NCBI GenBank assembly: GCA_016191115.1 | Contig: JACPPG010000052.1 | Coordinates: 162,810-226,809 of the forward strand | Source: Planctomycetia bacterium | Lineage (GTDB): Bacteria > Planctomycetota > Planctomycetia > Pirellulales > JACPPG01 | Length of the DNA stretch: 64,000 nucleotides | Direction: 5' to 3' | In this document: in pieces, positions 1-64,000 of the stretch | Layout: every line of letters starts with the position of its first letter | How positions within the stretch are numbered: the first letter of the stretch is position 1 | Program-made: the position numbers and the translations under genes | The notes under the pieces: generated by a model | Told to the model about the DNA's origin: nothing | What the model saw: the letters and a program-made list of their open reading frames with translations, nothing else | Database searches by the model: none

Positions 1-109
1 CATTCGCGCAGGATTGCCTTGGTTTCGGACCCCGATTTGGCTGGAAAGCCGCCCGCGACGAACGCTGAAGGGCTGACCGGCCAGGAACCGTCTCACAGGA
101 GGTCAGGCC

Positions 110-1414
110 ATGCTCACCATTTGGGGAAGCCCTTCTGGACAGACCTGCGAAGGCCATTCGCGTCGCGATTTTCTCCGCATCGGGGGCCTGGGAACCGCCG
201 CCCTGAGCCTGCCGACGCTGCTGGCGGCCCGGACTACGGCCGCCGCGACCGGCCAGGCGACCAAGGACACCTCGGTCATCTGGCTGTGGCTGGGTGGCGG
301 GGCTACGCAGATCGAGACCTTCGACCCCAAAATGGAGGCCCCGGCCGAATTCCGCAGCACCGTCGGGGCGGTCGACACCACTGTGCCCGGCCTGCAGTTT
401 GGCGGCCTCTTTCCGCGGATGGCCCAGGTGGCCCAGCACATGGCTATCGTCCGGTCGTTCGCCCACCGCAACTCAGGGCACGGAGGCGGCACCCACTGGG
501 TGATGACCGGATACGACTACCCACCGGCCGACCAGGGCAGCCAGCCGATCAAGCCCTCGATGGGCGCGGTCGCGGCCCGCGTCCGCGGACCCAACCATCC
601 GCGAACGGGCATTCCCACGTTCGTGCGGCTCAGCGGCATCTATGGCGACGGCGCGAGCTGGCTGGGCGCCGGCGCCGCGCCGTTCGACTCGGGCGGGCAG
701 GCGCGGAACAACATGAACCTCGCCATCCAGCGCGAGCGGCTGTCCGATCGCCGCGGCCTGCTCTCCGATCTGGATCGCATCGATCGCCATCTGGATCGTT
801 CGGGGCTGATGAGCGGCTTGGATGAGTTCGAGGGGCAGGCCTTCAGCCTCATCTTCAGCGAGGCGAAGGCGGCCTTCGACCTAACGAAGGAAGACGCCGG
901 CACCCGCGAGCGCTACGGAAAAGGTCTGGGCGAGCAGTTGCTTCTGGCCCGGCGGCTGTGCGAAGCCGGCTGCGGCTTCGTCAATATCCATTACGGCGGC
1001 TGGGACATGCACGGCGGCATCGTGCAGGGGATGCGCGGCCGGGCACCGGCGATGGACCAGGGCGTTAGCGCGCTGGTCGAGGACCTGGTCGCCCGCGGCC
1101 TCGCTGAACGTGTGCTGTTGGTCATCACCGGCGAGTTCGGGCGGACGCCGCGGATCAACGGCGGGGCGGGCCGCGACCATTGGGCGCCCTTAAGCCCGTT
1201 GGCGTTCGCGTGCGGCGGGTTGCGCACCGGCCAGGTGATCGGCGAGTCGTCGGCCAAGGCCGAGGTGCCCAAGAACCGGCCGATCAGCCCGCAGGACCTG
1301 ATGGCCACGGTGTTCCACGTGCTGGGGATTCCGCAAGACGTGGCATTTCGCGACCCGGCGGGCCGGCCGACGTCGATGATCGCCGGCGGCCAGGTGATCG
1401 ACGAGCTGGTATAA
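110..1414 (+). CDS. DUF1501 domain-containing protein, Tat-exported
   Basis: The 434-residue product has a twin-arginine signal (SRRDFLRIGG near residue 17, then an Ala/Leu-rich stretch), so it is probably exported folded. The rest matches the DUF1501 family, an alkaline-phosphatase-fold group very common in planctomycetes. A typical family block near the C-terminus is GEFGRTPRINGGAGRDHW, and GGWDMHGG lies earlier. The ATG at 110 is preceded by a strong AGGAGG site at 97-102. DUF1501 genes usually follow a DUF1549/DUF1553 cytochrome-type gene, which would lie off the left edge. The biochemical role of the family is not established. Confidence 0.93.
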   Translation: MLTIWGSPSGQTCEGHSRRDFLRIGGLGTAALSLPTLLAARTTAAATGQATKDTSVIWLWLGGGATQIETFDPKMEAPAEFRSTVGAVDTTVPGLQFGGLFPRMAQVAQHMAIVRSFAHRNSGHGGGTHWVMTGYDYPPADQGSQPIKPSMGAVAARVRGPNHPRTGIPTFVRLSGIYGDGASWLGAGAAPFDSGGQARNNMNLAIQRERLSDRRGLLSDLDRIDRHLDRSGLMSGLDEFEGQAFSLIFSEAKAAFDLTKEDAGTRERYGKGLGEQLLLARRLCEAGCGFVNIHYGGWDMHGGIVQGMRGRAPAMDQGVSALVEDLVARGLAERVLLVITGEFGRTPRINGGAGRDHWAPLSPLAFACGGLRTGQVIGESSAKAEVPKNRPISPQDLMATVFHVLGIPQDVAFRDPAGRPTSMIAGGQVIDELV

Positions 1415-1751
1415 GCCGTTGCGCCTGTGATGGCTTCGGCGAACCGTGACGTACCACGGATTCCGCGATATTGTGCGCGCGCCACACGATCCACCCGACC
1501 GCCCCGGCGAATGCCGAGCCCCTCGGTAGTGGAACTTTCTAAACCGGGGCAAGCCCTCCACGTGGAACTCGGCACGCGGACGAATCTCCTCGCCCTCTCG
1601 GCGACAGGCCACTGGCGGCAAACTGCATTGCAGGGGCTTGTGGTCGGACGCAAACTCGCCGACCATACGGTTACGGCCAGGGCGAACGTGTGGCAGAACG
1701 TCGGCCACCCCATCTTGTCTCGCGATTTGCGCTCCTACTTAGAGGAAAACC
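1415..1751. other. gene-free spacer
   Basis: This 337-bp spacer lies between the DUF1501 gene and the alanine-rich repeat protein. A 145-codon ORF starting at 1427 crosses it, but its composition is not protein-like and it overlaps the next real gene in another frame. I see no convincing promoter, terminator or RNA here. A purine-rich stretch just before 1752 (AGAGGAAAACC) can serve as ribosome binding site for the following gene. Confidence 0.5.
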
Positions 1752-3269
1752 ATGATTCGGCGATTTGCTCCACCGGCGGCGGCCGTGACCTTGTTGTGTC
1801 TTTGTGTGACCCTCGCTTACGGCGCGCCTCGTGGCAAGGAGGGCGAAAAATCGCGCGGCGGTAAGCCTCCGGGCGGAAGTCAGGCCGAGCGCAAACCCGA
1901 GGGAAGGGAGACTAACGAGAAGGCCGGCCGCAAGCCCTCGGATGAGCGCGAAGGAGAGCGCGGCACAAAACCGGCCGGCAACAAATCTCCGGGCGGAGAA
2001 TGGTCCGAGCGCACACATGGAGGGAAGTCCGGAGGGCAGCCCGGCCACGAGCGCGGCGAGTCCGCGGAAACCGGCGCGGCGACTGGTCGCACCGCTGGAG
2101 AAAAGAAGACGCCACAGGCGTCGGGAGCAGAGGGCGCTGCCGCCGCCAAGCGCAACGCACCGAAGGCGTCCGGGGCGGAGGGAGCCGCCACGGGTGCAGC
2201 CGCCGCCAATCGCAAGTCACCACAAGCGTCGGGCGCAGAGGGCGCAGCCGCCGGTGCAGCGGCCGCCAATCGCAACGCGCCGAAAGCGTCCGGTGCGGAG
2301 GGAGCCGCCGCTGGTGCCGCTGCGGCCAATCGAAATGCGCCGAAAACATCGGGTGCGGCGGGCGTAGCTGCCGGAGCAGCCGCCGCCAATCGCAACGCGC
2401 CAAAGGCTTCAGGCGCGGCAGGCGCGGCCGCGGGTGCAGCGGCTGCGAATCGTAACGCGCCTCAAGTTTCAGGCGCGGCCGGCGCGGCCGCAGGGGCCGC
2501 CGCCGCCAACCGCAACGCGCCACAGCTTTCGGGCGCGCAGGGTGCCGCCGCCGGCGCCGCCGCCGCCAATCGCAACGCGCCGCAAGCTTCGGGTGCGCAA
2601 GGGGCCGTCGCTGGCGCGGCGGCCGTGAGAAGCTCATTCAACCATCCGAACATTTACGGCCGGCAGTGGTACGATGCCCATCCGGGCGCTTGGGCGCCCT
2701 CCGGCTGGGCTGCCGGCGCGGCCTGGGCTGCGCCGACGTGGGCCGCCATCGCCGGTCATTGCGGATACGGCAATAGCGCCCCGATCTCGTACGACTACGG
2801 CGTCAACGTGACCGCCCAGGACGGCAACGTGATGGTGGACGGTCAGAATGTCGGAACGGTCGCGGAGTTCAGCCATCAAGCCGCCGATCTGGCCGAGACG
2901 GGCACCGAGGCCGACACCTCCGCCACCGAACAATGGTTGCCGGTGGGCGTGTTCGCGATGGTCCGCAACGAGCAGCAGCACCCGCAACTCATCGTGCAGT
3001 TGGCGATCAATAAGGAAGGCATCCTGCGGGGCAACTACACCGACGAAGTTACCGACAACACCCTGCCCATCCACGGCGCGGTCGACAAGGCGACGCAGCG
3101 GGCGGCATGGACGGTCGGCGGCAACAAGCAAACCGTCATGGAAGCAGGTCTGAGCGACCTGGCGGGAAACGAAGCGCCGGCGCTGATCCACAAGAACGGC
3201 AAGACCGACCACTGGCTGCTGGTTCGCCTGGAACAACCAAAACCGGGCGGGGACGACGCCGGAAAGTAA
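1752..3269 (+). CDS. secreted Ala-rich 20-residue-repeat protein
   Basis: A 505-residue protein with an N-terminal signal peptide (hydrophobic AAAVTLLCLCVTLAYGA at residues 8-25). A Lys/Gly/Glu/Pro-rich hydrophilic segment follows, then about nine 20-residue repeats of the type GAAAANRNAPKASGAEGAAA (residues 117-295). The C-terminal region of about 200 residues contains YGRQWYDAHPGAW and a compact domain (VNVTAQDGNVMVDGQNVGTV onwards). Similar planctomycete proteins carry names such as mu-protocadherin-like cell-surface protein, with no known function. The C-terminal domain without repeats probably holds the activity and the repeat acts as a flexible spacer; that is inference. Confidence 0.85.
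   Translation: MIRRFAPPAAAVTLLCLCVTLAYGAPRGKEGEKSRGGKPPGGSQAERKPEGRETNEKAGRKPSDEREGERGTKPAGNKSPGGEWSERTHGGKSGGQPGHERGESAETGAATGRTAGEKKTPQASGAEGAAAAKRNAPKASGAEGAATGAAAANRKSPQASGAEGAAAGAAAANRNAPKASGAEGAAAGAAAANRNAPKTSGAAGVAAGAAAANRNAPKASGAAGAAAGAAAANRNAPQVSGAAGAAAGAAAANRNAPQLSGAQGAAAGAAAANRNAPQASGAQGAVAGAAAVRSSFNHPNIYGRQWYDAHPGAWAPSGWAAGAAWAAPTWAAIAGHCGYGNSAPISYDYGVNVTAQDGNVMVDGQNVGTVAEFSHQAADLAETGTEADTSATEQWLPVGVFAMVRNEQQHPQLIVQLAINKEGILRGNYTDEVTDNTLPIHGAVDKATQRAAWTVGGNKQTVMEAGLSDLAGNEAPALIHKNGKTDHWLLVRLEQPKPGGDDAGK
2101..2640 (+). repeat. 60-bp coding minisatellite
   Basis: Nine consecutive blocks of 60 bp (the first one shorter) encode the Ala-rich repeats of the surrounding gene. The period is exactly 20 codons, so copy-number change keeps the frame. 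Third-position differences between units show the array is not newly amplified, although units around 2401-2580 are close to one another. Confidence 0.9.
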
Positions 3270-3275
3270 CGGACC

Positions 3276-4322
3276 CTACGACCGCGGGACGGCGCCCCGG
3301 TTGAGGCTGTCGATCAGTTGCCGCAGCCGGCCCTGGTTGCGGCGGTTGTAGCGGAACACCAGCCGCGGCAGCGGGCCCAACTGCGGCTCGTCCTTTTCTT
3401 CCGGCAGCGCCCCGGTCACGCTGAACTTCCCCTCGATCAAAATGTCGGAAAAGCCGTCGTTGATGTCCTCCAGCAACTCCTCGCTGGGCATCTTGTTCAA
3501 GCGCAGCACCAGCTTGTTGCGGACGTACCGCATGCTGTGATAGACGCGGTAAAACTGGTGCAGCTCGCGGACCGCCTCCTCGACGCTGTCGGTCAGCTTG
3601 TAGAGCGCGAAATCCTCCGACGAGATCATCCCCTGGCCCAGCAGGCGTCGTTCGACGAAGCTCTGCCAGTCGCGCCAGAAGCTGCCCCCCTTTTCGTCCA
3701 GGAACACGACCGGCACCATGTCGCGTTTGCCGGTTTGCAGGAGCGTCAGGACCTCGAGCCCCTCGTCGAGCGTGCCGAAGCCGCCCGGCAGCAAGCACAC
3801 GGCGTCGCATTCCTTGACGAACATCAGCTTGCGGGTGAAGAAGTACTTCATGTACACGAGCTTGGGGTCGCCGGCGATGACGGGGTTCGCCTCTTGCTCG
3901 AAAGGGAGCATGATGTTGAGGCCCATCGAGTTCTCGCGCCCGGCGCCCAAGTGCCCTGCTTCCATGATGCCGCTGGCGGCGCCGGTCACGACCAGCCAAC
4001 TGCGGGCCGCCATCGCCCGGCCGAACTCGACGGCCTGCTGGAACGTCGCCTCGTGGGGGCGGGTGCGGGCCGAGCCGAAGACCGTCACTTTGCGGCGCGA
4101 GCGGTAGGGCGCGAAGATCTTGAACGCCCACCGCAGCTCGCGGAGCGTGCGGCTGAGGATTTTCAGGTCGCCGCGGCTGGTGCGGTCCTGGGCAAGCTTG
4201 TCGGCCGACTCCTTGATCAAATTGATCAAGTCGCTGACGCGATCGCCGTCCACGGCGTCGAGGGCCAATTCGCCCGAATCGAGCGGACCCTTGGAGTTGT
4301 TGTGAGGAGCTGAGTCGCTCAA
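3276..4322 (-). CDS. LOG-family (TIGR00730-like) Rossmann-fold protein
   Basis: The 348-residue product carries the LOG/lysine-decarboxylase-like signature [12 protein letters not shown] around residue 178, preceded by [17 protein letters not shown], which fits the phosphate-binding loop of the family. Family members act as cytokinin-riboside monophosphate phosphoribohydrolases or as nucleotide-binding proteins of unknown role. This one is longer than the usual roughly 200 residues, with an N-terminal helical extension of about 80 residues and a long C-terminal tail. It converges on the Ala-rich protein gene with a 6-bp gap. A TATAAT-like box on the minus strand at 4450-4445 could be its -10 element. 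Confidence 0.88.
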
Positions 4323-4492
4323 GCTTTCCGCCTCTGTGAACTAGCCGCGCGGCGCCACCTGCTACGATGGCCTCCATCGCGATCGCCCGAACTGGGCCGA
4401 AGCGCTCCGTACCGCTCGGCCGCCAGGCACGCCGCTGATAATCGATTATACACCGACGGCCCGCGCGGCGCGTAGTTGCGGCATCCATACGC

Positions 4493-4631
4493 CAGGGCCG
4501 TTCACAGATTCAAGCTTGCCGGCGGCGCACCGGCGGGAAAGTGGGACAGGCACCGAGACGCAACGTTGGTCTGAAAGGGCTTGCGCTGTTTATGCTCGGA
4601 GCCAGTCCCATTTTCCCGCCTCGCCATTTTG
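4493..4631 (+). mobile_element. MITE family A, copy A1, right end lost
   Basis: It starts with CAGGGCCGTTCACAG like the other A copies and follows the consensus to CCATTTTG, where it diverges. The last 25 bp, including the right terminal repeat, are missing. A family B element lies 16 bp further right. No flanking duplication can be scored. Confidence 0.85.
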
Positions 4632-4647
4632 CACGCTGTGCCGTGGC

Positions 4648-4769
4648 CAGGAGAACTGCAAAGTCCTGGGACAGGGGGTCAGGCACATTTTTCGGCCGAA
4701 GGTCCTTCGGAAGATGAGAACCGCATGTGCCGAAAAATGAGCCAGACCCCGGACTTTGCAGTTCTCCTG
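4648..4769. mobile_element. MITE-like element, family B
   Basis: A 122-bp element with perfect 19-bp terminal inverted repeats (CAGGAGAACTGCAAAGTCC at 4648-4666 and its complement at 4751-4769). It is flanked by TGCCGTGGC at 4639-4647 and 4771-4779, a 9-bp direct repeat, or 10 bp with one mismatch. Inner arms GGGGTCAGGCAC and GAGCCAGACCCC form a second imperfect stem. It has no coding capacity. Together with A1 it fills most of the gap between the LOG and STAS genes, in which I see no gene. Confidence 0.8.
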
Positions 4770-4901
4770 CTGCCGTGGCTCGGTCCCTTGCCAGCACCAT
4801 CTTGCGCGCGTAGACTCGGACACTAGGTTGATTCATCGCGCCGTCGGCCGTGGCGCGAATGCGACTATGTTCCCCAATTTTCTTGCCGATCGATTCGCGC
4901 C

Positions 4902-5249
4902 ATGATCCAGGTTTGCCGCGAGCACGACGTGACCGTCATCGAGTTGGACGCGGAACACGACGCGCTGGACCGCGCGAAGTTTCAGCAGGCGCGCGATCTC
5001 TTGTTGTCCACGATGCAATCGGCCGATCCGCCGCTGGTCGTGCTCGACCTGTCGAAAACAGCTTACATGGGCTCGGCGTTCATCGAAGTCATGTCCCGCG
5101 CCGGGAAGCGCGCGTGCGAGCGCGGCGGTCGGATGGTGCTGTGTGGCTTGCAGCCGTTTTGCGCCGAGGTCCTGGCGGCAGCGCACCTGGACTCGGTGTG
5201 GGACACCTTTGGCACGCGCGACGAAGCGATCGCAGCCCTGATGGGTTGA
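4902..5249 (+). CDS. STAS domain protein, anti-sigma factor antagonist-like
   Basis: The 115 residues form a single STAS domain. VVLDLSKTAYMGSAFIEVM at about residues 46-64 matches the central strand and the phosphoacceptor loop, with serine in GSAF at the expected phosphorylation position. STAS proteins of the SpoIIAA type bind anti-sigma factor kinases and are switched by serine phosphorylation. No kinase or sigma factor gene is adjacent, so the partner is unknown. The ATG at 4902 gives the normal family length. Confidence 0.85.
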   Translation: MIQVCREHDVTVIELDAEHDALDRAKFQQARDLLLSTMQSADPPLVVLDLSKTAYMGSAFIEVMSRAGKRACERGGRMVLCGLQPFCAEVLAAAHLDSVWDTFGTRDEAIAALMG

Positions 5250-5375
5250 TGCGCTGGACGATCGCGGTTTCGGTCTCCATCGGCTTGCTGCACGGCCGTC
5301 GACGACGGCGCAAAACAAAACCGAGCGCACGTGCTGCGCCCGGTCACGGACCGGTCGAGGTCGCCGCGCGCCGCG

Positions 5376-5618
5376 TCAAGCGGACGGGCGGCGGCAGTGC
5401 TGATACGCCAGGATCACTTCATACAGATCCGCGGAGATCGTGATCTCATCGTCCTCGAAATCACGCAGCCAGGTGCGTTCGCTGCGGACGGCATCGGCCA
5501 AGAGCGGAAAGATGTCGCCGGCTCGGACCTGAACCGTGCTGGCTTGCGCCGGGCCCTGCGCCTTCGTGGCACAAGCGGTCTCCGGTCCGTAGTAGACGCG
5601 CAATTGACAACGGGCCAT
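5376..5618 (-). CDS. small conserved-type hypothetical protein
   Basis: An 80-residue acidic protein. The C-terminal half (LADAVRSERTWLRDFEDDEITISADLYEVILAY) has the composition of a real folded domain, with alternating hydrophobic residues. I do not recognise a characterised family; it resembles small planctomycete hypothetical proteins. A GGAAACG stretch precedes the ATG at 5618. It converges on the STAS gene and is divergent from tex. Confidence 0.7.
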   Translation of the reverse strand: MARCQLRVYYGPETACATKAQGPAQASTVQVRAGDIFPLLADAVRSERTWLRDFEDDEITISADLYEVILAYQHCRRPSA

Positions 5619-5912
5619 ACGAACGTTTCCTTACGTCGCGGATCCCTGGGACGCGGGCCAGACAGCCACCGCAATTTCGTCCGGCGCCACGGCGCGCGGA
5701 CCATTCCCGCGCGCATTTTGCGCCCACCCTGGCATCTACGGACCACGTATCGGCAGCAAGCGTTGTGCGGGTTTGATCTATTTGGCGGGAAATCCGGTTT
5801 TTTCTCGGCGGCCGCTGTGGAGGGGCCAAGCGCGGCGAGGGGGATGGCGCGCCACGCGATTCGTTTGACGAGCGGAGCGGGGCGAACTGCGCAAAAGCGC
5901 TCGAGCGGCGGC
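5619..5912. other. gene-free spacer before tex
   Basis: This stretch lies between the divergent hypothetical gene and the tex promoter. ORFs crossing it have the wrong composition for proteins. Apart from the promoter at its right end I see no defined element. Confidence 0.45.
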
Positions 5913-5941
5913 TTGACACGGCTGTTAACCGTTCCTAGATT
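5913..5941 (+). promoter_or_regulatory. sigma70-type promoter of tex
   Basis: A perfect -35 hexamer TTGACA (5913-5918) and a -10 TAGATT (5936-5941) are separated by exactly 17 bp. Transcription would start near 5948. This leaves a leader of about 74 nt to the ATG at 6022, and makes the TTG at 5959 an unlikely start. Confidence 0.6.
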
Positions 5942-6021
5942 GCCAATCAAGTAAGCTCTTGCCAGAAGGAACGTTGCGTCAACCCGCGCTCGCTCTCCGG
6001 AGCAAAGCCGCAAAAGTCAAC

Positions 6022-8625
6022 ATGCCGGCAACGAACCATCTCGATCTGGCGCAGGTTGCCCAGGCGCTCCGCCTTCCCTTGGCGCAAGTGCAAGCAGTTG
6101 TCGAGCTGCTGGACAGCGGGAACACGGTTCCCTTCATCACCCGCTATCGCAAGGACCAGACCGGCGGCCTGGACGAAGAGCAAATCCGCGCCATCCAAGG
6201 CCGCGCGATCAAGTTGCGCCAGTTGGCCGATCGCAAGCAGACGATCCTGCGGTCGATCGAAGCGCAGGGCAAAGCTACCCCCGAGTTGAAAGCGCTCGTC
6301 GAAGCGGCCGACACGCTCAAACGCCTCGAGGACTTATACCTCCCCTACAAGCCCAAGAAGCAGACGCTGGCCACCGTCGCGCGGAGCCGCGGGCTGGAGC
6401 CGTTGGCCCTGGAGGTGCTCTCGCTCGACCCGGCCTGCCGGGATCTGGACGCCCGCGCCGCCGACTTCGTGAATCCCGACCGGCAGTTGCAGAACATCGG
6501 CGACGTGCTCTTGGGCGTCGGCCACATCCTGGCCGAAGCGTTCAGCGAGCGGGCCGACCTGCGCGGCCGGTTGCGCGTCATCCTGGAAAACACCGGCCGA
6601 CTGGTCAGCACGAGCGCGGAGCCGGAAGCGAAGGAAGTATCCCCGCCACCTCCCCAGGCCGACGCGTCGGCCGACACCGCTGCGCCGGAGGCGCCTCCCG
6701 CGGCGGAAGGGAAGCCGGCCCGCAAAGGAAAAAAAGACAAGACGAACGGCAAGGCGTTTCGCGATTTCTTCGACTACAGCGAAGCCCTGGGCAAAGTCCC
6801 GCCGCACCGCGTGCTGGCCATCAACCGCGGCGAGCGGGCCAAGATCCTGCGGATCAAGGTCGAGGCCGACGTCGAAGCCATGTGCGCCGTGATCGACGAG
6901 CTGCTGGTCGGCGCCGACAACCCGCACGCGGATTTCGTCCGCGGCTGTGGACGCGACGCGTTAGCGCGGTTGATCCTCCCCAGCCTGGAACGCGAGGTCC
7001 GCCGCGAGCTGACGGATCGGGCCGAGGCCCATGCCGTCGGTGTTTTTGCCCGCAATCTCCGTAAGCTGCTGTTGCAGCCGCCGGTGCGCGATTGCCGCGT
7101 TCTGGCTTTTGACCCGGGATTCAAGAGCGGCTGCAAGCTGGCGGCGCTCGACGAGTTCGGCAATTTGCTCGATCAGGGCGTGATTCACCTGGTGGGCAGC
7201 GAGGAGCGCCGCGCCGAGGCCAAGAGCAAAGTGGTTGAAATGATGCGCAATCACGCGCTCACCGCGATCGCCATCGGCAACGGCACCGCTTGCCGCGAAA
7301 CGGAGCAGTGGGTCGCCGAGTTGATTGCCGGCGACCTGGCCCCCGATAACGTCTCATACGTCATCGTCAACGAGGCCGGCGCCAGCGTCTATTCGACCAG
7401 CCACGTCGGGCGGGAAGAATTCCCCAAGTACGACGCGACGCTCCGTGGGGCGATCAGCATCGGCCGTCGCCTGCAGGATCCCCTCTCGGAGCTCGTGAAG
7501 ATCGATCCGGCCAATATCGGCGTGGGTATGTACCAGCACGACGTGAAGGCCAAGCACCTGCGCGATTCGCTGGATTCGGTGGTCGAATCGTGCGTCAATT
7601 TCGTCGGCGTCGATCTGAACACCGCCAGCCCGGCACTGTTGAGGTACGTGTCGGGCCTGAACCAGCTCACGGCGCAGCGGCTCGTGAACCATCGCCTCAC
7701 ACAGGGTCCGTTTACGGGCCGGGCGCAGCTCCGCAGCGTGCTGGGGTTCGGCGAAGCGGCGTTCGTGCAGGCCGCGGGGTTTTTGAAGATTGTCGGCGGC
7801 GAGAACCCACTTGACTCGACCTGGATTCACCCCGAGAGCTACGCGGTGGCCGGACAGTTGCTCGACAAGCTGGGCTACAAGTCCGAGGACCTGGCGGACA
7901 AGACAAAGGCGGTCGAGCTGGCCGAGCGGCTGGCGAGCGCGCCTGTCGCGGAGCTGGCCGCCAGCGTTCAGGCCGGCGCGCTGACGCTCTCGGACATCGT
8001 CGCGCAGCTCGCCCGCCCCGGGCGCGATCCCCGCGAGTCGCTCCCCAAGCCGGTTTTCAAACGCGGCATCCTCAAGCTCGACGACTTGACGCCCGGCATG
8101 GAGCTGATGGGCACGGTGCTCAACGTCGTCGATTTCGGCGCGTTCGTCGATATCGGGCTGAAGGATAGCGGGCTGGTGCACGTCAGTCAGTTGGCCGCCA
8201 AGTTCGTCGAGGATCCACACGACGTGGTAAGCGTGGGGGACATCGTCAACGTGTGGGTGATCGCCGTCGATCAGGAGCGGCGGCGCGTGTCGCTGACGAT
8301 GATCGACCCGGCCTCGCGCCGGGCGAGCGAAACAGAGCGTCGTCCCCGGCCCGAACGACGGCAGGACCGGCCCAGCACGGCCGCGCCGGCCGGCCGGCCG
8401 GCGCGGCAGGCGGCGGGCGTCGCGTCGCGGCCGGGTCGCGGTGGCGGGCCTCCGGCGAAGCAATCCCAGCCGCACGCGGCACCCCGCCCCAAGCCGAAAC
8501 CGCGCCCGCTCGTGCCGTTGACCAAGAAGATGGTCGAAGGAAGCGAGCCGATGCGCACGTTCGGCGACTTGAAGCAGTTCTTCGAGTTAAGGAAACAACA
8601 AGACCCGGAGCCGCCGCCGAGCTAG
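6022..8625 (+). CDS. tex: Tex family RNA-binding transcription accessory protein
   Basis: About 867 residues with Tex architecture. An N-terminal helical region begins at LDLAQVAQALRL and includes NTVPFITRYRKDQTGGLDEE. It is followed by a YqgF/RNase H-like domain (RVLAFDPGFKSGCKLAAL, about residue 358), helix-hairpin-helix segments (FVGVDLNTASPALL, about 524), and an S1 RNA-binding domain (GTVLNVVDFGAFVDIGLKDSG, about 695-760). An Ala/Pro/Lys-rich insert near residues 205-250 and a basic C-terminal tail are additions to the usual core. The ATG at 6022 is preferred over the TTG at 5959 because of the promoter position and family alignment. Confidence 0.95.
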   Translation: MPATNHLDLAQVAQALRLPLAQVQAVVELLDSGNTVPFITRYRKDQTGGLDEEQIRAIQGRAIKLRQLADRKQTILRSIEAQGKATPELKALVEAADTLKRLEDLYLPYKPKKQTLATVARSRGLEPLALEVLSLDPACRDLDARAADFVNPDRQLQNIGDVLLGVGHILAEAFSERADLRGRLRVILENTGRLVSTSAEPEAKEVSPPPPQADASADTAAPEAPPAAEGKPARKGKKDKTNGKAFRDFFDYSEALGKVPPHRVLAINRGERAKILRIKVEADVEAMCAVIDELLVGADNPHADFVRGCGRDALARLILPSLEREVRRELTDRAEAHAVGVFARNLRKLLLQPPVRDCRVLAFDPGFKSGCKLAALDEFGNLLDQGVIHLVGSEERRAEAKSKVVEMMRNHALTAIAIGNGTACRETEQWVAELIAGDLAPDNVSYVIVNEAGASVYSTSHVGREEFPKYDATLRGAISIGRRLQDPLSELVKIDPANIGVGMYQHDVKAKHLRDSLDSVVESCVNFVGVDLNTASPALLRYVSGLNQLTAQRLVNHRLTQGPFTGRAQLRSVLGFGEAAFVQAAGFLKIVGGENPLDSTWIHPESYAVAGQLLDKLGYKSEDLADKTKAVELAERLASAPVAELAASVQAGALTLSDIVAQLARPGRDPRESLPKPVFKRGILKLDDLTPGMELMGTVLNVVDFGAFVDIGLKDSGLVHVSQLAAKFVEDPHDVVSVGDIVNVWVIAVDQERRRVSLTMIDPASRRASETERRPRPERRQDRPSTAAPAGRPARQAAGVASRPGRGGGPPAKQSQPHAAPRPKPKPRPLVPLTKKMVEGSEPMRTFGDLKQFFELRKQQDPEPPPS

Positions 8626-8810
8626 TGCCAACCCGGTCGATATCACACGCCAGCCCAACGCCCCAAGCGAGGGAAGATCAGCCACCGACGCCAGCGGAGC
8701 CGCCGCGCACACAGAACCACCGAGACTGGGAGAGTTCCGTGGCACGTGACGCTGATGGCTTCGACCGAATTCCTCAGTGATCTCTCTGTGGCCATCTCGT
8801 CAAGACGCGC

Positions 8811-9281
8811 ATGGATTTTGAAAAGCGACTCGAAGAGGCCATCTCCCGCGGCCAGCGGCGGCAAGCAACCCACGCGCGCGAGCAGGCCGATCAGGCCGTC
8901 AGCGAGGAAGAGCTGCGGCGGCTGCACTCGCAATATCGGCTGGACCTCTCCGACCACATCGAGCAGGCGCTGCGCCGCCTGCCGGACCACTTTCCCGGCT
9001 TCCGCTACGAGACGCTCTCAGGCGATCGCGGTTGGGGCGCGAGCGTCAAGCGGGACGACGTGCGCCGCGGCGGCAACTCGTTCAGCCGGCTGGAAATGGC
9101 GGTCCGCCCGTTCTCGTCCTCACAGGTGTTGGAACTAACGGCCAAGGGGACGATCGCCAACAAGGAGATCTTCAACCGGACGCATTTCCAGCGCGTGGGG
9201 GAGGTCGATTTTGAAAGCTTCCGCCAGATGATCGACCTGTGGATCATCGAGTACGCGGAGCGGTTCGCAGCGCAGGGGTGA
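8811..9281 (+). CDS. hypothetical protein
   Basis: 156 residues. The N-terminus is helical and charged (MDFEKRLEEAISRGQRRQATHAREQ). The C-terminal part is mixed alpha/beta and ends with a convincing helix (FRQMIDLWIIEYAERFAAQ). No signal peptide, membrane segment or known motif is visible. It lies 185 bp downstream of tex on the same strand and may be a separate unit. Function unknown; the gene is supported by composition and codon use. Confidence 0.75.
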   Translation: MDFEKRLEEAISRGQRRQATHAREQADQAVSEEELRRLHSQYRLDLSDHIEQALRRLPDHFPGFRYETLSGDRGWGASVKRDDVRRGGNSFSRLEMAVRPFSSSQVLELTAKGTIANKEIFNRTHFQRVGEVDFESFRQMIDLWIIEYAERFAAQG

Positions 9282-9448
9282 GGGAATGAGATTCTCCGGC
9301 TGCCAATGCGGAACGGTCGTCGCGTCCGCCCTTTTTGACCGTGTTTAGCCTTGGCGGGCGCGGCGAGCCACTTGAGTTTCCAAGCGGCAAGGACACGAGG
9401 GATAGCTTCGGAAACGGCCGCTTTCAAATCGGCAAGGTGAACCTTCTC

Positions 9449-9606
9449 CAGGGCCGTTCACAGATTCAAGCTCGAACGGCGGCGCACCGGCGGGAAAGTG
9501 GGACAGGCACCGAGACGCAACGCTGGTCTGAAAGGACTTGCGCTGTTTATGCTCGGAGCCAGTCCCATTTTCCCGCCTCGCCATTTTGAAAAACAGAATG
9601 GCCCTG
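9449..9606 (+). mobile_element. MITE family A, copy A2
   Basis: A complete copy (158 bp) from CAGGGCCGTTC to GAATGGCCCTG, in the spacer between the convergent hypothetical and DUF4129 genes. The flanks (GAACCTTCTC and CTGTGTTCCC) do not form a target duplication, so this copy is old or recombined. Nothing else is recognisable in the 9282-9648 spacer. Confidence 0.9.
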
Positions 9607-9648
9607 CTGTGTTCCCACGAGCAAGCACCAGGGGAGCCAACCTGGCAC

Positions 9649-11694
9649 TTACGCCGGCGCAAATTGCTCCGCTGCGCGGCGCATTTCCGTCCACAACCGC
9701 TCGACCCCTTCCAGGTGATCGCTCGACAGGGTTTCGCGGGCGTAGGCGACGCGGGCGTACAGGCTGGCCAGCTCGCGCACGTCGGCCGCCAGCGCCGGGC
9801 GCTCTTCAGCCAGGCGCGCAGCGAATTCCAGCGGCGTTTCCTCGGCCTGCCGCCCCAGCTCGCGCTCCGCTGCCCACGCCTCGAGCGCCTCGAAGCTGTA
9901 CCACACGATCGTGTTGGCCGGGTGCCGGCGGGCTTCGCCGCTGGCGAAGGGATCGTTGAACGCGGCGAATGGGCGGGGCCCTGATCGCGCCGCCTCGGCC
10001 TCTTGCGCCTCTTCCGCGGCCGTGCGGCGGCCGCCAAACAGACTGCGCCACAAATCGAGGAACTCTTGCCACAGCCTGGCCAGCCATGCGCTGATCTCGG
10101 GCCAAAAGCGCCACACGCAGTACAGCACGCCGAGGTAGAGCAATACCTTCAGGATGGGCAACAACCAACTGCCGGAGAACGAGGGCATCTTGAAACGCGG
10201 CTGCGCCGGTTGTTGCTGCTCGGCGGCTTGGGGCGGTGGTGGCGTGGGCTGCGGGCTGCCGGCTGCCGGCGCGGGTCCACCGCGGGCGCCTCCCGGGCTC
10301 GGCTGCGGCGGATTCTGCGCACTGGTAGGTTTGCCCTTTGCATCCGATGACTGGTCGCGGCGCTCGGCGTTCTCATCTTGCGCTTGTTGCGGCGCGCTCT
10401 GCCGGCCCGGAGCTACTTGCTGGCCCTGGGAGGGCTGGCTGCCGCTCGAACCGGAGCCGCTTGCCTTGGTGCTGCTCGTGTCCTGCGACTGCCCGTTAGA
10501 GCCCGACGACTTGTCGTCCGAGCCGCCGCTCGACGATTTCGCTTCGCCGGTTGGCGATCCGGACGGCTGCCCTGTGCCGGTGGTCGTGCCGCTGTCTGGC
10601 TCGCCCGGGCGACTGCGGCCGGGCGACGGCGCAGGATTGCCGCGGGTCCACTGCTGCTGGGGATCCTGCGGCACGTTCGTCTGATCGTTGGCCGGGGCCT
10701 GCGACGGCGATTGCCCCTGCCCCGGATCGCTCCGCATCGGGGAATACGGAGAAGCCTGGCGCGACGGCGAGCCGAGCATGCCCGACAGCGATGAGATCGC
10801 GTACTCCGCGTTCGGGCGTGGCACGAGCGCCGCCACGATCAGGATTGCCACGGCCATGGCGCCCCCCACGCCCAGCCAGGCGCCGGCCATCTCGACGGGC
10901 ATTTCGAGCTTGCGCTGACGCAGGTAGCGACGCAACCCGAGGAAACTGGTCATTAGCAAGAGCCCCAACCCACTGCCGACGTATTGGCATGCCAGACGAA
11001 ACGCGTAGGCACGGTCGTCCTTCGGGATAAAGATCTGCCCGATGCCGAAGATTGGCAGCGCGGCAAGCGAGAAATAGACGACCCACAGGCCGGGCGGAGC
11101 GGTCCGCTTCCGCTGGCCTTGCCACCAATCGAGGGCGCGCCGCCAGAGCGGTCGGGGCGTCGCCTCGCTGGGAGTTTGCGGCGGCGCCGCCTCGCGCTTG
11201 CGATTCGCGCCGGGCGACTTCCGCGCGGCGGTATCGGGTTTACCTTTCGCGGTCGGCGGCGCCACCGCGGGCTCGGTGGACAACGCCGCATCGAGCCCGG
11301 CCGCTTCGAGCAGACCCTCGCCCGAGGCGTCCTCCGCGTCGTCCACCAGCGTGCAGTTCCACACCAGGTGGCTTGCGCACCACCAGATGATCCCCAGCAC
11401 CAGCCAGGCCCACCACGGGTGATTGACGAAGCGGATCATCGCCAGGGCGGCCACGACGCCCAGCGCCAGGCCGAACAAGCTGGCCCGCTCGGCCCCCTCT
11501 TCGATCGAGACCCGGCTAATCAGCACGGCCGCGAAGACGAAGCACCCGGTTACCCAGTGCAGCCGGCTGGCATACTCGCCGGAGTAGAACACATGGAGCA
11601 GAAAGAACGACAGGCTTCCGACCAAGACCATGATCAAGGCCGGGCTGATGGCGATCGCCATGTAGTCGGCCAGCGTTGGTTGGGGACGGGACAT
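9649..11694 (-). CDS. DUF4129 domain membrane protein
   Basis: 681 residues. The first 290 hold roughly eight hydrophobic segments in two blocks separated by a charged linker (residues about 130-190). A long Ser/Gly/Pro/Gln-rich low-complexity region spans about 300-510. A further membrane segment (LLPILKVLLYLGVLYCVW) leads to a C-terminal DUF4129 domain (TPLEFAARLAEERPALAADV and onwards). DUF4129 is usually the tail of transglutaminase-like TgpA proteins or a separate subunit next to MoxR and DUF58. Here no transglutaminase core is visible. It is the last gene of the MoxR-DUF58-DUF4129 operon, 136 bp after DUF58. Confidence 0.88.
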   Translation of the reverse strand: MSRPQPTLADYMAIAISPALIMVLVGSLSFFLLHVFYSGEYASRLHWVTGCFVFAAVLISRVSIEEGAERASLFGLALGVVAALAMIRFVNHPWWAWLVLGIIWWCASHLVWNCTLVDDAEDASGEGLLEAAGLDAALSTEPAVAPPTAKGKPDTAARKSPGANRKREAAPPQTPSEATPRPLWRRALDWWQGQRKRTAPPGLWVVYFSLAALPIFGIGQIFIPKDDRAYAFRLACQYVGSGLGLLLMTSFLGLRRYLRQRKLEMPVEMAGAWLGVGGAMAVAILIVAALVPRPNAEYAISSLSGMLGSPSRQASPYSPMRSDPGQGQSPSQAPANDQTNVPQDPQQQWTRGNPAPSPGRSRPGEPDSGTTTGTGQPSGSPTGEAKSSSGGSDDKSSGSNGQSQDTSSTKASGSGSSGSQPSQGQQVAPGRQSAPQQAQDENAERRDQSSDAKGKPTSAQNPPQPSPGGARGGPAPAAGSPQPTPPPPQAAEQQQPAQPRFKMPSFSGSWLLPILKVLLYLGVLYCVWRFWPEISAWLARLWQEFLDLWRSLFGGRRTAAEEAQEAEAARSGPRPFAAFNDPFASGEARRHPANTIVWYSFEALEAWAAERELGRQAEETPLEFAARLAEERPALAADVRELASLYARVAYARETLSSDHLEGVERLWTEMRRAAEQFAPA

Positions 11695-11830
11695 GAAAAT
11701 AGTGATCAGTGGTCGGTGGACAGTGACGGAACGCCGGCGCCCGGCCGCCGCACCATGTGGAACGCGAACAGAGGAGCGCCGGCCCGCGCCGCGACGCTCT
11801 GGCCTCTCGCCTCCAGCCTCTGGCCTATTC

Positions 11831-13141
11831 CTACCATCTTACCAGTTGTCGTTGGCACAGCGCGGCGAGCGATGCTTCGCTGGTGACGTGCCGCACGTCG
11901 AGCCCTTCGGCGATCAGTCGGCCCAAGAGGTCGTGCGACTCGAATTCGTCAAACGATACGAGCACCGCCGTTACGGCCAGCCCGCGCCGCCGCAGGTTGC
12001 CCAGCGCCCAGGCTGTTTCGGGCGGCACGTCAGCCAGCACGGCGATCACGGTGGCGTCGGCCGGCAAGCGGCCCGTGACCTCGGTTATAAGTTGCGAAAA
12101 CGCCAGGCCGTCGGTGAGCTCGACGCGGGCGAGCGTCTCCAGGATCCGCCGCAACTGCTCGGGTCCGCGCCGCGTCGGCACGATTACCGGCGCGAGCCGG
12201 TCGCTCGTGTCGCTCATGCTGGCGCTACCGCGGGCGCTTGCGCGGGTGCGAAACTCCTGGTCCCAGCCTTCCTGCCGGATGCGATCCACCGCGTCGCGGC
12301 CATTGGTCACGAATCCGATCTGTTGGCCCAATTGATACACGGCGTTCGAGAGCGACGCGGCCGTGGTGACGGCCAATTCCGAGCGGACCGGCTCGTGCCG
12401 CGGGGCGTACGACGCCTTATGAAAGTCCAACAGCACCGTCGCCCCCGCGATGCACGACGGCTCATAGATCTTGCTGTGCAACACCGTGGTGCGGGCGGTC
12501 GCCTTCCAGTGGACGCGGTTCAGCGGGTCGCCCGCCTGGTACAGCCGCACGCCGGCGATCCGCGTCGGGTCTTCGTACAGTCGATGGGTCATGCGCACTT
12601 CGCCGATCGGCCGGCGCGACGCCAGGTCGAAGCCGGCAAGCGGAATCACTTTCGGATACACGAGCACGAAATGCGGCTCGGTCGCCACGCGGTAGCGGCG
12701 GTGCAGGCCGAACAGGTCGCCGCTTTCCAGCACCACGGGGCCGATCTGGTAGTAGCCGCGCATTTCGAAATTCAGTTGATAGAACATCGTCTTGCGGCCA
12801 TGCGGAGCGAGCATCGAGATCGCCAATCGCTTGCCCGTGATCCGCAGCCGCGGCGGCCGCTGGACGAGCGCCGCCCGCGGCAACAGGTCTTCGAGCAGGA
12901 CCCACGGGACGGGCAGCCTACCGGTGTTGGTCACGTTGACGACGACCGCCACCTTCTCGCCGATCTCGGCCGCGAGGCGGTTGCACTCGCGCGTGGCCGT
13001 CAACCCTTCGACCCAACGCCGCGCCAACAGGCGGCTGGAAATCAACAGCGCCAGTAGCGCGTACATGGCGTAAGCCAAAAGCCCCAGCCGGAACACGAGG
13101 GCCGCCAACAGCAAGAGCACGGCGGCCAGGTACCATCTCAT
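11831..13141 (-). CDS. DUF58 domain-containing protein
   Basis: 436 residues from the ATG at 13141. Two N-terminal transmembrane segments ([19 protein letters not shown], then a second) precede a beta-rich region. The DUF58 hallmark [28 protein letters not shown] is present at about residues 216-243. DUF58 proteins are membrane-anchored partners of MoxR ATPases with a vWA-like fold. The start overlaps the MoxR stop in an ATGA, showing translational coupling. The ORF track start at 13477 lies inside the MoxR gene and is wrong. Confidence 0.92.
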
Positions 13142-14115
13142 GGCCGGCTGGCCTCGGCCGAGATCATCGGCACCGGGACGGCGTCGAGCACTTCCTCGAC
13201 CACGGTCGCGCTCGTGACTTTGCGGAGGCGGCTTTCCGGCCGCAAGATCAGGCGATGCCCCAGGACGACGGGCGCCATCCGCTTCACGTCGTCGGGCAAG
13301 ACGAAGTTGTGCCCGCGCACGGCCGACAGCGCCTGCGACGTCCGCAGCAAGGCCATCGACGCGCGCGGGCTGCCGCCCAGCAGCACGTCGTCGTGCTCGC
13401 GCGTGGCACGCACGACTTCCACGATGTAGTTGCGCACCTTGTCGTCGACGTAGACGTCGCGCACGCCCTGCTGGCACGCCAACAGCTCGTCGACCGTGAC
13501 GACCGCCGTCAGGTCGTCGATCGGGTGGCCGCGCTGCAGCCGCTCGAGCATCTTGGCCTCTTCCTCTTGGGCCGGATACCCCAAGCTGATCCGCACGAGG
13601 AAGCGATCCAACTGCGCTTCGGGGAGCGGGAAGGTGCCTTCATGATCGATCGGGTTTTGCGTGGCGATGACCAAAAAAGGCGCGGCCAGCACGTGCGTCG
13701 TGCCGTCGACGCTCACTTGCCGTTCCGCCATCGCTTCCAACAGCGCGGCCTGCGTCCGCGGCGTGGCGCGATTGATCTCGTCGGCCAGCACGATCTGGGC
13801 GAACACCGGCCCGGGGCGGAACTCGAACTCGCCGGTCTTCTGATTGAAGATCGACGCCCCCGTAATGTCGGTCGGCAGCAGGTCGGGCGTGCATTGCACG
13901 CGCTTGAACGTGCAACCGACGCTTTTCGCCAGGGCGCGGGCGAGCATCGTCTTGGCCACGCCGGGCACGTCTTCCAGGAGCACGTGCCCTTCGCAGAAAT
14001 AGGCCACCATGGCGAGCACGACCTCTTGCCGCTTGCCGATGATCACTCGCTCGACATTGGCGATGATCTTCTTGGCGGTGGCTGGGACTGGAGCCGGCGA
14101 GCGAACGGTGGACAT
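13138..14115 (-). CDS. MoxR family AAA ATPase
   Basis: 325 residues starting at MSTVRSP (ATG at 14115). The AAA_3 signatures are present: a Walker A variant [16 protein letters not shown], Walker [22 protein letters not shown], and the sensor-1 region [25 protein letters not shown]. MoxR ATPases act as chaperone-like partners of vWA/DUF58 proteins. It heads the leftward operon with DUF58 and DUF4129 proteins. The longer ORF start at 14277 lies inside MITE copy A3 and is not credible. Confidence 0.95.
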
Positions 14116-14216
14116 GCGCGTCTGGTGCCCGAAAAGTGGAAAACGTTCCGTGGAGAGGGACCACATACTATCAACGGTTAATCGCAGGCAAAAAGCAAGT
14201 GGTGCGGGCTCCCAAG

Positions 14217-14355
14217 CAGGGCCGTTCACAGATTTAAGCTGGCCGGCGGCGCACCGGCGGGAAAGTGGGACAGGCACCGAGACGCAACGTTGGTCTGAAA
14301 GGACTTGCGCTGTTTATGCTCGGAGCCAGTCCCATTTTCCCGCCTCGCCATTTTG
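14217..14355 (+). mobile_element. MITE family A, copy A3, hybrid with family B fragment
   Basis: It follows the A consensus from CAGGGCCGTTCACAG to CCATTTTG and then switches to about 50 bp (14357-14406) that match one arm of family B in inverted orientation (GTGCCTGACCCCC). Copies A1 and A3 break at the same internal position. The rest of the 14116-14494 spacer shows nothing else. Confidence 0.85.
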
Positions 14356-14494
14356 ATTCTGAAGGACCCTCGGCCGAAAAATGTGCCTGACCCCCTCTCC
14401 CAGGACAAGGCAAGCGGCCCGAGCTGCCCGACCGGATCGGCCGAGCCGCGGCTGCCACGGCCAAATGGCCTACCGATCACTTCGCCCGGCCGGC

Positions 14495-16003
14495 TCACGA
14501 CCCCCTGAGCTGATTCCAGCACCAGGTTAAGTCACGCCAGGCAAAGAGCGCGTAAGCGGCCACGCCTACCGTCACTTCCACACCCAGCAGGCTGGCCGGC
14601 GACAAGCTCGACGTGGTTAGAAGCGTCCCGCGGGCCGCAAAGACAATCGCCCCCATCGCCATGGCCGCCAGCGCCGGCCGCCATAGCTGCCGGGCCCAAT
14701 CCGCCCGCGGCACCCCCACATTCCGCAGGCAAAACAGCATGTACGGCAGGAAAATCGCCAAGCAAGTCGTCAGCGAGAATCCGCAGGCTACGCCCAACGC
14801 CGGCCAACCATACCTTCGTCCCGCGAAAAGTCCGATGAGGACTCCGACGGTCAATACGAGCACCATGGCGATCGAGCCGACGAACATGGCCCGCCATCGA
14901 CCGGCGGAGACGAAGATGCTGCCGGCCATATTGATGAAGCCCTGGGCGAGGATGGTGACCGCCAGGGCGGAAAGCAGATAGCCGGCGTCGGCCCAATGAC
15001 TTCCTCCCAGCGCGAGCATGGCCTCGGGGGCGACGATCAGCAGGCCCACACCCGCCGGAAAACTCGCCACGGCCAAGAGCCGCTGAAACGCCAGCACGAT
15101 GCCCCTGTAGCTCGCGCGGTCGTGGGCGCTGCGCGACAATGCGGGCAGCATCAGGCTCGTAAGCGGTGTGGTCAACACCAGCACCGGCTTCATCATGATG
15201 CTGAAGGCCTGGCTGTAGAGCCCCAGCGCCGCCTCGCCCAAGGCCACGCCGACCAGGACCTTGTCGACGTTGCCCATCAAGTAGAAGACCAGGCTGCTGG
15301 CGGTGAAGTATCCGCCCAGACGCAACGCATGAGCCATCGGCGCCGCGATGCGTGGCCGTCCGGGCCGCCACGGTTCGAGCTGCCAGGCGATCGCCGCCAG
15401 CGCCAGCATCTCGACGTATTGCTGTGCCACGAGCGCCCAGACGCCATGGCCGGCCAGGGCCACCGCGATGCCTGCCACGCCCCCCGTGATCTGGCCACCC
15501 AGGCGCGCCAAGGCCGCGCGACCCAGCCGCAGGTTCCGCTCCAAAAGGGCGATGTGCTGCAATCCCAGCGCCGTGGCGACCGACAGAAGTGCAAGCGCGG
15601 CTGTCACCCAAGCCACTTCCGGCTGCCGGTACAGCAAAGCCATGGCCGGGGCGAGCGCCAGGGCCACCACCGCCATGGCCGCCGCCAGGGCCAATTGCAG
15701 CCAGAACAGCGTGGATACTAGCGCCGGAGTGACCTCACGCGACTGCACCGTTGCCACGTTCAGCCCCAGTGACGTGAAGATCCGCAAGAGCAACACGACG
15801 GGCATGGCCATGGCAATCAGGCCAAAGTTTGCTGGATCCACCAGCCGCATGAGGGTTGCCAGGACGACGAGCGAAACGACGTGCGAGGCCGCCTGGGCCA
15901 GAATCGTCCGCCGGCTGCCGCGGCGAACGGCGGTCCGCAAATGCTCGGCCGAAAACGACGCGCTCAGGCGATCGGTATCGTCGCGTTCATCGGGCGAGGT
16001 CAT
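14495..16003 (-). CDS. oligosaccharide flippase (Wzx/MATE-like) family protein
   Basis: 502 residues with about 12-14 hydrophobic segments spread over the whole length after a 35-residue charged N-terminus. The early sequence (HVVSLVVLATLMRLVDPANFGLIAMAMPVV) matches the start of Polysacc_synt/Wzx flippases, which move lipid-linked sugar repeat units across the inner membrane. The DKVLVG motif (GNVDKVLVGVALG) in the middle is typical. No glycosyltransferase genes are adjacent, so the substrate cannot be inferred. A TATATT box on the minus strand near 16084 may be its -10 element. Confidence 0.88.
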   Translation of the reverse strand: MTSPDERDDTDRLSASFSAEHLRTAVRRGSRRTILAQAASHVVSLVVLATLMRLVDPANFGLIAMAMPVVLLLRIFTSLGLNVATVQSREVTPALVSTLFWLQLALAAAMAVVALALAPAMALLYRQPEVAWVTAALALLSVATALGLQHIALLERNLRLGRAALARLGGQITGGVAGIAVALAGHGVWALVAQQYVEMLALAAIAWQLEPWRPGRPRIAAPMAHALRLGGYFTASSLVFYLMGNVDKVLVGVALGEAALGLYSQAFSIMMKPVLVLTTPLTSLMLPALSRSAHDRASYRGIVLAFQRLLAVASFPAGVGLLIVAPEAMLALGGSHWADAGYLLSALAVTILAQGFINMAGSIFVSAGRWRAMFVGSIAMVLVLTVGVLIGLFAGRRYGWPALGVACGFSLTTCLAIFLPYMLFCLRNVGVPRADWARQLWRPALAAMAMGAIVFAARGTLLTTSSLSPASLLGVEVTVGVAAYALFAWRDLTWCWNQLRGS

Positions 16004-16114
16004 AGTTGGCCAGGGCTTCGATCAGAGGGGATCGGGCATCGGCGCGCGTGCGCAAGGGCACGCACTGAAGCCTAGGCCAAATATAGTCGCCGAAGGCAGG
16101 ACGGATCAGCCGGC

Positions 16115-16170
16115 GGCCGCGGCGGGAGCGCCGCGCGGCCGCGGCGGGAGCGCCGCGCGGCCGCGGCGGC
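16115..16170. repeat. 22-bp GC-only tandem repeat
   Basis: Two full 22-bp units (16115-16136 and 16137-16158) and a partial third lie just after the stop of the transhydrogenase gene. Each unit is itself nearly palindromic (GCGGCCGCGGCGGGAGCG). It may act as a hairpin terminator or is simply expanded spacer DNA. Confidence 0.75.
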
Positions 16171-17340
16171 TCAACGGGGAACCGGCGCCGCCTGTCCCAG
16201 TGCCTCGCGTACGCGGGGGTTGACGATTTGCCCGTCGCGGGCCACCAGCGTGTCGCGCGTGATCTGGTCTTCCAGATCGAGTTCAAGCTTGCCCGCCCTT
16301 ACCAGGTGCGCAAGCAGGCTGGTCACGTTCTTGGCGTACATCTGGCTGGCGTGGTAGGGCACCGTCGACGGGAGGTTATCGGGCCCGAGGATCGTGACGC
16401 CGCGCGTGACCACGGTCTCGCCAAGGCGCGACAACTCGCAGTTGCCGCCGCGCTCGGCGGCCAGGTCGACGATCACGCTGCCGCGCGGCATGACCTCGAC
16501 CATGTCGGCGGTGATCAACACCGGCGCCTTCCGGCCCGGCACCGCCGCCGTGGTGATCACCACGTCCTGGTTCGCAAGCGCCCCCAAGAGCAGCTCCCGC
16601 TGGCGGCGATAGAACGATTCATCGAGAGCCCGGGCGTAGCCTCCCGCGTCCTGTGTGCCGGCGGTGTCGAGCGGCAGATCGAGGAACTTGCCCCCCAGGC
16701 TTTGTACCTGGTCCTTGACGTCGGGACGGACGTCGTAAGCCTCGACGACGGCGCCCAGCCGGCGCGCCGAAGCGATGGCCTGCAAGCCGGCCACGCCCGC
16801 CCCTAGCACAAGCGCCCGGGCAGGCAAGAGCGTGCCGGCGGCGGTCATCATCATGGGGAACATCTTGGGCAAAGCCGCGGCGGCCAAGAGGACCGCCTTG
16901 TAGCCGGCCAGCGTGGCCATGCTCGACAGGGCGTCCATCGACTGGGCGCGCGTGATCCGCGGGACCAGCTCCATGGCCAGGATCGTCGCGCCGCGGGCCG
17001 CGAATTGCAGCACCACTTCCGGCGCGGTCAAGGGATCGCAGAAGCCGAGAACCGCCTGACCTTTGCGCACCAGGCCCAGGTCGGTGATGCCGGCCTCGAC
17101 GTTGGCCCCGACCGTGCGGACCTGGGCGAGCACGTCGGCCGCGGCGAACACCTCGGCCCGCGACCCGGCGATCGTGGCGCCGCGGTCGCGATATTCCGCG
17201 TCCGAGAAGCCGGCCAGCTCGCCGGCCCCCGACTCGATCGTGCAATCCAGCCCGGCCTTAGCGAGCGCGGGCAACACCGCCGGCACGAGCGCGACCCGCC
17301 GTTCCCCGGGATAAGTCTCCTTGGCGACTCCACATTTCAT
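16171..17340 (-). CDS. pntAA: NAD(P) transhydrogenase subunit alpha (PntAA type)
   Basis: 389 residues similar to the soluble NAD(H)-binding domain I of proton-translocating transhydrogenase and to alanine dehydrogenase. Seen are the N-terminal KETYPGERRVALVP block, the Rossmann glycine-rich loop ALVLGAGVAGLQAIASARRLGA (about residues 174-195), and VIVDLAAERGGNCELS. The length fits the split alpha-1 subunit. Normally pntAB and pntB, which carry the membrane domain, follow at once; here the next gene in this direction is a polysaccharide flippase. The partners must be elsewhere, or the protein works without them. Confidence 0.88.
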   Translation of the reverse strand: MKCGVAKETYPGERRVALVPAVLPALAKAGLDCTIESGAGELAGFSDAEYRDRGATIAGSRAEVFAAADVLAQVRTVGANVEAGITDLGLVRKGQAVLGFCDPLTAPEVVLQFAARGATILAMELVPRITRAQSMDALSSMATLAGYKAVLLAAAALPKMFPMMMTAAGTLLPARALVLGAGVAGLQAIASARRLGAVVEAYDVRPDVKDQVQSLGGKFLDLPLDTAGTQDAGGYARALDESFYRRQRELLLGALANQDVVITTAAVPGRKAPVLITADMVEVMPRGSVIVDLAAERGGNCELSRLGETVVTRGVTILGPDNLPSTVPYHASQMYAKNVTSLLAHLVRAGKLELDLEDQITRDTLVARDGQIVNPRVREALGQAAPVPR

Positions 17341-17379
17341 GCTGGCGCCGGTGGTTGTTCCAAGTGGAGGCGGGAAAAG

Positions 17380-17462
17380 GGGAGGGCGAGGCTCCCGCCG
17401 AGCCGGTGCTGCACTAGCGACATCTACTCGGCGCTACGGCTCGGCGGGAGCCTCGCCCTCCC
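17380..17462. repeat. perfect 26-bp inverted repeat in divergent spacer
   Basis: Arms at 17380-17405 and 17437-17462 are perfect complements (starting GGGAGGGCGAGGCTCCC) with a 31-bp loop. It lies between the divergently transcribed pntAA and rplM genes, where their promoters should be. A shorter relative with the same GAGCCTCGCCC tail occurs at 21011-21076. Confidence 0.85.
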
Positions 17463-17608
17463 GACGTGCGCTTGCTTAACCCATGAACCGCGATTGCACC
17501 CAAGGTAGGGCGCTAGCCTTGATCGAACAAGGTGGAGGGGGTAAATTGTTGGGTTCCTGCCGGCCGCCTCCGTGCCGCCAAGGGTATCGCAGCGAGCGAG
17601 TGTGAAGC

Positions 17609-18061
17609 ATGACGACCAAAACCTACATGGCCAAGCCCGGTGAAGTGGCGCAGAAGTGGTGGCTGGTCGATGCCACGGATCAGGTCGTGGGCCGCCTGGC
17701 CTCGGACCTGGCCATGATCCTCATGGGCAAGCACCGGCCCACGTATACACCGCACGTCGACACGGGGGACTTTGTCGTCGTGATCAACGCCGAGAAGGTG
17801 ACCTTCACCGGCAAGAAGTGGCAGAACAAGCGATACACGCACTACACCGGCTACACGGGTTTGCGCTCGGAGACGGCCGAGCATCGCCTCAAGCACCGGC
17901 CCGAGGAGATCTTGAGCGAGGCAGTCCGGCGCATGCTGCCCAAGAACAAGCTGGCCGTGAAGATGCTCTCGAAGCTGAAGATCTACGCCGGCAGCGAGCA
18001 TCCGCACCAGGCGCAACTGCCTGAGCCGAAAGAATTCCCGGACAACAAGAAATCCAAGTAA
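17609..18061 (+). CDS. rplM: 50S ribosomal protein L13
   Basis: 150 residues. The L13 family core is clear: [43 protein letters not shown], and the C-terminal [28 protein letters not shown]. It is part of the large ribosomal subunit. It is followed directly by rpsI, the usual bacterial L13-S9 operon. Confidence 0.98.
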
Positions 18062-18129
18062 TCGAGACCGCGGCCGCTAGCGCCTTCGTGGCGCGCAAGG
18101 GGGCCTCGGTGGAAAGCAAGGGCCCATCG

Positions 18130-18549
18130 ATGGCGACCGTTGAAGCACCGGCCAAACACACGACGGGCGACTCGCTAGGGACCGGCCGCCGCAAGACATC
18201 GGTGGCGCGCGTTCGCGTCCGCGCCGGCAACGGCACCATCACCGTTAACGGTCGCTCGTTCGAATCGTTCTTCGTCCGTGAGCAGGATCGCAAGGCGGTG
18301 CTCGACCCGCTTGCGCAGACCGACCGCGTTGGCTCGGTCGACGTGAGCATCACCGTACACGGCGGCGGAATTACCGGCCAGGCCGGGGCTTGCAAACTGG
18401 GGATCGCGCGGGCCCTGAAGAAATACGACAGCGGCCTGGAAGACGCGCTGCGGCAAGGACACCTGTTGACGCGCGACAGCCGCATGAAAGAGCGGAAGAA
18501 GTACGGCCTGCGGGGTGCCCGGCGGGGCACGCAGTTCTCGAAGCGATAA
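18130..18549 (+). CDS. rpsI: 30S ribosomal protein S9
   Basis: 139 residues from the ATG at 18130; a GTG at 18088 would add 14 residues. S9 signatures are GTGRRKTSVARVRVRAGNGTITVNGR, VHGGGITGQAGACKLGIARAL, and the conserved C-terminal tail RDSRMKERKKYGLRGARRGTQFSKR, whose end reaches the P-site tRNA in known ribosomes. It is cotranscribed with rplM and followed by a large inverted repeat that can terminate the operon. Confidence 0.97.
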   Translation: MATVEAPAKHTTGDSLGTGRRKTSVARVRVRAGNGTITVNGRSFESFFVREQDRKAVLDPLAQTDRVGSVDVSITVHGGGITGQAGACKLGIARALKKYDSGLEDALRQGHLLTRDSRMKERKKYGLRGARRGTQFSKR

Positions 18550-18550
18550 T

Positions 18551-18688
18551 AATGACGAAGGTCGAAAGTCAAATGTCTAAAGAAATCCGAAATCCGAAGA
18601 TCGAATGACGAAGTGAAGATCCGCTTCGGGCCTTCGTCATTCGGTCATTCGGATTTCTTTAGACATTTGACTTTCGACATTCGTCATT
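18551..18688. terminator. long inverted repeat between convergent genes
   Basis: Arms of 41 bp at 18551-18591 and 18648-18688 pair with a single mismatch (AATGACGAAGGTCGAAAGTC against its complement). A nested pair GAATGACGAAG / CTTCGTCATTC lies inside. It begins 2 bp after the rpsI stop and ends 7 bp before the stop of the convergent oxidoreductase gene, so it can terminate from both sides. No U-tract is present. A sequence related to one arm recurs at 48115-48147. Confidence 0.7.
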
Positions 18689-18694
18689 CTCGCC

Positions 18695-19717
18695 TCACTT
18701 GCCCGCCGATGCCGCGGCCTGGGCCTTGTCCATCACGCTTTTGATCGTTACCGGCGCGCCCCCTTGCCGCTTGCTCTCGTCGGCCGCTTCCATGAAAGCG
18801 TATATCTCCAGCGTCTCCTCGGCACTGACCGGCGGCTTGCCGGTCTGGAAGAATTTCGCGATCTCGACCACTAGCGGTTGATAGCCCGCGTAGCTGCCGC
18901 TGGGCACGATCGCCTTCGAGCCGAAGACCACAGCGCCGTAGTCGTGCTTGCCGGCGCGGAGGCCGCGGAAGGTGCCGATGCGGCCCCCTTTCCATACGCC
19001 CACGACCAGCTCGCCCCCCTCGGTCTGCGTGCGAGACACGCTTTCGCAACCGGTGCCCATGATCGTGAACAGGGTCTCGACGCCATGGATGCCGTACCAG
19101 AACAAGTCGGGATGGTGCGGCTCGAGGGAGCACGGTCCGTACGCCGCGCACCCCAACACGTCCCCCACGCGCTCGTCGCCGCGCATGCCCAGGATGCCCG
19201 GGCTGAAGCGGAGCGAGGAGCTGGAGAAACACGGCACGTTCTTTTCCTTGGCCCGGCGGAAGATGGCGATCGCGTCGCCAAGCGTGCCGGCAACCGGCTT
19301 ATCGATGAACACCGGCTTGCCGGCGTTGATCACGGGGATGGCTTGCTTCAAATGCGGCCGGCCGTCGACGCTTTCCAGCAGCACCGCGTCGACCTTCGGC
19401 AAAAGCTCATCGATCGACCCGACGATCTGGACCCCCATGTCGCGCAATTCCTTGGTGTAGCCCTCGACCCGGTCGTGGCTCGAGGGGATGTCGGGGCTGC
19501 CGCCGGGAAAGGCGGCCACAACCTGCACCGCGGCCAGATCGCCCTTGCGGTCCGGATCGTTCATGGCCTTGGTGAAGGCGACGACGTGCGAGGTGTCGAG
19601 TCCGATGATGCCGACCTTGATCGGCTTGGCGGGATCGGCGGCGGTTGCGGTCGATGCGGTCATGGCGGCAAGAATCCCAATGGTCAGGCTGGCGAGCGGC
19701 AAAGAGCGACAAGTCAC
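18695..19717 (-). CDS. exported Gfo/Idh/MocA family oxidoreductase
   Basis: About 340 residues. A signal peptide (LPLASLTIGILAAMTASTATAAD) precedes the NAD-binding Rossmann domain (KPIKVGIIGLDTSHVVAF). The family EKP-like site appears as FIDKPVAGTLGDA, and the C-terminal beta-sheet domain follows. These enzymes oxidise or reduce sugars and inositols; planctomycetes have many exported ones. The GTG at 19717, 8 nt after GGGGGA, is preferred; a TTG at 19741 adds eight residues. It converges on rpsI. Confidence 0.88.
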   Translation of the reverse strand: MTCRSLPLASLTIGILAAMTASTATAADPAKPIKVGIIGLDTSHVVAFTKAMNDPDRKGDLAAVQVVAAFPGGSPDIPSSHDRVEGYTKELRDMGVQIVGSIDELLPKVDAVLLESVDGRPHLKQAIPVINAGKPVFIDKPVAGTLGDAIAIFRRAKEKNVPCFSSSSLRFSPGILGMRGDERVGDVLGCAAYGPCSLEPHHPDLFWYGIHGVETLFTIMGTGCESVSRTQTEGGELVVGVWKGGRIGTFRGLRAGKHDYGAVVFGSKAIVPSGSYAGYQPLVVEIAKFFQTGKPPVSAEETLEIYAFMEAADESKRQGGAPVTIKSVMDKAQAAASAGK

Positions 19718-19834
19718 GGTCAAATCCCCCGGGTGTGGCAAGAATCAGACTCGGCCGGCGGCTATTCTAGTAGAGCGGCAACCGAGATGATACGGTCCGT
19801 TGAGGCGACCGTGTTAGCCCCCGGTGACTCACCG

Positions 19835-19991
19835 CAGGGCCGTTCACAGATTCAAGCTGGACGGCGGGGCACCGGCGGGAAAGTGGGACAGGCACCGAGA
19901 CGCAACGTTGGTCTGAAAGGGCTTGCGCTGCTTATGCTCGGAGCCAGTCCCATTTTCCCGCCTCGCCATTTTGAAAAACAGAACGGCCCTG
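19835..19991 (+). mobile_element. MITE family A, copy A4, with 10-bp target duplication
   Basis: A complete 157-bp copy from CAGGGCCGTTC to GAACGGCCCTG. It is flanked by TGACTCACCG at 19825-19834 and 19992-20001, a perfect 10-bp duplication, or 11 bp if the terminal G is counted. It ends 66 bp before the TPR gene start. This copy directly proves insertion by transposition. The remaining spacer (19718-20057) holds nothing else I recognise. Confidence 0.95.
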
Positions 19992-20057
19992 TGACTCACC
20001 GGGGGCTGAGAGCAGCGTCGCTCAGCGGAAATCGACGTTCAACCGGAGCGACCGACC

Positions 20058-20924
20058 ATGGCACGACGGGACCCGTTGATACTGCGGTGGATCGCTTGCG
20101 CGATCGCGTGCGCGACTGTGGACAGCGCCGTTGCCGCGGCCGACACATGGCTCGATCAAGCCCGCACGGCCTTTCGCGCAGGCCACACGGATGAGGCGAT
20201 CTCGCTGGCCGGCCGGGCAATCCAAATGGCGCCGGACGATCCACGCGGCTATGAGCTGCGCGGTGACATCCATGCGGCGGCGCGCAAATCGGCCGAGGCC
20301 GTGGCCGACTATAGCCGGGCGCTCAAGCTCGATCCGCGCCGGGCCGAGCTGTTCGACCGCCGCGGCAGTGAGCAATTCAAGCTCGGCCGCATCGCCGAGT
20401 CGATCGCCGACTTCGACCGCTACATCCAGTTGCGGCCCGACCAGGAGCGGCAGCACTGGAAGCGCGGCATCTCCTACTACTATGCCGGCCGCTATGGCGA
20501 GGGCCGTAAACAGTTCGATGGCTACCAGACGTTCGATAGCAACGACGTTGAGAACGCCGTGTGGCGCTACCTGTGCATGGCCAAGAGCGCCGGCGTCGAG
20601 CGGGCCAGGGCGGACATCCTCAAGGTCAAGGACGACCGGCGCGTGCCGATGAGGCAGGTCTACGAGCTGTTCGCGGGGCGGACCACGCCGGAGGACGTGC
20701 TGCGCGCGGCCACGTCAGGCGAGCCGCCGCCGGCACAGTTGAACGAGCGGGTCTTTTACGCGCACCTGTACGTGGGGCTGTATTACGAGGCCGTGGGAGA
20801 CACCCGCCGCGCGCTTGAGCACATCGCCGAGGCAGAGAGACACAGGATCGCCCACTACATGTGGGACGTAGCGAGGGTCCACGCCACGCGACTCCGCGAA
20901 GCAGACCGAGACGAGAAACCGTAG
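20058..20924 (+). CDS. exported TPR protein, NlpI-like
   Basis: 288 residues with a signal peptide (WIACAIACATVDSAVAAAD). About four tetratricopeptide units follow in residues 30-165, including DEAISLAGRAIQMAPDDPRGYELRG and SAEAVADYSRALKLDPRRAELFDRRG. The C-terminal half (VFYAHLYVGLYYEAVGDTRRALEHIAEAE) resembles the tail of NlpI-type TPR proteins, which act as adaptors at the cell envelope. No lipobox is present. It stands alone downstream of MITE A4. Confidence 0.85.
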   Translation: MARRDPLILRWIACAIACATVDSAVAAADTWLDQARTAFRAGHTDEAISLAGRAIQMAPDDPRGYELRGDIHAAARKSAEAVADYSRALKLDPRRAELFDRRGSEQFKLGRIAESIADFDRYIQLRPDQERQHWKRGISYYYAGRYGEGRKQFDGYQTFDSNDVENAVWRYLCMAKSAGVERARADILKVKDDRRVPMRQVYELFAGRTTPEDVLRAATSGEPPPAQLNERVFYAHLYVGLYYEAVGDTRRALEHIAEAERHRIAHYMWDVARVHATRLREADRDEKP

Positions 20925-21010
20925 TGTCGCGTCCGCGCGAAAAAGTATGGGGGCCATGCCTAGCTGTGAATCCGCATGCCCACGGCAAGCGTGGACATGG
21001 CACCCAGTTC

Positions 21011-21076
21011 TTGCCGAGCCGAGAGGGACCCTGGAACGCAGCGGCTCGGCAAGAGCCTCGCCCCTCGCCCTCCCGG
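21011..21076. repeat. divergent copy of the GAGCCTCGCCC inverted repeat
   Basis: TTGCCGAGCC (21011-21020) pairs with GGCTCGGCAA (21043-21052), followed by GAGCCTCGCCC and CCCTCCC as in the 17380-17462 repeat. Just upstream (20951-21003) is a second spacer repeat with ATGCCCACGGCAAGCGTGGA, also seen near 39453-39482. Both lie in the gap between the convergent TPR and argS genes. Confidence 0.6.
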
Positions 21077-21103
21077 CGCCTCCAATCTTGGGCACTCTCG
21101 CTG

Positions 21104-23101
21104 CTACATCTGCTCTACCACGTCGATGCCCAGCAGTGCCAATCCCTGCGCTAGCGTCCGCGCCGTCAGATCGCACAAGAGCAGCCGGCTTGTGCGCAGC
21201 TCTTCGCTGGGCGCCTTGAGCACAGGGCATTGATCGAAGAAGGTCGAGTATCGGTTGGCCAGCTCGAACAGGTATGTCGTGAGCTGGTTGGGCCGGTAGT
21301 CGGCCAGCACGGCTTCGAGCGCCTCGGCGAATTGCACAAGCGCCACGGCCAGTGCCCGCTCCGCCGGCGTGTCGAGCAGGATCGGCGCGGCATCGGCCCG
21401 CAATCGCTCGACGTCGACGCCGCCGCGGCGAAAGATGCTTCGCACTCGGGCGTACGCGTATTGCACGTACGTGGCCGTGTTGCCGTTCATGGCCAGCATC
21501 TTGTCGTAGCTGAACACGTAGTCGCTCGTGCGGTTCTGCGACAAGTCGGCGTACTTGAGGGCCGCGATGCCCACGGTCTGGGCGATCCGCTTGCGGTCCG
21601 CGGCCGTTAGCTCCGGCCCGTCGCTCTTGGCGTCGTCGTTGGCGGAAACGATCGCGTGGGCCCTCTCGACCGCCTCGTCCAGCAACCCCTCCAGGCCCAC
21701 CGTATCGCCGGAACGAGTCTTGAAGGGGCGGCCATCGTCCCCCAGCACAGTGCCGAAGCTGATGTGGGCAAACTCCATGTGGCCGTAGCCCCACAGCCGG
21801 GCCGCGGCGAATAGCTGCTGGAAGTGCAGGCTTTGCCGGTGATCGACCACGTACAGTAGCGCGTCGGGCTGCCACCGCTCCTGGCGATACTGGATCGTGG
21901 CCAGATCGCTCGTGGCATACAAGAACGCGCCGTCCCTTTTTTGCACGATCATCGGCGCCGGGGTCTCTTCGAGGAATACGCACATCGCGCCGCCGCTTTC
22001 GCGCGCCAGCCCCTTGGCCACCAGGTCGTCGACCACCTTCCGCAGGCGGTCGTGGTAAAAACTCTCGCCCAGGGTTTCGTCGAAGCGCACGCCGAGGCGA
22101 TCGTACAGATGCTGGATGGCGGCCATGCAGTCGGGCATGAACTGCCGCCACAGGGCCAGGTTCTCGGCGTCGTCGGCGTGCAGTTTAGCCGTCTCGGCGA
22201 GCACCGCCTCGGCGATGCCCGCGTGGTCGCGCGCCAGCCGGGCGAGCCTGGCGTCGGCTTCGACCGCGGCCAGGCGGCGGCGCATCTCGGCCAGGTCGCT
22301 TTTCGCCGCGGCGAGATCGGCCTCGGCGCGGCGGAGAATCTGGGCGGCCTTCTTGTCGGCCTTGGCGTCGCCCGTCGGCGGCGCCGCCCGCAGTCCGGCC
22401 ACGGTCTGTTCGGCCTCCGCGACGCGCTTTTCCAGTTCCGGCAGCCGGGCGCGTCCCTCGTGATAGTCGACCAGTTGATTCACTAAACGATAGAGACGTG
22501 CCAGCTCATCGACGTGCGATCGCTCGTAGGCCGCCTTGTCCAGAAAGTGCTTGTAGCCATGGATGATCATCCCAAACTGCGTGCCCCAGTCGCCGATATG
22601 GTTGTCGCCGATCGCGCGATGGCCGAGGAACTTGAGCGTGCGATACAGGCTGTCGCCGATCACCGTCGAGCGGATGTGCCCCACGTGCATCGGCTTGGCC
22701 ACGTTGGGGGCCGAGTAATCGACGATGAAGGTCCGCGGCTTTGCGGCCGGAGCAATCCCCAGCCGTGCGTCGCTGACCGCCGCGCCCAGCCGAGCGGCCA
22801 GCCAATCGTCGCGCAGCGTGAGATTGATAAATCCCGGACCGGCGATCTGCGGCTCGTGACAAAGATCGGCGACGTCGAGATGCGCGACGATCTGGGCGGC
22901 TACGTCGCGCGGCGGCCGCGCGAGTTGCTTCGCAAGCGGCATGGCCAGGTTGGCCTGGTAGTCGCCGAACTTGGCGTCCTGGCTCTGGCGCACCAGGTCG
23001 CGCATGCCGCTCTCGCCGGCGGCGGTCCACGGGGGCTCTTCTTGGGCCAGTTCGGCCAGCGCCGCGGCGAATCGCCGCCGAATCTCCGCGAGGATGTTCA
23101 T
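21104..23101 (-). CDS. argS: arginine--tRNA ligase
   Basis: 665 residues from MNILAEI (ATG at 23101). Class I arginyl-tRNA synthetase features are the N-terminal Arg-tRNA-synt N domain, the HIGH-type motif SAPNVAKPMHVGHIRST, NHIGDWGTQFG, the KMSKS-equivalent region GDDGRPFKTRSGDTVGLEGLL, and a C-terminal DALR anticodon-binding domain (YVQYAYARVRSIFRR onwards). A charged coiled-coil-like stretch in the middle (ELEKRVAEAEQTV to MRRRLAAVEADARL, about 70 residues) lengthens it over the usual 560-590 residues. It charges tRNA-Arg in the cytoplasm. Confidence 0.97.
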   Translation of the reverse strand: MNILAEIRRRFAAALAELAQEEPPWTAAGESGMRDLVRQSQDAKFGDYQANLAMPLAKQLARPPRDVAAQIVAHLDVADLCHEPQIAGPGFINLTLRDDWLAARLGAAVSDARLGIAPAAKPRTFIVDYSAPNVAKPMHVGHIRSTVIGDSLYRTLKFLGHRAIGDNHIGDWGTQFGMIIHGYKHFLDKAAYERSHVDELARLYRLVNQLVDYHEGRARLPELEKRVAEAEQTVAGLRAAPPTGDAKADKKAAQILRRAEADLAAAKSDLAEMRRRLAAVEADARLARLARDHAGIAEAVLAETAKLHADDAENLALWRQFMPDCMAAIQHLYDRLGVRFDETLGESFYHDRLRKVVDDLVAKGLARESGGAMCVFLEETPAPMIVQKRDGAFLYATSDLATIQYRQERWQPDALLYVVDHRQSLHFQQLFAAARLWGYGHMEFAHISFGTVLGDDGRPFKTRSGDTVGLEGLLDEAVERAHAIVSANDDAKSDGPELTAADRKRIAQTVGIAALKYADLSQNRTSDYVFSYDKMLAMNGNTATYVQYAYARVRSIFRRGGVDVERLRADAAPILLDTPAERALAVALVQFAEALEAVLADYRPNQLTTYLFELANRYSTFFDQCPVLKAPSEELRTSRLLLCDLTARTLAQGLALLGIDVVEQM

Positions 23102-23104
23102 GGC

Positions 23105-23292
23105 GCGGAGGAAACAGAGCAAATGATGAATGATGAATGATAAATGATGAATGCAGGGGAGTAGGCTGCAGGCGGTAGGGGCGGTAGGGGCGGTAGGCGG
23201 TAGGCGGTCCTTGCGGCGCGGCGGCGCGCCGCAGGTTCGACTCCGATCTTGCCTTCTTCATTCATCATTCATCATTCCGCATTCATCATTTC
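23105..23292. repeat. TGATGAATG-rich low-complexity spacer
   Basis: Runs of (A)TGATGAATG at 23122-23153 and their complements (TTCATCATTCATCATT) at 23256-23290 can pair across a GGTAGGGGC-repeat segment. The same motif appears at 49018-49052. It separates argS from rsfS. This type of simple spacer is scattered through the window. Confidence 0.6.
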
Positions 23293-23723
23293 CCCACGCT
23301 TCGTAGTGTGCCCGATTCGCTACCTTCCGGCAAGTCGACTTGAACCCGCCGCGCCGCGCACCAAAGCTGCTCGAGCGCGTAGTAGTCGCGGGCCTCGTGA
23401 TCGAACAGGTGGATCACCACGCTGCCGTAGTCGAGCAGAATCCAGCGGCCGTCGACGTATCCCTCGACGCCCAACCGCCGGTCCCCCAGATCGTCCTCCA
23501 GGCGGTGGTCGATCTCCTCGCTGATGGCGTGCAACTGCCGGCGGCTGGTGCCCGTGGCGAGCACGAAATAGTCGCATTCGGCCGTGACTTCCCGCATGTC
23601 GAGGACGACGATGTTTTGTCCTCGATTTTCGGCCGCGGTCTGTGCCGCGGCGGTTGCCAGTTGGAGGGCTCGATTGTTGTTGGAAGAAATCCCCGCGTAC
23701 CGGCTGACGCTGGAAGTCGCCAC
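23286..23723 (-). CDS. rsfS: ribosome silencing factor RsfS
   Basis: 145 residues. The RsfS/Iojap core is clear: NIVVLDMREVTAECDYFVLATGTSRRQLHAISEEI, then GVEGYVDGRWILLDYGSVVIHLFDHEARDYYALEQLW. The protein binds L14 and blocks subunit joining under nutrient limitation. The GTG at 23723 is chosen because GGAAAGGA lies 5-6 nt upstream; the longer ORF to 23876 lacks family similarity. It is probably transcribed ahead of argS across the repeat spacer. Confidence 0.95.
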   Translation of the reverse strand: MATSSVSRYAGISSNNNRALQLATAAAQTAAENRGQNIVVLDMREVTAECDYFVLATGTSRRQLHAISEEIDHRLEDDLGDRRLGVEGYVDGRWILLDYGSVVIHLFDHEARDYYALEQLWCAARRVQVDLPEGSESGTLRSVGK

Positions 23724-23924
23724 GAAGTGTCCTTTCCTATGGGGAAGCGTGTGGCCAAGCGGAGGGAGAAACTGGCGGCATTTCGGCCGAAGCTCCCCCG
23801 ATCCCAAAGAAAGGATCGGGACGCGCTCGGCACCTGGCTCTCCTCGGCGCTGGCGTGGTGGTAGGTCCGCTACCAATTATTCTACACAGTCCAGACCCTC
23901 AATCCAGCATCAGGGTTCGGACGC

Positions 23925-24081
23925 CAGGGCCGTTCACAGATTCAAGCTTGCCGGCGGCGCACCGGCGGGAAAGTGGGACAGGCACCGAGACGCAGTGTTG
24001 GTATGAAAGGGCTTGCGCTGTTTGTGCTCGGAGCCAGTCCCATTTTCCCGCCTCGCCATTTTGAAAAACAGAATGGCCCTG
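23925..24081 (+). mobile_element. MITE family A, copy A5
   Basis: A complete 157-bp copy from CAGGGCCGTTC to GAATGGCCCTG. The flanks (GTTCGGACGC and GGGCGGAGTG) show no clear target duplication. It sits between the divergent rsfS and PVC-type cytochrome genes, 57 bp from the ATG at 24139. The rest of the 23724-24138 gap has no recognisable gene. Confidence 0.92.
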
Positions 24082-24138
24082 GGGCGGAGTGGTTGTTTCT
24101 TGCCGGCCCCTCCCGCCCGGCCTATCATCGACCGGCGT

Positions 24139-27100
24139 ATGAGGCCTGCGAACCGTATTGCGCCGGACTGCCGCTTTAGCACAGTCCCGATGCGCCTCGG
24201 CTTTGCGGCGACTGCGACGGTCGCTTGCTGGCTTGCCCTCGGCACTAGCGCCTTGGCCCAAGGCTATTCGTCCGAAGAAGCCCCGCGGCGGATGACCGTG
24301 GCCGATGGCTTCGAGGTGCAACTGGTGGCCGCCGAGCCGGTGGTGCGCCAGCCGGTCGCCATCGAGTTCGACGACCGCGGACGGTTGTGGGTCATTCAGT
24401 ACCTGCAGTACCCGAACCCGGCAGGGTTGAAGCGGGTCAAGGTCGACCGCTACTCGCGGACCCAATACGACCGCGTGCCGGAGCCGCCGCCGCGGGGGCC
24501 GCGCGGCGACGACCGCATCACCATCCTCGAAGACACCGACGGCGACGGCCGCGCCGATCGCGGCCGCGATTTCGTCGACGGCTTGAACCTGGCCAGTGGG
24601 CTGGCCTTCGGCTACGGCGGCGTGTTCGTCCTGAACGCGCCCTATCTGCTCTTCTATGCGGACCGGAACCGCGACGACGTGCCCGACGCCGCTCCGGAGG
24701 TGCTCTTGACCGGTTTCGGCATGGAGGACGCGCACAGCGTCGCCAACTCGCTTACCTGGGGGCCGGACGGGTGGCTCTATGGAACGCAAGGGAGCACCGT
24801 CACCGCCAACATCCGCGGCATCGAATTCCAGCAGGGCGTGTGGCGCTACCACCCGGTAAGCCACCGGTTCGAGCTCTTTTGCGAAGGGGGCGGCAATTCG
24901 TGGGGGCTCGACTTCGACGCGGCGGGCGAGCTCTTGTACAGCACCAATTTCGGCGGCTACGTCATGCTGCACGGCGTGCCCGGCGGCTACTACTGGAAGA
25001 ATTTTGGCAAGCACGGGGTGCTGCACAACCCGTACGCATTCGGATACTTCGATCACGTGCCGCACCAGAATTTCACCGGCGGGCACGTGACGGTCGGCGG
25101 TGTGGTCTATCAGAGCGATCTCTTCCCGCGCGAGTGGCGCGGCCGGTACATCGCGGCCGACCTGCTTGGGCACGCGGTGTACTGGCACACGATCCGCCAG
25201 CGCGGCTCGACGTACCAGTCGGCCCACGGCGGCACGCTCTTGGCCGCCAATGACACGTGGTTTGCCCCCAGCGACGTGACGATCGGTCCCGACGGCGCGG
25301 TCTACGTCGCCGACTGGCACGACGCGCGGACCGCGCACCCCGACCCCGACGCCGAGTGGGACCGTAGGAACGGGCGGGTCTATCGCATCCAGCCGCGCGG
25401 GGCCAAGCGACCACGGGCGCGCGACCTGCGCGACGCCACAAGCGATGAGCTCGTCGACGTGCTCTCGTCGACTAATGAGTGGTACGTCCGCCGGGCGCGA
25501 ATGCAACTTGCCGAGCGGCGCGATCCAAACGTCATCCCGAAGCTCGCAGCGCGGATTCCGCGACGCGGGAATCGTTTTGACGACGAGCAAAAGCAATCGC
25601 TCGACGCGCTGTGGGCGCTCTACTGCTGCGGTGGCTTTAATGAAGAAGTCGGAGTGAAACTCCTGGCCGACGATCGTCCTGCGGTCCGCGGCTGGGCCGT
25701 GCGGCTGTTCGGTGAGAATGGTTCGGTATCGCCCGCTGTTGTCCGACGCATGGGCGAGCTGGCAGACGCAGACTATCCGGTCGTGCTGCGGCAGCTCGCC
25801 TGCACGGCACGGAAGCTGCCGCCGGCGGATTGCCTCTCGATCCTTGAGCCGCTGTGGCGTAACGACACGAATTTCGACGACCCGTACATTCCGCTTTTGG
25901 TGTGGTGGGCCCTCGAAACCTGGGCCGTGCCAGCCGTGGACGACGTGGTGTTGCCTTTTGCCGCGCCAAGGAACTCCGACCGTTGGGTTCGCACGCGAGC
26001 AACCGAGTTCTTGCTCCCCCGCCTCGTGCAGCGGTACGCGAGCGAGCGCGACCCGGCGTCGGCCGACGCTTGCCGGCGGTTGATCGCCGCGGCGCCATCA
26101 GGCGAGGGGCGCCAACCGCTCTATGCGGCGCTCGACGAAGGGCTGCGGTCGCGCGGCACACAAAAGGATGCGCAGCTCGCCAGCCGCAGCCTCCGCGATC
26201 TGGTGGCCGGCGATTGGCAACACGATCCAGACAACGAAACACTCACGCGGTTGGCCGCGCGGCTCGGAGTGTCCGCGGCACTCGAGCACGGCGTTGCGCG
26301 CGCCCTCGATCAGAAGACCGTGACCGACGTTCGCGTCCGCATGCTTCGCGTTCTCGGCGAGGTGGGGCGGCCGGAAGATTTCCCCCGGCTGGTGCCGCTT
26401 TTGGCCGCCAAGACGCCCGAGGAGGTGCAGGCCGCGGCTCTTCGCGGATTGGCGCGGGCGAGCGACGGCGCGATCGCGCAGGCGATCCTTGCTGCTTGTC
26501 CGTCGATGAGTGCCGCGGCCCGCGCCGCCGCCCGCGACGTGCTGCTGGCGAAGCGCAATTGGGCCGCGCTCTTTCTGGCCCGCGTCGACGCCGGCGAATT
26601 CGACGCCCGCGACGTGCCGGTCGAGGCGGTGCGCGTGGTAGCGGCGCATGGGGACGAGGCGCTCGACGCCCTGGTGCGAAAATACTGGGGCGCTGTCCAC
26701 ACGGCAACGCCCGAGGAGCGGCTGGCCGTCGTCCGCCGCTTGAACAACGACCTGCGGGCCGCGGCCGGCCACGCCGAGCCGGGCCAGGCCCTGTTCAAGA
26801 AGCACTGCGCCACTTGCCATCGCCTGTTCGGCGAAGGGGAGTCGATCGGGCCTGACCTGACGACCGCCAACCGGCAGGATCGCGACTTTCTGCTCGCCAG
26901 CATCGTCGATCCGGCAACCGTGGTCCGCAAGGAGTACCTGAGCTACAACGTGCAAACCACCGACGGTCGCGTGCTCACTGGGCTGATCGTCGAGCAGGAC
27001 GCCGGCGGCGTGACGCTGCTCTCGGCCAAGAACGAGCGCGTCCGCGTGGCCCGAAGCGAGATCGACTCGCTCGCCGAATCCCCCAACTCGCTCATGCCCG

Positions 27101-27189
27101 ACACAATCGCGGAGCAACTATCGCCGCAGGAGCTGCGCGATTTGTTCGCGTGGCTGCAACAATCGCCGCCGGTGGCAAGTGCCAAGTAA
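24139..27189 (+). CDS. PVC-type heme-binding CxxCH protein (propeller-HEAT-cytochrome c)
   Basis: About 1016 residues. A signal peptide (GFAATATVACWLALGTSALAQ) is followed by a membrane-bound-dehydrogenase-type beta-propeller (residues about 55-450; MTVADGFEVQLVAAEPVVRQPVAIEFDDRGRLWV is typical). A helical HEAT-like region follows to about 850. The C-terminal cytochrome c domain has the heme site CATCH (FKKHCATCHRLFGEGESIGPDL) and a distal region ending LMPDTIAEQLSPQELRDLFAWLQ. Such proteins are periplasmic electron-transfer proteins of planctomycetes with unknown substrates. The start is uncertain: an ATG at 24190 would place the signal peptide at the very N-terminus. Confidence 0.93.
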   Translation: MRPANRIAPDCRFSTVPMRLGFAATATVACWLALGTSALAQGYSSEEAPRRMTVADGFEVQLVAAEPVVRQPVAIEFDDRGRLWVIQYLQYPNPAGLKRVKVDRYSRTQYDRVPEPPPRGPRGDDRITILEDTDGDGRADRGRDFVDGLNLASGLAFGYGGVFVLNAPYLLFYADRNRDDVPDAAPEVLLTGFGMEDAHSVANSLTWGPDGWLYGTQGSTVTANIRGIEFQQGVWRYHPVSHRFELFCEGGGNSWGLDFDAAGELLYSTNFGGYVMLHGVPGGYYWKNFGKHGVLHNPYAFGYFDHVPHQNFTGGHVTVGGVVYQSDLFPREWRGRYIAADLLGHAVYWHTIRQRGSTYQSAHGGTLLAANDTWFAPSDVTIGPDGAVYVADWHDARTAHPDPDAEWDRRNGRVYRIQPRGAKRPRARDLRDATSDELVDVLSSTNEWYVRRARMQLAERRDPNVIPKLAARIPRRGNRFDDEQKQSLDALWALYCCGGFNEEVGVKLLADDRPAVRGWAVRLFGENGSVSPAVVRRMGELADADYPVVLRQLACTARKLPPADCLSILEPLWRNDTNFDDPYIPLLVWWALETWAVPAVDDVVLPFAAPRNSDRWVRTRATEFLLPRLVQRYASERDPASADACRRLIAAAPSGEGRQPLYAALDEGLRSRGTQKDAQLASRSLRDLVAGDWQHDPDNETLTRLAARLGVSAALEHGVARALDQKTVTDVRVRMLRVLGEVGRPEDFPRLVPLLAAKTPEEVQAAALRGLARASDGAIAQAILAACPSMSAAARAAARDVLLAKRNWAALFLARVDAGEFDARDVPVEAVRVVAAHGDEALDALVRKYWGAVHTATPEERLAVVRRLNNDLRAAAGHAEPGQALFKKHCATCHRLFGEGESIGPDLTTANRQDRDFLLASIVDPATVVRKEYLSYNVQTTDGRVLTGLIVEQDAGGVTLLSAKNERVRVARSEIDSLAESPNSLMPDTIAEQLSPQELRDLFAWLQQSPPVASAK

Positions 27190-27291
27190 TCGCAGTCCGA
27201 TCTCCCTCTCCCCTTGCGCCAGAGGGCCGGGGTGAGGGGGAGCACTGTTGTCTACGTCACCAAAACAAACTTAAGTAACGGGAGACTTCCC

Positions 27292-28386
27292 ATGCGTGGC
27301 GCCTTGCATCATCCTCTTTGTGCGTTGTCGCTCGCGGCGCTTTTTGCCACGGCCCTGGCTGCAAGCGTTCGCGGTCAAACCACGGGCGTTCCGCGGACGT
27401 ACGAAAACCGCCTCGCGCCGATCGCCGACCCGGCGCCGCTTCTGGCTGATTACCCGGAATTCGTCGAGCCGGTCCGCGAGACGCGCCGCTTCGAGGCGCC
27501 GCCCTTGGTGGAGGACGCGGCGGCGGACTTGAGCGTCCGGGCGTGGCGGTTTTCGTACAACGCCCGCGGCATCGTCGAGATGCCCAACCGTTTGCGCGGC
27601 CGCGATACGGCCCTGATCGTCGTGCATCCGTGGGGGATCGACGATGGACAGGGCTGGGTGACGCCGGAGCCGGCCGGCGCGGCCTTCCAGTGTACGCCGG
27701 AGAAGAACGGCATCCTCAATCGCCACATTAGCGAGGTCGTGAACCCGCTGCTCAAGTCGCTCCGCCCGCACGTCGGCCTGGTGATGTACAGCCTGCCGGG
27801 CAAGGAGGACGCGATCCGCAAGAAGCTGTATCGCTCGTTCGCCGGGACGCCGACGGACGCCGATCGCCGGCTCGGGCGCGAGCAACTGGCCGCCAAGCTG
27901 GCGGCGTTCGACTACCGCGGTCAGGCGATCGCCAGCGAGCTGAAGTTGTCGGCCAACTTGCCCGTCGTCGATTATTTCCGCCAGTTTCGTGGGCTGGACC
28001 CGACGGCGCCCTTTAACCACGAGGGATTCTGGGAGCTGCCGATTCCGGTGTCCCGACACATCGAGGTGGCGCCGCCCGACGTGGTGATCTACGACGGTGA
28101 CGGCTATCCACCACTCAAACAATTCCTCAAGGACCGCGGCATCCGCCACGTGCTGTTGACCGGCTACAACACGGACATGTGCTTCTGCAAGACGACGGCG
28201 GGCTACGACAACCTTTCGCCCGACTTCAACGTGTTTCTGGTCGGCGACGCGACGATCGCCACGTTTCCGGCGAACCCCAGCCCCCGCTTCGCCACGAACG
28301 CGGCGATTTCGTTCGCGGCGCTCGATCACCTGGTGACGCAGGCCTCGTGGATCAAGCCGCTAGTGAGGGCGCAGGCGCGGCGATAG
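27292..28386 (+). CDS. exported isochorismatase-like cysteine hydrolase
   Basis: 364 residues. A signal peptide (ALCALSLAALFATALAASVRGQ, approximate) precedes a cysteine-hydrolase domain. GRDTALIVVHPWGIDDGQGW holds the expected catalytic Asp region. RHVLLTGYNTDMCFCKTTAGYDN has the nucleophile-type Cys of the fold, and VFLVGDATIATFPA closes it. An insert of about 100 residues lies between the first and second motifs. Isochorismatase-like enzymes are normally cytoplasmic, so export is unusual. The ATG at 27292 follows GGGAGA. It starts 103 bp after the PVC-type cytochrome gene and may be cotranscribed. Confidence 0.8.
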   Translation: MRGALHHPLCALSLAALFATALAASVRGQTTGVPRTYENRLAPIADPAPLLADYPEFVEPVRETRRFEAPPLVEDAAADLSVRAWRFSYNARGIVEMPNRLRGRDTALIVVHPWGIDDGQGWVTPEPAGAAFQCTPEKNGILNRHISEVVNPLLKSLRPHVGLVMYSLPGKEDAIRKKLYRSFAGTPTDADRRLGREQLAAKLAAFDYRGQAIASELKLSANLPVVDYFRQFRGLDPTAPFNHEGFWELPIPVSRHIEVAPPDVVIYDGDGYPPLKQFLKDRGIRHVLLTGYNTDMCFCKTTAGYDNLSPDFNVFLVGDATIATFPANPSPRFATNAAISFAALDHLVTQASWIKPLVRAQARR

Positions 28387-28400
28387 AATCGCGCGTGGGG

Positions 28401-28419
28401 GGCGGGCATCCTGCCCGCC
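28401..28419. repeat. GGCGGGCA/TGCCCGCC hairpin repeat
   Basis: A small palindrome GGCGGGCATCCTGCCCGCC after the isochorismatase-like gene, preceded by a G-run. The same palindrome with the same G-run occurs at 49058-49076. It could stop transcription but lacks a T-tract. Confidence 0.7.
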
Positions 28420-28496
28420 TTCGCCATGTCGACGACCGCGGAGGCGCGCTAGCGCGCCGGCTTGGCATGTCGATCGCGCCTTTCGGTATCTAATGT

Positions 28497-29123
28497 ATGC
28501 TGGACGCAACCGAGACCTGCCTGTACACGATCGGGCACTCGAACCAACCGTTCGAGGCGTTCCTGGCGCTCTTGGAGCGCCACGCGATCGACGTCCTTGC
28601 GGACGTGCGTTCCCGACCCTATTCGCAATATGCGTCGCAGTTCAACTACGAGGACCTGCAGCGCGGCCTCGCCGGCAGGCCGTGCCAGTACGTCTTCCAG
28701 GGAGCGGAGCTGGGGGGCCGCCCTGACGGACGCGAGTTCTACGACGCGGCCGGCCACGTGCTGTACTCGAAGGTCGCCCAGTCGCCGCGGTTCCTGGCCG
28801 GCGTGACGTGGATCGAGCACGAGCTGCCGCGGCACCGCGTCGCCGTGATGTGCAGCGAGGAAGACCCGGCCGTCTGCCACCGCCACCTGTTGATCGCGCG
28901 GGTGATGGCCGAGCGCGGGGTTGCGGTGCGGCACATCCGCGGCGACGGACGGTTGCAGACCTACGACCAAGTGGTGAAGGCCACCGGGGGCGACGCCGGG
29001 CAGAAATTGCTGTTCGCGGAATTGGCGGACGCCGCGTGGAAGTCGCCAAAGCCCGTCTTGCCGGCAAGTCGCCAAGACGATCCCCGACGTCGGGGCGCCG
29101 CCGCTCATCCCACCCCGAACTGA
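28497..29123 (+). CDS. DUF488 domain-containing protein
   Basis: 208 residues with the DUF488 hallmarks: YTIGHSNQPFEAFLALLERHAIDVLADVRS at the N-terminus, RPYSQYASQFN, and the cysteine block VAVMCSEEDPAVCHRHLLIARVM. The C-terminal 50 residues are a variable tail. DUF488 proteins are widespread and of unknown function. The ATG at 28497 overlaps the family start. Polysaccharide deacetylase follows 12 bp later. Confidence 0.92.
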   Translation: MLDATETCLYTIGHSNQPFEAFLALLERHAIDVLADVRSRPYSQYASQFNYEDLQRGLAGRPCQYVFQGAELGGRPDGREFYDAAGHVLYSKVAQSPRFLAGVTWIEHELPRHRVAVMCSEEDPAVCHRHLLIARVMAERGVAVRHIRGDGRLQTYDQVVKATGGDAGQKLLFAELADAAWKSPKPVLPASRQDDPRRRGAAAHPTPN

Positions 29124-29135
29124 TCAAGGTATCCG

Positions 29136-30164
29136 ATGACCCCAAGCCGCTCTCAGTCGCGCAGGGCATTTCTGCAAACCGCGGGCGCTGGCGCCCTCGC
29201 TGCGCTGGCGCCGCGCCTGGCAACGGGCGATCCTCAAACGGCCCAGGCCGCCGCCGGCAAGCAAGCGTCGATCGCTTTCACGCTCGATCTGGAGATGAGC
29301 CGAAACTTCCCCCGCTGGGAAGACACGCACTGGGACTACGAGAAGGGGAACCTCAACGAGGAATCGAAGGCCTACGCCGTCGAGGCCTGCCGCCGCGTCA
29401 AGGCCGCCGGAGGCATCGCCCACGTCTTCTGCGTCGGCCGCGTGTGCGAGCAGGAGAACCTCGACTGGCTCCGTGGCATCGCCGACGAGGGGCACCACGT
29501 CGGCAACCACACCTACGATCACGTCAACGTCCTGGCCCAAAAACCCGAGCATGCCCAGTACCGCTTCCAGCGGGCGCCGTGGCTGGTGGCCGGCAAGTCC
29601 GTCGAGCAGGTCATCGCCGACAATATCCGCCTCACCACCGTGGCCCTCAAAGAGCGCACCGGCATCAAGGCCGACGGCTTCCGCACGCCCGGCGGTTTCA
29701 ACGACGGGCTGGTGGATCGCCCGGACGTGCAGAAGCTGATCCTCGCCCAGGGCTTCACGTGGGTCAGCGCCAAGTATCCGAAGCACGCGCTCGGGGACAT
29801 GGAGCACGAACCGGGTGACGACGTGTACGCCGACATCGTCGCCAAGCAGCCGGCGGCCCAGCCGTTTGTCTACGAGACGGGGCTGGTCGAAGTGCCGATG
29901 AGCCCGGTGAGCGACCTGTCGGCCTTCCGCGCCGGCCGCTGGAAGCTCGATTGGTTCTTGAAGGCCGTCCGCCAGGGCGTCGAGTGGGCGATCGAGAACG
30001 ACGCCGTGTACGATTTTCTGGGGCACCCGTCCTGCCTGTACGTGACCGACCCGCAGTTCCGCACGGTGGACATGATCTGCCAACTGGTGAAGGAATCCAG
30101 CGGCCAGGCGCGGCTCGTGGACCTGACGACGATCGCGGGACGAGTAGCGGGCAGAGGGCAGTAG
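29136..30164 (+). CDS. Tat-exported polysaccharide deacetylase family protein
   Basis: 342 residues. The N-terminal SRRAFLQTAGAGALAALAPRLA is a twin-arginine signal. The NodB-type domain shows motif 1 in altered form (AFTLDLEMSR, Asp-Leu-Glu rather than Asp-Asp), motif 2 HHVGNHTYDH with the HxxxxH zinc ligands, and motif 3 GFRTPGGFND. Family enzymes remove acetyl groups from N-acetylated glycans in a metal-dependent way. The periplasm or envelope is the likely site. The altered motif 1 leaves the exact reaction uncertain. Confidence 0.88.
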   Translation: MTPSRSQSRRAFLQTAGAGALAALAPRLATGDPQTAQAAAGKQASIAFTLDLEMSRNFPRWEDTHWDYEKGNLNEESKAYAVEACRRVKAAGGIAHVFCVGRVCEQENLDWLRGIADEGHHVGNHTYDHVNVLAQKPEHAQYRFQRAPWLVAGKSVEQVIADNIRLTTVALKERTGIKADGFRTPGGFNDGLVDRPDVQKLILAQGFTWVSAKYPKHALGDMEHEPGDDVYADIVAKQPAAQPFVYETGLVEVPMSPVSDLSAFRAGRWKLDWFLKAVRQGVEWAIENDAVYDFLGHPSCLYVTDPQFRTVDMICQLVKESSGQARLVDLTTIAGRVAGRGQ

Positions 30165-30244
30165 GCAGCACGAGTACGGCGGGCAGCGGCCACGCAAATA
30201 AGCGAGCCTCCGGGTTCATCCGGGAGGTCTCCCACGGTTGTAGG

Positions 30245-30301
30245 GTGCTCTGCGAGCACCGGACCGTCGCGCGTCCCGGAAGCCCGGTGCTCGCAGAGCA
30301 C
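30245..30301. repeat. 18-bp perfect inverted repeat, GTGCTCTGCGAGCACC type
   Basis: GTGCTCTGCGAGCACCGG at 30245-30262 and its exact complement at 30284-30301, each arm itself palindromic. The left arm is preceded by TAGG; TAGGGTGCTCTATGAGCACC at 39370-39389 is a single-arm relative. It is the main feature of the 304-bp spacer between the deacetylase and vWA genes. Confidence 0.8.
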
Positions 30302-30468
30302 TGTACGCGGGGCGGAGCGGAAGGGACCCTTGCCCCCGCCGGGCGAGGGCGAATGCCTCGCCGCGCATGGCGGCGCGCACCCCGCGTTGACCCTCTCGGC
30401 GGGCTGACCTAGAATCGACTTAGTCGCAATTCTTTAATTCATCTGGCTTTAGCGTCGCGGAGCTCAGC

Positions 30469-31524
30469 ATGGCCACGGCCCGGTCTCTGGGCGATCGCGC
30501 TCTCCGCCGCCTGCCTCCTTGGTTGCGACTGAACCTGCCAAGCTGGCTGGTCTCGATGGTGGTCCATGCGTTGCTGTTGGTGCTGCTGCTGGTTTCTGTG
30601 AAAGCGCAGCCGCGCGGGCTGGGGCCCGGCTTTGGCGGCTTCGATGTCTCGATGGGGGACGGGACCGGCAGCGGATCGGGTGGCGACTACTTCGAGGACG
30701 ACGGTGGCAGCGGGCCCGCGTCGACGGTGACCCTGGCCGCGGATGCCGCGCCGCCGGGAGAACTGTTCGATTCCCGGTCGCCGGTCGACGTGACCGCCGT
30801 GTTGCCCTCCGAGGTGGACGATAGCGCGACTACCGGGGCTGGCGCGGCCACGCTCGCACAAGGGGACGGCACAGGTGGAGCGGGACTAGCCACGAGCGCC
30901 GGCGGCTTCACCACAAGTGGCACGGGAACCGGAAGCGGCCGCGGCAGCGTCGGTGGCGGCGGAAAGGCCCGCACCGGCGTCTTCGGCATCGAGGCCGAGG
31001 GGCATAAGTTCGTCTACGTCTTCGACCGCTCGGGCAGCATGGGCGGTTCGAGCCGCAACAGCCCGCTCAACTCGGCCAAAGCCCAGTTGCTGGCCAGCCT
31101 GGAATACTTGGGCGAGTTGAACCAGTTCCAAATCATTTTCTATAACGAGCGGCCGACGATGTTCGCGATCGCCGGCCATCCCGACAAGCTCGTGTTCGGC
31201 ACGGCGGCCAACAAGGAAAGCGCGCGGCAGTTCATTCGCGGCATCGTGGCCGACGGGGGAACCCGGCACGAGGAAGCGCTGTGGGCGGCGCTCAAGCTGC
31301 ATCCCGACGTGATCTTCTTCCTCACCGACGCCGATCAGCCGGAGCTCTCGCAATCGCAACTCGAAAAAATCAAGCGGGCCAACAGCGGCCAATGCTCGAT
31401 CAACACGATCGAGTTCGGGTTGGGGCCACAATTGGAGCGAGAGAATTTCCTGGTCCAACTGGCGCGCGAGAACAACGGCCGCTCCACGTACGTCGATGTA
31501 TCGAAAATCAGCGTCGCTCCGTAA
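30469..31524 (+). CDS. membrane-anchored vWA domain protein
   Basis: 351 residues. One N-terminal transmembrane segment (SWLVSMVVHALLLVLLLVSV, about residues 25-44) and a Gly/Ser/Thr/Ala-rich linker of about 120 residues precede a von Willebrand A domain. The MIDAS motif is DRSGSMGGSS (about residues 187-196), and FFLTDADQPELS carries a later Asp. vWA domains bind protein partners through a metal. It overlaps the start of the giant TPR gene, so the two probably work together. Confidence 0.9.
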   Translation: MATARSLGDRALRRLPPWLRLNLPSWLVSMVVHALLLVLLLVSVKAQPRGLGPGFGGFDVSMGDGTGSGSGGDYFEDDGGSGPASTVTLAADAAPPGELFDSRSPVDVTAVLPSEVDDSATTGAGAATLAQGDGTGGAGLATSAGGFTTSGTGTGSGRGSVGGGGKARTGVFGIEAEGHKFVYVFDRSGSMGGSSRNSPLNSAKAQLLASLEYLGELNQFQIIFYNERPTMFAIAGHPDKLVFGTAANKESARQFIRGIVADGGTRHEEALWAALKLHPDVIFFLTDADQPELSQSQLEKIKRANSGQCSINTIEFGLGPQLERENFLVQLARENNGRSTYVDVSKISVAP

Positions 31525-34500
31525 AGCTCCGCGCCACGCGCGCGGGTCAGGCACGGCCTGCCTGACCTACGACTACGGCCGCCGGCGATACCACCTCGGG
31601 GGCGTCGCATGCGCCATCCTCATGCTCGCCGCATCCTCGGTGACGGCCGATGATGTGGTCACGCTCTCGGCGCCGAACAGTCCGCAAGCGCGGAGCAAAG
31701 TCACGGGCCGCGTCGTCGACCACACCGGGCGGGAATTGACGATCGAAATCGGGGGGACGCAAAAACGTTTCCCGGCCGAGCAGGTCATCGCGATCGACAG
31801 CGAGTGGTCCGACGCGCAATTGGCCGGCGACGAGCTGGTCGCTAAGCACGACGATAAAGCTGCGCTGGCACAGTACGAGCAGGCCCTGCGCGCCGAGCCG
31901 CGCCGTTGGGTGCAGCGCCATATCCTGGCTCAGATGATATGGTGCCTGCGCAACACAGATCAGGATCGCCGCGCGGGGGAGTTGTTTCTGGTGCTTCTCC
32001 GCTCCGATCCGGCGACGCCCTACTTCGCGTGCATTCCGATCCGCTGGATTCCCGGGCAGCCGCCGGCGGATTTGGAGAAAAAGGCCCGCGAGTGGCTCGC
32101 CAGCGACGTGCCTGCCGCCGTGCTCATGGGCGCGGGCCACCTGCTGTCGACCGGCAACCGGGCGGCGATCGTCGGGCGGCTCGAAAAACTCGGCGGCGAT
32201 TCCGATCCGCGCGTGGCCTCGCTCGCCCACGCGCTTGTGTGGAACGCAACTTTTACCTCGGCCAGCCCCCAGCGATTGCAGTCCTGGGGCGAACAGGTCG
32301 AAAAGTTCCCCGATGCATTGCGGGCTGGTCCCTATTTCGTGCTGGGCCGCGCCCTGGCGCATCACAAGCGGCCGGTGGACGCGGCGGTGGCCTTGCTGCG
32401 GGTGCCGATTTTGTATCCCGAGGATCGTTCGCTGGCCGCCGGGGCGCTGTTGGGCGCCGGCCGAGCGCTGGAAGACGCCGACCAATCGGCTGACGCCGCG
32501 CAGGTCTACGGCGAGCTTCTGGCGGACTATGCTCAGACGCAGCCGGCGGTCGAGGCCCGCGAGCGTCTGAGCAATCTGGACCCGCCGCGGGCGCGGGCGC
32601 TCTCGGATGACTCGACGGCGGCGCCCTATTCCGATGAACGATTTCTCGATGGCTTGCGGTCGCGGCAATTGTTCCCGCTTGCCGAGAAGTTTTGCCGCGA
32701 GGCGCTGGCGCGCGGCGACGCGGGCGATGCAAAGCGTGCCGCGCTTGTAATCGAGCTCTCGCGCTCGTTGGTGGAGGAGGCCCTGCGGGCGCCGGCCGAC
32801 AAGCGTGACGCGCTGTGGCGGCAAGCGCTCGAAGCGCCGGAGTCGTTGGCCCGAGACTCGTCGAAGAATCCACGCCTCGTCCAGGTGCGCGTGCAGCTTG
32901 GCCTCGTGCAACTCGCCTGGGGAGAGCTTTTGCGCCACGAGGCCGAGCTGACTGACCGGAGCAAGCGACTCACGGCGGCGCGAGAGCATCTGCGCGGGGC
33001 CATTGACGCCCTGCGCCAGGCGGACGACAAGACGAGCGAAATGCTCCGCCGGCAGCAGTTGGGCCACAAGCCGGAACGGGGTGAATTGACGAACGAAGAG
33101 CTGCGCGCGCTGCAAAAGAACGTGCGCTATCAGCTTGCTCGCGCGTTGCGCAGCCAGGGAGAGAGCTACCCGCCGGACAGCGCCGATCGCTTGAATTCGC
33201 TGTCGCAGGCGACGGAACTGCTGGGACCGCTTGGGCAGATCGAGGCCGCCGAGCCGCTTGCCTGGCCCAGCCGTCTGGACGCGGCAATATGCTATCGGCT
33301 ACTGGGTCACGCCGATGCGGCGGCGCGCCGCCTGGATCAGATTGAAAAGCAATCCCCGCCTCCGCGCATTGCGCTGGCCGCGCGGGGCGAACGGATTCTT
33401 CTGGCGCTGGCCGCGGGGCGCGTCGACGAGGCGCTGGCGCTGGCCGAGAAACCGCGCAACGTCGAAAGCCAGACGTCGCCCCCGTTGGACTACGCGGCGC
33501 TCGCGGCCTACCTGGCCGCGTGGCGCGCCGCGCTCGACGCCGGCCAGAAATCGCAGGCCGCCGAGCGCGAAGCGCGCGCCGTGGCGCTCGTGCGAGAGAT
33601 CGACCAGGTGCATGGTCCCTACTGGCGTCGCCGCGCGGAGTCGCTGTTCGCCGAGCGCGTCGCCGCAACGGGGGCCGAGGCCGACGTCGCCCTTTTGTCG
33701 CGGGCCGCTGAAGGGTTCTATCGGGCCGGCCAGCTCGACGAGGCGCTCACGGCGTACGATCGCGCAGCCGACCAGGCCGCCAAAGCCGGCCAAGCGGATG
33801 AGGCGCTGCGGCTGGCGTACGTCGCCGCGACGATCGAGCAACAGCGGGAGCGCTTCGCGGCCGCGGCCGACCGATTTCGACGGGCGTCAATCGCCCATCC
33901 CAAAGCCAGTAAGGCCGCCGAGGCACATCTGCTTTCGATTTACAACCTCGGGCAAGAGGCGCGCGGCGGCGACCCCGACGTGCTGGCGCGGTACGCCACG
34001 CTTTTGGAGGAGCATCTGGCCATGTGGCCGCAGGCGCCAACCGCCGATCGCGCCCACGCCTGGCAGGCGCGGGTGCTGGAGCGGAAAGAGGATTGGGCCG
34101 GGGCCGCGCAACACTACGGCAAGGTTCGCGCCGACTCCCATTCGGCCGGCGAGGCGATCGACGGCCTGGCCCGATCGTACCAGGCGCTGTTGGCCGACAT
34201 GGCGTCTACCGGCCAGCCGACGCGAGAGACTGCGCGGACGGCCGTAACCGCGCTTGAGCGCTTTGTCGGATCGAACACGGGCAAAAAGCGCCACTGGAAC
34301 GCCGATCAGCTCCGTGCCGTGCTGGCCGCGGCGAGGATCCTGCTCGCTTACACGGACGGCGAGTTCGCGCATGCCGAGCGACTGATGGCGGCCGCCGTCG
34401 ACGGCGCCGCCGAGGCGCCGGAGGATTGGAAAGCGGCGGCTCGCGGCATGCTCATTTTTGCGATCGCGGCGCAGGGACGGATCGAGGAAGCCGGGCGCCG

Positions 34501-35038
34501 CGCGGATGAATTGGCCGTGGGAAGCCGCGGCAACCTTTTGCCGGTGGTCGAATCGCTCGACCGCTTGAACGACGCGGCGCCGCCGGCCGTGCGGCAGAAT
34601 CTAGGGAAGCTGGAATTGCGGCTCCTGGAGTCGTTGGAGGGAGCCGATGGCGGCGCCACGGCCGATGGCCGCGCGCTGGCGCTGGCGCGCGGCCGCGCTT
34701 TGGCCGCCGCCGGCCGCGGCGATGAGGCGATTAAGAATCTCAAACAGCTCGCGGCCGAAAACCCGGAAGACGGCCAGGTGCAGGAAGCCCTGGCGAACGT
34801 GCTCTTGGACACCGGCCATGATGAGGCACTTGCCGCCTGGCAGCACGTCGAGCGAAAATCGCGGCCGGGCAGCGACCGCTGGATGCGGGCGAAGTTCGGC
34901 GAAGCACTGACCCTGGAGCGCCGCGGCGAGCGCAGCCGCGCGGCCGCCACCGTCAACCTCGTCAAGGTCCTCTACCCGGAGCTTGGCGGCCCGGCTCAGA
35001 GGGAGAAGTTCCTGACGCTCTTGCGGCGCTGCCAATAG
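31496..35038 (+). CDS. giant exported TPR-rich protein
   Basis: Up to 1180 residues. A long positively charged N-terminus leads to a hydrophobic signal segment (GVACAILMLAASSVTADD, residues about 36-53). A small beta domain (SKVTGRVVDHTGRELTIEIGGTQKRFPAEQV) follows, then more than 1000 residues of helical TPR-like repeats, for example DEALTAYDRAADQAAKAGQADEAL. No enzyme motif is visible. The ATG at 31496 overlaps the vWA gene by 29 bp; no better in-frame start precedes the signal segment. A periplasmic scaffold role with the vWA protein is inferred from coupling only. Confidence 0.85.
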   Translation: MYRKSASLRKAPRHARGSGTACLTYDYGRRRYHLGGVACAILMLAASSVTADDVVTLSAPNSPQARSKVTGRVVDHTGRELTIEIGGTQKRFPAEQVIAIDSEWSDAQLAGDELVAKHDDKAALAQYEQALRAEPRRWVQRHILAQMIWCLRNTDQDRRAGELFLVLLRSDPATPYFACIPIRWIPGQPPADLEKKAREWLASDVPAAVLMGAGHLLSTGNRAAIVGRLEKLGGDSDPRVASLAHALVWNATFTSASPQRLQSWGEQVEKFPDALRAGPYFVLGRALAHHKRPVDAAVALLRVPILYPEDRSLAAGALLGAGRALEDADQSADAAQVYGELLADYAQTQPAVEARERLSNLDPPRARALSDDSTAAPYSDERFLDGLRSRQLFPLAEKFCREALARGDAGDAKRAALVIELSRSLVEEALRAPADKRDALWRQALEAPESLARDSSKNPRLVQVRVQLGLVQLAWGELLRHEAELTDRSKRLTAAREHLRGAIDALRQADDKTSEMLRRQQLGHKPERGELTNEELRALQKNVRYQLARALRSQGESYPPDSADRLNSLSQATELLGPLGQIEAAEPLAWPSRLDAAICYRLLGHADAAARRLDQIEKQSPPPRIALAARGERILLALAAGRVDEALALAEKPRNVESQTSPPLDYAALAAYLAAWRAALDAGQKSQAAEREARAVALVREIDQVHGPYWRRRAESLFAERVAATGAEADVALLSRAAEGFYRAGQLDEALTAYDRAADQAAKAGQADEALRLAYVAATIEQQRERFAAAADRFRRASIAHPKASKAAEAHLLSIYNLGQEARGGDPDVLARYATLLEEHLAMWPQAPTADRAHAWQARVLERKEDWAGAAQHYGKVRADSHSAGEAIDGLARSYQALLADMASTGQPTRETARTAVTALERFVGSNTGKKRHWNADQLRAVLAAARILLAYTDGEFAHAERLMAAAVDGAAEAPEDWKAAARGMLIFAIAAQGRIEEAGRRADELAVGSRGNLLPVVESLDRLNDAAPPAVRQNLGKLELRLLESLEGADGGATADGRALALARGRALAAAGRGDEAIKNLKQLAAENPEDGQVQEALANVLLDTGHDEALAAWQHVERKSRPGSDRWMRAKFGEALTLERRGERSRAAATVNLVKVLYPELGGPAQREKFLTLLRRCQ

Positions 35039-35196
35039 ATAGACGGCTTCCAACGCCGGCCGCGATCCTCCACGCGGCAGCGAGGCCGCTTTCTTTGCGC
35101 GCCACGTGCAATTAAGATAGGCCGCGAGCAACTCTTGCACCGGGCCCGTGACACGGCATCTTTGACTCGGCACCCCCAGGCTACGGATCGACTGCG

Positions 35197-36858
35197 ATGG
35201 AGTACCAACTGCCCGACACGCCGCGCCCACCGCGCGTGAAGAAGAATCAGGTGCTGCTGGTGGCCAGCGGCGACCTGCGGCCGGCCGCGAATCGCAACTG
35301 TTGGCCTTCGCAGGAAGACATGGAGCGCAAGCTGGCGAAGGCCGTGGCCGATCAAGGCTACGAGCTGGTCCGCGCCCATCCGTTCCGGCGCGAGGAGGGG
35401 CACGGCTTCATCAGCTCGCAAAAAGAAGGGATGTGCGTCTTTGCCGGCATCGACCGCAAGACGCCCCTCGTCGTCGCCGAGGCCGTCTGGCAGTACTCGC
35501 ACCACGTGCTCGCCGGGCTGTGCTCGCATCGCGGGCCCATCCTCACGGTCGCCAATTGGTCCGGCACGTGGCCGGGCCTGGTCGGCATGCTGAACCTGAA
35601 CGGCTCGCTAACCAAGGCCGACGTGAAGTACTCGACGCTGTGGAGCGAGGACTTCACCGACGAATTCTTCACGCTCGGTCTGCGTCGCTGGCTGCGCAAG
35701 GGAGAGGTCCGCCACCGTTGCGACCACGTCGTCAACTTCGACGACGTTAAGCCGCCCCGCGACGAACGCCGCCTCGGCCGTGCCCTGGCCGAGCAACTGC
35801 GCGCGAACAAGGCCATCATGGGCGTGTTCGACGAGGGGTGCATGGGCATGTTCAACGCCATCATCCCCGACGATCTGTTGCACGACTGCGGCGTGTTCAA
35901 GGAGCGCCTCAGCCAATCCGCCCTCTTCTACGAGACCACGCAAGTCACCGACGAGGAGGCCGCGGCCGTCCGCCAGTGGATTGAAGAGCGGGGCATGAAG
36001 TTCGTCACCGGCCATCGGGCCGAGGACGAGCTCACCGACGAGCAGGTCGCCAAGCAGTGCAAGATGTACGTCGCCGCCGTGCGGATCGCCGACGATTTCG
36101 GCTGCCATGCGATCGGCATTCAGTACCAGCAGGGATTGAAGGACCTGCTGCCGGCGAGCGACCTGGCCGAAGGGATGCTCAACAACGCCGACCGTCCGCC
36201 GGTCAACAGTCGCGACGGCGCGCGGACCCTGTACGACGGGCAACCGCTGCCGCACTTCAACGAAGTCGACGAGTGCGCCGGCCTCGACGGCCTGATGACC
36301 TATCGCGTCCATGCGGCGCTTAACCAGCCGGTGGAAAATACCTTGCACGATATCCGCTGGGGGGACGTCGATCGCTCGGGCACGGTCGCCGACTACGTGT
36401 GGGTTTTCCTGATCAGCGGGGCGGCGCCGCCGGCGCATTTCATCGGTGGCTGGCGCGGCGCCACGAGCGAGCGGCAGCCTCCCATGTACTTCCGGCTCGG
36501 CGGCGGCACGCTGAAGGGAGTGTCGCGGCCGGGCGAGATTGTCTGGTCGCGCGCCTTCGTCGAGCGCGGGAAGCTGAAGATGGACCTGGGGCGGGCGCGC
36601 GTCGTCGAGTTGCCGGCCGAGGAAACCGAGCGGCGGTGGCGTTTGACGACGCCGCAATGGCCGATCATGCACGCCGTGACTTACGGCGTATCGCGCGACC
36701 AGATGATGGCCCGCCACAAGAGCAACCACGTCCAGGTCGCCTACGCCCATAGCGCCAAGGAGGCCGATGCGGCGCTATGGACCAAGGCCTCGATGGCCGC
36801 CGAACTGGGGATCGAAGTATCGCTGTGCGGCACCCGCGCCAACGGCAAGCCGTGGTAG
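35197..36858 (+). CDS. L-fucose/L-arabinose isomerase-fold protein (putative)
   Basis: 553 residues, cytoplasmic, without signal peptide. The layout resembles the FucI/AraA fold: an N-terminal nucleotide-like domain ([13 protein letters not shown]...[20 protein letters not shown]) and a central domain with [42 protein letters not shown] and [19 protein letters not shown] recall the glutamate/aspartate metal-site regions of fucose isomerases. The C-terminal domain ends [13 protein letters not shown], similar to substrate-end motifs. I infer a sugar isomerase or relative; the substrate is unknown. It stands alone 158 bp after the TPR gene. Confidence 0.65.
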
Positions 36859-36900
36859 GCGAAGAAGCGCGCAGCGGACCGTGGTCAGCGGACAGTTGGC

Positions 36901-36929
36901 GCCATGCCCACGCTCGCCGTGGGCATGCT
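36901..36929. repeat. CATGCCCACG/CGTGGGCATG hairpin
   Basis: The palindrome CATGCCCACGCTCGCCGTGGGCATG lies downstream of the isomerase-like gene. Sequences of the same type, with CCACGGCAAGCGTGG, occur at 20984-21000 and 39453-39482. It belongs to the set of short spacer hairpins. Confidence 0.65.
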
Positions 36930-37098
36930 GGTTCGTGCGTTAGCCGCGGCCGCGTCGGCGTACGTCCGTGGCCATGACACCCGCATCGTGCAGTCGAACG
37001 CCACGATCGGCGGGACAAAGGGCCGATTGACATCTCGGCCCCGGGCAGTCGAGAATCGCATAAAAGCCCCGTGGTCCTGGATCGACCGAGAATCTTTT

Positions 37099-37854
37099 AT
37101 GACACGAAAAGGAAGGGACCGTCCCGCGCTTGCTGCCATAACCGTTGGCTGCGCGCTTGCGATGTCCGGCTGCGGGCGCGGCGCGTATGAATCACGGCTG
37201 GAAGGCAATCTGGGCTACCTTCGCGCTGCCGCGCTCTTTTCCGACGTGCACGACGCGGCGACGACGCTTCCCGGCACGCCGGTAACGGTGCGATTGCCCA
37301 AATTCGTCAATAACGAGGCCAAGGCTTACGCGGAGCAAGCTGGCGACGGCGGCGATCCGCTCCGCGTGCAGCCACCGTTTATGAAGCTGCCGGGCCTGCG
37401 CGTCACCTATGAAATTCCCAACGGCGATCCGGCGACGGGGCAACGGGTGCTCGACTATTGCTACCTGGGCGCCGTGCCCGCGGGCGAGGCCGCGGTCGGC
37501 GGCAAGCCGCTCGAGGCCTTTGTGGCGGAGTCTCTGACGGCGGCGTTTCCCAATAGCCCGACCCCGCCCGCATGGTCGGACGTCTCGTGTCCCAACCCCA
37601 ACGGGGTGGCGCGGACGTGGCAAATGATCGGCGCGAGCGGCGGTCAGACGTTTCCCTTTCCGTCTGGGGCGCCAGGTGAAGCGCCCGGCGCGTTTCGTCT
37701 CTACACGGCCGAGATCGAGGGGTGGCGGGTGATCATCGGCTGGCGGTTCCACGACGGCACCTTCAACGAGCGGAAGGTCGAGGACATCGCCAAGGTCGTG
37801 GCGGGGACGGTGACGGTTCCGGCCGCGGACGGCGCGGCCCCAACGGCACAGTGA
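37099..37854 (+). CDS. putative lipoprotein of unknown function
   Basis: 251 residues. The signal peptide ends in a lipobox (CALAMSGCGRG), so Cys at about residue 25 would be lipidated. The mature part contains LGYLRAAALFSDVHDAATTLPGTPVTVRLPKFV and EIEGWRVIIGWRFHDGTFNERKV, with no known domain that I recognise. The ATG at 37099 is chosen over the ORF-track start at 36904, which lies in spacer repeats. TTGACA at 37027 may belong to its promoter, though the matching -10 is weak. Confidence 0.75.
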   Translation: MTRKGRDRPALAAITVGCALAMSGCGRGAYESRLEGNLGYLRAAALFSDVHDAATTLPGTPVTVRLPKFVNNEAKAYAEQAGDGGDPLRVQPPFMKLPGLRVTYEIPNGDPATGQRVLDYCYLGAVPAGEAAVGGKPLEAFVAESLTAAFPNSPTPPAWSDVSCPNPNGVARTWQMIGASGGQTFPFPSGAPGEAPGAFRLYTAEIEGWRVIIGWRFHDGTFNERKVEDIAKVVAGTVTVPAADGAAPTAQ

Positions 37855-37863
37855 CTGCAACGC

Positions 37864-39306
37864 CTACGTCCAAATGTCCGACGTGCAGTCGCCGCCGGGG
37901 TAACGCATCTCGTGCGCCCGGGCCGGGCCGTCGGGCTCGCGGCCAAAATCGACCAGCAACCGGTCGTTCACGTTCATGCCGCCTGCCGGATCGCAATCGA
38001 CCTGCAACAAGAACGAGCCGGTCTTCGCCATATCAGGATAGAACTGGTTGTCCCAACTGCTGAACAACGAGCTGGTGACGTACAGCCGCCGCCCGTCCAG
38101 GCTGAGCTGCAGCATCTGGGGTCCGCCCACCAGCTTGCGGCCGGCGATTTCGTTCCCCTTGCCCAATACGCCGCCGATCCAAAGCTGGCCGGCCAATTTT
38201 GGCTTGGCCGGATCGCTCACGTCGTATTGCCGGATGTCGCCGTGCAGCCAGTTGGAGAAGTACAGGTAGCGGTCGTCCATCGACAGCACGAGGTCCGTGA
38301 TTAGGCCTGGCACCGGGATCGGCCATCCCTTGGCTTCGACCGTGGGCACTTCGATCACCTTGTCGATCTGCCAGCCGCTCTTCTCGTCCTTGTGCCAGTG
38401 CCACATGGTGCTCGATAGGGCCGCGCCGACGAAACCGTGCGAGCTGTCGGGGTTGTGATGGAAGCGGACCTCGAGCGGGATCCGCCCCTGGTCCCCCAGG
38501 TCGACTGTCTTTTCGATGCGGCGGTTCTTCCAGTCCCAGAAATGGACCTGCGAGCCGTACTTGCCCGCCCCCACGTCGTCGAGCTTGAAGCCCTCGTAGT
38601 ACGTCTTGGGCGCCGACCATTCGCTCGACACCATCACGTTGTGCCGCGGCTGGTACCAGAAGTCGTAGTTGAACTTCATCGCCGCGGCGTCGCGCTCCCA
38701 GTGGCCGACGATGTCGAAGCGGTCGTCGAGCACGAGAAAGCCGCCGGGCCCGTTGCCGTCGGCGTCCCCCAGCATCGAGATCATGATCCCGCCGTCCGGC
38801 GTGCAGTGCACGGTGTGCGGCGCGCTCAAGTTGGCCTTCGCCTTCACGACCTCCGGCTCGATCGCTTTGTAGTGCTTGGGCTTTCGCGGGTCGGCCATGT
38901 CGACGATATAGATGCGGCTCGATCGCTGGCCGGGGATCACCAGGTAACGGCGCGACATGCCCGGCTCGGCATGGCACGAGCTGCAGGCGTTCCAGCCGAA
39001 ATGATGCAGCTCATCGCCGACGTGCGTCATCGGCAAGCGATGGATCACCTTCCCATAGGTCGGCGAAGCCGGGTCGACGTCGATCGTGGCCAGATAGTCG
39101 GGCTTCTTCGTGTCGGTGCCGACGTACAGGCCGATCGTGTAGAGCAGCTTCTCGCGCGGGGCGCGAATCGCCTCTTGCGGCGAGGCATAGCCGGGCCCGC
39201 AGGCGGCCGCCTCGGAACCGGCCCCTGACTTCTTCGGCTCGTCGGCCAACAATCGCGGCGCCAGGCCGGCGGCGGCCGTGGCCAATAGAAAATCTCGACG
39301 GTGCAT
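37864..39306 (-). CDS. selenium-binding protein SBP56 family, Tat-exported
   Basis: 480 residues. The N-terminal HRRDFLLATAAAGLAPRLLA is a twin-arginine signal. The body is the seven-bladed propeller of the SBP56/methanethiol oxidase family: HHFGWNACSSCHAEPGMSRRYLVIPG with the conserved cysteines, SAPHTVHCTPDGGIMIS, MVSSEWSAPKTYYEGF, and the C-terminal AHEMRYPGGDCTSDIW. Family members oxidise methanethiol to formaldehyde, hydrogen peroxide and hydrogen sulfide. A TATAAT box on the minus strand (39358-39353) lies about 45 bp upstream. It converges on the lipoprotein gene. Confidence 0.93.
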   Translation of the reverse strand: MHRRDFLLATAAAGLAPRLLADEPKKSGAGSEAAACGPGYASPQEAIRAPREKLLYTIGLYVGTDTKKPDYLATIDVDPASPTYGKVIHRLPMTHVGDELHHFGWNACSSCHAEPGMSRRYLVIPGQRSSRIYIVDMADPRKPKHYKAIEPEVVKAKANLSAPHTVHCTPDGGIMISMLGDADGNGPGGFLVLDDRFDIVGHWERDAAAMKFNYDFWYQPRHNVMVSSEWSAPKTYYEGFKLDDVGAGKYGSQVHFWDWKNRRIEKTVDLGDQGRIPLEVRFHHNPDSSHGFVGAALSSTMWHWHKDEKSGWQIDKVIEVPTVEAKGWPIPVPGLITDLVLSMDDRYLYFSNWLHGDIRQYDVSDPAKPKLAGQLWIGGVLGKGNEIAGRKLVGGPQMLQLSLDGRRLYVTSSLFSSWDNQFYPDMAKTGSFLLQVDCDPAGGMNVNDRLLVDFGREPDGPARAHEMRYPGGDCTSDIWT

Positions 39307-39565
39307 CGGAAGGTTCCTCCGTAGCGAATCGGCAATGCGTGGCGACGGCCGGATTATACCCCGATGCCGTAGGGTGCTCTATGAGCACCACATCATGCGG
39401 GCGCCATGGCCACGGAAGGTACCCTGACGTGGCCATGCCGGCGCGCAAATCCGCATGTCCACGGCAAGCGTAGCATGGCACCCCGGCGCCGGTGCACACA
39501 GTGCACCCTACTGCTCTTCCTACTTCCTGCTGCCGGCCGCCTGCTGCCCGCTGTATGATGCCCCC

Positions 39566-40246
39566 ATGTGCGGTCGCTTCACGATTCGCGCGCCGGCCAG
39601 CGTTCTGGCGCGTCAATTCGGCCTGGTGCAGCTCGACGCCTTCGAGCCGCGGTACAACGTGGCCCCGTCGCAGTTGGTGCCGGTCGTGCGCGCAAGCGTG
39701 GACGCCCGGAGGGAACTCGCATGGCTCAAATGGGGGCTCGTGCCCGAATGGGCCGATGACCCGGCGATCGGCAACCGGATGATCAACGCCCGGGCAGAGA
39801 CCGTGGCGACCAAACCCGCCTTCCGCGACGCGACCGAGAAGCGGCGGTGCCTGGTCGTGGCCGACGGCTTCTACGAGTGGGAAGGGGGCGGCCGCGCGAA
39901 GCAGCCGTTTTTCATTCACCTCAAGGACGACGCGCCGTTCGCGTTCGCCGGCCTGTGGGACCGGTGGACCAGGCGTGGCGACCCGCTCGAGTCGTGTACG
40001 ATCGTCACGACGGACGCCAACGACGTGCTAAGGCCCTTGCACGACCGCATGCCGGTCATCCTGCCGCCGGAGCACTACGCCCAGTGGCTCGACCCAGGCC
40101 CGCAAGACTTCAAATCGTTGGAAGATTTACTAAGACCGTTCCCCAGCGAGGCAATAGTGGTCGAGCCGGTGAGCCGGTACGTAAACAACGCGACGCACGA
40201 AGGCGCCCAGTGCATCGCCCCACCCGACGCCCCGACGCTGTTTTGA
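39566..40246 (+). CDS. SOS response-associated peptidase (YedK/HMCES family)
   Basis: 226 residues beginning MCGRFTIR, so Cys2 becomes the N-terminal nucleophile after removal of Met, as the family requires. Other conserved residues are the Asn of RYNVAPSQ, NARAET, the GFYEWE block and the His of LHDRMPVIL. These proteins form a covalent thiazolidine crosslink with abasic sites in single-stranded DNA and protect them. The ATG at 39566 is fixed by Cys2; the ORF-track start at 39455 is too early. Confidence 0.96.
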   Translation: MCGRFTIRAPASVLARQFGLVQLDAFEPRYNVAPSQLVPVVRASVDARRELAWLKWGLVPEWADDPAIGNRMINARAETVATKPAFRDATEKRRCLVVADGFYEWEGGGRAKQPFFIHLKDDAPFAFAGLWDRWTRRGDPLESCTIVTTDANDVLRPLHDRMPVILPPEHYAQWLDPGPQDFKSLEDLLRPFPSEAIVVEPVSRYVNNATHEGAQCIAPPDAPTLF

Positions 40247-40402
40247 GCCGTCCGCTCCTCGCCCCTCGTGAGGTGGTTGTTTCGCCTGGGCCAAGTTGAC
40301 GCGAAAATGCCGTGGCGAGAGAAATCGACTACAATTTGCCATGACCAGAATGTGGGCCCCATTTTTGCTGACTCCCTACCCCAACGCCGAGTGAATTCCA
40401 TC

Positions 40403-41734
40403 ATGCGCACGACGCTATTGCTCGCCCTGGTTTCTTTCCTGCCCGGTGCCGCGCTGGCCGCCGACTTCGAACAGGAGAAACTCCACAATTGGCATCAATG
40501 GCGCGGTCCGCTGGCCAATGGTTTCGCGCCCGAGGCCGATCCTCCGACGACCTGGGGCGCGGATGCGAACGTCAAATGGAAAGTCGCCGTTGCCGGCCAG
40601 GGGGAGTCGACGCCGATCGTGTGGCAGAACCGCATCTTCGTCACGACCGCGGTCGAAACCGACCGCGAGGAAGAGAAACCACCCGCCGAAATCGCGGAAG
40701 CGCCTGGCGGCAACCCCTTCCGGATCGAGCGCCCCACCCACTACTACCAGTTCGTGGTGCAGTGCCACGACCGGGCCACCGGCAACCGCTTGTGGCAAAA
40801 GGTCGTCGCCGAGGCCGTGCCCCACGAAGGACATCACCTAGACCACGGCTACGCCTCGCCGTCGCCGGTAACCGACGGGCAATTCGTGTACGCCTCGTTC
40901 GGTTCGCGCGGCATTTACTGTTTTGACGTGGCCGGCAAGCTCCAATGGGACCGCGACCTGGGCGACCTGCACATGTATCGCTTCTTCGGCGAAGCCACGT
41001 CGCCCGTGCTTGAGGGCGACACGCTCTTGGTGAATTGGGATCACGAGGGGGACTCGTTCCTTTATGCGCTTGACGCCCGGAGCGGCAAGACCCGCTGGCA
41101 GACGCCGCGCGAGCCAGGCTCGTCGTGGTCGACGCCGCTGGTGGTCGACTTCGGCTCGCGGAAGCAAGTCGTCGTCAACTCGAACAAGAAAGCCCGCGGT
41201 TACGACTTTGCCACGGGCGACGTGTTGTGGGAGTGCGGCGGGCAAACGCGGGCGATTATTCCCTGTCCTGTGACGTACGACGGCAAGGTTTTTTTGATGA
41301 GCGGCTATCCGGAAAGCGCGCTGTTTGCCGTGCCGCTTGATTCGAAAGGGGACATCACCGGCACCGACAAGATTGCCTGGTCTCGCACGAGCGACACGCC
41401 CTATTGCCCGTCGCCAGTCCTGGTCGGAGGGAATCTGTGGTTCAACAAGTCGAATAGCTCGGTGCTGACTTGCCTTGAGGCAAAGACCGGCAAGGCAATC
41501 ATCGAAAAGAAGCGCCTGCCCGACATTCGCAACGTCTACGCTTCACCCGTGGCTGTCCAAGGCCGGATCTATTTCACTGACCGCGATGGCACGACGTTGG
41601 TCCTGGCCGACGCGTCCGAGGTCAAGGTCCTGGCCACAAATAAGCTCGACGCCCCGATCGACGCCTCGCCCGCCCTGGTCGGCAAACAGTTTATTGTCCG
41701 AAGCAAGACGCACTTGTATTGCATCGGAGAATAG
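40403..41734 (+). CDS. exported PQQ-binding-like beta-propeller protein
   Basis: 443 residues with a clear signal peptide (RTTLLLALVSFLPGAALAAD). The mature protein begins with WHQWRGPLANGFAPEADPPTTW, typical of planctomycete PQQ-like propellers. It continues with repeated blades such as LYALDARSGKTRWQTP and GYDFATGDVLWECGGQ. No PQQ ligands can be assigned with confidence, and such proteins are often annotated as outer membrane protein assembly factor BamB-like. Periplasmic location is likely; the ligand is unknown. Confidence 0.9.
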   Translation: MRTTLLLALVSFLPGAALAADFEQEKLHNWHQWRGPLANGFAPEADPPTTWGADANVKWKVAVAGQGESTPIVWQNRIFVTTAVETDREEEKPPAEIAEAPGGNPFRIERPTHYYQFVVQCHDRATGNRLWQKVVAEAVPHEGHHLDHGYASPSPVTDGQFVYASFGSRGIYCFDVAGKLQWDRDLGDLHMYRFFGEATSPVLEGDTLLVNWDHEGDSFLYALDARSGKTRWQTPREPGSSWSTPLVVDFGSRKQVVVNSNKKARGYDFATGDVLWECGGQTRAIIPCPVTYDGKVFLMSGYPESALFAVPLDSKGDITGTDKIAWSRTSDTPYCPSPVLVGGNLWFNKSNSSVLTCLEAKTGKAIIEKKRLPDIRNVYASPVAVQGRIYFTDRDGTTLVLADASEVKVLATNKLDAPIDASPALVGKQFIVRSKTHLYCIGE

Positions 41735-41837
41735 ATGAGTTCCCACTGGGGCGAGTTCGGACAAGAAAAGGGGTCGGCCGATCAGGCTGGTCTGATCGGA
41801 GGACAAGCGTAGGCAGAGGGGGCAGAGGGCAGTTTGC

Positions 41838-43136
41838 TTATTCCGCGGCGGGGATCGATTCGCCGCGCACGAGGTCGTCGAACGACTGTCGCTTGCGGAC
41901 CAGATGAGCCTGGCCACCGGAAATGAGCACTTCGGCCGCCATCGGCTTTGAATTGTAGTTCGAGCTCATCACCGCGCCGTATGCGCCGGCGTTCTCGATC
42001 ACCAAGAGTTCGCCCACCGCCGCCGCGGGCAACGATCGCGTGCACACAAAGCCGCCGTCGGTCTGCGTGAAGATGTCCCCCGACTCGCACAAGGGTCCGC
42101 CCACCACGACTTCCGATTGCGTCCGGCCGGCGCCGTCGCCGGCGCGCGGAACGATCGACATCGGATGGTAGGCGCCGTACAGGATCGGGCGCGCGAGGTT
42201 GTTGAAGCCGGCGTCCAGCAGATAGAACGTGTTGGTGCCCATCCGTTTCACCGCGCGGAGCTCGCTCACCAGGTAGCCGCTCTCGGCGACCAGGTAGCGG
42301 CCGGGCTCGATCTCCAAGCGCAGCGGGTGGCCGAAGGCGGCCTCGAGCCGCTTGCGCGAAGCGTCCCACAGCCGGTAGTACTCACCGAGATCGACGTACG
42401 ACTCGCCGGGTCGATAGGGAACCGGCAGCCCGCCCCCGGCGCTGATCAGTTGGAGCGTTCGGCCGGCCACGAGCGCGAGTTTTTCCATCGCGCCGCACAC
42501 TTGCGACAAGTGCTCCATGTCCGCGCCCGAGCCGATGTGCAAGTGCAGGCCGGTGACGACCAGACCGTGGTGATCGGCCCGGCGCAGGCAATCGTCCAAT
42601 TGTTCGTGCCAGATGCCATGCTTCGATTGCTCGCCGCCAGTGTTCGTTTTGCGGCTATGCCCGTGACCGAAACCGGGGTTGATCCGCAGCGTGATGGCGC
42701 TACCGGGCGCACGCTCGCCGAGCTGATCGATCATGTCGGGCGAGCCGCAGTTGACGTGCAGCCCGAGCGACAAGACCAGGTCAAGCGATTCGCGGTCGAA
42801 GATGTCGGCCGTGTAGACCACGGGTGGCGGGTCGCCCTGCTCCTTGTAGCCGGCGGCCAAGGCACGGCGCACTTCGCCGGCGCTGACGGCTTCGACCAGC
42901 ACGCCCTGGCGCCGCATGAGATCGAGAATCGCCAGGCTCGAATTGGCCTTCTGCGCGTAGCGAATCTGATCGAAGGAGCGCAAATCGCCGATCCGCTCGC
43001 GGATTTTCGCGGCATCGTAGACGTAAAGGGGCGTGCCGAACTGCTCGGCCAGCTCGTTGACCGAAAGGCCGGCGATCTCGGTCCGAAGGACGGGAAAGGC
43101 GTCGGCCGGGGCGGTGAGCGTCGGGGGAGAGGGCAT
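41838..43136 (-). CDS. lysA: diaminopimelate decarboxylase
   Basis: 432 residues, fold type III PLP enzyme. The PLP lysine lies in YAQKAN (Lys63). HLHIGSG, SAGGGLPVPY, EIEPGRYLVAESG and the substrate-site motif GGPLCESGD follow in the expected order, and YGAVMSSNYNSKP closes the C-terminal domain. It converts meso-diaminopimelate to lysine as the last step of the pathway. It stands alone, convergent with the propeller gene. Confidence 0.95.
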   Translation of the reverse strand: MPSPPTLTAPADAFPVLRTEIAGLSVNELAEQFGTPLYVYDAAKIRERIGDLRSFDQIRYAQKANSSLAILDLMRRQGVLVEAVSAGEVRRALAAGYKEQGDPPPVVYTADIFDRESLDLVLSLGLHVNCGSPDMIDQLGERAPGSAITLRINPGFGHGHSRKTNTGGEQSKHGIWHEQLDDCLRRADHHGLVVTGLHLHIGSGADMEHLSQVCGAMEKLALVAGRTLQLISAGGGLPVPYRPGESYVDLGEYYRLWDASRKRLEAAFGHPLRLEIEPGRYLVAESGYLVSELRAVKRMGTNTFYLLDAGFNNLARPILYGAYHPMSIVPRAGDGAGRTQSEVVVGGPLCESGDIFTQTDGGFVCTRSLPAAAVGELLVIENAGAYGAVMSSNYNSKPMAAEVLISGGQAHLVRKRQSFDDLVRGESIPAAE

Positions 43137-43480
43137 CGAACGGTCGGCTCTCTATGCGGGGATACGGCAGCTTGCGGAAGGCTGGCAGGCGGGGCTCGCC
43201 TGGGCGCGATGATACTGGCAAGTATATCAGCGGCGGCGCACGTCGGACACCGGCCGCGAACGGACGGTTCGCGTGACTATGCTGAAGTTTCGCGAAAGAA
43301 CGCGGCCCGCCCTTTCGGTCGATTTGGCCACCAACCTCTTCGGTCAAGTCGGAACCATCGATTTGTCGATTTTGCTGGCGGCGGCCCGATTTGCCCTGGC
43401 CGCGTACACCGGGCTAGACTGCCCAGGAGCCCGGTTCTGCAACTAGGTTAGATAGAATCCTCGACAAGGACGACCGAACC
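43137..43480. other. gene-free spacer between lysA and the small helical protein
   Basis: 344 bp between divergently oriented genes. Large ORFs crossing it (for example the 444-residue ORF on the plus strand) are antisense shadows of lysA. A possible promoter for the rightward gene lies at 43391-43420; nothing else is recognised. Confidence 0.45.
43391..43420 (+). promoter_or_regulatory. possible promoter of the 86-residue protein gene
   Basis: TTGCCC (43391-43396) and TAGACT (43415-43420) are 18 bp apart, 61 bp before the start codon. A second TAGAAT lies at 43453-43458 without a good -35. This is a weak prediction. Confidence 0.3.
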
Positions 43481-43741
43481 ATGGCCGAGCGCACGAAGTA
43501 CCAGCAGAACATCATCAAGAACTATTACCAGAACCAGGATGCGATCCTCATGCAGCGACTGGGGGAGCAGGTGACCGAGCTCTATCTAGCCGCGGGCAAG
43601 GCGCGCGAAAAACTGTGGAAGAAGGTCGCGACCACGCTTGAGAAGCTCAAGATCGCGCAGTCACGGATCGACCACCTGGTGAAAACCGACAATCCGGCCC
43701 TGCTGGCGAAGCTGGTCGAAGAGCTGCTGGCAAAGCGTTAG
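43481..43741 (+). CDS. small helical hypothetical protein
   Basis: 86 residues, lysine-rich and almost entirely helical. It starts MAERTKYQQNIIKNYYQNQDAILMQRLGEQ, and the middle part (LEKLKIAQSRIDHLV) can form a coiled coil. I do not recognise a characterised family; similar short proteins are common in planctomycetes. ACAAGGAC precedes the ATG. It lies 145 bp before the ABC transporter operon on the same strand. Confidence 0.78.
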   Translation: MAERTKYQQNIIKNYYQNQDAILMQRLGEQVTELYLAAGKAREKLWKKVATTLEKLKIAQSRIDHLVKTDNPALLAKLVEELLAKR

Positions 43742-43885
43742 CCGCCGGACGCGGCCGGCCCGTAGGCCCCTCATCGCCGCCCCACGGCGTGGTACAATGT
43801 TGGCCTTCGGGCGGCGAATGACACACGCGCCACCGCGCGTACGGCACAAGCGCCCCCTCCGGAACGGTCCCCGGCTGACGCCGCC

Positions 43886-44854
43886 ATGCACCTGGTCGAC
43901 ATTCAAAATCTCAGCCGCAACTACGGACACGTGCGGGCGCTGGTGGACGTCAGCTTCACGCTCGAGCAGGGCACGATCGGCCTGGTCGGCAACAACGGCG
44001 CCGGCAAGTCCACGCTGCTCAAGGTGCTTTTGGGCTTGCTCAAGCCCGATGCCGGCGGAGGCACCATCCTCGGCTGCGACATCCGGCACGCCACCCGCGA
44101 GCTGCGCGGCCGCGTCGGCTACATGCCCGAGACGGCCGCCACGGTGCCGGTGCTCAAGGGGGTGGAGTTCGTGACGCTGGCCGGCGACCTGTACGGCATG
44201 CCCCACCGCGACGCACGGCGGCGGGCCCACGAGGTGTTGAACTACGTCGGGCTGGGCGAGCTGCGCTACCGGCGGCTCGAGGAGTATTCGACCGGCAACG
44301 TGCAGCGGTTGAAGCTGGCCGCGGCCCTGGTTCACGATCCGCAACTTTTGCTCCTCGACGAGCCGACCAACGGTCTGGATCCGGAGGGCCGGCAGTCGAT
44401 GCTCGATCTGATCCACGATCTGATCACCGAGACCGGCAAGAGCGTCATCCTGTGTACGCATCTTTTGCCGGACGTCGAACGCCTGTGCCAGCAGATCGTG
44501 GTGTTGCATCGCGGCACCGTGATCCGCGCCGGCGCGATGGCCGCGCTGCGGCACGCCGTCGGCAATCGCTTCGAGATCGGCTGGCAGGGACCGGGCGAGG
44601 GCTACGTGGCGGCCTTGCGCGCGGCGGGCGTCGAAGTCTCGCTCAATTCGCATCCCGACCGCGCGACGGTGCAAACGCCGGCCGGGTGGAACAATAGCCA
44701 GTTCTTCGCCCTGGCGCGCGAGCGCGATTGCGTGCTCACGCAACTCAAGCCCGACGAGGAGGACCTCGAACGGCTTTTCTTCCGCGTCACCGAGGAGAAG
44801 GGACCGGCCCCCACGTCGGCGTTGCCCGGCGAGGAGCTAAAGCATGGGCATTAA
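43886..44854 (+). CDS. ABC transporter ATP-binding protein (first)
   Basis: 322 residues: an ABC ATPase domain (about 1-215) plus a C-terminal extension. Walker A is GNNGAGKST, Walker B LLLLDEPTNGLDPEG, and the switch histidine is in CTHLLPDVE. The signature motif reads YSTGNVQR, a departure from LSGGQ that keeps only part of the consensus. It is the first gene of a four-gene operon and overlaps the permease gene by 11 bp. It probably powers export together with the following permease. Confidence 0.93.
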   Translation: MHLVDIQNLSRNYGHVRALVDVSFTLEQGTIGLVGNNGAGKSTLLKVLLGLLKPDAGGGTILGCDIRHATRELRGRVGYMPETAATVPVLKGVEFVTLAGDLYGMPHRDARRRAHEVLNYVGLGELRYRRLEEYSTGNVQRLKLAAALVHDPQLLLLDEPTNGLDPEGRQSMLDLIHDLITETGKSVILCTHLLPDVERLCQQIVVLHRGTVIRAGAMAALRHAVGNRFEIGWQGPGEGYVAALRAAGVEVSLNSHPDRATVQTPAGWNNSQFFALARERDCVLTQLKPDEEDLERLFFRVTEEKGPAPTSALPGEELKHGH

Positions 44855-45734
44855 CAACGCGCACTACTACGGGTGGCAGGGAAAGCTGCACTCGCCGTGG
44901 ATCTCGACGTTGTCGATCGTGCGCGTGGCGCTCTTGCAGGTGTTTCGCCGCAAATCGTACTGGGTCGTCATCGGGCTGGGGGTTTTCCAGTTCCTGAGCT
45001 TTTGGATCGTGATCTACGCGATCACGCAGGCCCGGCTGCCGGCCAACGCGCAGCGGGACTTGTACGAGGTGTTCGGCTTCAGCCCCAGCCCCGAGCCGGG
45101 CGAGGAAAACGGCTACATCGCCTTCATGCAGCAGCAGAGCGTGGTGGTGATGATCCTGTTGGCGTTTTCCGGCAGTCTGCTCGTGGGCTCGGACTTCCGC
45201 ATGAAGTCGCTGCCGTTTTACTTGTCGCGGCGGATCGACCGGCGGCACTACATCGTCGGCAAACTCCTGGCCGTGAGTGCCATCGTTTCGCTGTTGACGA
45301 CCGTACCGGCGCTACTCTTGTTTCTCGAGTACGGCATGTTCACGCCGTCGGTCGGCTATTGGCGGGAAAACTGGGGCATTGCCGTTTCCGTGCTGGCCTA
45401 TGGCGCGGTGCTGTGCGCCGTGTTGAGCATCCTGATCGTCACGCTATCGGCCTACTTGCAGCGGGTGGCCCCGATCGCCATCACCTGGTCGAGCCTGTTC
45501 GTCTTGCTCATTCGCCTGGCTTCCTATTTGCAGGATGCCACGGATAACAACTACTGGTACTTGCTCGACCCATGGCGCGACATGCGGCTGGTGGGCAAGC
45601 TGTGCTTCGGCGTGTTTCTGGAACAGGAAGAGCACGACATCGCGGCGTGGGCGGCCGTGATCCTGGCGGGCGTTTGCGCCGTGTGCCTCGTGCTACTGGT
45701 GCGCCGCGTGCGGGCCGTCGACATCGTGGAATGA
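44844..45734 (+). CDS. ABC-2 type permease (first)
   Basis: 296 residues with about six transmembrane segments, beginning after a 30-residue cytoplasmic N-terminus (SYWVVIGLGVFQFLSFWIVIYAI). The large loop FGFSPSPEPGEENGY follows segment 1, and RMKSLPFYLSRRIDRRHYIVGKLLAV is the typical cytoplasmic coupling region of ABC-2 permeases. The substrate is unknown. The gene overlaps both neighbours, so it is translated as part of the operon. Confidence 0.88.
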   Translation: MGINNAHYYGWQGKLHSPWISTLSIVRVALLQVFRRKSYWVVIGLGVFQFLSFWIVIYAITQARLPANAQRDLYEVFGFSPSPEPGEENGYIAFMQQQSVVVMILLAFSGSLLVGSDFRMKSLPFYLSRRIDRRHYIVGKLLAVSAIVSLLTTVPALLLFLEYGMFTPSVGYWRENWGIAVSVLAYGAVLCAVLSILIVTLSAYLQRVAPIAITWSSLFVLLIRLASYLQDATDNNYWYLLDPWRDMRLVGKLCFGVFLEQEEHDIAAWAAVILAGVCAVCLVLLVRRVRAVDIVE

Positions 45735-45760
45735 TCCATCGCCGGCGAGCGGGACCATCT

Positions 45761-46678
45761 ATGTTCCTCACCTTCGACCACGTGACCAAGTTCTACGGCC
45801 CGGTCATTGGCGTCAACAACGTCAGTTGCCGCATCGGGCCGGGCATTACCGGCCTGTTCGGCGCCAACGGCGCCGGCAAGTCGACGTTGATGAAGCTGGC
45901 CAGCGGCCAACTCCGCCCCAGCCAGGGCACGGTCGCCGTGGGAGATCGCCGCGCGTGGAGCACCGAGGCCAAGCGGCACTTCGGCTACAGCCCCGACATC
46001 AACAGCTTCTACGAGGAGATGACCGGCCGCGAGTTCATCTACGTCATGGCGCGGCTCTACGGTCTCGCGAAGGCCGACGCGCGCGCCAGGACCGAGGAAG
46101 TGCTGCGGGAAGTCGGCATGATCGACCGCGCGGGGCGCCGCCTGGCCGGATGCAGCCACGGCATGCGGCAGCGCGTGAAGCTGGGGCAGGCCCTGATCAA
46201 CGACCCGCCGATCCTGCTCTTGGACGAGCCCCTGAGCGGCATCGATCCGGGCGGGCGGCGCGAGATCAGCCGGCTGCTCTTGGAACAAGGCGAAAAGGGC
46301 AAGACGATCTTGATCTCCAGCCACATCCTGGTGGAAACCGAGAATCTGGCCGACAGCGTCCTCATTATCGCCCGCGGGCGGATCGTCGCTTCGGGCACGC
46401 TTGTGGAAATCCGCGCGCTGCTGGAGGATCGGCCGCTGACGGTTGAGATCGTCTCGGACGACGCACGGCAACTGGCGGCGCTGTTGGTCGCCGAGCCAGA
46501 CGTGCGCGGCATCGAGCTACGGCCCGACAGCTTGTTGATTCGGACGCGCAACCCTGGGCGGTTTTTCAGCCGCTTCAATGACGTAGTGGCCAGCAACCAG
46601 GTGTCGGTCGTCAAACTGCAGACCCTCGACGGTGGGGCCGACGCGGTGTTCAACTACCTGCAGCAGGGGCCACGATGA
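45761..46678 (+). CDS. ABC transporter ATP-binding protein (second)
   Basis: 305 residues. Walker A GANGAGKST, signature CSHGMRQRVKLGQAL (again not LSGGQ), Walker B ILLLDEPLSGIDPGG and the switch His in ISSHILVE are present. A C-terminal domain of about 90 residues follows. The start is either the ATG at 45761 after GAGCGGGA or an ATG at 45731 that overlaps the permease stop as ATGA and adds ten residues. It pairs with the downstream permease. Confidence 0.92.
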   Translation: MFLTFDHVTKFYGPVIGVNNVSCRIGPGITGLFGANGAGKSTLMKLASGQLRPSQGTVAVGDRRAWSTEAKRHFGYSPDINSFYEEMTGREFIYVMARLYGLAKADARARTEEVLREVGMIDRAGRRLAGCSHGMRQRVKLGQALINDPPILLLDEPLSGIDPGGRREISRLLLEQGEKGKTILISSHILVETENLADSVLIIARGRIVASGTLVEIRALLEDRPLTVEIVSDDARQLAALLVAEPDVRGIELRPDSLLIRTRNPGRFFSRFNDVVASNQVSVVKLQTLDGGADAVFNYLQQGPR

Positions 46679-47439
46679 GCCTGCTTCGCGCATGGATCAC
46701 GCTGGTGTGGTTGTCGTTTCGCCGGCTGCTCTGGTCCGGCAGCACGTTGATGGTGCTTCTGCCCATCGCGGCGTGCACGCTTTTCATATTGCGGTGGCGC
46801 TTCCGGCTGGAAGGGGGCTCGTTCGAGTCCTTCAACGCCTTCAGCCTGTTCTTGATGTTCGCGTTCGCCTCGTTCGTCGTGCCGATCTGCGCGGTGGCGT
46901 ATGGCACGGCCAGCATCGGCGGCGACCGAGAGGACCGGACGCTATTGTTCCTGCTAGTGCGGCCCGTGCCCCGGCCACTGGTCTTTTTTGCCAAGTTCTT
47001 CGCCACGCTTCCCTTGGCGCTCGGGCTGGTGATGGGCGCCTTTTGGCTCTATTGCCAGTTGGCGGGTGAAATCGGGGCGCTGGCGTATTCCCTCTACCTG
47101 CCGGCGATCTTCTACATGACGATCGCCTATGTCAGCTTGTTTCACTTCTTCGCTGTGTCGTTTCGGCACTCGACGATTATCGCGCTCATCTACGCACTGT
47201 TTATCGAGATCGTGCTGGGCAATCTGCCGGGCATCGTCAAACGCGTGGCCATCAACTACTACGGCCGCTCGATGATGTACGCGGCGGGCGTGCCCGAGGG
47301 GCTCGAACGGCCCGACGCGCAATGGTTCGAGCCAATCTCCGCGACCACGAGCGCCGCGGCGCTCGCGGGCATCACGCTCGTGGCGCTATTGGTGGCGCTG
47401 GTCGTCTTCCAGCGACGCGAGTACACCGACCTGACGTGA
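46675..47439 (+). CDS. ABC-2 type permease (second)
   Basis: 254 residues with about six transmembrane segments. DREDRTLLFLLVRPVPRPLVFFAKFFATL is the cytoplasmic loop typical of ABC-2 permeases. The start overlaps the ATPase stop in an ATGA, so translation is coupled. It ends the operon, and the next gene, the broken SDR, runs towards it. Confidence 0.88.
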   Translation: MSLLRAWITLVWLSFRRLLWSGSTLMVLLPIAACTLFILRWRFRLEGGSFESFNAFSLFLMFAFASFVVPICAVAYGTASIGGDREDRTLLFLLVRPVPRPLVFFAKFFATLPLALGLVMGAFWLYCQLAGEIGALAYSLYLPAIFYMTIAYVSLFHFFAVSFRHSTIIALIYALFIEIVLGNLPGIVKRVAINYYGRSMMYAAGVPEGLERPDAQWFEPISATTSAAALAGITLVALLVALVVFQRREYTDLT

Positions 47440-47477
47440 GAAAGAGTGGGTGTTTCCAAACCGCCCGCGGGGCCCAT

Positions 47478-47870
47478 TCATCCTCTCTTCTCCGCCTCCT
47501 TCCGCGTCCGATACGCCGCCTGGCGTTTGCGCCCATCCTTGAGCATCGAGCCCAAGAGCAACGCCTCGGTGGCCGGGGCCAGGCTCGTCAAGTTCGCCAG
47601 CCAGCCGCGGTGCCGCGGAATCAGCACCTCGAGCGGCCGCCTCGATTGCGCTCGGTTCAACACCGCGTCCGCTACGTCGTCCACCGTCAGGAGGCGCCGC
47701 GCCGTGAACGCCAGCGCCGCCGCGTCGTGCGACATTTCCAGGTCGAGCATGGGCGTCTCGGCCGCGTCGGGGCACACGCAGGTGGCGCTCACGCCGTGCG
47801 GACGCAACTCGTGCGCCACCGCCAGCGAAAACCCCCGCACCGCGAATTTCGACGCCCCCAGCTTGCAAGC
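47478..47870 (-). pseudogene. short-chain dehydrogenase, 5' half lost at a MITE
   Basis: About 130 codons of an SDR C-terminal half remain: LGASKFAVRGFSLAVAHELRPHGV, TCVCPDAAETPM, RRLLTVDDVADAVL. In SDRs the segment should read YGASKFA with the catalytic Tyr; here the reading frame runs out of MITE copy A6 exactly at the Tyr codon. The nucleotide-binding half with GxxxGxG is absent, and nothing like it lies on the other side of the element. The 219-residue ORF in the track is a fusion through the MITE, so the protein would be inactive. Confidence 0.85.
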
Positions 47871-48004
47871 TTGCCGGCGGCGCACCGGCGGGAAAGTGGG
47901 ACAGGCACCGAGACGCAACGTTGGTCTGAAAGGCCTTGCGCTGTTTATGCTCGGAGCCAGTCCCATTTTCCCGCCTCGCCATTTTGAAAAACAGAATGGC
48001 CCTG
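47866..48004 (+). mobile_element. MITE family A, copy A6, left end lost, in SDR pseudogene
   Basis: It matches the consensus from CAAGCTTGCCGGCGG to GAATGGCCCTG but lacks the first 18 bp, including the left terminal repeat. Its left boundary is the break in the SDR gene. The missing end and the missing gene half suggest one deletion that started inside the element. It ends 163 bp before the M48 peptidase start. Confidence 0.9.
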
Positions 48005-48167
48005 GGCAATCGCCGCGGCGGCTGGCTTCCGGCGAATCCTCGGCTACCATTGAGGCATCGCCCGCAAGCCCGTCGCCCCGGCGGGCCACGGCTGCGGGCA
48101 CGTCTCTCATGTCCGTTTGACATTCCGATTTCGACATCCGTCATTCTCTCCCGAGGTGGAGGCTGCC

Positions 48168-49013
48168 ATGTCCATGGGTGGGTTTGAAGCGGGGCGCTCC
48201 GGCCGGCCCAATTGGAAGCTGCGGTTGATCCTGGCCGGGGTCATCGCCTTGGTGTCGATCATCTCGTACTTCAACATGACGACCGTGAACCCGGTCACCG
48301 GCGAGCATCAGCGCGTCGCCATGAGCAAGGAGGAGGAGATCGCCGTGGGCTTGCAGGCCGCGCCCGAAATGGCGGCCCAACACGGCGGCGAGGCTCCCGA
48401 TGGGGCGGCCCGCGAGCACGTCAACGCCGTCGGCTCGCGGCTTTTGAAGGCGCTCGACGAAGATCTGCGGCGCGAGCGGCGCGAAAACCCCTACCCGTTT
48501 GGCTTCCATCTGCTGCGCGATCCGCAGACGGTGAACGCCTTCGCCTTGCCGGGCGGGCAGGTCTTTATCACCGCCGCGCTCTATCGCGATCTGGAAACCG
48601 AGGGGCAATTGGCCGGCGTGTTGGGGCACGAGATCGGGCATGTGCTCTCGCGCCACGGGGCACAGCAACTAGCCAAGCAGCAGTTGACGCAGGGGCTGGT
48701 GGGCGCGGCCGGCGTGGCCGGCGGTGACGAGCAGAGCGCGCGGATGGCCGCCGCCGTCGGCCAAATGGTCAACATGAAATACGGCCGCGAGGACGAGCTG
48801 CAGGCCGATAAGTGGGGCGTCAAGCTGATGGCCCAGGCCGGCTACGACCCGCGGGCGATGATCGGCGTCATGGAGGTGCTGGAGCGCGTCGGCGGCGAAG
48901 GGCCGCCGGAGTTCTTGAGCACGCACCCCAAGCCCGCCAACCGCGTCGAGTACATCAAGGAGGTGATCGCCAAGGAGTTCCCGAAAGGGGTTCCGGCGGG
49001 GCTAGAACCGTGA
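48168..49013 (+). CDS. M48 family metallopeptidase
   Basis: 281 residues. One N-terminal transmembrane segment (LRLILAGVIALVSIISYF) anchors the protein. The zinc motif HEIGHVLSRH (about residue 155) and the third ligand region GREDELQADKWGVKLM follow; THPKPANRVEYIKEV is typical of the Oma1/BepA-like group. These proteases work in envelope quality control. The ATG at 48168 follows a GGAGG site at 48158-48162. Confidence 0.95.
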   Translation: MSMGGFEAGRSGRPNWKLRLILAGVIALVSIISYFNMTTVNPVTGEHQRVAMSKEEEIAVGLQAAPEMAAQHGGEAPDGAAREHVNAVGSRLLKALDEDLRRERRENPYPFGFHLLRDPQTVNAFALPGGQVFITAALYRDLETEGQLAGVLGHEIGHVLSRHGAQQLAKQQLTQGLVGAAGVAGGDEQSARMAAAVGQMVNMKYGREDELQADKWGVKLMAQAGYDPRAMIGVMEVLERVGGEGPPEFLSTHPKPANRVEYIKEVIAKEFPKGVPAGLEP

Positions 49014-49020
49014 AGAATCA

Positions 49021-50220
49021 ATGATGAATGATGAACGCGGAATGATGAATGACGGGGGGCGGGCATCCTGCCCGCCTTGCACGGCGCCTCGTGGCTTCTG
49101 GCCGCTACCCGCGATCGCCTCTCTGTGCTTGCTGGCCGCCGTGGCATTGTCCAGCCCTTGCGGCGCCGCCGACGCGAAGTCCGCCGTCCGGCGGCTTCTA
49201 TACGTGGCCGTCCCCGGTGTCCGCAACTACCTGGAGTACGGCGGGCATGGCCTGTTGGTCTTCGACATCGACGACGGCCACCGCTTCCTGAAACGCATTA
49301 AGACCGCCGGCCTCGACGCCGAGGGCAAGCCGCTCAACGTCAAAGGCATTTGCGCCAGCGCCGCCACGAAGCGCGTCTACATCAGCACGATCAAGCAATT
49401 GATGTGCCTCGACCTCGTGACCGGCGAGCTCCGTTGGGAGAAAGAATACGAAGGTGGCTGCGACCGCATGGCCCTCGCGCCGGACGGCAAGGTGATCTAC
49501 CTGCCGAACCTGGAAGGGCCGCGGTGGCACGTCGTCGACGCGGCCACGGGCGACGTAATCGCGAGCATCGTCACCAACTCCGGCTCGCACAACACCGTCT
49601 ACGGCGCCAACGGCCGCGAGGCTTACCTGGCCGGGCTCAAGTCACCGCTTTTGACCGTTGCCGACACGCGCACGCACACGGCCGCGCGGACCGTCGGTCC
49701 CTTCAGCGCCGCGGTGCGCCCGTTCACGGTCGACGGCCGGCAGCGATATTGCTACGTCAACGTCAACGAGCTCTTGGGCTTCGAGATCGGCGACCTGGCC
49801 ACCGGCAAGAAGCTGCACAGTGTCGCGGTGGCAGGCTACGAGAAGGGACCGGTCAAGCGACACGGCTGTCCCAGCCACGGCATTGGACTCACGCCCGACG
49901 AGAAGGAACTGTGGGTCACCGATGGCACCAATCGGCGGCTGCACGTCTTCGACGCCACCGCAATGCCGCCCAAGCAGGTCGCCAGCATCGAACTGCGCGA
50001 CGAGCCGGGCTGGGTCACGTTCTCGATCACCGGCGACTACGCCTATCCGTCGACCGGCGACGTGATCGAAACGCGCACGCGGCGGATCGTCACCGGCCTC
50101 AAGGACGAAGAAGGCCGCGACGTGCAGAGCGAGAAGATGGTCGAGATCGACATGGCCGGCGACCAGCCGGTGCGAGCGGGGGACCAGTTCGGGATCGGCC
50201 GTGTGACAGGCGGACAGTAG
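49021..50220 (+). CDS. exported YncE-like beta-propeller protein
   Basis: Up to 399 residues. Residues 28-50 (FWPLPAIASLCLLAAVALSSPCGAAD) form a signal peptide. The rest is a seven-bladed-propeller-like repeat protein (LLYVAVPGVRNYLEYGGHGLLVFDIDDGHRF, VYISTIKQLMCLDLVTGELRWEKEY, GIGLTPDEKELWVTDGTNRRLHVFD). The only in-frame ATGs (49021, 49024, 49042, 49045) lie in a TGATGAATG spacer repeat, and the following codons cover a GGCGGGCA hairpin repeat, so the N-terminus is repeat-derived. Ligand and role are unknown. Confidence 0.85.
   Translation: MMNDERGMMNDGGRASCPPCTAPRGFWPLPAIASLCLLAAVALSSPCGAADAKSAVRRLLYVAVPGVRNYLEYGGHGLLVFDIDDGHRFLKRIKTAGLDAEGKPLNVKGICASAATKRVYISTIKQLMCLDLVTGELRWEKEYEGGCDRMALAPDGKVIYLPNLEGPRWHVVDAATGDVIASIVTNSGSHNTVYGANGREAYLAGLKSPLLTVADTRTHTAARTVGPFSAAVRPFTVDGRQRYCYVNVNELLGFEIGDLATGKKLHSVAVAGYEKGPVKRHGCPSHGIGLTPDEKELWVTDGTNRRLHVFDATAMPPKQVASIELRDEPGWVTFSITGDYAYPSTGDVIETRTRRIVTGLKDEEGRDVQSEKMVEIDMAGDQPVRAGDQFGIGRVTGGQ
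49058..49076. repeat. GGCGGGCA/TGCCCGCC hairpin repeat, inside a coding region
   Basis: Second copy of the palindrome at 28401-28419. Here it lies within the first codons of the propeller gene, just after TGATGAATG repeats, and is translated as part of the N-terminal extension (GGRASCPPC). Confidence 0.7.
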
Positions 50221-50298
50221 GCGGTAATGCGCATCCCCGTTCGCCCTGGGGACGCGGCCATGGTAGAATTAACGGAACCAGCAGGAGACGTTAGTGCC

Positions 50299-50640
50299 GT
50301 GGCTCTTCCAACCGAGCGTGCTGAAGCGATCCCGTTAGAAGCGGACGATTCCGGCACCCTTCGACTTGTCGGATCTCGGGTTACGCTCGACGTCGTCGCG
50401 GCGGCGTGGCGCGGTGGCGCAACGCCGGAGCAAATCGTCGATCAATACCCTGGCTTGAAATTGGCGGACGTGTATGCCGTCGTAACATGGATCTTACGGC
50501 ATCCCGCGGAGCTTGCGTCGTACGTCGCGAGTCGCGAGGCCGCCGCGGGCCACACGCGCCAGCAAGTCGAGCAAGCGTGCCCAGCAGACGGGCTCCGCGG
50601 CCAATTGCTCGCCCGTCCGCAGCCGACGGACAGGGCGTGA
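50299..50640 (+). CDS. DUF433 domain protein, putative antitoxin
   Basis: About 113 residues from the GTG at 50299, which follows AGGAGA; TAGAAT at 50264-50269 would be the -10 box. An ATG at 50227 would add 24 residues. The DUF433 core is LRLVGSRVTLDVVAAAWRGGATPEQIVDQYPGLKLADVYAVVTWILRHPAE, a winged-helix-like domain usually paired with a DUF5615 PIN-like protein. It lies 6 bp before that gene here, so the two form a toxin-antitoxin-like module. Confidence 0.8.
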   Translation: MALPTERAEAIPLEADDSGTLRLVGSRVTLDVVAAAWRGGATPEQIVDQYPGLKLADVYAVVTWILRHPAELASYVASREAAAGHTRQQVEQACPADGLRGQLLARPQPTDRA

Positions 50641-50646
50641 ATTGGA

Positions 50647-51144
50647 ATGCTCCGATTCCTCGCGGACGAGAATCTCAGTGAAAACCTCGTCCGTGGCCTA
50701 TCGCGACTGCGCGCGATCGATATCGTTGCTACACGAGATGCAGGCTTGGCGTCGCGGAGTGACTCCGATCTGCTTGACTGGGCGGCCCAGGCAGATCGCG
50801 TGATCATCTCACACGACGTGAACACCCTTCCCGGTTTCGCGTGGCAGCGAGTTTCGCAAGGGAATCCGATGGTTGGGCTCGTGATCGTCCCCGTCTCGGC
50901 GCCGCTCGGCCAATGCATCGATGACTTACTACTGATCGATGCGGTCTGCGACCCTGAGGAGCTGCGCAATCAGGTCTGGTATTGCCACTACGCTGAGTTG
51001 CAAGGCGCCCAGCACCCATCCACCATTGCCTTCACTGCTTACCGCATACTGCCTTCTGCCTACTGCTTTCTCTCGCTCGCCACTTTCCCGTCGATCACCA
51101 CGCCCACGCAGTGGCTGGTGTATTCAAATGGGTCGCCGTCGTAG
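50647..51144 (+). CDS. DUF5615 PIN-like protein, putative toxin, C-terminal run-on
   Basis: 165 residues. The first 120 are a DUF5615/Mut7-C-like PIN fold: LRFLADENLSENLVRGLSRL with the acidic Asp-Glu site, ATRDAGLASRSDSDLLDWAAQADRVIISHD. From about residue 125 (FTAYRILPSAYCFLS) the sequence is translated spacer repeat, and the last codons run antisense over the end of the amidohydrolase gene. The original stop seems to have been lost. Confidence 0.8.
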   Translation: MLRFLADENLSENLVRGLSRLRAIDIVATRDAGLASRSDSDLLDWAAQADRVIISHDVNTLPGFAWQRVSQGNPMVGLVIVPVSAPLGQCIDDLLLIDAVCDPEELRNQVWYCHYAELQGAQHPSTIAFTAYRILPSAYCFLSLATFPSITTPTQWLVYSNGSPS

Positions 51145-52367
51145 AGGGCGAGGTCGCCGTCTTTGCCGATCTCGATCGAGCCGACGCGGTCGGCGATGCC
51201 GAGGATCTTCGCCGCGTCGATGGTGATGGTGGCCAGGGCCTGCTCGAACGACAGGCCGTTGGCGGCCGCCAGGCCCGCCTCGAAGAGCACGACGCGCGTC
51301 TTGGGCACGTACGCCTCGTAGCCGCTTTGCAGGGCCACGGGGATGCCGGCCGCCACCAGCTTCGCCGCCGTCTCGAAGCTTTGGTTCTCTTTGTCACCGA
51401 CGGCGCGGGCCATCGTCGGGTGTATGATCACCGGCACGCCGGCCGCTTTGATGTCGTCAATCGCCAAATACGCCTCGGCCGCACCGTCCAGCCACAGCTT
51501 GATACCGAACTCCTTCGCCAGCCGCAGCGCGCTCTGGATGTCCTGCACGCGGTCGGCCGTCACCAGTAGCACCAGCTTCCCGTCCAGCACCTGGCCGAGC
51601 GTCTCCATCCGCAGGTCGCGCGGGGGCGGCTCGGCGGGCTTTTTGGCTGTGTCGGCGGTCTCGCCGGGTTTGGCCGCCGGCGCTGCGCCTGCGCCAGCCG
51701 GCTTGTCAGGTTTTTCCGCGGCCTTCCGCTGCTTGGCGGCGTACTCGCGAGCCTTGAGAAGCTCGGATCGCAGCATCGCCATCATCTTGCCGCGCGTGCC
51801 GGGAGACTTCCCCTCGGTCTTGCGAGCGTCGATCGACAGCGTGGCCGCCACGGCCTGCGCGTCCCGCACGACCGCGTCGGCCACCGTATGGCCGACCGTT
51901 TTGACGATCATCGTCTGGCCCGAGATCAACTCGCCGGGGGCGTGGCCGGTGTGAACGGTGGTGACGCCAAAGCCGCGAATCCATTCGACTAACTCGTCCT
52001 GCGCGTTGTAAGCGTCGACGGCCCGCAGCTCGGGCTGGATGGCCGTGGAACGCTCAAGCTGGTCCTGGTCCTGCGGTTGATTGAGGATGCCCGAAAAGCC
52101 GACCGTGGCGTGGGCGTCGATCAGTCCCGGCGTGACCACTGCGGCGGTGAGCGTGCGAGCGCCGTCAGGCACTTTCACCTCAGCGGCGGTGCCGATCGCC
52201 ACGATCTTGCCGTCTTTGACCACCACCACGCCGTCGGTGATCGGCCGGCCGGCCATCGTGTAGACCGTCTTGCCGCGAACGGCCACCTGGGCGTGGGCGG
52301 CGGCCGCGGCGCACAGAACCGCGCAGCAGGTAGCAAGGGCGATCGTCGAATAGCGGTTGCGCATCAT
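51060..52367 (-). CDS. amidohydrolase-like pseudoenzyme (second paralog)
   Basis: 435 residues with a signal peptide (IALATCCAVLCAAAAAHAQ). The fold is that of amidohydrolases (imidazolonepropionase-like): TPGLIDAHATVGFSG at the first motif, and IADRVGSIEIGKDGDLALYDGDPFEY at the C-terminus. The metal-ligand motifs are gone: HxH is HAT, the second His region reads LVLLVTADRVQDIQSAL, and the final Asp region reads VALQSGYEAYV. A charged Ala/Pro/Lys insert lies at about residues 225-260. It starts in an ATGA overlap with the active-looking paralog. Confidence 0.88.
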   Translation of the reverse strand: MMRNRYSTIALATCCAVLCAAAAAHAQVAVRGKTVYTMAGRPITDGVVVVKDGKIVAIGTAAEVKVPDGARTLTAAVVTPGLIDAHATVGFSGILNQPQDQDQLERSTAIQPELRAVDAYNAQDELVEWIRGFGVTTVHTGHAPGELISGQTMIVKTVGHTVADAVVRDAQAVAATLSIDARKTEGKSPGTRGKMMAMLRSELLKAREYAAKQRKAAEKPDKPAGAGAAPAAKPGETADTAKKPAEPPPRDLRMETLGQVLDGKLVLLVTADRVQDIQSALRLAKEFGIKLWLDGAAEAYLAIDDIKAAGVPVIIHPTMARAVGDKENQSFETAAKLVAAGIPVALQSGYEAYVPKTRVVLFEAGLAAANGLSFEQALATITIDAAKILGIADRVGSIEIGKDGDLALYDGDPFEYTSHCVGVVIDGKVASERKQ

Positions 52368-53716
52368 TGTTGTTGGCTCGTCTCGAGTGACTGGTCGAAG
52401 CAGCAGAAGTAGGGGCGCTGGTCGTGGCCGGCGCCATAGCCGCCGACGGCGTACAGCCGGTCTTGCGGGTCGTCGCGGTCGAAGACTTTTTGGCCCTCGA
52501 CCCACGTTTGGAGCACGTGCGAATAGACGCTCAGCGGGTCGGCGTCGTAGATGGCGAAATCGGCGTCCTTGCCCGGCGCCAGCGAGCCGATCCGATCGGC
52601 GAGGTCCAATATCTCGGCGCCGGCCAGCGTCAGGGATTCCAGCGCCGCCTTGCGCGACATGCCCCCGCGGACGCCCAGCGCCGCCATCCGCCGGAAAATC
52701 CGCGAATCGGTGATCCAATCGTCGGTGTGGAAGGCCACGCGGACGCCCGCCTTCTCCAGCACCGCGCCGGTGGAAAGCTGCATGTTCCGCGCTTCCAACT
52801 TGCCGCCGGGCGAGTCGATGAGGATCACCGAGCAGGGGACCTTGGCCTTGGCAATTTCGTCAGCCACCTTCCAGCCCTCGCTGACGTGGTGCAAGACGAC
52901 ACGGAAGCCGAACTCCTGCGACAGGCGGATGACGGTCATGATGTCGTCGTGCCGGTGGGTGTGATGATGGACGACGCGGCGCCCTTGCATCGCTTCGACC
53001 AGGGCTTCGAGGTTCAGGTCGCGGGGCGGCAGCTTGTCGAGGTCCCCTTTCGCCTGGTCGACCTTGTAGGCGTACTCGCGGGCTTTGATGTACTGCTCGC
53101 GGACGAGGAAGGCGCTTTTGCCGCGCGTGCCGGGAAAGGGGGCAGCGCGCATCGAGTTGGTGCCGTTGGCCATCTTCAAGCCGCCGGTGGGCTTGCCGGC
53201 CGCGTCGAGGATGAACAGATCGTCGATCTTGCGCGGCTTGCCGCCCGCGTAGCGAAGCTTGACGTAGATCGTCTGCCCGCTGATTAAATGGCCGGAGCCG
53301 GGCATGACGTTGAGCGTCGTGAGCCCGCCGGCCAAGGCGCGCTTGAAACCCGGATCGTGCACGTTGAGCGAATCGAGGATGCGGACGCCAGGCTGGATCG
53401 GCCCGGCGGCGTCCGCCCCGCCGATGCCGCCAATGTGGCTGTGCGTGCAGATCAGACCGGGCATGATGACGCGGCCGGCGCAGTCGATGCGCGTGGCGCC
53501 GTCGGGAATCTTAACGGAGTCGGCCGGGCCCACGGCGACGATCTTGCCGTCGGCGACGACCAGGGTGCCCTCGGCGATTTCATCGCCGGCGATGGGAATG
53601 ATCTTGGCGCCGACGAAGGCCTTGGGCGGTTCGGCGGTGGCGGGCTTCGCAGCATAGAGGACGACCGCGGCAAGGAAGGCCGGCGTCAAAGGGAGGCGAT
53701 GCGCACAGCGTGTCAT
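52364..53716 (-). CDS. exported amidohydrolase family protein (first paralog)
   Basis: 450 residues with a signal peptide (LPLTPAFLAAVVLYAAKPATAE). Motifs of metal-dependent amidohydrolases remain: PGLICTHSHIGG (HxH), GRRVVHHHTHRHDD, FRVVLHHVSEGWKVADEI, and VAFHTDDWITDSR with the Asp. The C-terminal ADRIGSLAPGKDADFAIYDADPL is typical. The substrate is unknown; exported peptidase- or imidazolonepropionase-like hydrolysis is plausible. The start at 53716 is set by the signal peptide; the track start at 53893 is spacer. It is cotranscribed and coupled with the downstream paralog. Confidence 0.92.
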   Translation of the reverse strand: MTRCAHRLPLTPAFLAAVVLYAAKPATAEPPKAFVGAKIIPIAGDEIAEGTLVVADGKIVAVGPADSVKIPDGATRIDCAGRVIMPGLICTHSHIGGIGGADAAGPIQPGVRILDSLNVHDPGFKRALAGGLTTLNVMPGSGHLISGQTIYVKLRYAGGKPRKIDDLFILDAAGKPTGGLKMANGTNSMRAAPFPGTRGKSAFLVREQYIKAREYAYKVDQAKGDLDKLPPRDLNLEALVEAMQGRRVVHHHTHRHDDIMTVIRLSQEFGFRVVLHHVSEGWKVADEIAKAKVPCSVILIDSPGGKLEARNMQLSTGAVLEKAGVRVAFHTDDWITDSRIFRRMAALGVRGGMSRKAALESLTLAGAEILDLADRIGSLAPGKDADFAIYDADPLSVYSHVLQTWVEGQKVFDRDDPQDRLYAVGGYGAGHDQRPYFCCFDQSLETSQQQ

Positions 53717-53889
53717 GGTGTTTCTCTTGGATGCGGCTGATGGGCATACTTGCATGCCGACGGCTTTGTCAATGCCCGGCACGTCTCCACGATAGCCAGC
53801 GAGCGGCCGGGGTGCAAAAGAAGCTCTGCAAGAGCTGCAAGAGTCGCCTGAAGAAGGGGGAACGCTAGAGGCGGGCCTGAAACGACGCG

Positions 53890-54144
53890 TCACTCACCGC
53901 CAAAGCCAAGTTGCCGCTTGACCTCATCGAGCGGAATCGTCTCGGACTGCCGTGCTCGCTCGTCGAGCAACGCCATCAATCTAGCGTTTTGCCGCGTGCG
54001 CGCGACCTCCGCGTCGAATTCGTCGACGATCGTCACGAGATATTCAGTGCCGTCGGCCGTCCGCACGAGGACGTCTTCCTCGCGCGCCTGGTCGAGCAGG
54101 GAGATTATCTCGGCGGCTTGCGCCGGTATTGTTACGGTCTTCAT
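53890..54144 (-). CDS. putative antitoxin of a RelE/ParE-type module
   Basis: 84 residues: MKTVTIPAQAAEIISLLDQAREEDVLVRTADGTEYLVTIVDEFDAEVARTR, similar in layout to Phd/YefM-like antitoxins with an N-terminal beta/helix DNA-binding part and a helical, acidic C-terminus. It follows the toxin gene with an ATGA overlap. The order toxin-antitoxin is the reverse of the common arrangement. Confidence 0.7.
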   Translation of the reverse strand: MKTVTIPAQAAEIISLLDQAREEDVLVRTADGTEYLVTIVDEFDAEVARTRQNARLMALLDERARQSETIPLDEVKRQLGFGGE

Positions 54145-54431
54145 AGCTCGAATTCCTTGCCACGGATAAACAGGCGGTTCCCTTGTTTGTGCCCGATCGC
54201 GTCAATCCTCACCATGGCGTTTTCGACGTCAACGTAGAACACACGGAATTCACCAACTCGCAGTTCCCATTCCGACAGGCGATTCGGCCGTAGCCGCTTC
54301 CGATTACGCGAAGGCTCCGCCGCATGTTCCGCGTGGTTTGTCTCGATGGCGTCGACGATTCGCTCCTGGTCATACTTGCGAAACGATTGGATATCTTCGA
54401 CTGCGTCTGCGGTGAAATTAACGTGAAGCAT
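54141..54431 (-). CDS. RelE/ParE-type toxin-like protein
   Basis: 96 residues. FTADAVEDIQSFRKYDQERIVDAIETNH followed by RKRLRPNRLSEWELRVGEFRVFYVDVENAMVRIDAIGHKQGNRLFI matches the RelE/ParE fold, including the central WELRVGEFRVFY strand pair and the closing IGHK. Such toxins cleave mRNA on the ribosome or poison gyrase; which applies is not visible. The pair sits between the amidohydrolases and the NYN gene. Confidence 0.82.
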   Translation of the reverse strand: MLHVNFTADAVEDIQSFRKYDQERIVDAIETNHAEHAAEPSRNRKRLRPNRLSEWELRVGEFRVFYVDVENAMVRIDAIGHKQGNRLFIRGKEFEL

Positions 54432-54551
54432 GACCCCTGCACCGTCTAATCCATTATGGCTGCCGCAAGCCGACGGAAAAACTGACGTCGCGGCTAGCGT
54501 TCCGAAAAAGTCTAAATTTAGGTTGCCCGGTCGACCCTTCCGGCGCTGACC

Positions 54552-55124
54552 CTACGTGTCGTCCTCGCCAATTGAGTCGAGGTATTCCTTTGGGAAAATG
54601 CCATCTGCGGCGTCGGCTGGCTTCTCGGCCGGTTCATCGGTGAAGCGGCTCAGCCAATACTCGACCTCGCCGGCCGTCGGCGCCGCATAGGGTTTTTGCA
54701 CTGCCGCCGGGCGCCGCCGGGCTTTTCGCTGCTCGATCATTTGCGCGTACCAGCGGTCGCTGTCGATCGCCTGCGCCTTGCGTCGCCGGGCCGCGCGGTG
54801 CAGCCGGTGGTCGCTCGACACCACGGTGAGCCGCCGCGGCGCGCTATCGCGCTGGATCAACTCCTCGATCAGCTCATCGGCGCTTTCATAACCCGAGGCA
54901 AAGCGCACCGACAGGCCGCGATGCGACAGCTCGCGCGGCAAGCCGGGGGGCGCGCTGCGGGCGTCGAAGACGACGGTCGTGCCGGGAAGCTCGGCCGGCT
55001 CGACCGATTCGGCCACAAAGTTCAACACGGCCAGCCGCGAGCGCGCAAGCGAACCTGGGCCCACGCCGCGGCCGATGATCCCGGCCGCGTGCATCAGATT
55101 GTAGCCGTCGATGACGAGCGACAT
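54552..55124 (-). CDS. NYN domain protein (YacP-like)
   Basis: 190 residues from MSLVIDGYNLMHAAG (ATG at 55124). IDGYN is the first acidic site of NYN/YacP nucleases. TTVVFDARSAPPG, SADELIEELIQ and LTVVSSDHRLHRAARRR hold the other Asp residues in the expected order. A C-terminal tail of about 60 residues ends in FPKEYLDSIGEDDT. YacP-like proteins are RNases or RNA-binding proteins. The track start at 55208 is too early. Confidence 0.9.
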   Translation of the reverse strand: MSLVIDGYNLMHAAGIIGRGVGPGSLARSRLAVLNFVAESVEPAELPGTTVVFDARSAPPGLPRELSHRGLSVRFASGYESADELIEELIQRDSAPRRLTVVSSDHRLHRAARRRKAQAIDSDRWYAQMIEQRKARRRPAAVQKPYAAPTAGEVEYWLSRFTDEPAEKPADAADGIFPKEYLDSIGEDDT

Positions 55125-55221
55125 GCGGCCTCGGAGGGGGCTTGGCATCCGTGCGCATTCTTCACCGGCGCGGTGCATTATAGGCGTTTGTTCCCTTTCG
55201 CGTCCCACGCCGTGGCGAGCG

Positions 55222-55378
55222 CAGGGTCATTCTGTTTTTCAAAATGGCGAGGCGGGAAAATGGGACTGGCTCCGAGCATAAACGGCGCAAGTCCTTTCAG
55301 ACCAACGTTGCGTCTCGGTGCCTGTCCCACTTTCCCGCCGGTGCGCCGCCGGCAAGCTTAAATCTGTGAACGGCCCTG
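55222..55378 (-). mobile_element. MITE family A, copy A7, with 10-bp target duplication
   Basis: A complete 157-bp copy in reverse orientation, from CAGGGTCATTCTG to GAACGGCCCTG read on the plus strand. It is flanked by GTGGCGAGCG at 55212-55221 and 55379-55388, a perfect 10-bp duplication. It sits between the divergent NYN and mfd genes, 65 bp upstream of the mfd start. The rest of the 55125-55443 gap has no other visible element. Confidence 0.95.
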
Positions 55379-55443
55379 GTGGCGAGCGCCCCAAAGCCGC
55401 TCTTTGCCGCGCGGCCCCTGCGGACTAGAATCCCCATGAACGC

Positions 55444-58400
55444 ATGAGCGAATTGGGGACAGCGAACGCCGCACCCGACAGGCTCCGCGAGTTGGTCGGG
55501 CGAGTCGACGCGGCGCCTGGCTTCGCCGAGGTGGTTGCCAGCCTGAGTGCCGGGCATGGGGCCACGCTGGACGGAGTCTGGGGGTCGAGCTGCGCGCTGG
55601 TGGCGGCCGCGCTCGCCGGCCATGCCCCCGCGACCTTGGTCGTCGTCTGTGCCCATCCAGGCGACGTCGACGATTTTGTCGACGACCTGGCGCTCTTCAC
55701 GCCGGTCGAGTCGGCCCGCTTCCCCGCCTGGGAAGCGTCGATCGCCGAACAGTTGATCCACGACGAGGTGTTCGGCGATCGGGTCCGGCTGCTCAAGCAA
55801 CTGGCGGCGGGCTCGGGCGTCGCCGGCGCGGAGCCCGCGCCGCGGCTGATCGTCACCAGCATCCAAAGCCTGTTGCAGCCGGTGCCGGCCCGCCAGCGGC
55901 TGGCGCGGCAGACGCGCACGCTAGCGATCGGCGACACCGTCGAGATTGAGGGGCTGGCCCGATGGCTCGCGGAGCAGGGCTTTCACGGCACGACGGCCGT
56001 GGAGCTGCCCGGCGAGTTCTCGTTGCGAGGCGGCATCCTCGACGTCTTTGCCCCCGACTGGTACGAGCCGGTGCGGATCGAGTTTTTCGGCGATGACGTG
56101 GAGTCGATCCGTCGCTTCGAGGTCGCCAGCCAGCGGAGCCTGGCGTCGCTCGACGCGGTCGATATCACGATCCTCGAACCCAGCGCGACCGACGGCGAGC
56201 ACTTTGCCAATTACCTGCCGCCGGCAAGCTGGTTCCTGCTCTTGGAGCCGGCTGAGATCGAGCAGGAGGGGCGGCACTACCTGACCCGGCTGGAACGCCC
56301 ACAGGACGTGCATTCGGTCACGGACGTGATGCGCGAGGTGTACCGGTTCCCGTCGGTGACGGCGGCCAGCATCGCGGCGGCCTCTCTCGAGACAACGTGC
56401 CAGTTGAAGATCGAGTCGGTCGAGCGGTTCAGTGGCGACATCGGCCGCGTGCGGCAGGAGCTGGACGCGGCCGGCGCTGGCCAGGAAGTGTTCGTCGTCT
56501 GCCAGACCGAGGCCGAGGCCAAAAGGCTCGAGGAAGTCTTTGCCGGGACGCGGCTGGCGGCCGATGGGCGGCTGCACTTCCCGCTGGGTCGGTTGCGCGA
56601 GGGCTTTCGCCTGGTGGCCGAGTTGGTGGCCCTGGTGAGCGGCAGCGAGCTGTTTCACCGCGCGGACCTGACCCGCCCCAGCCGGCGCCGTCTGGGACGC
56701 GTGATCGACAGCTTTTTGGAACTGCGCGAAGGGGACTACGTCGTGCACCTGTCGCACGGCATCGGCCGCTATCTGGGACTGAAGCTGCTGGAAAAGGAGA
56801 GCCAGGCGGAAGAGCACCTGGAGATCGAGTTTCACGGTGGCACCAAGGTGTACGTGCCGGCGTCGAAGATCGACCTGGTGCAGAAGTACGTCGGCGGCGC
56901 GAAGAGCCGGCCGGCGTTGGCGCACGTCGGCGGCCGGATGTGGCCGCGGCAAAAAGAGGCCGCCGAGCGCGCCGTCATCGACCTGGCCAGCGACATGCTC
57001 GACTTGCAGGCAGCCCGGGCGTCTCAGCCGGGCATCACATTCCCGGACGACTCCGAGTGGCAACAGGAATTCGACGCCTCGTTCCCCTATACCGAGACGC
57101 CCGACCAACTGGTGGGGATCGCGGCCATCAAAGGCGACATGCGGCAGCACCGGCCCATGGACCGGTTGGTGTGCGGCGACGTGGGCTACGGCAAGACCGA
57201 GCTGGCGATGCGGGCCGCGTTCAAGGCCGTGGACAGCGGCTTTCAGGTCGCGGTGCTCGTCCCCACCACCATCCTCGCGGAGCAACACGGGCGGACGTTT
57301 CGCGCGCGAATGGCGGAGTTCCCCTTCGAGATCGCGGTGCTGAGCCGCTTTTGCTCGCCGAAGGAAGAAAAGCGGATCGTGGCCGGGCTGGCCGACGGAT
57401 CGATCGACATCGTGATCGGCACGCATCGACTGGCGCAGGAGGACATCGGCTTCCACAACCTGGGCCTGGTGGTGATCGACGAAGAGCAGCGGTTCGGCGT
57501 GGACGTGAAGGAGCGGCTGAAAGCGTTTCGCACCACGGTCGACGTCCTGACGATGACCGCCACGCCAATCCCGCGGACGCTGCACATGTCGCTCTTGGGC
57601 CTGCGCGATATTTCGAACCTGGAAACGCCGCCGGCCGACCGCCTGGCGATCGAGACCCGCGTCGCCCGCGCCGACCCGGACTTGATCCGCCACGCGGTGC
57701 TGCGCGAGCTGAATCGGGGCGGGCAGATTTTCTTCGTGCACAATCGCATCCATGACATCCAGAACCTGGCCTGGCAACTGGGGAGCATCGTGCCCGAGGC
57801 CAGCGTGCGCATCGGCCACGGTCAGATGGCGGAAGGGGAGCTCGAGCGAGTGATGCTCGACTTCGTGGACCACAAGTTCGATGTCTTGTTGGCAACCACG
57901 ATCGTCGAGAGTGGACTCGACATCCCCAACGCCAACACGATGTTCATCGACGACGCGGATCGTTATGGCCTGGCCGACCTGCACCAGCTTCGCGGCCGCG
58001 TCGGCCGGTACAAGCATCGCGCGTATTGCTATTTGCTCCTTGACCCGAACCGGGCCTTGTCCCCCAACGCGGCGAAGAGGCTGCATGCCATCGAGGAGTT
58101 CTCCGACATGGGGGCCGGTTTCGCCATCGCCATGCGCGACCTGGAGATTCGCGGCGCCGGCAACATCCTGGGGACCGAGCAAAGCGGCCACATCTCGGCC
58201 GTTGGCTATGAGCTGTACTGCGAGCTGTTGGAGCAGGCCGTGCGGAAGCTCAAGAAGCTGCCCGGCCGAAAGATCATCGACATCAACATCGATCTGCCTG
58301 GCGAGGCGTACATCCCCCGCCGCTACGTGCCCGACATGCGGCTGAAGATCGACCTGTATCGGCGTCTGGGCCGCGTGGCGACCGAGGAAGAGCTTGCCGA

Positions 58401-58698
58401 TCTGTCGGCGGAGCTGGTCGATCGGTTTGGCGCCCACCCCGATCCGTTGTCGCGGCTGCTGTCGCTGGTCGAAGTGCGCATCCTGGCGCAGCGGTGGCTG
58501 ATCGAGTCGATCCACATGGAAGAAGGGTTCATCGTGCTCGCGTACCGCGACCGCTCGCTCGTCGAGCAGCTTGCGAAGGCTGGCAAGGGGCGCTTGAGGG
58601 TGGTCGACGCCAGCAGCGCGTATCTGCCGATACGGAAGGACCTTACGAACCCGGACTCGATCCACGCGGTGATAAAAGCGCTGTTGCGGGCCGGCTAG
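55444..58698 (+). CDS. mfd: transcription-repair coupling factor Mfd
   Basis: 1084 residues. A UvrB-like N-terminal module (FPAWEASIAEQLIHDEVFGDRVRLLKQL; FSLRGGILDVFAPD) is followed by the RNA-polymerase-interacting domain (LREGDYVVHLSHGIGRYLGL, about 429). The translocase has Walker A GDVGYGKTE (about 578) and the DEEQ box VVIDEEQRFGVDVKERLK (about 678). ATTIVESGLDIPNANTMFID and the TRCF C-terminal domain complete it. Mfd removes stalled RNA polymerase and recruits UvrA to lesions. Its promoter must lie in or near MITE A7 and the 65 bp after it. Confidence 0.97.
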   Translation: MSELGTANAAPDRLRELVGRVDAAPGFAEVVASLSAGHGATLDGVWGSSCALVAAALAGHAPATLVVVCAHPGDVDDFVDDLALFTPVESARFPAWEASIAEQLIHDEVFGDRVRLLKQLAAGSGVAGAEPAPRLIVTSIQSLLQPVPARQRLARQTRTLAIGDTVEIEGLARWLAEQGFHGTTAVELPGEFSLRGGILDVFAPDWYEPVRIEFFGDDVESIRRFEVASQRSLASLDAVDITILEPSATDGEHFANYLPPASWFLLLEPAEIEQEGRHYLTRLERPQDVHSVTDVMREVYRFPSVTAASIAAASLETTCQLKIESVERFSGDIGRVRQELDAAGAGQEVFVVCQTEAEAKRLEEVFAGTRLAADGRLHFPLGRLREGFRLVAELVALVSGSELFHRADLTRPSRRRLGRVIDSFLELREGDYVVHLSHGIGRYLGLKLLEKESQAEEHLEIEFHGGTKVYVPASKIDLVQKYVGGAKSRPALAHVGGRMWPRQKEAAERAVIDLASDMLDLQAARASQPGITFPDDSEWQQEFDASFPYTETPDQLVGIAAIKGDMRQHRPMDRLVCGDVGYGKTELAMRAAFKAVDSGFQVAVLVPTTILAEQHGRTFRARMAEFPFEIAVLSRFCSPKEEKRIVAGLADGSIDIVIGTHRLAQEDIGFHNLGLVVIDEEQRFGVDVKERLKAFRTTVDVLTMTATPIPRTLHMSLLGLRDISNLETPPADRLAIETRVARADPDLIRHAVLRELNRGGQIFFVHNRIHDIQNLAWQLGSIVPEASVRIGHGQMAEGELERVMLDFVDHKFDVLLATTIVESGLDIPNANTMFIDDADRYGLADLHQLRGRVGRYKHRAYCYLLLDPNRALSPNAAKRLHAIEEFSDMGAGFAIAMRDLEIRGAGNILGTEQSGHISAVGYELYCELLEQAVRKLKKLPGRKIIDINIDLPGEAYIPRRYVPDMRLKIDLYRRLGRVATEEELADLSAELVDRFGAHPDPLSRLLSLVEVRILAQRWLIESIHMEEGFIVLAYRDRSLVEQLAKAGKGRLRVVDASSAYLPIRKDLTNPDSIHAVIKALLRAG

Positions 58699-58794
58699 CG
58701 GTTCCTCTATACTCCCCGACCGCGCCATTTTTCCGATGGTCGCGGTCCACGTCGCGTTCGGCCTTCGCCGAAATCTCATTTAGCCATGGCCGGT

Positions 58795-58860
58795 GCCACT
58801 GCTGGTTTTACGCAGCAGTGGCCCGGCGACATTCGCGCACTGCCGGACAAAACGGCAGTG
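58795..58860. repeat. twin hairpins, CACTGCTG and CACTGCCG types
   Basis: GCCACTGCTG/CAGCAGTGGC (58795-58804, 58813-58822) and CACTGCCG/CGGCAGTG (58838-58845, 58853-58860) are two related stem-loops in tandem with A/T-rich loops (GTTTTACG, GACAAAA). They lie after mfd and before the likely start of the SurA-like gene, although the ORF track would translate them. Confidence 0.75.
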
Positions 58861-58936
58861 GGCACAAAGCAGTTACGCAATCGAGATCCGCTTGCCACAT
58901 TCCGCGTCACACTCGGTCTGGCGGTCGACCTTCGCG

Positions 58937-60364
58937 GTGCGCGGGCTGCACCTCGCGGTCGTGGCCGGCACCCTTGTGCCGCTGCCGGCCCGAGCGCAAG
59001 CGCCCCTCGCTGGCCCGATCCCGCCGGGACAAGCGCAGATGCTCGACCCGAACTACGTGATTCCCGGGCCGCCGGCGGCGCCGCGCGCGACGACGCGCCC
59101 CGATGGTTGGCCTGGCGCCCCGCCCCCCGCCGAGCCCCCCCGTCCGCAATACCCCGTGCGCCCCACGGGCGCCATTACGCCGGTCGTGAATCCCACCGGC
59201 GCCTATGTGCAGATGCCGTTTGGCCCGTCCGGGCACACACGGCCGACTCCGCCTGGGCCCCGGGATGGCTGGGACGAGCACGGCAAAGTGGCCGCGGACA
59301 ATCCCTATGACCTGGGGGGCGCGAAAATCATTGCCCGCGTCGGGCCCGAGGTGATCCTGGCGAGCGAGGTGAGCGGGTACGTCAACGACGTGATGGCGCA
59401 AAACGCCGCCAAGATTCCCGCGGAGCAATGGGCCGCCACGCGCGACAAGTTGATCCACGACCGGCTCAATCACCTGGTCGAGATTAAGCTGGCCTTGATC
59501 GATGCGCAACGCAAGATTCCCGAAGGGAACTTGCCCAAGATCATGGAGTCGATGGGTAACGATTTCGAGGAAAAAGAGTTGAAGAAAAAGTTGCGACAGA
59601 TGAACCTCGGCTCGCGCGCCGAGCTGGACGCGATCCTGCTCGAGCGGGGCACGTCGCTGGAGCGCGAGAAGCAAACCTATATCGAGCAGCAGTTGGCCTT
59701 CGGCTGGGTGATGCAGCAGGTCAAAATCAAAAAAGAGATATCGCACGTCGACATGCTGGCCTACTACGATCAGCACCTCGCGGAGTTTGAATTTCCGGCC
59801 AAAGCGCGGTGGGAGCAATTGCTCGTGCGGGTGTCCAGCTTCCCGAACCGCGCCGCCGCGCGACGCGCTTTGGAGGACATGGGCAACGACGTCTGGCGCG
59901 GCGCGAACTTAGCCGACGTGGCGCGAGCCAAATCGCAAGGCTCCACCGCCCCGGCCGGCGGCCAATTCGACTGGACCTGTCAGGGCAGCATGGCCAGCGC
60001 GATCGTGGACCGGGCCATCTTCACGCTGCCGCCAGGGCGCTTGAGCCCCATCCTCGAAGACGAGCGCAGCCTGTCGATCGTCCGCGTACACGAGCGAACG
60101 GCGGCCGGCCGCGCCACGTTCGCCGACGTGCAGGAGCAGATCAAGGAAAAGCTCGAACAACGCCAGCAGGAAAAAATGAAGGAGAAGGTGCACGAATACG
60201 TCGCCAAGCTGCGCGAAGAAACGCCCATCTGGACCGCGTACGACGACGCCGGGCCGACGGCCGACGTCGCGGCCGGTCCGTCGGGCGGCGCCGCGAGCAC
60301 GTCTCTGCGTCCCACCCGACCCGCGCCCGGACCGCCATCCGCCGGTGCCTCCTATCGGCGATAG
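58937..60364 (+). CDS. SurA-like peptidyl-prolyl cis-trans isomerase
   Basis: About 475 residues from a GTG at 58937, which gives a short signal peptide (LHLAVVAGTLVPLPARAQA). A Pro-rich segment of about 100 residues follows, then a SurA_N-like helical domain (GAKIIARVGPEVILASEVSGYVND; VEIKLALIDAQRKI) and a parvulin-type rotamase domain (ARWEQLLVRVSSFPNRAAARRALEDM; GGQFDWTCQGSMASAIVDRAIFTLPPGRLSPIL). It likely assists folding of exported proteins. The track start at 58793 would translate the spacer hairpins, so I reject it; no strong RBS decides the start. Confidence 0.85.
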   Translation: MRGLHLAVVAGTLVPLPARAQAPLAGPIPPGQAQMLDPNYVIPGPPAAPRATTRPDGWPGAPPPAEPPRPQYPVRPTGAITPVVNPTGAYVQMPFGPSGHTRPTPPGPRDGWDEHGKVAADNPYDLGGAKIIARVGPEVILASEVSGYVNDVMAQNAAKIPAEQWAATRDKLIHDRLNHLVEIKLALIDAQRKIPEGNLPKIMESMGNDFEEKELKKKLRQMNLGSRAELDAILLERGTSLEREKQTYIEQQLAFGWVMQQVKIKKEISHVDMLAYYDQHLAEFEFPAKARWEQLLVRVSSFPNRAAARRALEDMGNDVWRGANLADVARAKSQGSTAPAGGQFDWTCQGSMASAIVDRAIFTLPPGRLSPILEDERSLSIVRVHERTAAGRATFADVQEQIKEKLEQRQQEKMKEKVHEYVAKLREETPIWTAYDDAGPTADVAAGPSGGAASTSLRPTRPAPGPPSAGASYRR

Positions 60365-60439
60365 CCGAGTCGCACGCCCACGGGGTTCTTGCGGACTGTC
60401 ATTCGCCACGGTACGACATGAGATTGTCGTGTCGAAGAG

Positions 60440-61012
60440 TTGGTCCCGCGAGTGAGACGAACTCCTGTGACTCCATCCGATGCTCCCGCCGCGCCGTGCC
60501 GCAACGTCGAGTGGAAGGGCCGACTACGTGATATCGATCGGGCACGCGATATCGCCGCCGCGCTCTGTGGCGCGACCCCCGAGCTTCTACATCAGATTGA
60601 CACGTATTTTGTTTGCCGGCACGGGCGATTGAAGCTACGGGAAATCGACGGCCAGGGGAGCCAGCTAATCGCGTACTCGCGGGCCGACCAGACGGAGCCT
60701 CGCGCAAGCGACTACTCAATCGTGCCGGTGGCGGACGCAAACGCGCTGCGGCAGGCGCTGGCTACGGCGCTTGGGGAGCGGGTCGTCGTCGACAAGGCGC
60801 GGGAAGTCTATTTGCACGCGAACGTTCGCATCCATCTCGACCGGGTTCGTTCGTTGGGCACGTTCATCGAGTTCGAGGCGGTCCTTGATGCGGCGGAGGA
60901 CCTCTCGGTTGGCGAAGCCCAGGTGCGCGACCTTGTGGCGCACTTCGGCCTTGTTGCGAGCGATTGTGTGCCTGGCTCCTACAGCGACCTGCTGCTAACC
61001 GGCGGCGCGTGA
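60440..61012 (+). CDS. CYTH domain protein (class IV adenylate cyclase-like)
   Basis: Up to 190 residues; starts at TTG 60440, GTG 60452 or GTG 60467 are possible. The CYTH features are the N-terminal RNVEWKGRL (ExK part of the ExExK motif), YFVCRHGRLKLREI, LIAYSRADQTEPRASDYSI, and the C-terminal RSLGTFIEFEAVL. CYTH enzymes bind triphosphates in a beta-tunnel and act as adenylate cyclases or thiamine triphosphatases. Activity cannot be decided from sequence. Confidence 0.83.
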   Translation: MVPRVRRTPVTPSDAPAAPCRNVEWKGRLRDIDRARDIAAALCGATPELLHQIDTYFVCRHGRLKLREIDGQGSQLIAYSRADQTEPRASDYSIVPVADANALRQALATALGERVVVDKAREVYLHANVRIHLDRVRSLGTFIEFEAVLDAAEDLSVGEAQVRDLVAHFGLVASDCVPGSYSDLLLTGGA

Positions 61013-61185
61013 GCGACACGACGCGCCACGGGCACAAACTCCACGCAGCTTGCGGTATCGTCAGGATCGCGCACCGTCTGCCGCCCAAGTCGGTTCCTGA
61101 CCGCCTACGGCACGCGGCTGAGGCCTTGTTCGACTACACTATAAGTGTGAGCGATAGAGAATGCCGGCCACGTTCTCTTGCGACC

Positions 61186-61342
61186 CAGGGCCATTCTGTT
61201 TTTCAAAATGGCGAGGCGGGAAAATGGGACTGGCTCCGAACATAAACAGCGCAAGCCCTTTCAGACCAACGTTTCGTCTCGGTGCCTGTCCCACTTTCCC
61301 GCCGGTGCGTCGCCGGCAAGCTTGAATCTGTGAACGGCCCTG
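61186..61342 (-). mobile_element. MITE family A, copy A8, with 11-bp target duplication
   Basis: A complete 157-bp copy in reverse orientation (CAGGGCCATTCTG to GAACGGCCCTG on the plus strand). It is flanked by CTCTTGCGACC at 61175-61185 and 61343-61353, a perfect 11-bp duplication. It ends 95 bp before the citrate synthase start. The rest of the 61013-61437 gap shows nothing else I recognise. Confidence 0.95.
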
Positions 61343-61437
61343 CTCTTGCGACCGCCGTGAATTGTAGAATGAAGGCCAGGCCGCTACACTGCATTCGCTA
61401 GGCCGGTCTTTCCGCCCTGAGTTCCGGAGCGTTCTGC

Positions 61438-62754
61438 ATGAGTTCCGTCGCCCATCGAAACGGGGCCACCACCGGCAGCGCCAAACTGCGCCTCGGCGAC
61501 CAGGAGATCGACCTGCCGATCATCGAGGGAACGGAACAGGAGCGGGCCGTCGACATCTCGCACCTGCGGGCCGAAACCGGCTTCATCACGCTTGACGAAG
61601 GATACGTCAACACCGGCGCCACCACGAGCACGATCACGTATCTCGACGGCGAGCAAGGCATCTTGCGCTACCGCGGCTACCCGATCGAAGTGCTGGCCCG
61701 CGAATGCGACTTCCTCGAGACGAGCTACCTGCTGATCTACGGCGAGTTGCCCAACGCCGAGCAACTGGTGACGTTCCGCAATCATTTGCGGCGGCACACG
61801 ATGCTGCACGAGGACATGAAGTCGTTCTACAACGGCTTCCCGCGCGACGCGCACCCGATGGCCATCTTGAGCTCGGTGGTGGGCGCGCTCTCGACATTTT
61901 ACCAGGATTCGCTCGACCCGCGCGACCCGGGCCAGGTCGAGATATCGATCTATCGACTGATGGCCAAGCTGCCGACGATCGCGGCGTTCAGCTACAAGAA
62001 GTCGATCGGCCAGCCGTTCGTCTACCCGCAGAACGACCTGGAGTATTGCGAGAACTTTTTGCGGATGATGTTCGCGGTGCCCAGCGAGCCCTACAAGCTC
62101 GACCCGGACTTTGTCGAGGCGCTGAACCTGCTGTTGATCGTGCACGCCGACCACGAGCAGAACTGCAGCACCTCCACGGTGCGGATGGTGGGTTCGAGCA
62201 ACGCCAACTTGTTCGCCTCGATCTCGGCCGGCATTTGCGCCCTGTGGGGGCCGTTGCACGGCGGCGCCAACCAGGCGTGCATCGAGATGCTCGAGCAGAT
62301 TCGCGCCTCCGCTAGCGGCGTCGGCAAGTACGTCGACATGGCCAAGGACAAGAACAGCGGCTTCCGCCTGATGGGCTTCGGCCACCGCGTCTACAAAAAC
62401 TACGACCCGCGGGCCACGATCATCAAGAGCATGTGCGACCGGCTGCTGGGGAAGACCAAGATCCAGGGCTCGATCTTCGAGATCGCCCAGGAGCTGGAGA
62501 ACACGGCCCTTTCCGACCCGTACTTCGTCGAGCGGAAACTGTATCCCAACGTCGACTTCTATTCGGGCATTATCTATCGCGCGATGGGCATCCCCGTGCA
62601 GATGTTCACCGTGCTCTTTGCCATCGGCCGTCTGCCGGGTTGGATCGCCCACTGGATGGAGATGCACGCCTCTCCTACCAAGAAGATCTGCCGCCCGCGG
62701 CAGATCTACACGGGCCCGCGCGAGCGCGAGTTCGTGCCGCTGCACAAGCGGTAA
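61438..62754 (+). CDS. gltA: citrate synthase
   Basis: 438 residues of the hexameric, type II-like bacterial form with an N-terminal beta domain (LRLGDQEIDLPIIEGTEQ). Active-site blocks are NCSTSTVRMVGSSNANLFASISAGI, the His in GPLHGGANQACIEML, the GFGHRVYKNYDPRA loop with the second His, and the Asp in NVDFYSGIIYRAMGIP. It condenses oxaloacetate and acetyl-CoA in the first step of the TCA cycle. The ATG at 61438 gives the standard N-terminus. Confidence 0.97.
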   Translation: MSSVAHRNGATTGSAKLRLGDQEIDLPIIEGTEQERAVDISHLRAETGFITLDEGYVNTGATTSTITYLDGEQGILRYRGYPIEVLARECDFLETSYLLIYGELPNAEQLVTFRNHLRRHTMLHEDMKSFYNGFPRDAHPMAILSSVVGALSTFYQDSLDPRDPGQVEISIYRLMAKLPTIAAFSYKKSIGQPFVYPQNDLEYCENFLRMMFAVPSEPYKLDPDFVEALNLLLIVHADHEQNCSTSTVRMVGSSNANLFASISAGICALWGPLHGGANQACIEMLEQIRASASGVGKYVDMAKDKNSGFRLMGFGHRVYKNYDPRATIIKSMCDRLLGKTKIQGSIFEIAQELENTALSDPYFVERKLYPNVDFYSGIIYRAMGIPVQMFTVLFAIGRLPGWIAHWMEMHASPTKKICRPRQIYTGPREREFVPLHKR

Positions 62755-62825
62755 TGCTCCGCGATCCGCGTTGAACGGCCATCGAGACTCAGGGGGACTC
62801 GCTGTCGTAAGCCGCGATGTCCGCG

Positions 62826-63320
62826 TCAGTTCGATCTCTGCGCCAAGTCCCGCCGGAAGGCTCGCCGTTGACTCTCGAACCCTTCAAAACACGACCGCAG
62901 CCGACACCGAAGGAAAGACTCCAAGAGGGTGAGCGGCTATTCCGCGGCCAGCGTCCATGATGAAGTTTATTCTTCGGTATTGGATTTGATCCAAGCACCA
63001 ACCGTGGTTTCGGAGATGCGCACCTCAAGTTCCGCGCGTGTACCAACAAGCGACTTGGCCAAATTGCTCCTCGAACTCGCAGCGCTGTAGTGCTGCGTGC
63101 TGCACCGGGCACCACTCTTCCGCCCGACTTTTCCAACTTTGAGGCAACGGCCCTTCCATAAGAAGACGTAGACGGCGATTTTCCCCTTGGGGAGACGCAA
63201 AAGGGGCGAATGAGGCGCTCTGAGTTTCTCGACCAATATGCCTTCGTTCGGAATGACGATTCCGGTCAGTCTTGCAACCTTCCGGAAATCTCGGATCAAC
63301 CGACTCGGACTGTTGTTCAC
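62826..63320 (-). pseudogene. GIY-YIG nuclease superfamily protein, frameshifted
   Basis: The first 117 codons read KIAVYVFLWKGRCLKVGKVG, QHYSAASSRSNLAKSLVG and VGAWIKSNTEE, a pattern I recall from small GIY-YIG-like proteins, and then hit a stop at 62967. In the next frame the text continues RINFIMDAGRGI. After a second shift it returns to the first frame with LTLLESFLRCRLRSCFEGFESQ until 62826. Two small indels therefore break one gene, and in the original frame two stops fall between the good parts. The GTG at 63320 is the best start. Confidence 0.7.
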
Positions 63321-63331
63321 TGCTTGATCTC

Positions 63332-63363
63332 AAAAAGGGGACATTCTGAATGTCCCTTTTTTC
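63332..63363. terminator. bidirectional rho-independent terminator
   Basis: GGGACATTC and GAATGTCCC form a 9-bp stem flanked by an A5 tract on the left and T6 on the right, so it can stop transcription in both directions. It lies directly downstream of the unknown gene at 63421-63927. The GGGACATTC palindrome also resembles REP-type hairpins known from other bacteria. Confidence 0.75.
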
Positions 63364-63420
63364 TTCCCCATTGCGCCATTCTACGCGCGGGCGAGCCTGG
63401 AGGGTCAGGGACCGCGCCGC

Positions 63421-63927
63421 TTACATCAAATCGAAATAGCTTTCCTTGCCGGCGTGAGGCAAGTATGTGCGTGCCAAGGTTTCCAACGACGAGCTTCCTT
63501 GCAAGAACACCCAGTCGTCGACGCTTCCTAGATAGCACCATCGCGCGACCGAGTACAGACGCTCGTCTTCGTCGCTTAATGTGAAACGAAACGCCGGCGA
63601 GTATCTGCTGTTTCTTACGATCCACTCGCGGTGCTGCTGCTCGTCGCCCGAGGAAACGCCCAGAAGCCGTTTCATCGCCTGGATCGACGCATCGGGATTG
63701 GCGTCCGCGGCGTAGACCACGAGACTATCGATCTCGAGATCGACAAGCACCGGAGCGGAGGCGACCTCGTTGGCCAACCGGGTGAGTAGCTCGCGCTCGA
63801 ACGCCTGAATTCGCGAAGGCCGCACTTTACGAATCGAGACGATCGCATTATTTGGGTCCTCGTAACTCTTTAGCCGTGTGAAGTTGATCTTGGTGAAATT
63901 GGGCTGGTGTTTTATGACGATGGGCAT
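63421..63927 (-). CDS. hypothetical protein
   Basis: 168 residues, with clearly lower GC than the rest of the window. The sequence has protein-like alternation (LLTRLANEVASAPVLVDLEIDSLVVYAADANPDASIQAMKRLLG; YSVARWCYLGSVDDWVFLQGSSSLETLARTYL). I do not recognise a family. It lies upstream of the decayed GIY-YIG gene on the same strand and is followed by a good terminator. The different composition suggests recent acquisition. Confidence 0.75.
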   Translation of the reverse strand: MPIVIKHQPNFTKINFTRLKSYEDPNNAIVSIRKVRPSRIQAFERELLTRLANEVASAPVLVDLEIDSLVVYAADANPDASIQAMKRLLGVSSGDEQQHREWIVRNSRYSPAFRFTLSDEDERLYSVARWCYLGSVDDWVFLQGSSSLETLARTYLPHAGKESYFDLM

Positions 63928-64000
63928 TGATCAGTGGCATGGATGCCGAACGCATGTCTGTCGCTACGTTGCCGGATTTGGGACCGCGGCTGACCGCCGA

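What the first reader, a model, noticed from the sequence alone, without database searches (positions are those of the whole stretch)
4493..4769. Families A and B share an interrupted stem with two A-A mismatches around GGC
In A the arms are GGGACAGGCACCGAG and CTCGGAGCCAGTCCC; in B they are GGGGTCAGGCAC and GAGCCAGACCCC. In both, folding leaves two A opposite A positions exactly three pairs apart (A-GGC-A). Otherwise the arm sequences differ. Conservation of mismatches in unrelated arms suggests recognition of a folded strand by a protein, as in REP elements mobilised by single-strand (RAYT/Y1-type) transposases. That would be at odds with long target duplications, which makes the system hard to classify.
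Basis: partly seen in the sequence, partly recalled or inferred. Interest (0 to 1): 0.7.

Follow-up and report, generated by a model that had tools for sequence, protein, structure and literature searches.

The report
Mismatched hairpins riding in mini-transposons
The two repeat families are small DNA transposons that each carry a folded-DNA signal with two unpaired A-A positions, and the same signal recurs on its own across many planctomycete genomes, where the unpaired positions are kept even though the rest of the hairpin has changed, as if a protein reads the folded strand.

Summary
Families A and B both fold into stems with two A.A mismatches around GGC/GCC (4548.4604 and 4552.4600; 4681.4744 and 4685.4740). 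The arms are not unrelated: both contain CAGGCAC/GAGCCAG. Genome-wide, 406 of 419 such hairpins keep all four A's, but most are near-identical copies. The real test is elsewhere. In a relative (G050), 47 of 54 hairpins with unrelated loops keep A.A at both positions, while the inner stem varies with compensation. Similar hairpins occur across Planctomycetia, as large (about 65 nt) and compact (27-38 nt) forms, often as inverted doublets.

A and B are not themselves mobilised like REPs. They are 157- and 124-bp MITEs with unrelated terminal repeats and 10-bp target duplications. Each carries one hairpin, and other copies of the hairpin stand alone. The hairpins resemble terminal repeats of RAYT-like 'TIRYT' genes (GGGGWCAGG) and co-occur with such genes. 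In another family, one RAYT gene is flanked on both sides by the hairpin. No hairpin-flanked RAYT was found in this assembly.

Verdict: a new variant of REP/TIR repeats, captured by MITEs. The cognate enzyme is inferred, not shown.

The parts
4493..4631 (+). MITE family A copy, 3' end truncated (complete copies are 157 bp)
   Evidence: positions 1-139 recur at 99-100% identity; complete copies end in GAATGGCCCTG with 9-11 bp direct repeats
4493..4515 (+). left terminal inverted repeat of A, CAGGGCCGTTCACAGATTCAAGC
4543..4557 (+). hairpin A left arm GGGACAGGCACCGAG (A at 4548 and 4552 unpaired)
4595..4609 (+). hairpin A right arm CTCGGAGCCAGTCCC (A at 4600 and 4604 unpaired)
4648..4769 (+). MITE family B copy (122 bp here; usual length 124)
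4648..4666 (+). B terminal inverted repeat, CAGGAGAACTGCAAAGTCC
4751..4769 (-). B terminal inverted repeat, GGACTTTGCAGTTCTCCTG
4675..4686 (+). hairpin B left arm GGGGTCAGGCAC (A at 4681 and 4685 unpaired)
4739..4750 (+). hairpin B right arm GAGCCAGACCCC (A at 4740 and 4744 unpaired)
9500..9566 (+). family A hairpin, further copy
14267..14333 (+). family A hairpin, further copy, followed by a partial B element at 14383-14393
19885..19951 (+). family A hairpin in a complete MITE, target duplication TGACTCACCG
23975..24041 (+). family A hairpin, further copy
47898..47964 (+). family A hairpin, further copy, left end of the MITE altered
55262..55328 (-). family A hairpin in a complete MITE, target duplication CGCTCGCCAC
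61226..61292 (-). family A hairpin in a complete MITE, target duplication GGTCGCAAGAG

Best explanation
The A.A stem is a REP-like hairpin of the RAYT/TIRYT world of Planctomycetia. It has a GGGG[A/T]CAGGCAC left arm and a G-A-GCC-A-G[T/A]CCCC right arm, and folds as a stem with two A.A mismatches around GGC/GCC on one strand and T.T on the other. The mismatches give the fold a polarity, so a Y1 (HuH) transposase of the TIRYT family, or another single-strand binder, can tell the strands apart, as TnpAREP does with the E. coli REP bulge. In this genome two different MITEs each captured one such hairpin. They were then multiplied to roughly 400 (A) and an estimated 150 (B) copies by a DDE-type transposase that makes 10-bp target duplications. 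The hairpin was carried along as cargo and is no longer the moving unit. Shown: the hairpin and its mismatches, their conservation across unrelated loops, compensatory change in the inner stem, the MITE ends and target duplications, and stand-alone hairpins. Inferred: capture by the MITEs, recognition of the folded strand by a TIRYT/RAYT, and the DDE enzyme.
For: Mismatch conservation: own genome 406/419; G050 47/54 with loops no more alike than shuffled letters (0.49 against 0.47). Compensation: the inner stem is paired in 84% of cells in G050, against 61% after re-dealing partners (best of 2000 shuffles 70%). G073 shows several swapped inner stems (CATTTTCG/CGAAAATG, CCGTTTCG/CGAAACGG, CCGATCCG/CGGATCGG, CCGGCCCG/CGGGCCGG) with A.A fixed. 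Constraint on arms: in 800 kb of G050, 13 hairpins match all 22 arm positions and 6 more have 1-3 changes; the rest is chance background. MITE mobilisation: 9-11 bp exact target duplications in 42 of 72 strand-counted complete A records (about 21 of 36 elements), none of that length in about 1400 control placements; 12 of 20 B elements have 8-11 bp. Independence of hairpin and MITE: stand-alone hairpins in the own genome (L014, L035, L036, L046) and throughout the class without A/B ends. A 64-bp relative of A has no hairpin. RAYT/TIRYT link: 56 of 67 TIRYT loci have detectable flanking inverted repeats, mostly of the GGGG[A/T]CAGG type. G050 shares GAAACGGGGACAGG between its TIRYT ends and its hairpins. 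Of genomes with at least 4 large hairpins, 17 of 18 have a TIRYT, against 105 of 280 others, p = 1.5e-6. L312 lies between two 58-bp direct repeats that contain the hairpin; L313, L384, L387 and L391 (same clade, support 97/80) have it 38-117 bp downstream.
Against: In this genome no Y1 gene is flanked by the A.A hairpin. The great majority of TIRYT loci read here have ordinary inverted repeats instead, and only one has the hairpin on both sides. L384, L387 and L391 look like one orthologous locus beside a tRNA gene, so they are not independent, and their hairpin could be a terminator. The co-occurrence test is not corrected for phylogeny or genome size, and it used only the large-hairpin counts. 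No enzyme for the MITEs was found. The hairpin-free relative of A has no clear target duplication. A perfectly paired sister class exists, so mismatches are not required by every related hairpin.
Confidence: 0.7

Rival explanations
1. The hairpins are mainly bidirectional intrinsic terminators or mRNA-end structures. Many read AAAAGGGGAC...GTCCCCTTTT, and selection keeps a terminator, not a transposase site.
For: Stem followed by T-run on both strands in L312, L313 and G050 copies; position between RAYT and tRNA genes in L313, L384, L387, L391. Largely intergenic location.
Against: Terminators do not need the invariant GACAGGCAC/GAGCCAG letters or two fixed A.A mismatches, which weaken the stem. 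Families A and B are not enriched between convergent genes (A: 9 convergent, 21 divergent, 23 tandem, near background). B has no T-run at its stem base.
Confidence: 0.12
2. The hairpin belongs to the MITEs themselves (a stem needed for their DDE transposition), and the stand-alone copies are remnants.
For: Every complete A and B copy has the hairpin in the same place. A similar MITE end in G024 (L134, L136, L138) is followed by another palindrome.
Against: Hairpins are abundant in many genomes that lack the A ends. A and B ends are unrelated. A hairpin-free relative of A exists. Doublets in G050 and G073 lack MITE ends.
Confidence: 0.08
3. The mismatches in A and B reflect only common descent of a few recently amplified copies, with no functional meaning.
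For: Family A copies are about 99% identical, so their 406/419 agreement says little.
Against: G050, G073, G282 and the compact families keep A.A with unrelated or compensating surroundings.
Confidence: 0.06

Closest known systems
TIRYT/TIRtron terminal repeats (Di Nocera et al. 2013, PMC3733652; subclass 2.1 of Quentin et al. 2018, PMC6006769)
   Same: GGGGWSAS motif (GGGGACAG, GGGGTCAG), dispersed copies, dimers, association with RAYT-like Y1 genes; Planctomycetes are among the PVC bacteria in which that survey found tagged palindromic repeats, and it notes many tyrosine-transposase genes with flanking repeats in R. baltica.
   Different: TIRYT repeats flank the gene as near-perfect inverted repeats. 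Here left and right arms differ and fold into a short hairpin with two A.A mismatches. No such mismatch family is mentioned in the passages I read.
E. coli-type REP and its TnpAREP (PMC8266576)
   Same: Imperfect palindrome with conserved mismatches in mid-stem; inverted doublets of two hairpin types; intergenic. Correcting the mismatches severely affects TnpAREP activity in E. coli.
   Different: E. coli uses an AA-GC bulge and a GTAG foot. Here there are two separate A.A pairs around GGC/GCC and no GTAG foot in the copies examined.
Bacterial MITEs (non-autonomous DDE elements)
   Same: Terminal inverted repeats, about 10-bp target duplications, no ORF, high copy number.
   Different: Each carries a REP-like hairpin as cargo; the parent insertion sequence was not found.

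Membership tests
MITE (families A and B) | terminal inverted repeats | tested here: met
   A: CAGGGCCRTTC.../...GAATGGCCCTG; B: 19-bp CAGGAGAACTGCAAAGTCC inverted
MITE (families A and B) | target-site duplication | tested here: met
   mode 10 bp for both families; none in about 1400 control placements
MITE (families A and B) | parent autonomous element with the same ends | tested here: inconclusive
   only a C-terminal ISAs1-family transposase fragment (L131) in the assembly; no element with these ends found
REP of the GTAG super-family | GTAG tag at the foot of the stem | tested here: not met
   feet read GAAAAGGGG, GAAACGGGG, GGGAAAGTGGG
REP (general) | imperfect palindrome, many intergenic copies, inverted doublets | tested here: met
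   G050, G073, G161; own-genome A 10 of 63 classifiable copies genic against about 87% of random windows
REPtron (RAYT flanked by its REP) | RAYT gene flanked by the same hairpin | tested here: met
   only outside this genome: L312 both sides; L313, L384, L387, L391 downstream. Own genome: not met
TIRYT terminal repeat | GGGGWSAS motif | tested here: met
   GGGGACAG and GGGGTCAG in stand-alone and B hairpins; the A hairpin reads TGGGACAG, one base off (motif from PMC3733652)
TnpAREP substrate | bound and cut as folded single strand, mismatch-dependent | not testable with these tools
   needs biochemistry

The most novel reading that the evidence does not exclude
Planctomycetia carry an undescribed REP super-family whose identifying mark is a pair of A.A mismatches around GGC/GCC in place of a GTAG tag. 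It is read strand-specifically by a clade of TIRYT transposases, and joins the TIR-type and REP-type RAYTs in one system. DDE-type MITEs have captured it at least twice and spread it.
Probability: 0.45. Interest if true: 0.65.

Novelty: new variant of a known kind. Interest (0 to 1): 0.52.

Why it matters
E. coli TnpAREP needs mismatches in mid-stem to use its REP. Finding a different, rigidly kept mismatch pair in a distant phylum would make the rule 'mismatch as strand label' testable in an independent lineage. The family also offers a bridge between TIRYTs, so far linked to plain inverted repeats, and hairpin REPs. The nesting shows how a single-strand element can gain hundreds of copies through a double-strand transposon.

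Tried and rejected
Searched the own genome for a RAYT flanked by the motif: three Y1 genes, none flanked by it. Tested whether the ISAs1 family is the parent of the MITE ends: only a fragment (L131); L132 is a false match. Looked for A-type ends around a transposase in relatives: G024 has three similar left ends (L134, L136, L138) followed by a different palindrome, no transposase and no matching right end. Literature search with the arm letters gave only unrelated hits. Considered a pure identity-by-descent explanation and rejected it because of G050 and G073. Gene context was estimated with a crude GC3-based ORF caller; the G050 part crashed and was redone.

Full report
Observation. At 4493-4769 two repeat families lie side by side. 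Family A has arms GGGACAGGCACCGAG (4543-4557) and CTCGGAGCCAGTCCC (4595-4609). Family B has GGGGTCAGGCAC (4675-4686) and GAGCCAGACCCC (4739-4750). In both, A faces A at two positions three pairs apart. Single-strand DNA folding leaves exactly these positions open, with z-scores of -4.9/-6.5 (A) and -10.5/-11.6 (B) on the two strands.

Copy number and within-family state. The genome (6.03 Mb, a draft planctomycete assembly) has 867 matches to GGGACNGGCNCCGAG. With all four mismatch positions left free there are 419 hairpins; 406 keep A.A at both. In 0.86 Mb read in full, all 65 GGGAC-type hairpins have A.A at the outer position and 63 at the inner one; of 22 GGGTC-type hairpins, 20 and 21. Because copies are up to 99-100% identical, this alone is weak evidence.

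The stronger test comes from relatives. In G050, 54 hairpins have loops no more alike than shuffled letters (mean identity 0.49 against 0.47). 47 of them keep A.A/A.A. Their inner stem is paired in 84% of cells, against a shuffled mean of 61% and a best of 70% in 2000 shuffles. In 800 kb of G050 the hairpins fall into a sharp class (13 with no change at 22 arm positions, 6 with 1-3 changes) above chance background. So arms and mismatches are held while loops drift. G073 has inverted doublets with several different inner stems and A.A throughout, apart from single variants. Over a hand-assembled set of 113 sequences the inner position is A.A in 110 and the outer in 95; the outer is paired in 6. 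G020 and G198 show G.A or T-A at the outer position. A separate, fully paired class occurs in G282, G285 and G287. The pattern search fixed the neighbouring bases, so this speaks to the four positions and the inner stem, not to the whole arm.

Distribution. Large hairpins occur in 51 of 298 sampled Planctomycetia genomes (some single hits are chance, as the reversed-pattern control shows). Compact hairpins of REP size (27-38 nt) reach 218 copies in G161.

What A and B are. Both are MITEs. A is 157 bp with CAGGGCCRTTC ends; B is about 124 bp with 19-bp CAGGAGAACTGCAAAGTCC ends. Complete A copies show exact target duplications of 9-11 bp (mode 10) in 42 of 72 strand-counted records; about 1400 control placements gave none of that length. 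12 of 20 B copies show 8-11 bp. Of the classifiable A copies, 10 of 63 fall in predicted genes against about 87% of random windows, and there is no excess between convergent genes. Stand-alone hairpins occur in the same genome (L014:5180, L035, L036:18918, L046:2020). A 64-bp relative of A lacks the hairpin. I therefore infer that each MITE captured a pre-existing hairpin. This removes the conflict with long target duplications.

Which enzyme reads the hairpin. RAYT-like TIRYT genes in this group have terminal repeats at about -55 bp and just downstream, detectable in 56 of 67 loci and mostly of the form AAAAGGGG[A/T]CAGG... This is the GGGGWSAS motif of Di Nocera et al. (PMC3733652), assigned to subclass 2.1 by Quentin et al. 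(PMC6006769). The hairpin arms fit that motif. In G050 the TIRYT ends and the hairpins share GAAACGGGGACAGG. The only TIRYT of this genome (L010) has AAACGGGACAGGTCTAATT ends. Of 18 genomes with at least four large hairpins, 17 have a TIRYT, against 105 of 280 others (Fisher p = 1.5e-6, not phylogeny-corrected).

In G211 the RAYT of L312 lies between two 58-bp direct repeats, each containing GGGGGACAGGCACCTGGCGGAGCCAGTCCCCC. L313 (G211), L384 (G223), L387 (G191) and L391 (G217) have a compact hairpin 38-117 bp downstream. All five form one clade (97/80) and match Pfam Y1_Tnp where tested (L312, L313). Caution: L384, L387 and L391 look like one orthologous locus beside a tRNA gene, and several of this clade keep a GGGGACATTCTACTTT repeat upstream, so only L312 is a clean REPtron.

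Mechanism. For E. coli, published work shows that two conserved mismatches in mid-stem are needed by TnpAREP (PMC8266576). By analogy, the A.A pairs (T.T on the other strand) would label the strand. That step is inferred. In the present genome the hairpin appears to be passive cargo of the MITEs, because its copies move with MITE ends and target duplications.

A and B next to each other. Of 19 B elements, 6 lie 9-11 bp from a complete A. In at least three (L043, L049:7832, L051:4482) the same roughly 10-bp word (one or two bases differ in L051) stands before, between and after the pair. One family has thus inserted at the duplication of the other, which suggests a shared or end-attracted transposase. 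The pair at 4493-4769 is probably such a case, with A truncated.

Limits. No binding data; no parent insertion sequence; a draft genome whose contigs end inside A copies; one clean REPtron.

Noticed in passing
L043:16893-17017, L049:7832-7957, L051:4482-4606; also L040, L050:17911, L029:17116: MITE B often sits 9-11 bp from a complete MITE A; in at least three cases the same roughly 10-bp word (one or two bases differ in L051) is present before, between and after the two elements, as if one inserted at the other's target duplication.
   Followed up: partly
window 17383 and about 11 sites in 0.86 Mb: Another palindrome family, GGGCG-A-GGC-T-CCCGCCGAGCCG...CGGCTCGGCGGG-A-GCC-T-CGCCC, fully paired at the equivalent positions.
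   Followed up: no
L134, L136, L138 (G024), position 1501 onwards: A repeat with a left end like MITE A (CAGGGCCATTCACTGTTTCAAGC) followed by a different palindrome GGGGTGCCATGC...GCATGGCACCC; no matching right end found nearby.
   Followed up: partly
L014:14476-14543: 64-bp element with A-type ends on both sides and no hairpin.
   Followed up: partly
L170 (G287), L332 (G282), L333 (G285): Fully paired sister hairpins with GGGWCAGGC arms on both sides, several with the loop GCCGGAACGGCCCGAAGGGTGC.
   Followed up: no
contig ends C4, C15, C26, C65 and others of G000: Several contigs begin inside MITE A copies, so the assembly breaks at this repeat and genes flanked by it may be missing.
   Followed up: no

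Follow-up and report, generated by a model that had tools for sequence, protein, structure and literature searches.

A high-copy MITE with ISAs1-like ends in a planctomycete genome

Several families of short, non-coding repeats with terminal inverted repeats are dispersed at high copy number in bacterial genomes as MITEs, among them ERIC, Correia, Chunjie and QMITE2 (PMC10969869). ERIC reaches 711 copies in the case of Photorhabdus, partial copies are numerous in both Chunjie and QMITE2, and QMITE2 of Coxiella displays clustered losses at its 5' end (PMC10969869). The element described here, MITE A, differs from these four in its end sequences, in having a probable ISAs1 parent and a 10-bp target duplication, and in partial copies that appear to be largely an effect of assembly.

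The ISAs1 family itself (NF033564; PF13808 plus PF01609) shares with MITE A the outer ends CAGGGC(C/G/A) and an exact 10-bp duplication. However, ISAs1 elements are ∼1.26 kb in length, whereas MITE A measures 157 bp and carries no transposase gene, and the intact ISAs1 elements that we found have inner ends that differ from those of MITE A. A third likeness is to REP/BIME repeats and to stand-alone GGGACWGGCWCC hairpins, since the core of MITE A has the same GGGACAGGCACC / GGAGCCAGTCCC arms, but REPs have neither the DDE-type ends nor the target duplications of MITE A. In the open papers covered by our searches, no ISAs1-derived MITE like this one is described. Judged by its sequence, MITE A is an unusually abundant representative of a known type of element, a putative ISAs1-family MITE.

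Structure and abundance of MITE A

MITE A is bounded by sharp inverted repeats, CAGGGCC(G/A)TTC and its complement, and its 157 bp are too short for a transposase gene, in agreement with the initial annotation, which had assigned it no coding capacity. As DNA, the element folds into a single long hairpin (z = −5.5), the core of which is a strong imperfect hairpin with arms GGGACAGGCACC ... GGAGCCAGTCCC. This centre matches stand-alone hairpins in two genomes, G024 and G020, and MITE A may consist of ISAs1 ends placed around such a hairpin. The stand-alone hairpins with GGGACWGGCWCC arms (L010, L011, L013, L014 and L015, near position 1501) have an outer stem that varies among copies and is complementary within each copy. 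Several of them directly follow stop codons, a placement that would suit a structured RNA or a bidirectional terminator.

The window analyzed here is a stretch of 64,000 nucleotides (Table 1). All eight copies that the initial annotation had listed are present where it placed them, but only five reach the 157 bp attributed to the element, and the other three are one-ended in the assembly, lacking ∼18 bp at the left or right, probably through a fault of assembly. Among the five full copies, A4, A7 and A8 carry the perfect flanking repeats that had been pointed out, which are exact in sequence, and A2 and A5 have none.

Table 1. Copies of MITE A, target duplications and element B in the 64,000-nt window.
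Feature	Position	Strand	Remarks
A1	4493..4631	+	Only MITE A positions 1-139 present, without the right end; probable assembly artefact
Element B	4648..4769	+	Second dispersed repeat, 122 bp; MITE A is often inserted next to its ends
A2	9449..9606	+	Full length; no duplication
A3	14217..14356	+	Only MITE A positions 1-140 present, without the right end; probable assembly artefact
A4 left target duplication	19825..19834	+	TGACTCACCG, exact repeat
A4 (copy under study)	19835..19991	+	Full length, 157 bp
A4 right target duplication	19992..20001	+	TGACTCACCG, exact repeat
A5	23925..24081	+	Full length; no duplication; flanks apart in compared relatives
A6	47866..48004	+	Only MITE A positions 19-157 present, without the left end; abuts half of an SDR-like gene
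A7 left target duplication	55212..55221	+	GTGGCGAGCG, exact repeat
A7	55222..55378	-	Full length
A7 right target duplication	55379..55388	+	GTGGCGAGCG, exact repeat
A8 left target duplication	61175..61185	+	CTCTTGCGACC, 11 bp, exact repeat
A8	61186..61342	-	Full length
A8 right target duplication	61343..61353	+	CTCTTGCGACC, 11 bp, exact repeat

The home genome comprises 6.03 Mb in 93 contigs, and copies were counted in 1.99 Mb of it, the window included. This sample holds 165 copies, made up of 101 full copies, 62 one-ended copies and 2 fragments. Extrapolation to the whole genome yields ∼500 copies, or ∼1 copy per 12 kb, which bears out the earlier estimate of hundreds. A pattern requiring both ends with 110-135 bp between them has 134 forward-strand matches in the whole genome, and the reversed control pattern has 0.

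In the stretch 47386-48144, the C-terminal half of the SDR-like gene abuts the truncated end of A6, and the N-terminal half is absent from the other side. The split gene reflects either a rearrangement or a misassembly.

Target duplications and the ISAs1 family

Exact, unshifted direct repeats flank many of the 101 full copies, with lengths of 10 bp in 49 cases, 11 bp in 5 and 9 bp in 2. If up to one mismatch is allowed, an unshifted 10-bp repeat is found at 66 of the 101, compared with 0.045 on average for shuffled pairings of left and right flanks. With a small shift at the element end also permitted, 83 of 101 copies have a repeat of 9-11 bp, leaving 18 without a duplication. The duplication of MITE A is 10 bp in length, and longer ones such as that at A8 are rare. 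Thus, the duplications of 10-11 bp in the initial annotation are real, but 10 bp is the rule genome-wide. Their length had also been considered unusual for a MITE and indicative of few families, such as IS4-type elements. The length is not surprising in itself, because 10 bp is ordinary in ISAs1, the best-supported family, and ISAs1 elements of the same order make exactly this duplication.

Among the ISAs1-family elements of the same order, ten scored loci, nine of them distinct, combine CAGGGC at both ends with an exact 10-bp duplication. Ends beginning CAGGGC occur in L115, L117, L132, L110, L232, L240, L246, L247 and L249. In L120 and L231 they extend to CAGGGCC, the terminus by which a parental insertion sequence had been expected to be recognizable. 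The intact element L115 scores 416 bits against the ISAs1 model NF033564 and matches PF13808 and PF01609 as well. The closest resemblance to MITE A is seen in L129, a degenerate ISAs1 copy in genome G032 (1167-1862) that exceeds the cut-off for PF13808 and has a transposase fragment with only a weak match to the ISAs1 model. Its ends, CAGGGCTATTCGCTTATTCAAGTT and CAGGGCTATTCGCCGATTCAGGTT, are each identical at 19 of 24 positions to the MITE end variant CAGGGCCATTCACAGATTCAAGCT. This likeness takes in most of the inner ATTCAAG block and, given CAGGGC, would arise by chance with a probability of ∼1e-5. A protein search of 397 genomes with the L129 fragment returned one strong match, in its own genome, and weak ones in three others, and the fragment had no match in contig and plasmid searches. 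A pattern for similar ends applied to 392 genomes had three outside matches, which look like chance.

Traces of ISAs1 are also present in the home genome. Three contigs carry the ISAs1 end CAGGGCGATTGCGCCACAATAGGC close to their termini, with bodies unassembled. Because the flanks differ, at least three ISAs1 copies must be present. In addition, contig C87 carries an ISAs1 C-terminal remnant. These home-genome ends are alike to the MITE end at only 12 of 24 positions.

The assembled home genome contains no intact ISAs1 transposase, which leaves room for a mover from the IS4 family proper or from another DDE family with long duplications, the CAGGGC likeness then being convergence. The PF01609-type DDE fold is common to ISAs1 and IS4 transposases, and L115 itself weakly matches the IS4, IS1380 and IS701 models. 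Nonetheless, a PF01609 search of the assembled genome was empty, although collapsed repeats could hide such a gene, and ISAs1 pieces are there. The ISAs1 elements of the order moreover join the CAGGGC end to a duplication of exactly 10 bp, and L129 stretches the likeness to 19 of 24 positions. Such a mover is therefore unlikely.

The fold of MITE A raises a different candidate, a REP/BIME-type hairpin spread by a RAYT (Y1 transposase) rather than a DDE element. The strong hairpin of the core, the similar hairpins that stand alone in relatives and three Y1_Tnp genes in the home genome are all compatible with such an origin. Y1 transposases, however, make no target duplications, and duplications of 9-11 bp accompany 83 of the 101 full copies of an element whose ends are sharp inverted repeats. 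We consider a RAYT origin highly improbable.

MITE A is very probably a non-autonomous ISAs1-family element that was moved in trans by an ISAs1-family transposase, presumably with a 10-bp stagger, and multiplied in a lineage-specific burst. The earlier proposal of a mobile element served by a transposase in trans is supported by the duplications, the ∼500 copies, the absence from congeners and the ISAs1-like ends. An ISAs1-type DDE transposase, presumably supplied by one particular ISAs1 element, would recognize the terminal repeats of MITE A, namely CAGGGCC(G/A)TTC and perhaps the inner TTCAA/TTGAA block ∼17-21 bp from each end. The 157-bp element would then be inserted at a putative staggered cut of 10 bp, and gap filling would produce the 10-bp duplication.

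One-ended copies and the assembly

The 62 one-ended copies in the 1.99 Mb lose sequence from either end, with losses clustering at 16-20 bp. These copies look mostly like an artefact of assembly at k = 141, for four reasons. First, different contig ends have stretches of 134-141 bp in common, exactly 141 bp in two pairs. Second, the contigs C92, C2, C55 and C42 have a terminus within MITE A and retain 139-141 bp of it. Third, the 101 full copies all differ from one another, and no two have an exact shared run of more than 143 bp. Fourth, core divergence is lower in one-ended copies than in full ones, with medians of 0.9% and 2.8% (p = 4e-8). Identical 157-bp copies cannot be crossed at k = 141, so near-identical copies would come out one-ended. 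For the few one-ended copies that look divergent, this explanation holds only if they have partners in the two thirds of the genome outside the sample. Some of the full copies without a duplication may likewise be due to the assembly.

Could the losses instead be real, with integration or later processing taking ∼18 bp off one end at a constant distance? The tight clustering of the losses, the target motif retained on the intact side and the syntenic flanks of several one-ended copies in relatives would suit such a process, and clustered 5' losses are on record for QMITE2 of Coxiella (PMC10969869). Given the shared contig-end lengths, the contigs that break inside the element, the distinctness of the full copies and the low divergence of the one-ended ones, we regard real loss as improbable. 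A specific form of it, in which the transposase or host repair trims a nearly fixed ∼18 bp up to the inner CAA/TTG block in more than one third of copies, is if anything a little less probable still. If true, such end trimming would be an integration outcome of which we know no description.

Three routes of end loss, namely cutting by the transposase, slippage deletion between CAA and CAA, and resection to the hairpin, were set aside on the basis of the identical lengths retained at contig ends, the limit on shared runs and the lower divergence. Assembly at k = 141 remains our preferred explanation, and it carries a caution for draft genomes, in which one-ended MITEs and missing duplications can stem from short-read assembly at this k and not from biology. 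In G000, the ends of contigs C83, C86, C60, C2, C47, C1, C91 and C42 share 134-141 bp and represent several collapsed multi-copy elements.

Target sites, element B and related genomes

Alignment of the 83 duplicated sites reveals a weak, symmetric target motif, CAA-N8-[10 bp]-N8-TTG, which was first seen with 49 sites. On the left, 11 to 9 bp out from the duplication, C, A and A are present at 55%, 49% and 48%, respectively, and the mirrored positions on the right have T, T and G at 39%, 40% and 51%. Exact CAA occurs 17 times and exact TTG 18 times among the 83 sites, whereas base composition predicts ∼0.8 of each. Insertion by the putative ISAs1-type transposase would follow this preference. 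The motif is not clearly evident in the small sample of ISAs1 elements, and the MITE A sites provide a large set from which ISAs1-type target choice could be read.

MITE A also tends to lie beside element B, which has inverted ends of ∼19 bp, CAGGAGAACTGCAAAGTCC, and an inner pair, GTGCCTGACCCC / GAGCCAGACCCC. There are 45 element B loci in the 1.99 Mb sampled, and nine copies of MITE A lie 9-18 bp from an element B end, compared with 0.16 expected. The end of element B has CAG at the place of the motif's CAA, which may explain the attraction.

MITE A was not found in four genomes of the same genus. The spacer that holds A4 is without the element in three of these four congeners, and between aligned blocks it spans 384-491 bases in the home genome, once the element and one duplication are subtracted, versus 420-505 in the relatives. 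At A1, the G004 spacer aligns right across the insertion point. Thus, the empty sites that were anticipated in relatives exist as orthologous spacers lacking the element, but at ∼70-80% identity to the nearest genomes compared the spacers are too diverged for empty sites to be resolved to the single base. A search for interrupted genes by joining the flanks of copies gave no convincing case with a clean empty site.

Taken as a MITE, the element is short and non-coding, with inverted ends, a duplication of constant length, a high copy number and absence from the orthologous spacers of relatives. We propose that it burst to ∼500 copies in one lineage after the split from the known congeners. This would be a clear MITE burst tied to a named transposase family, one lineage carrying ∼1 copy per 12 kb and no copy having been found in four congeners.

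Several other features of the region were noted. The gene content, a DUF7133 protein for instance, points to a planctomycete host. Synteny with the congeners breaks at a REP-like repeat (18549-18707) and at A3 and A5. The Y1 (IS200/RAYT-type) transposase genes L076, L077 and L078, on contigs C42 and C68, are possible partners of REP-like repeats. An Rfam search of the window returned no family matches. The open reading frame at 1752-3269 has no match in Pfam and contains eight tandem 60-bp repeats (2067-2683) that are 60-80% alike and correspond to a 20-residue protein repeat.
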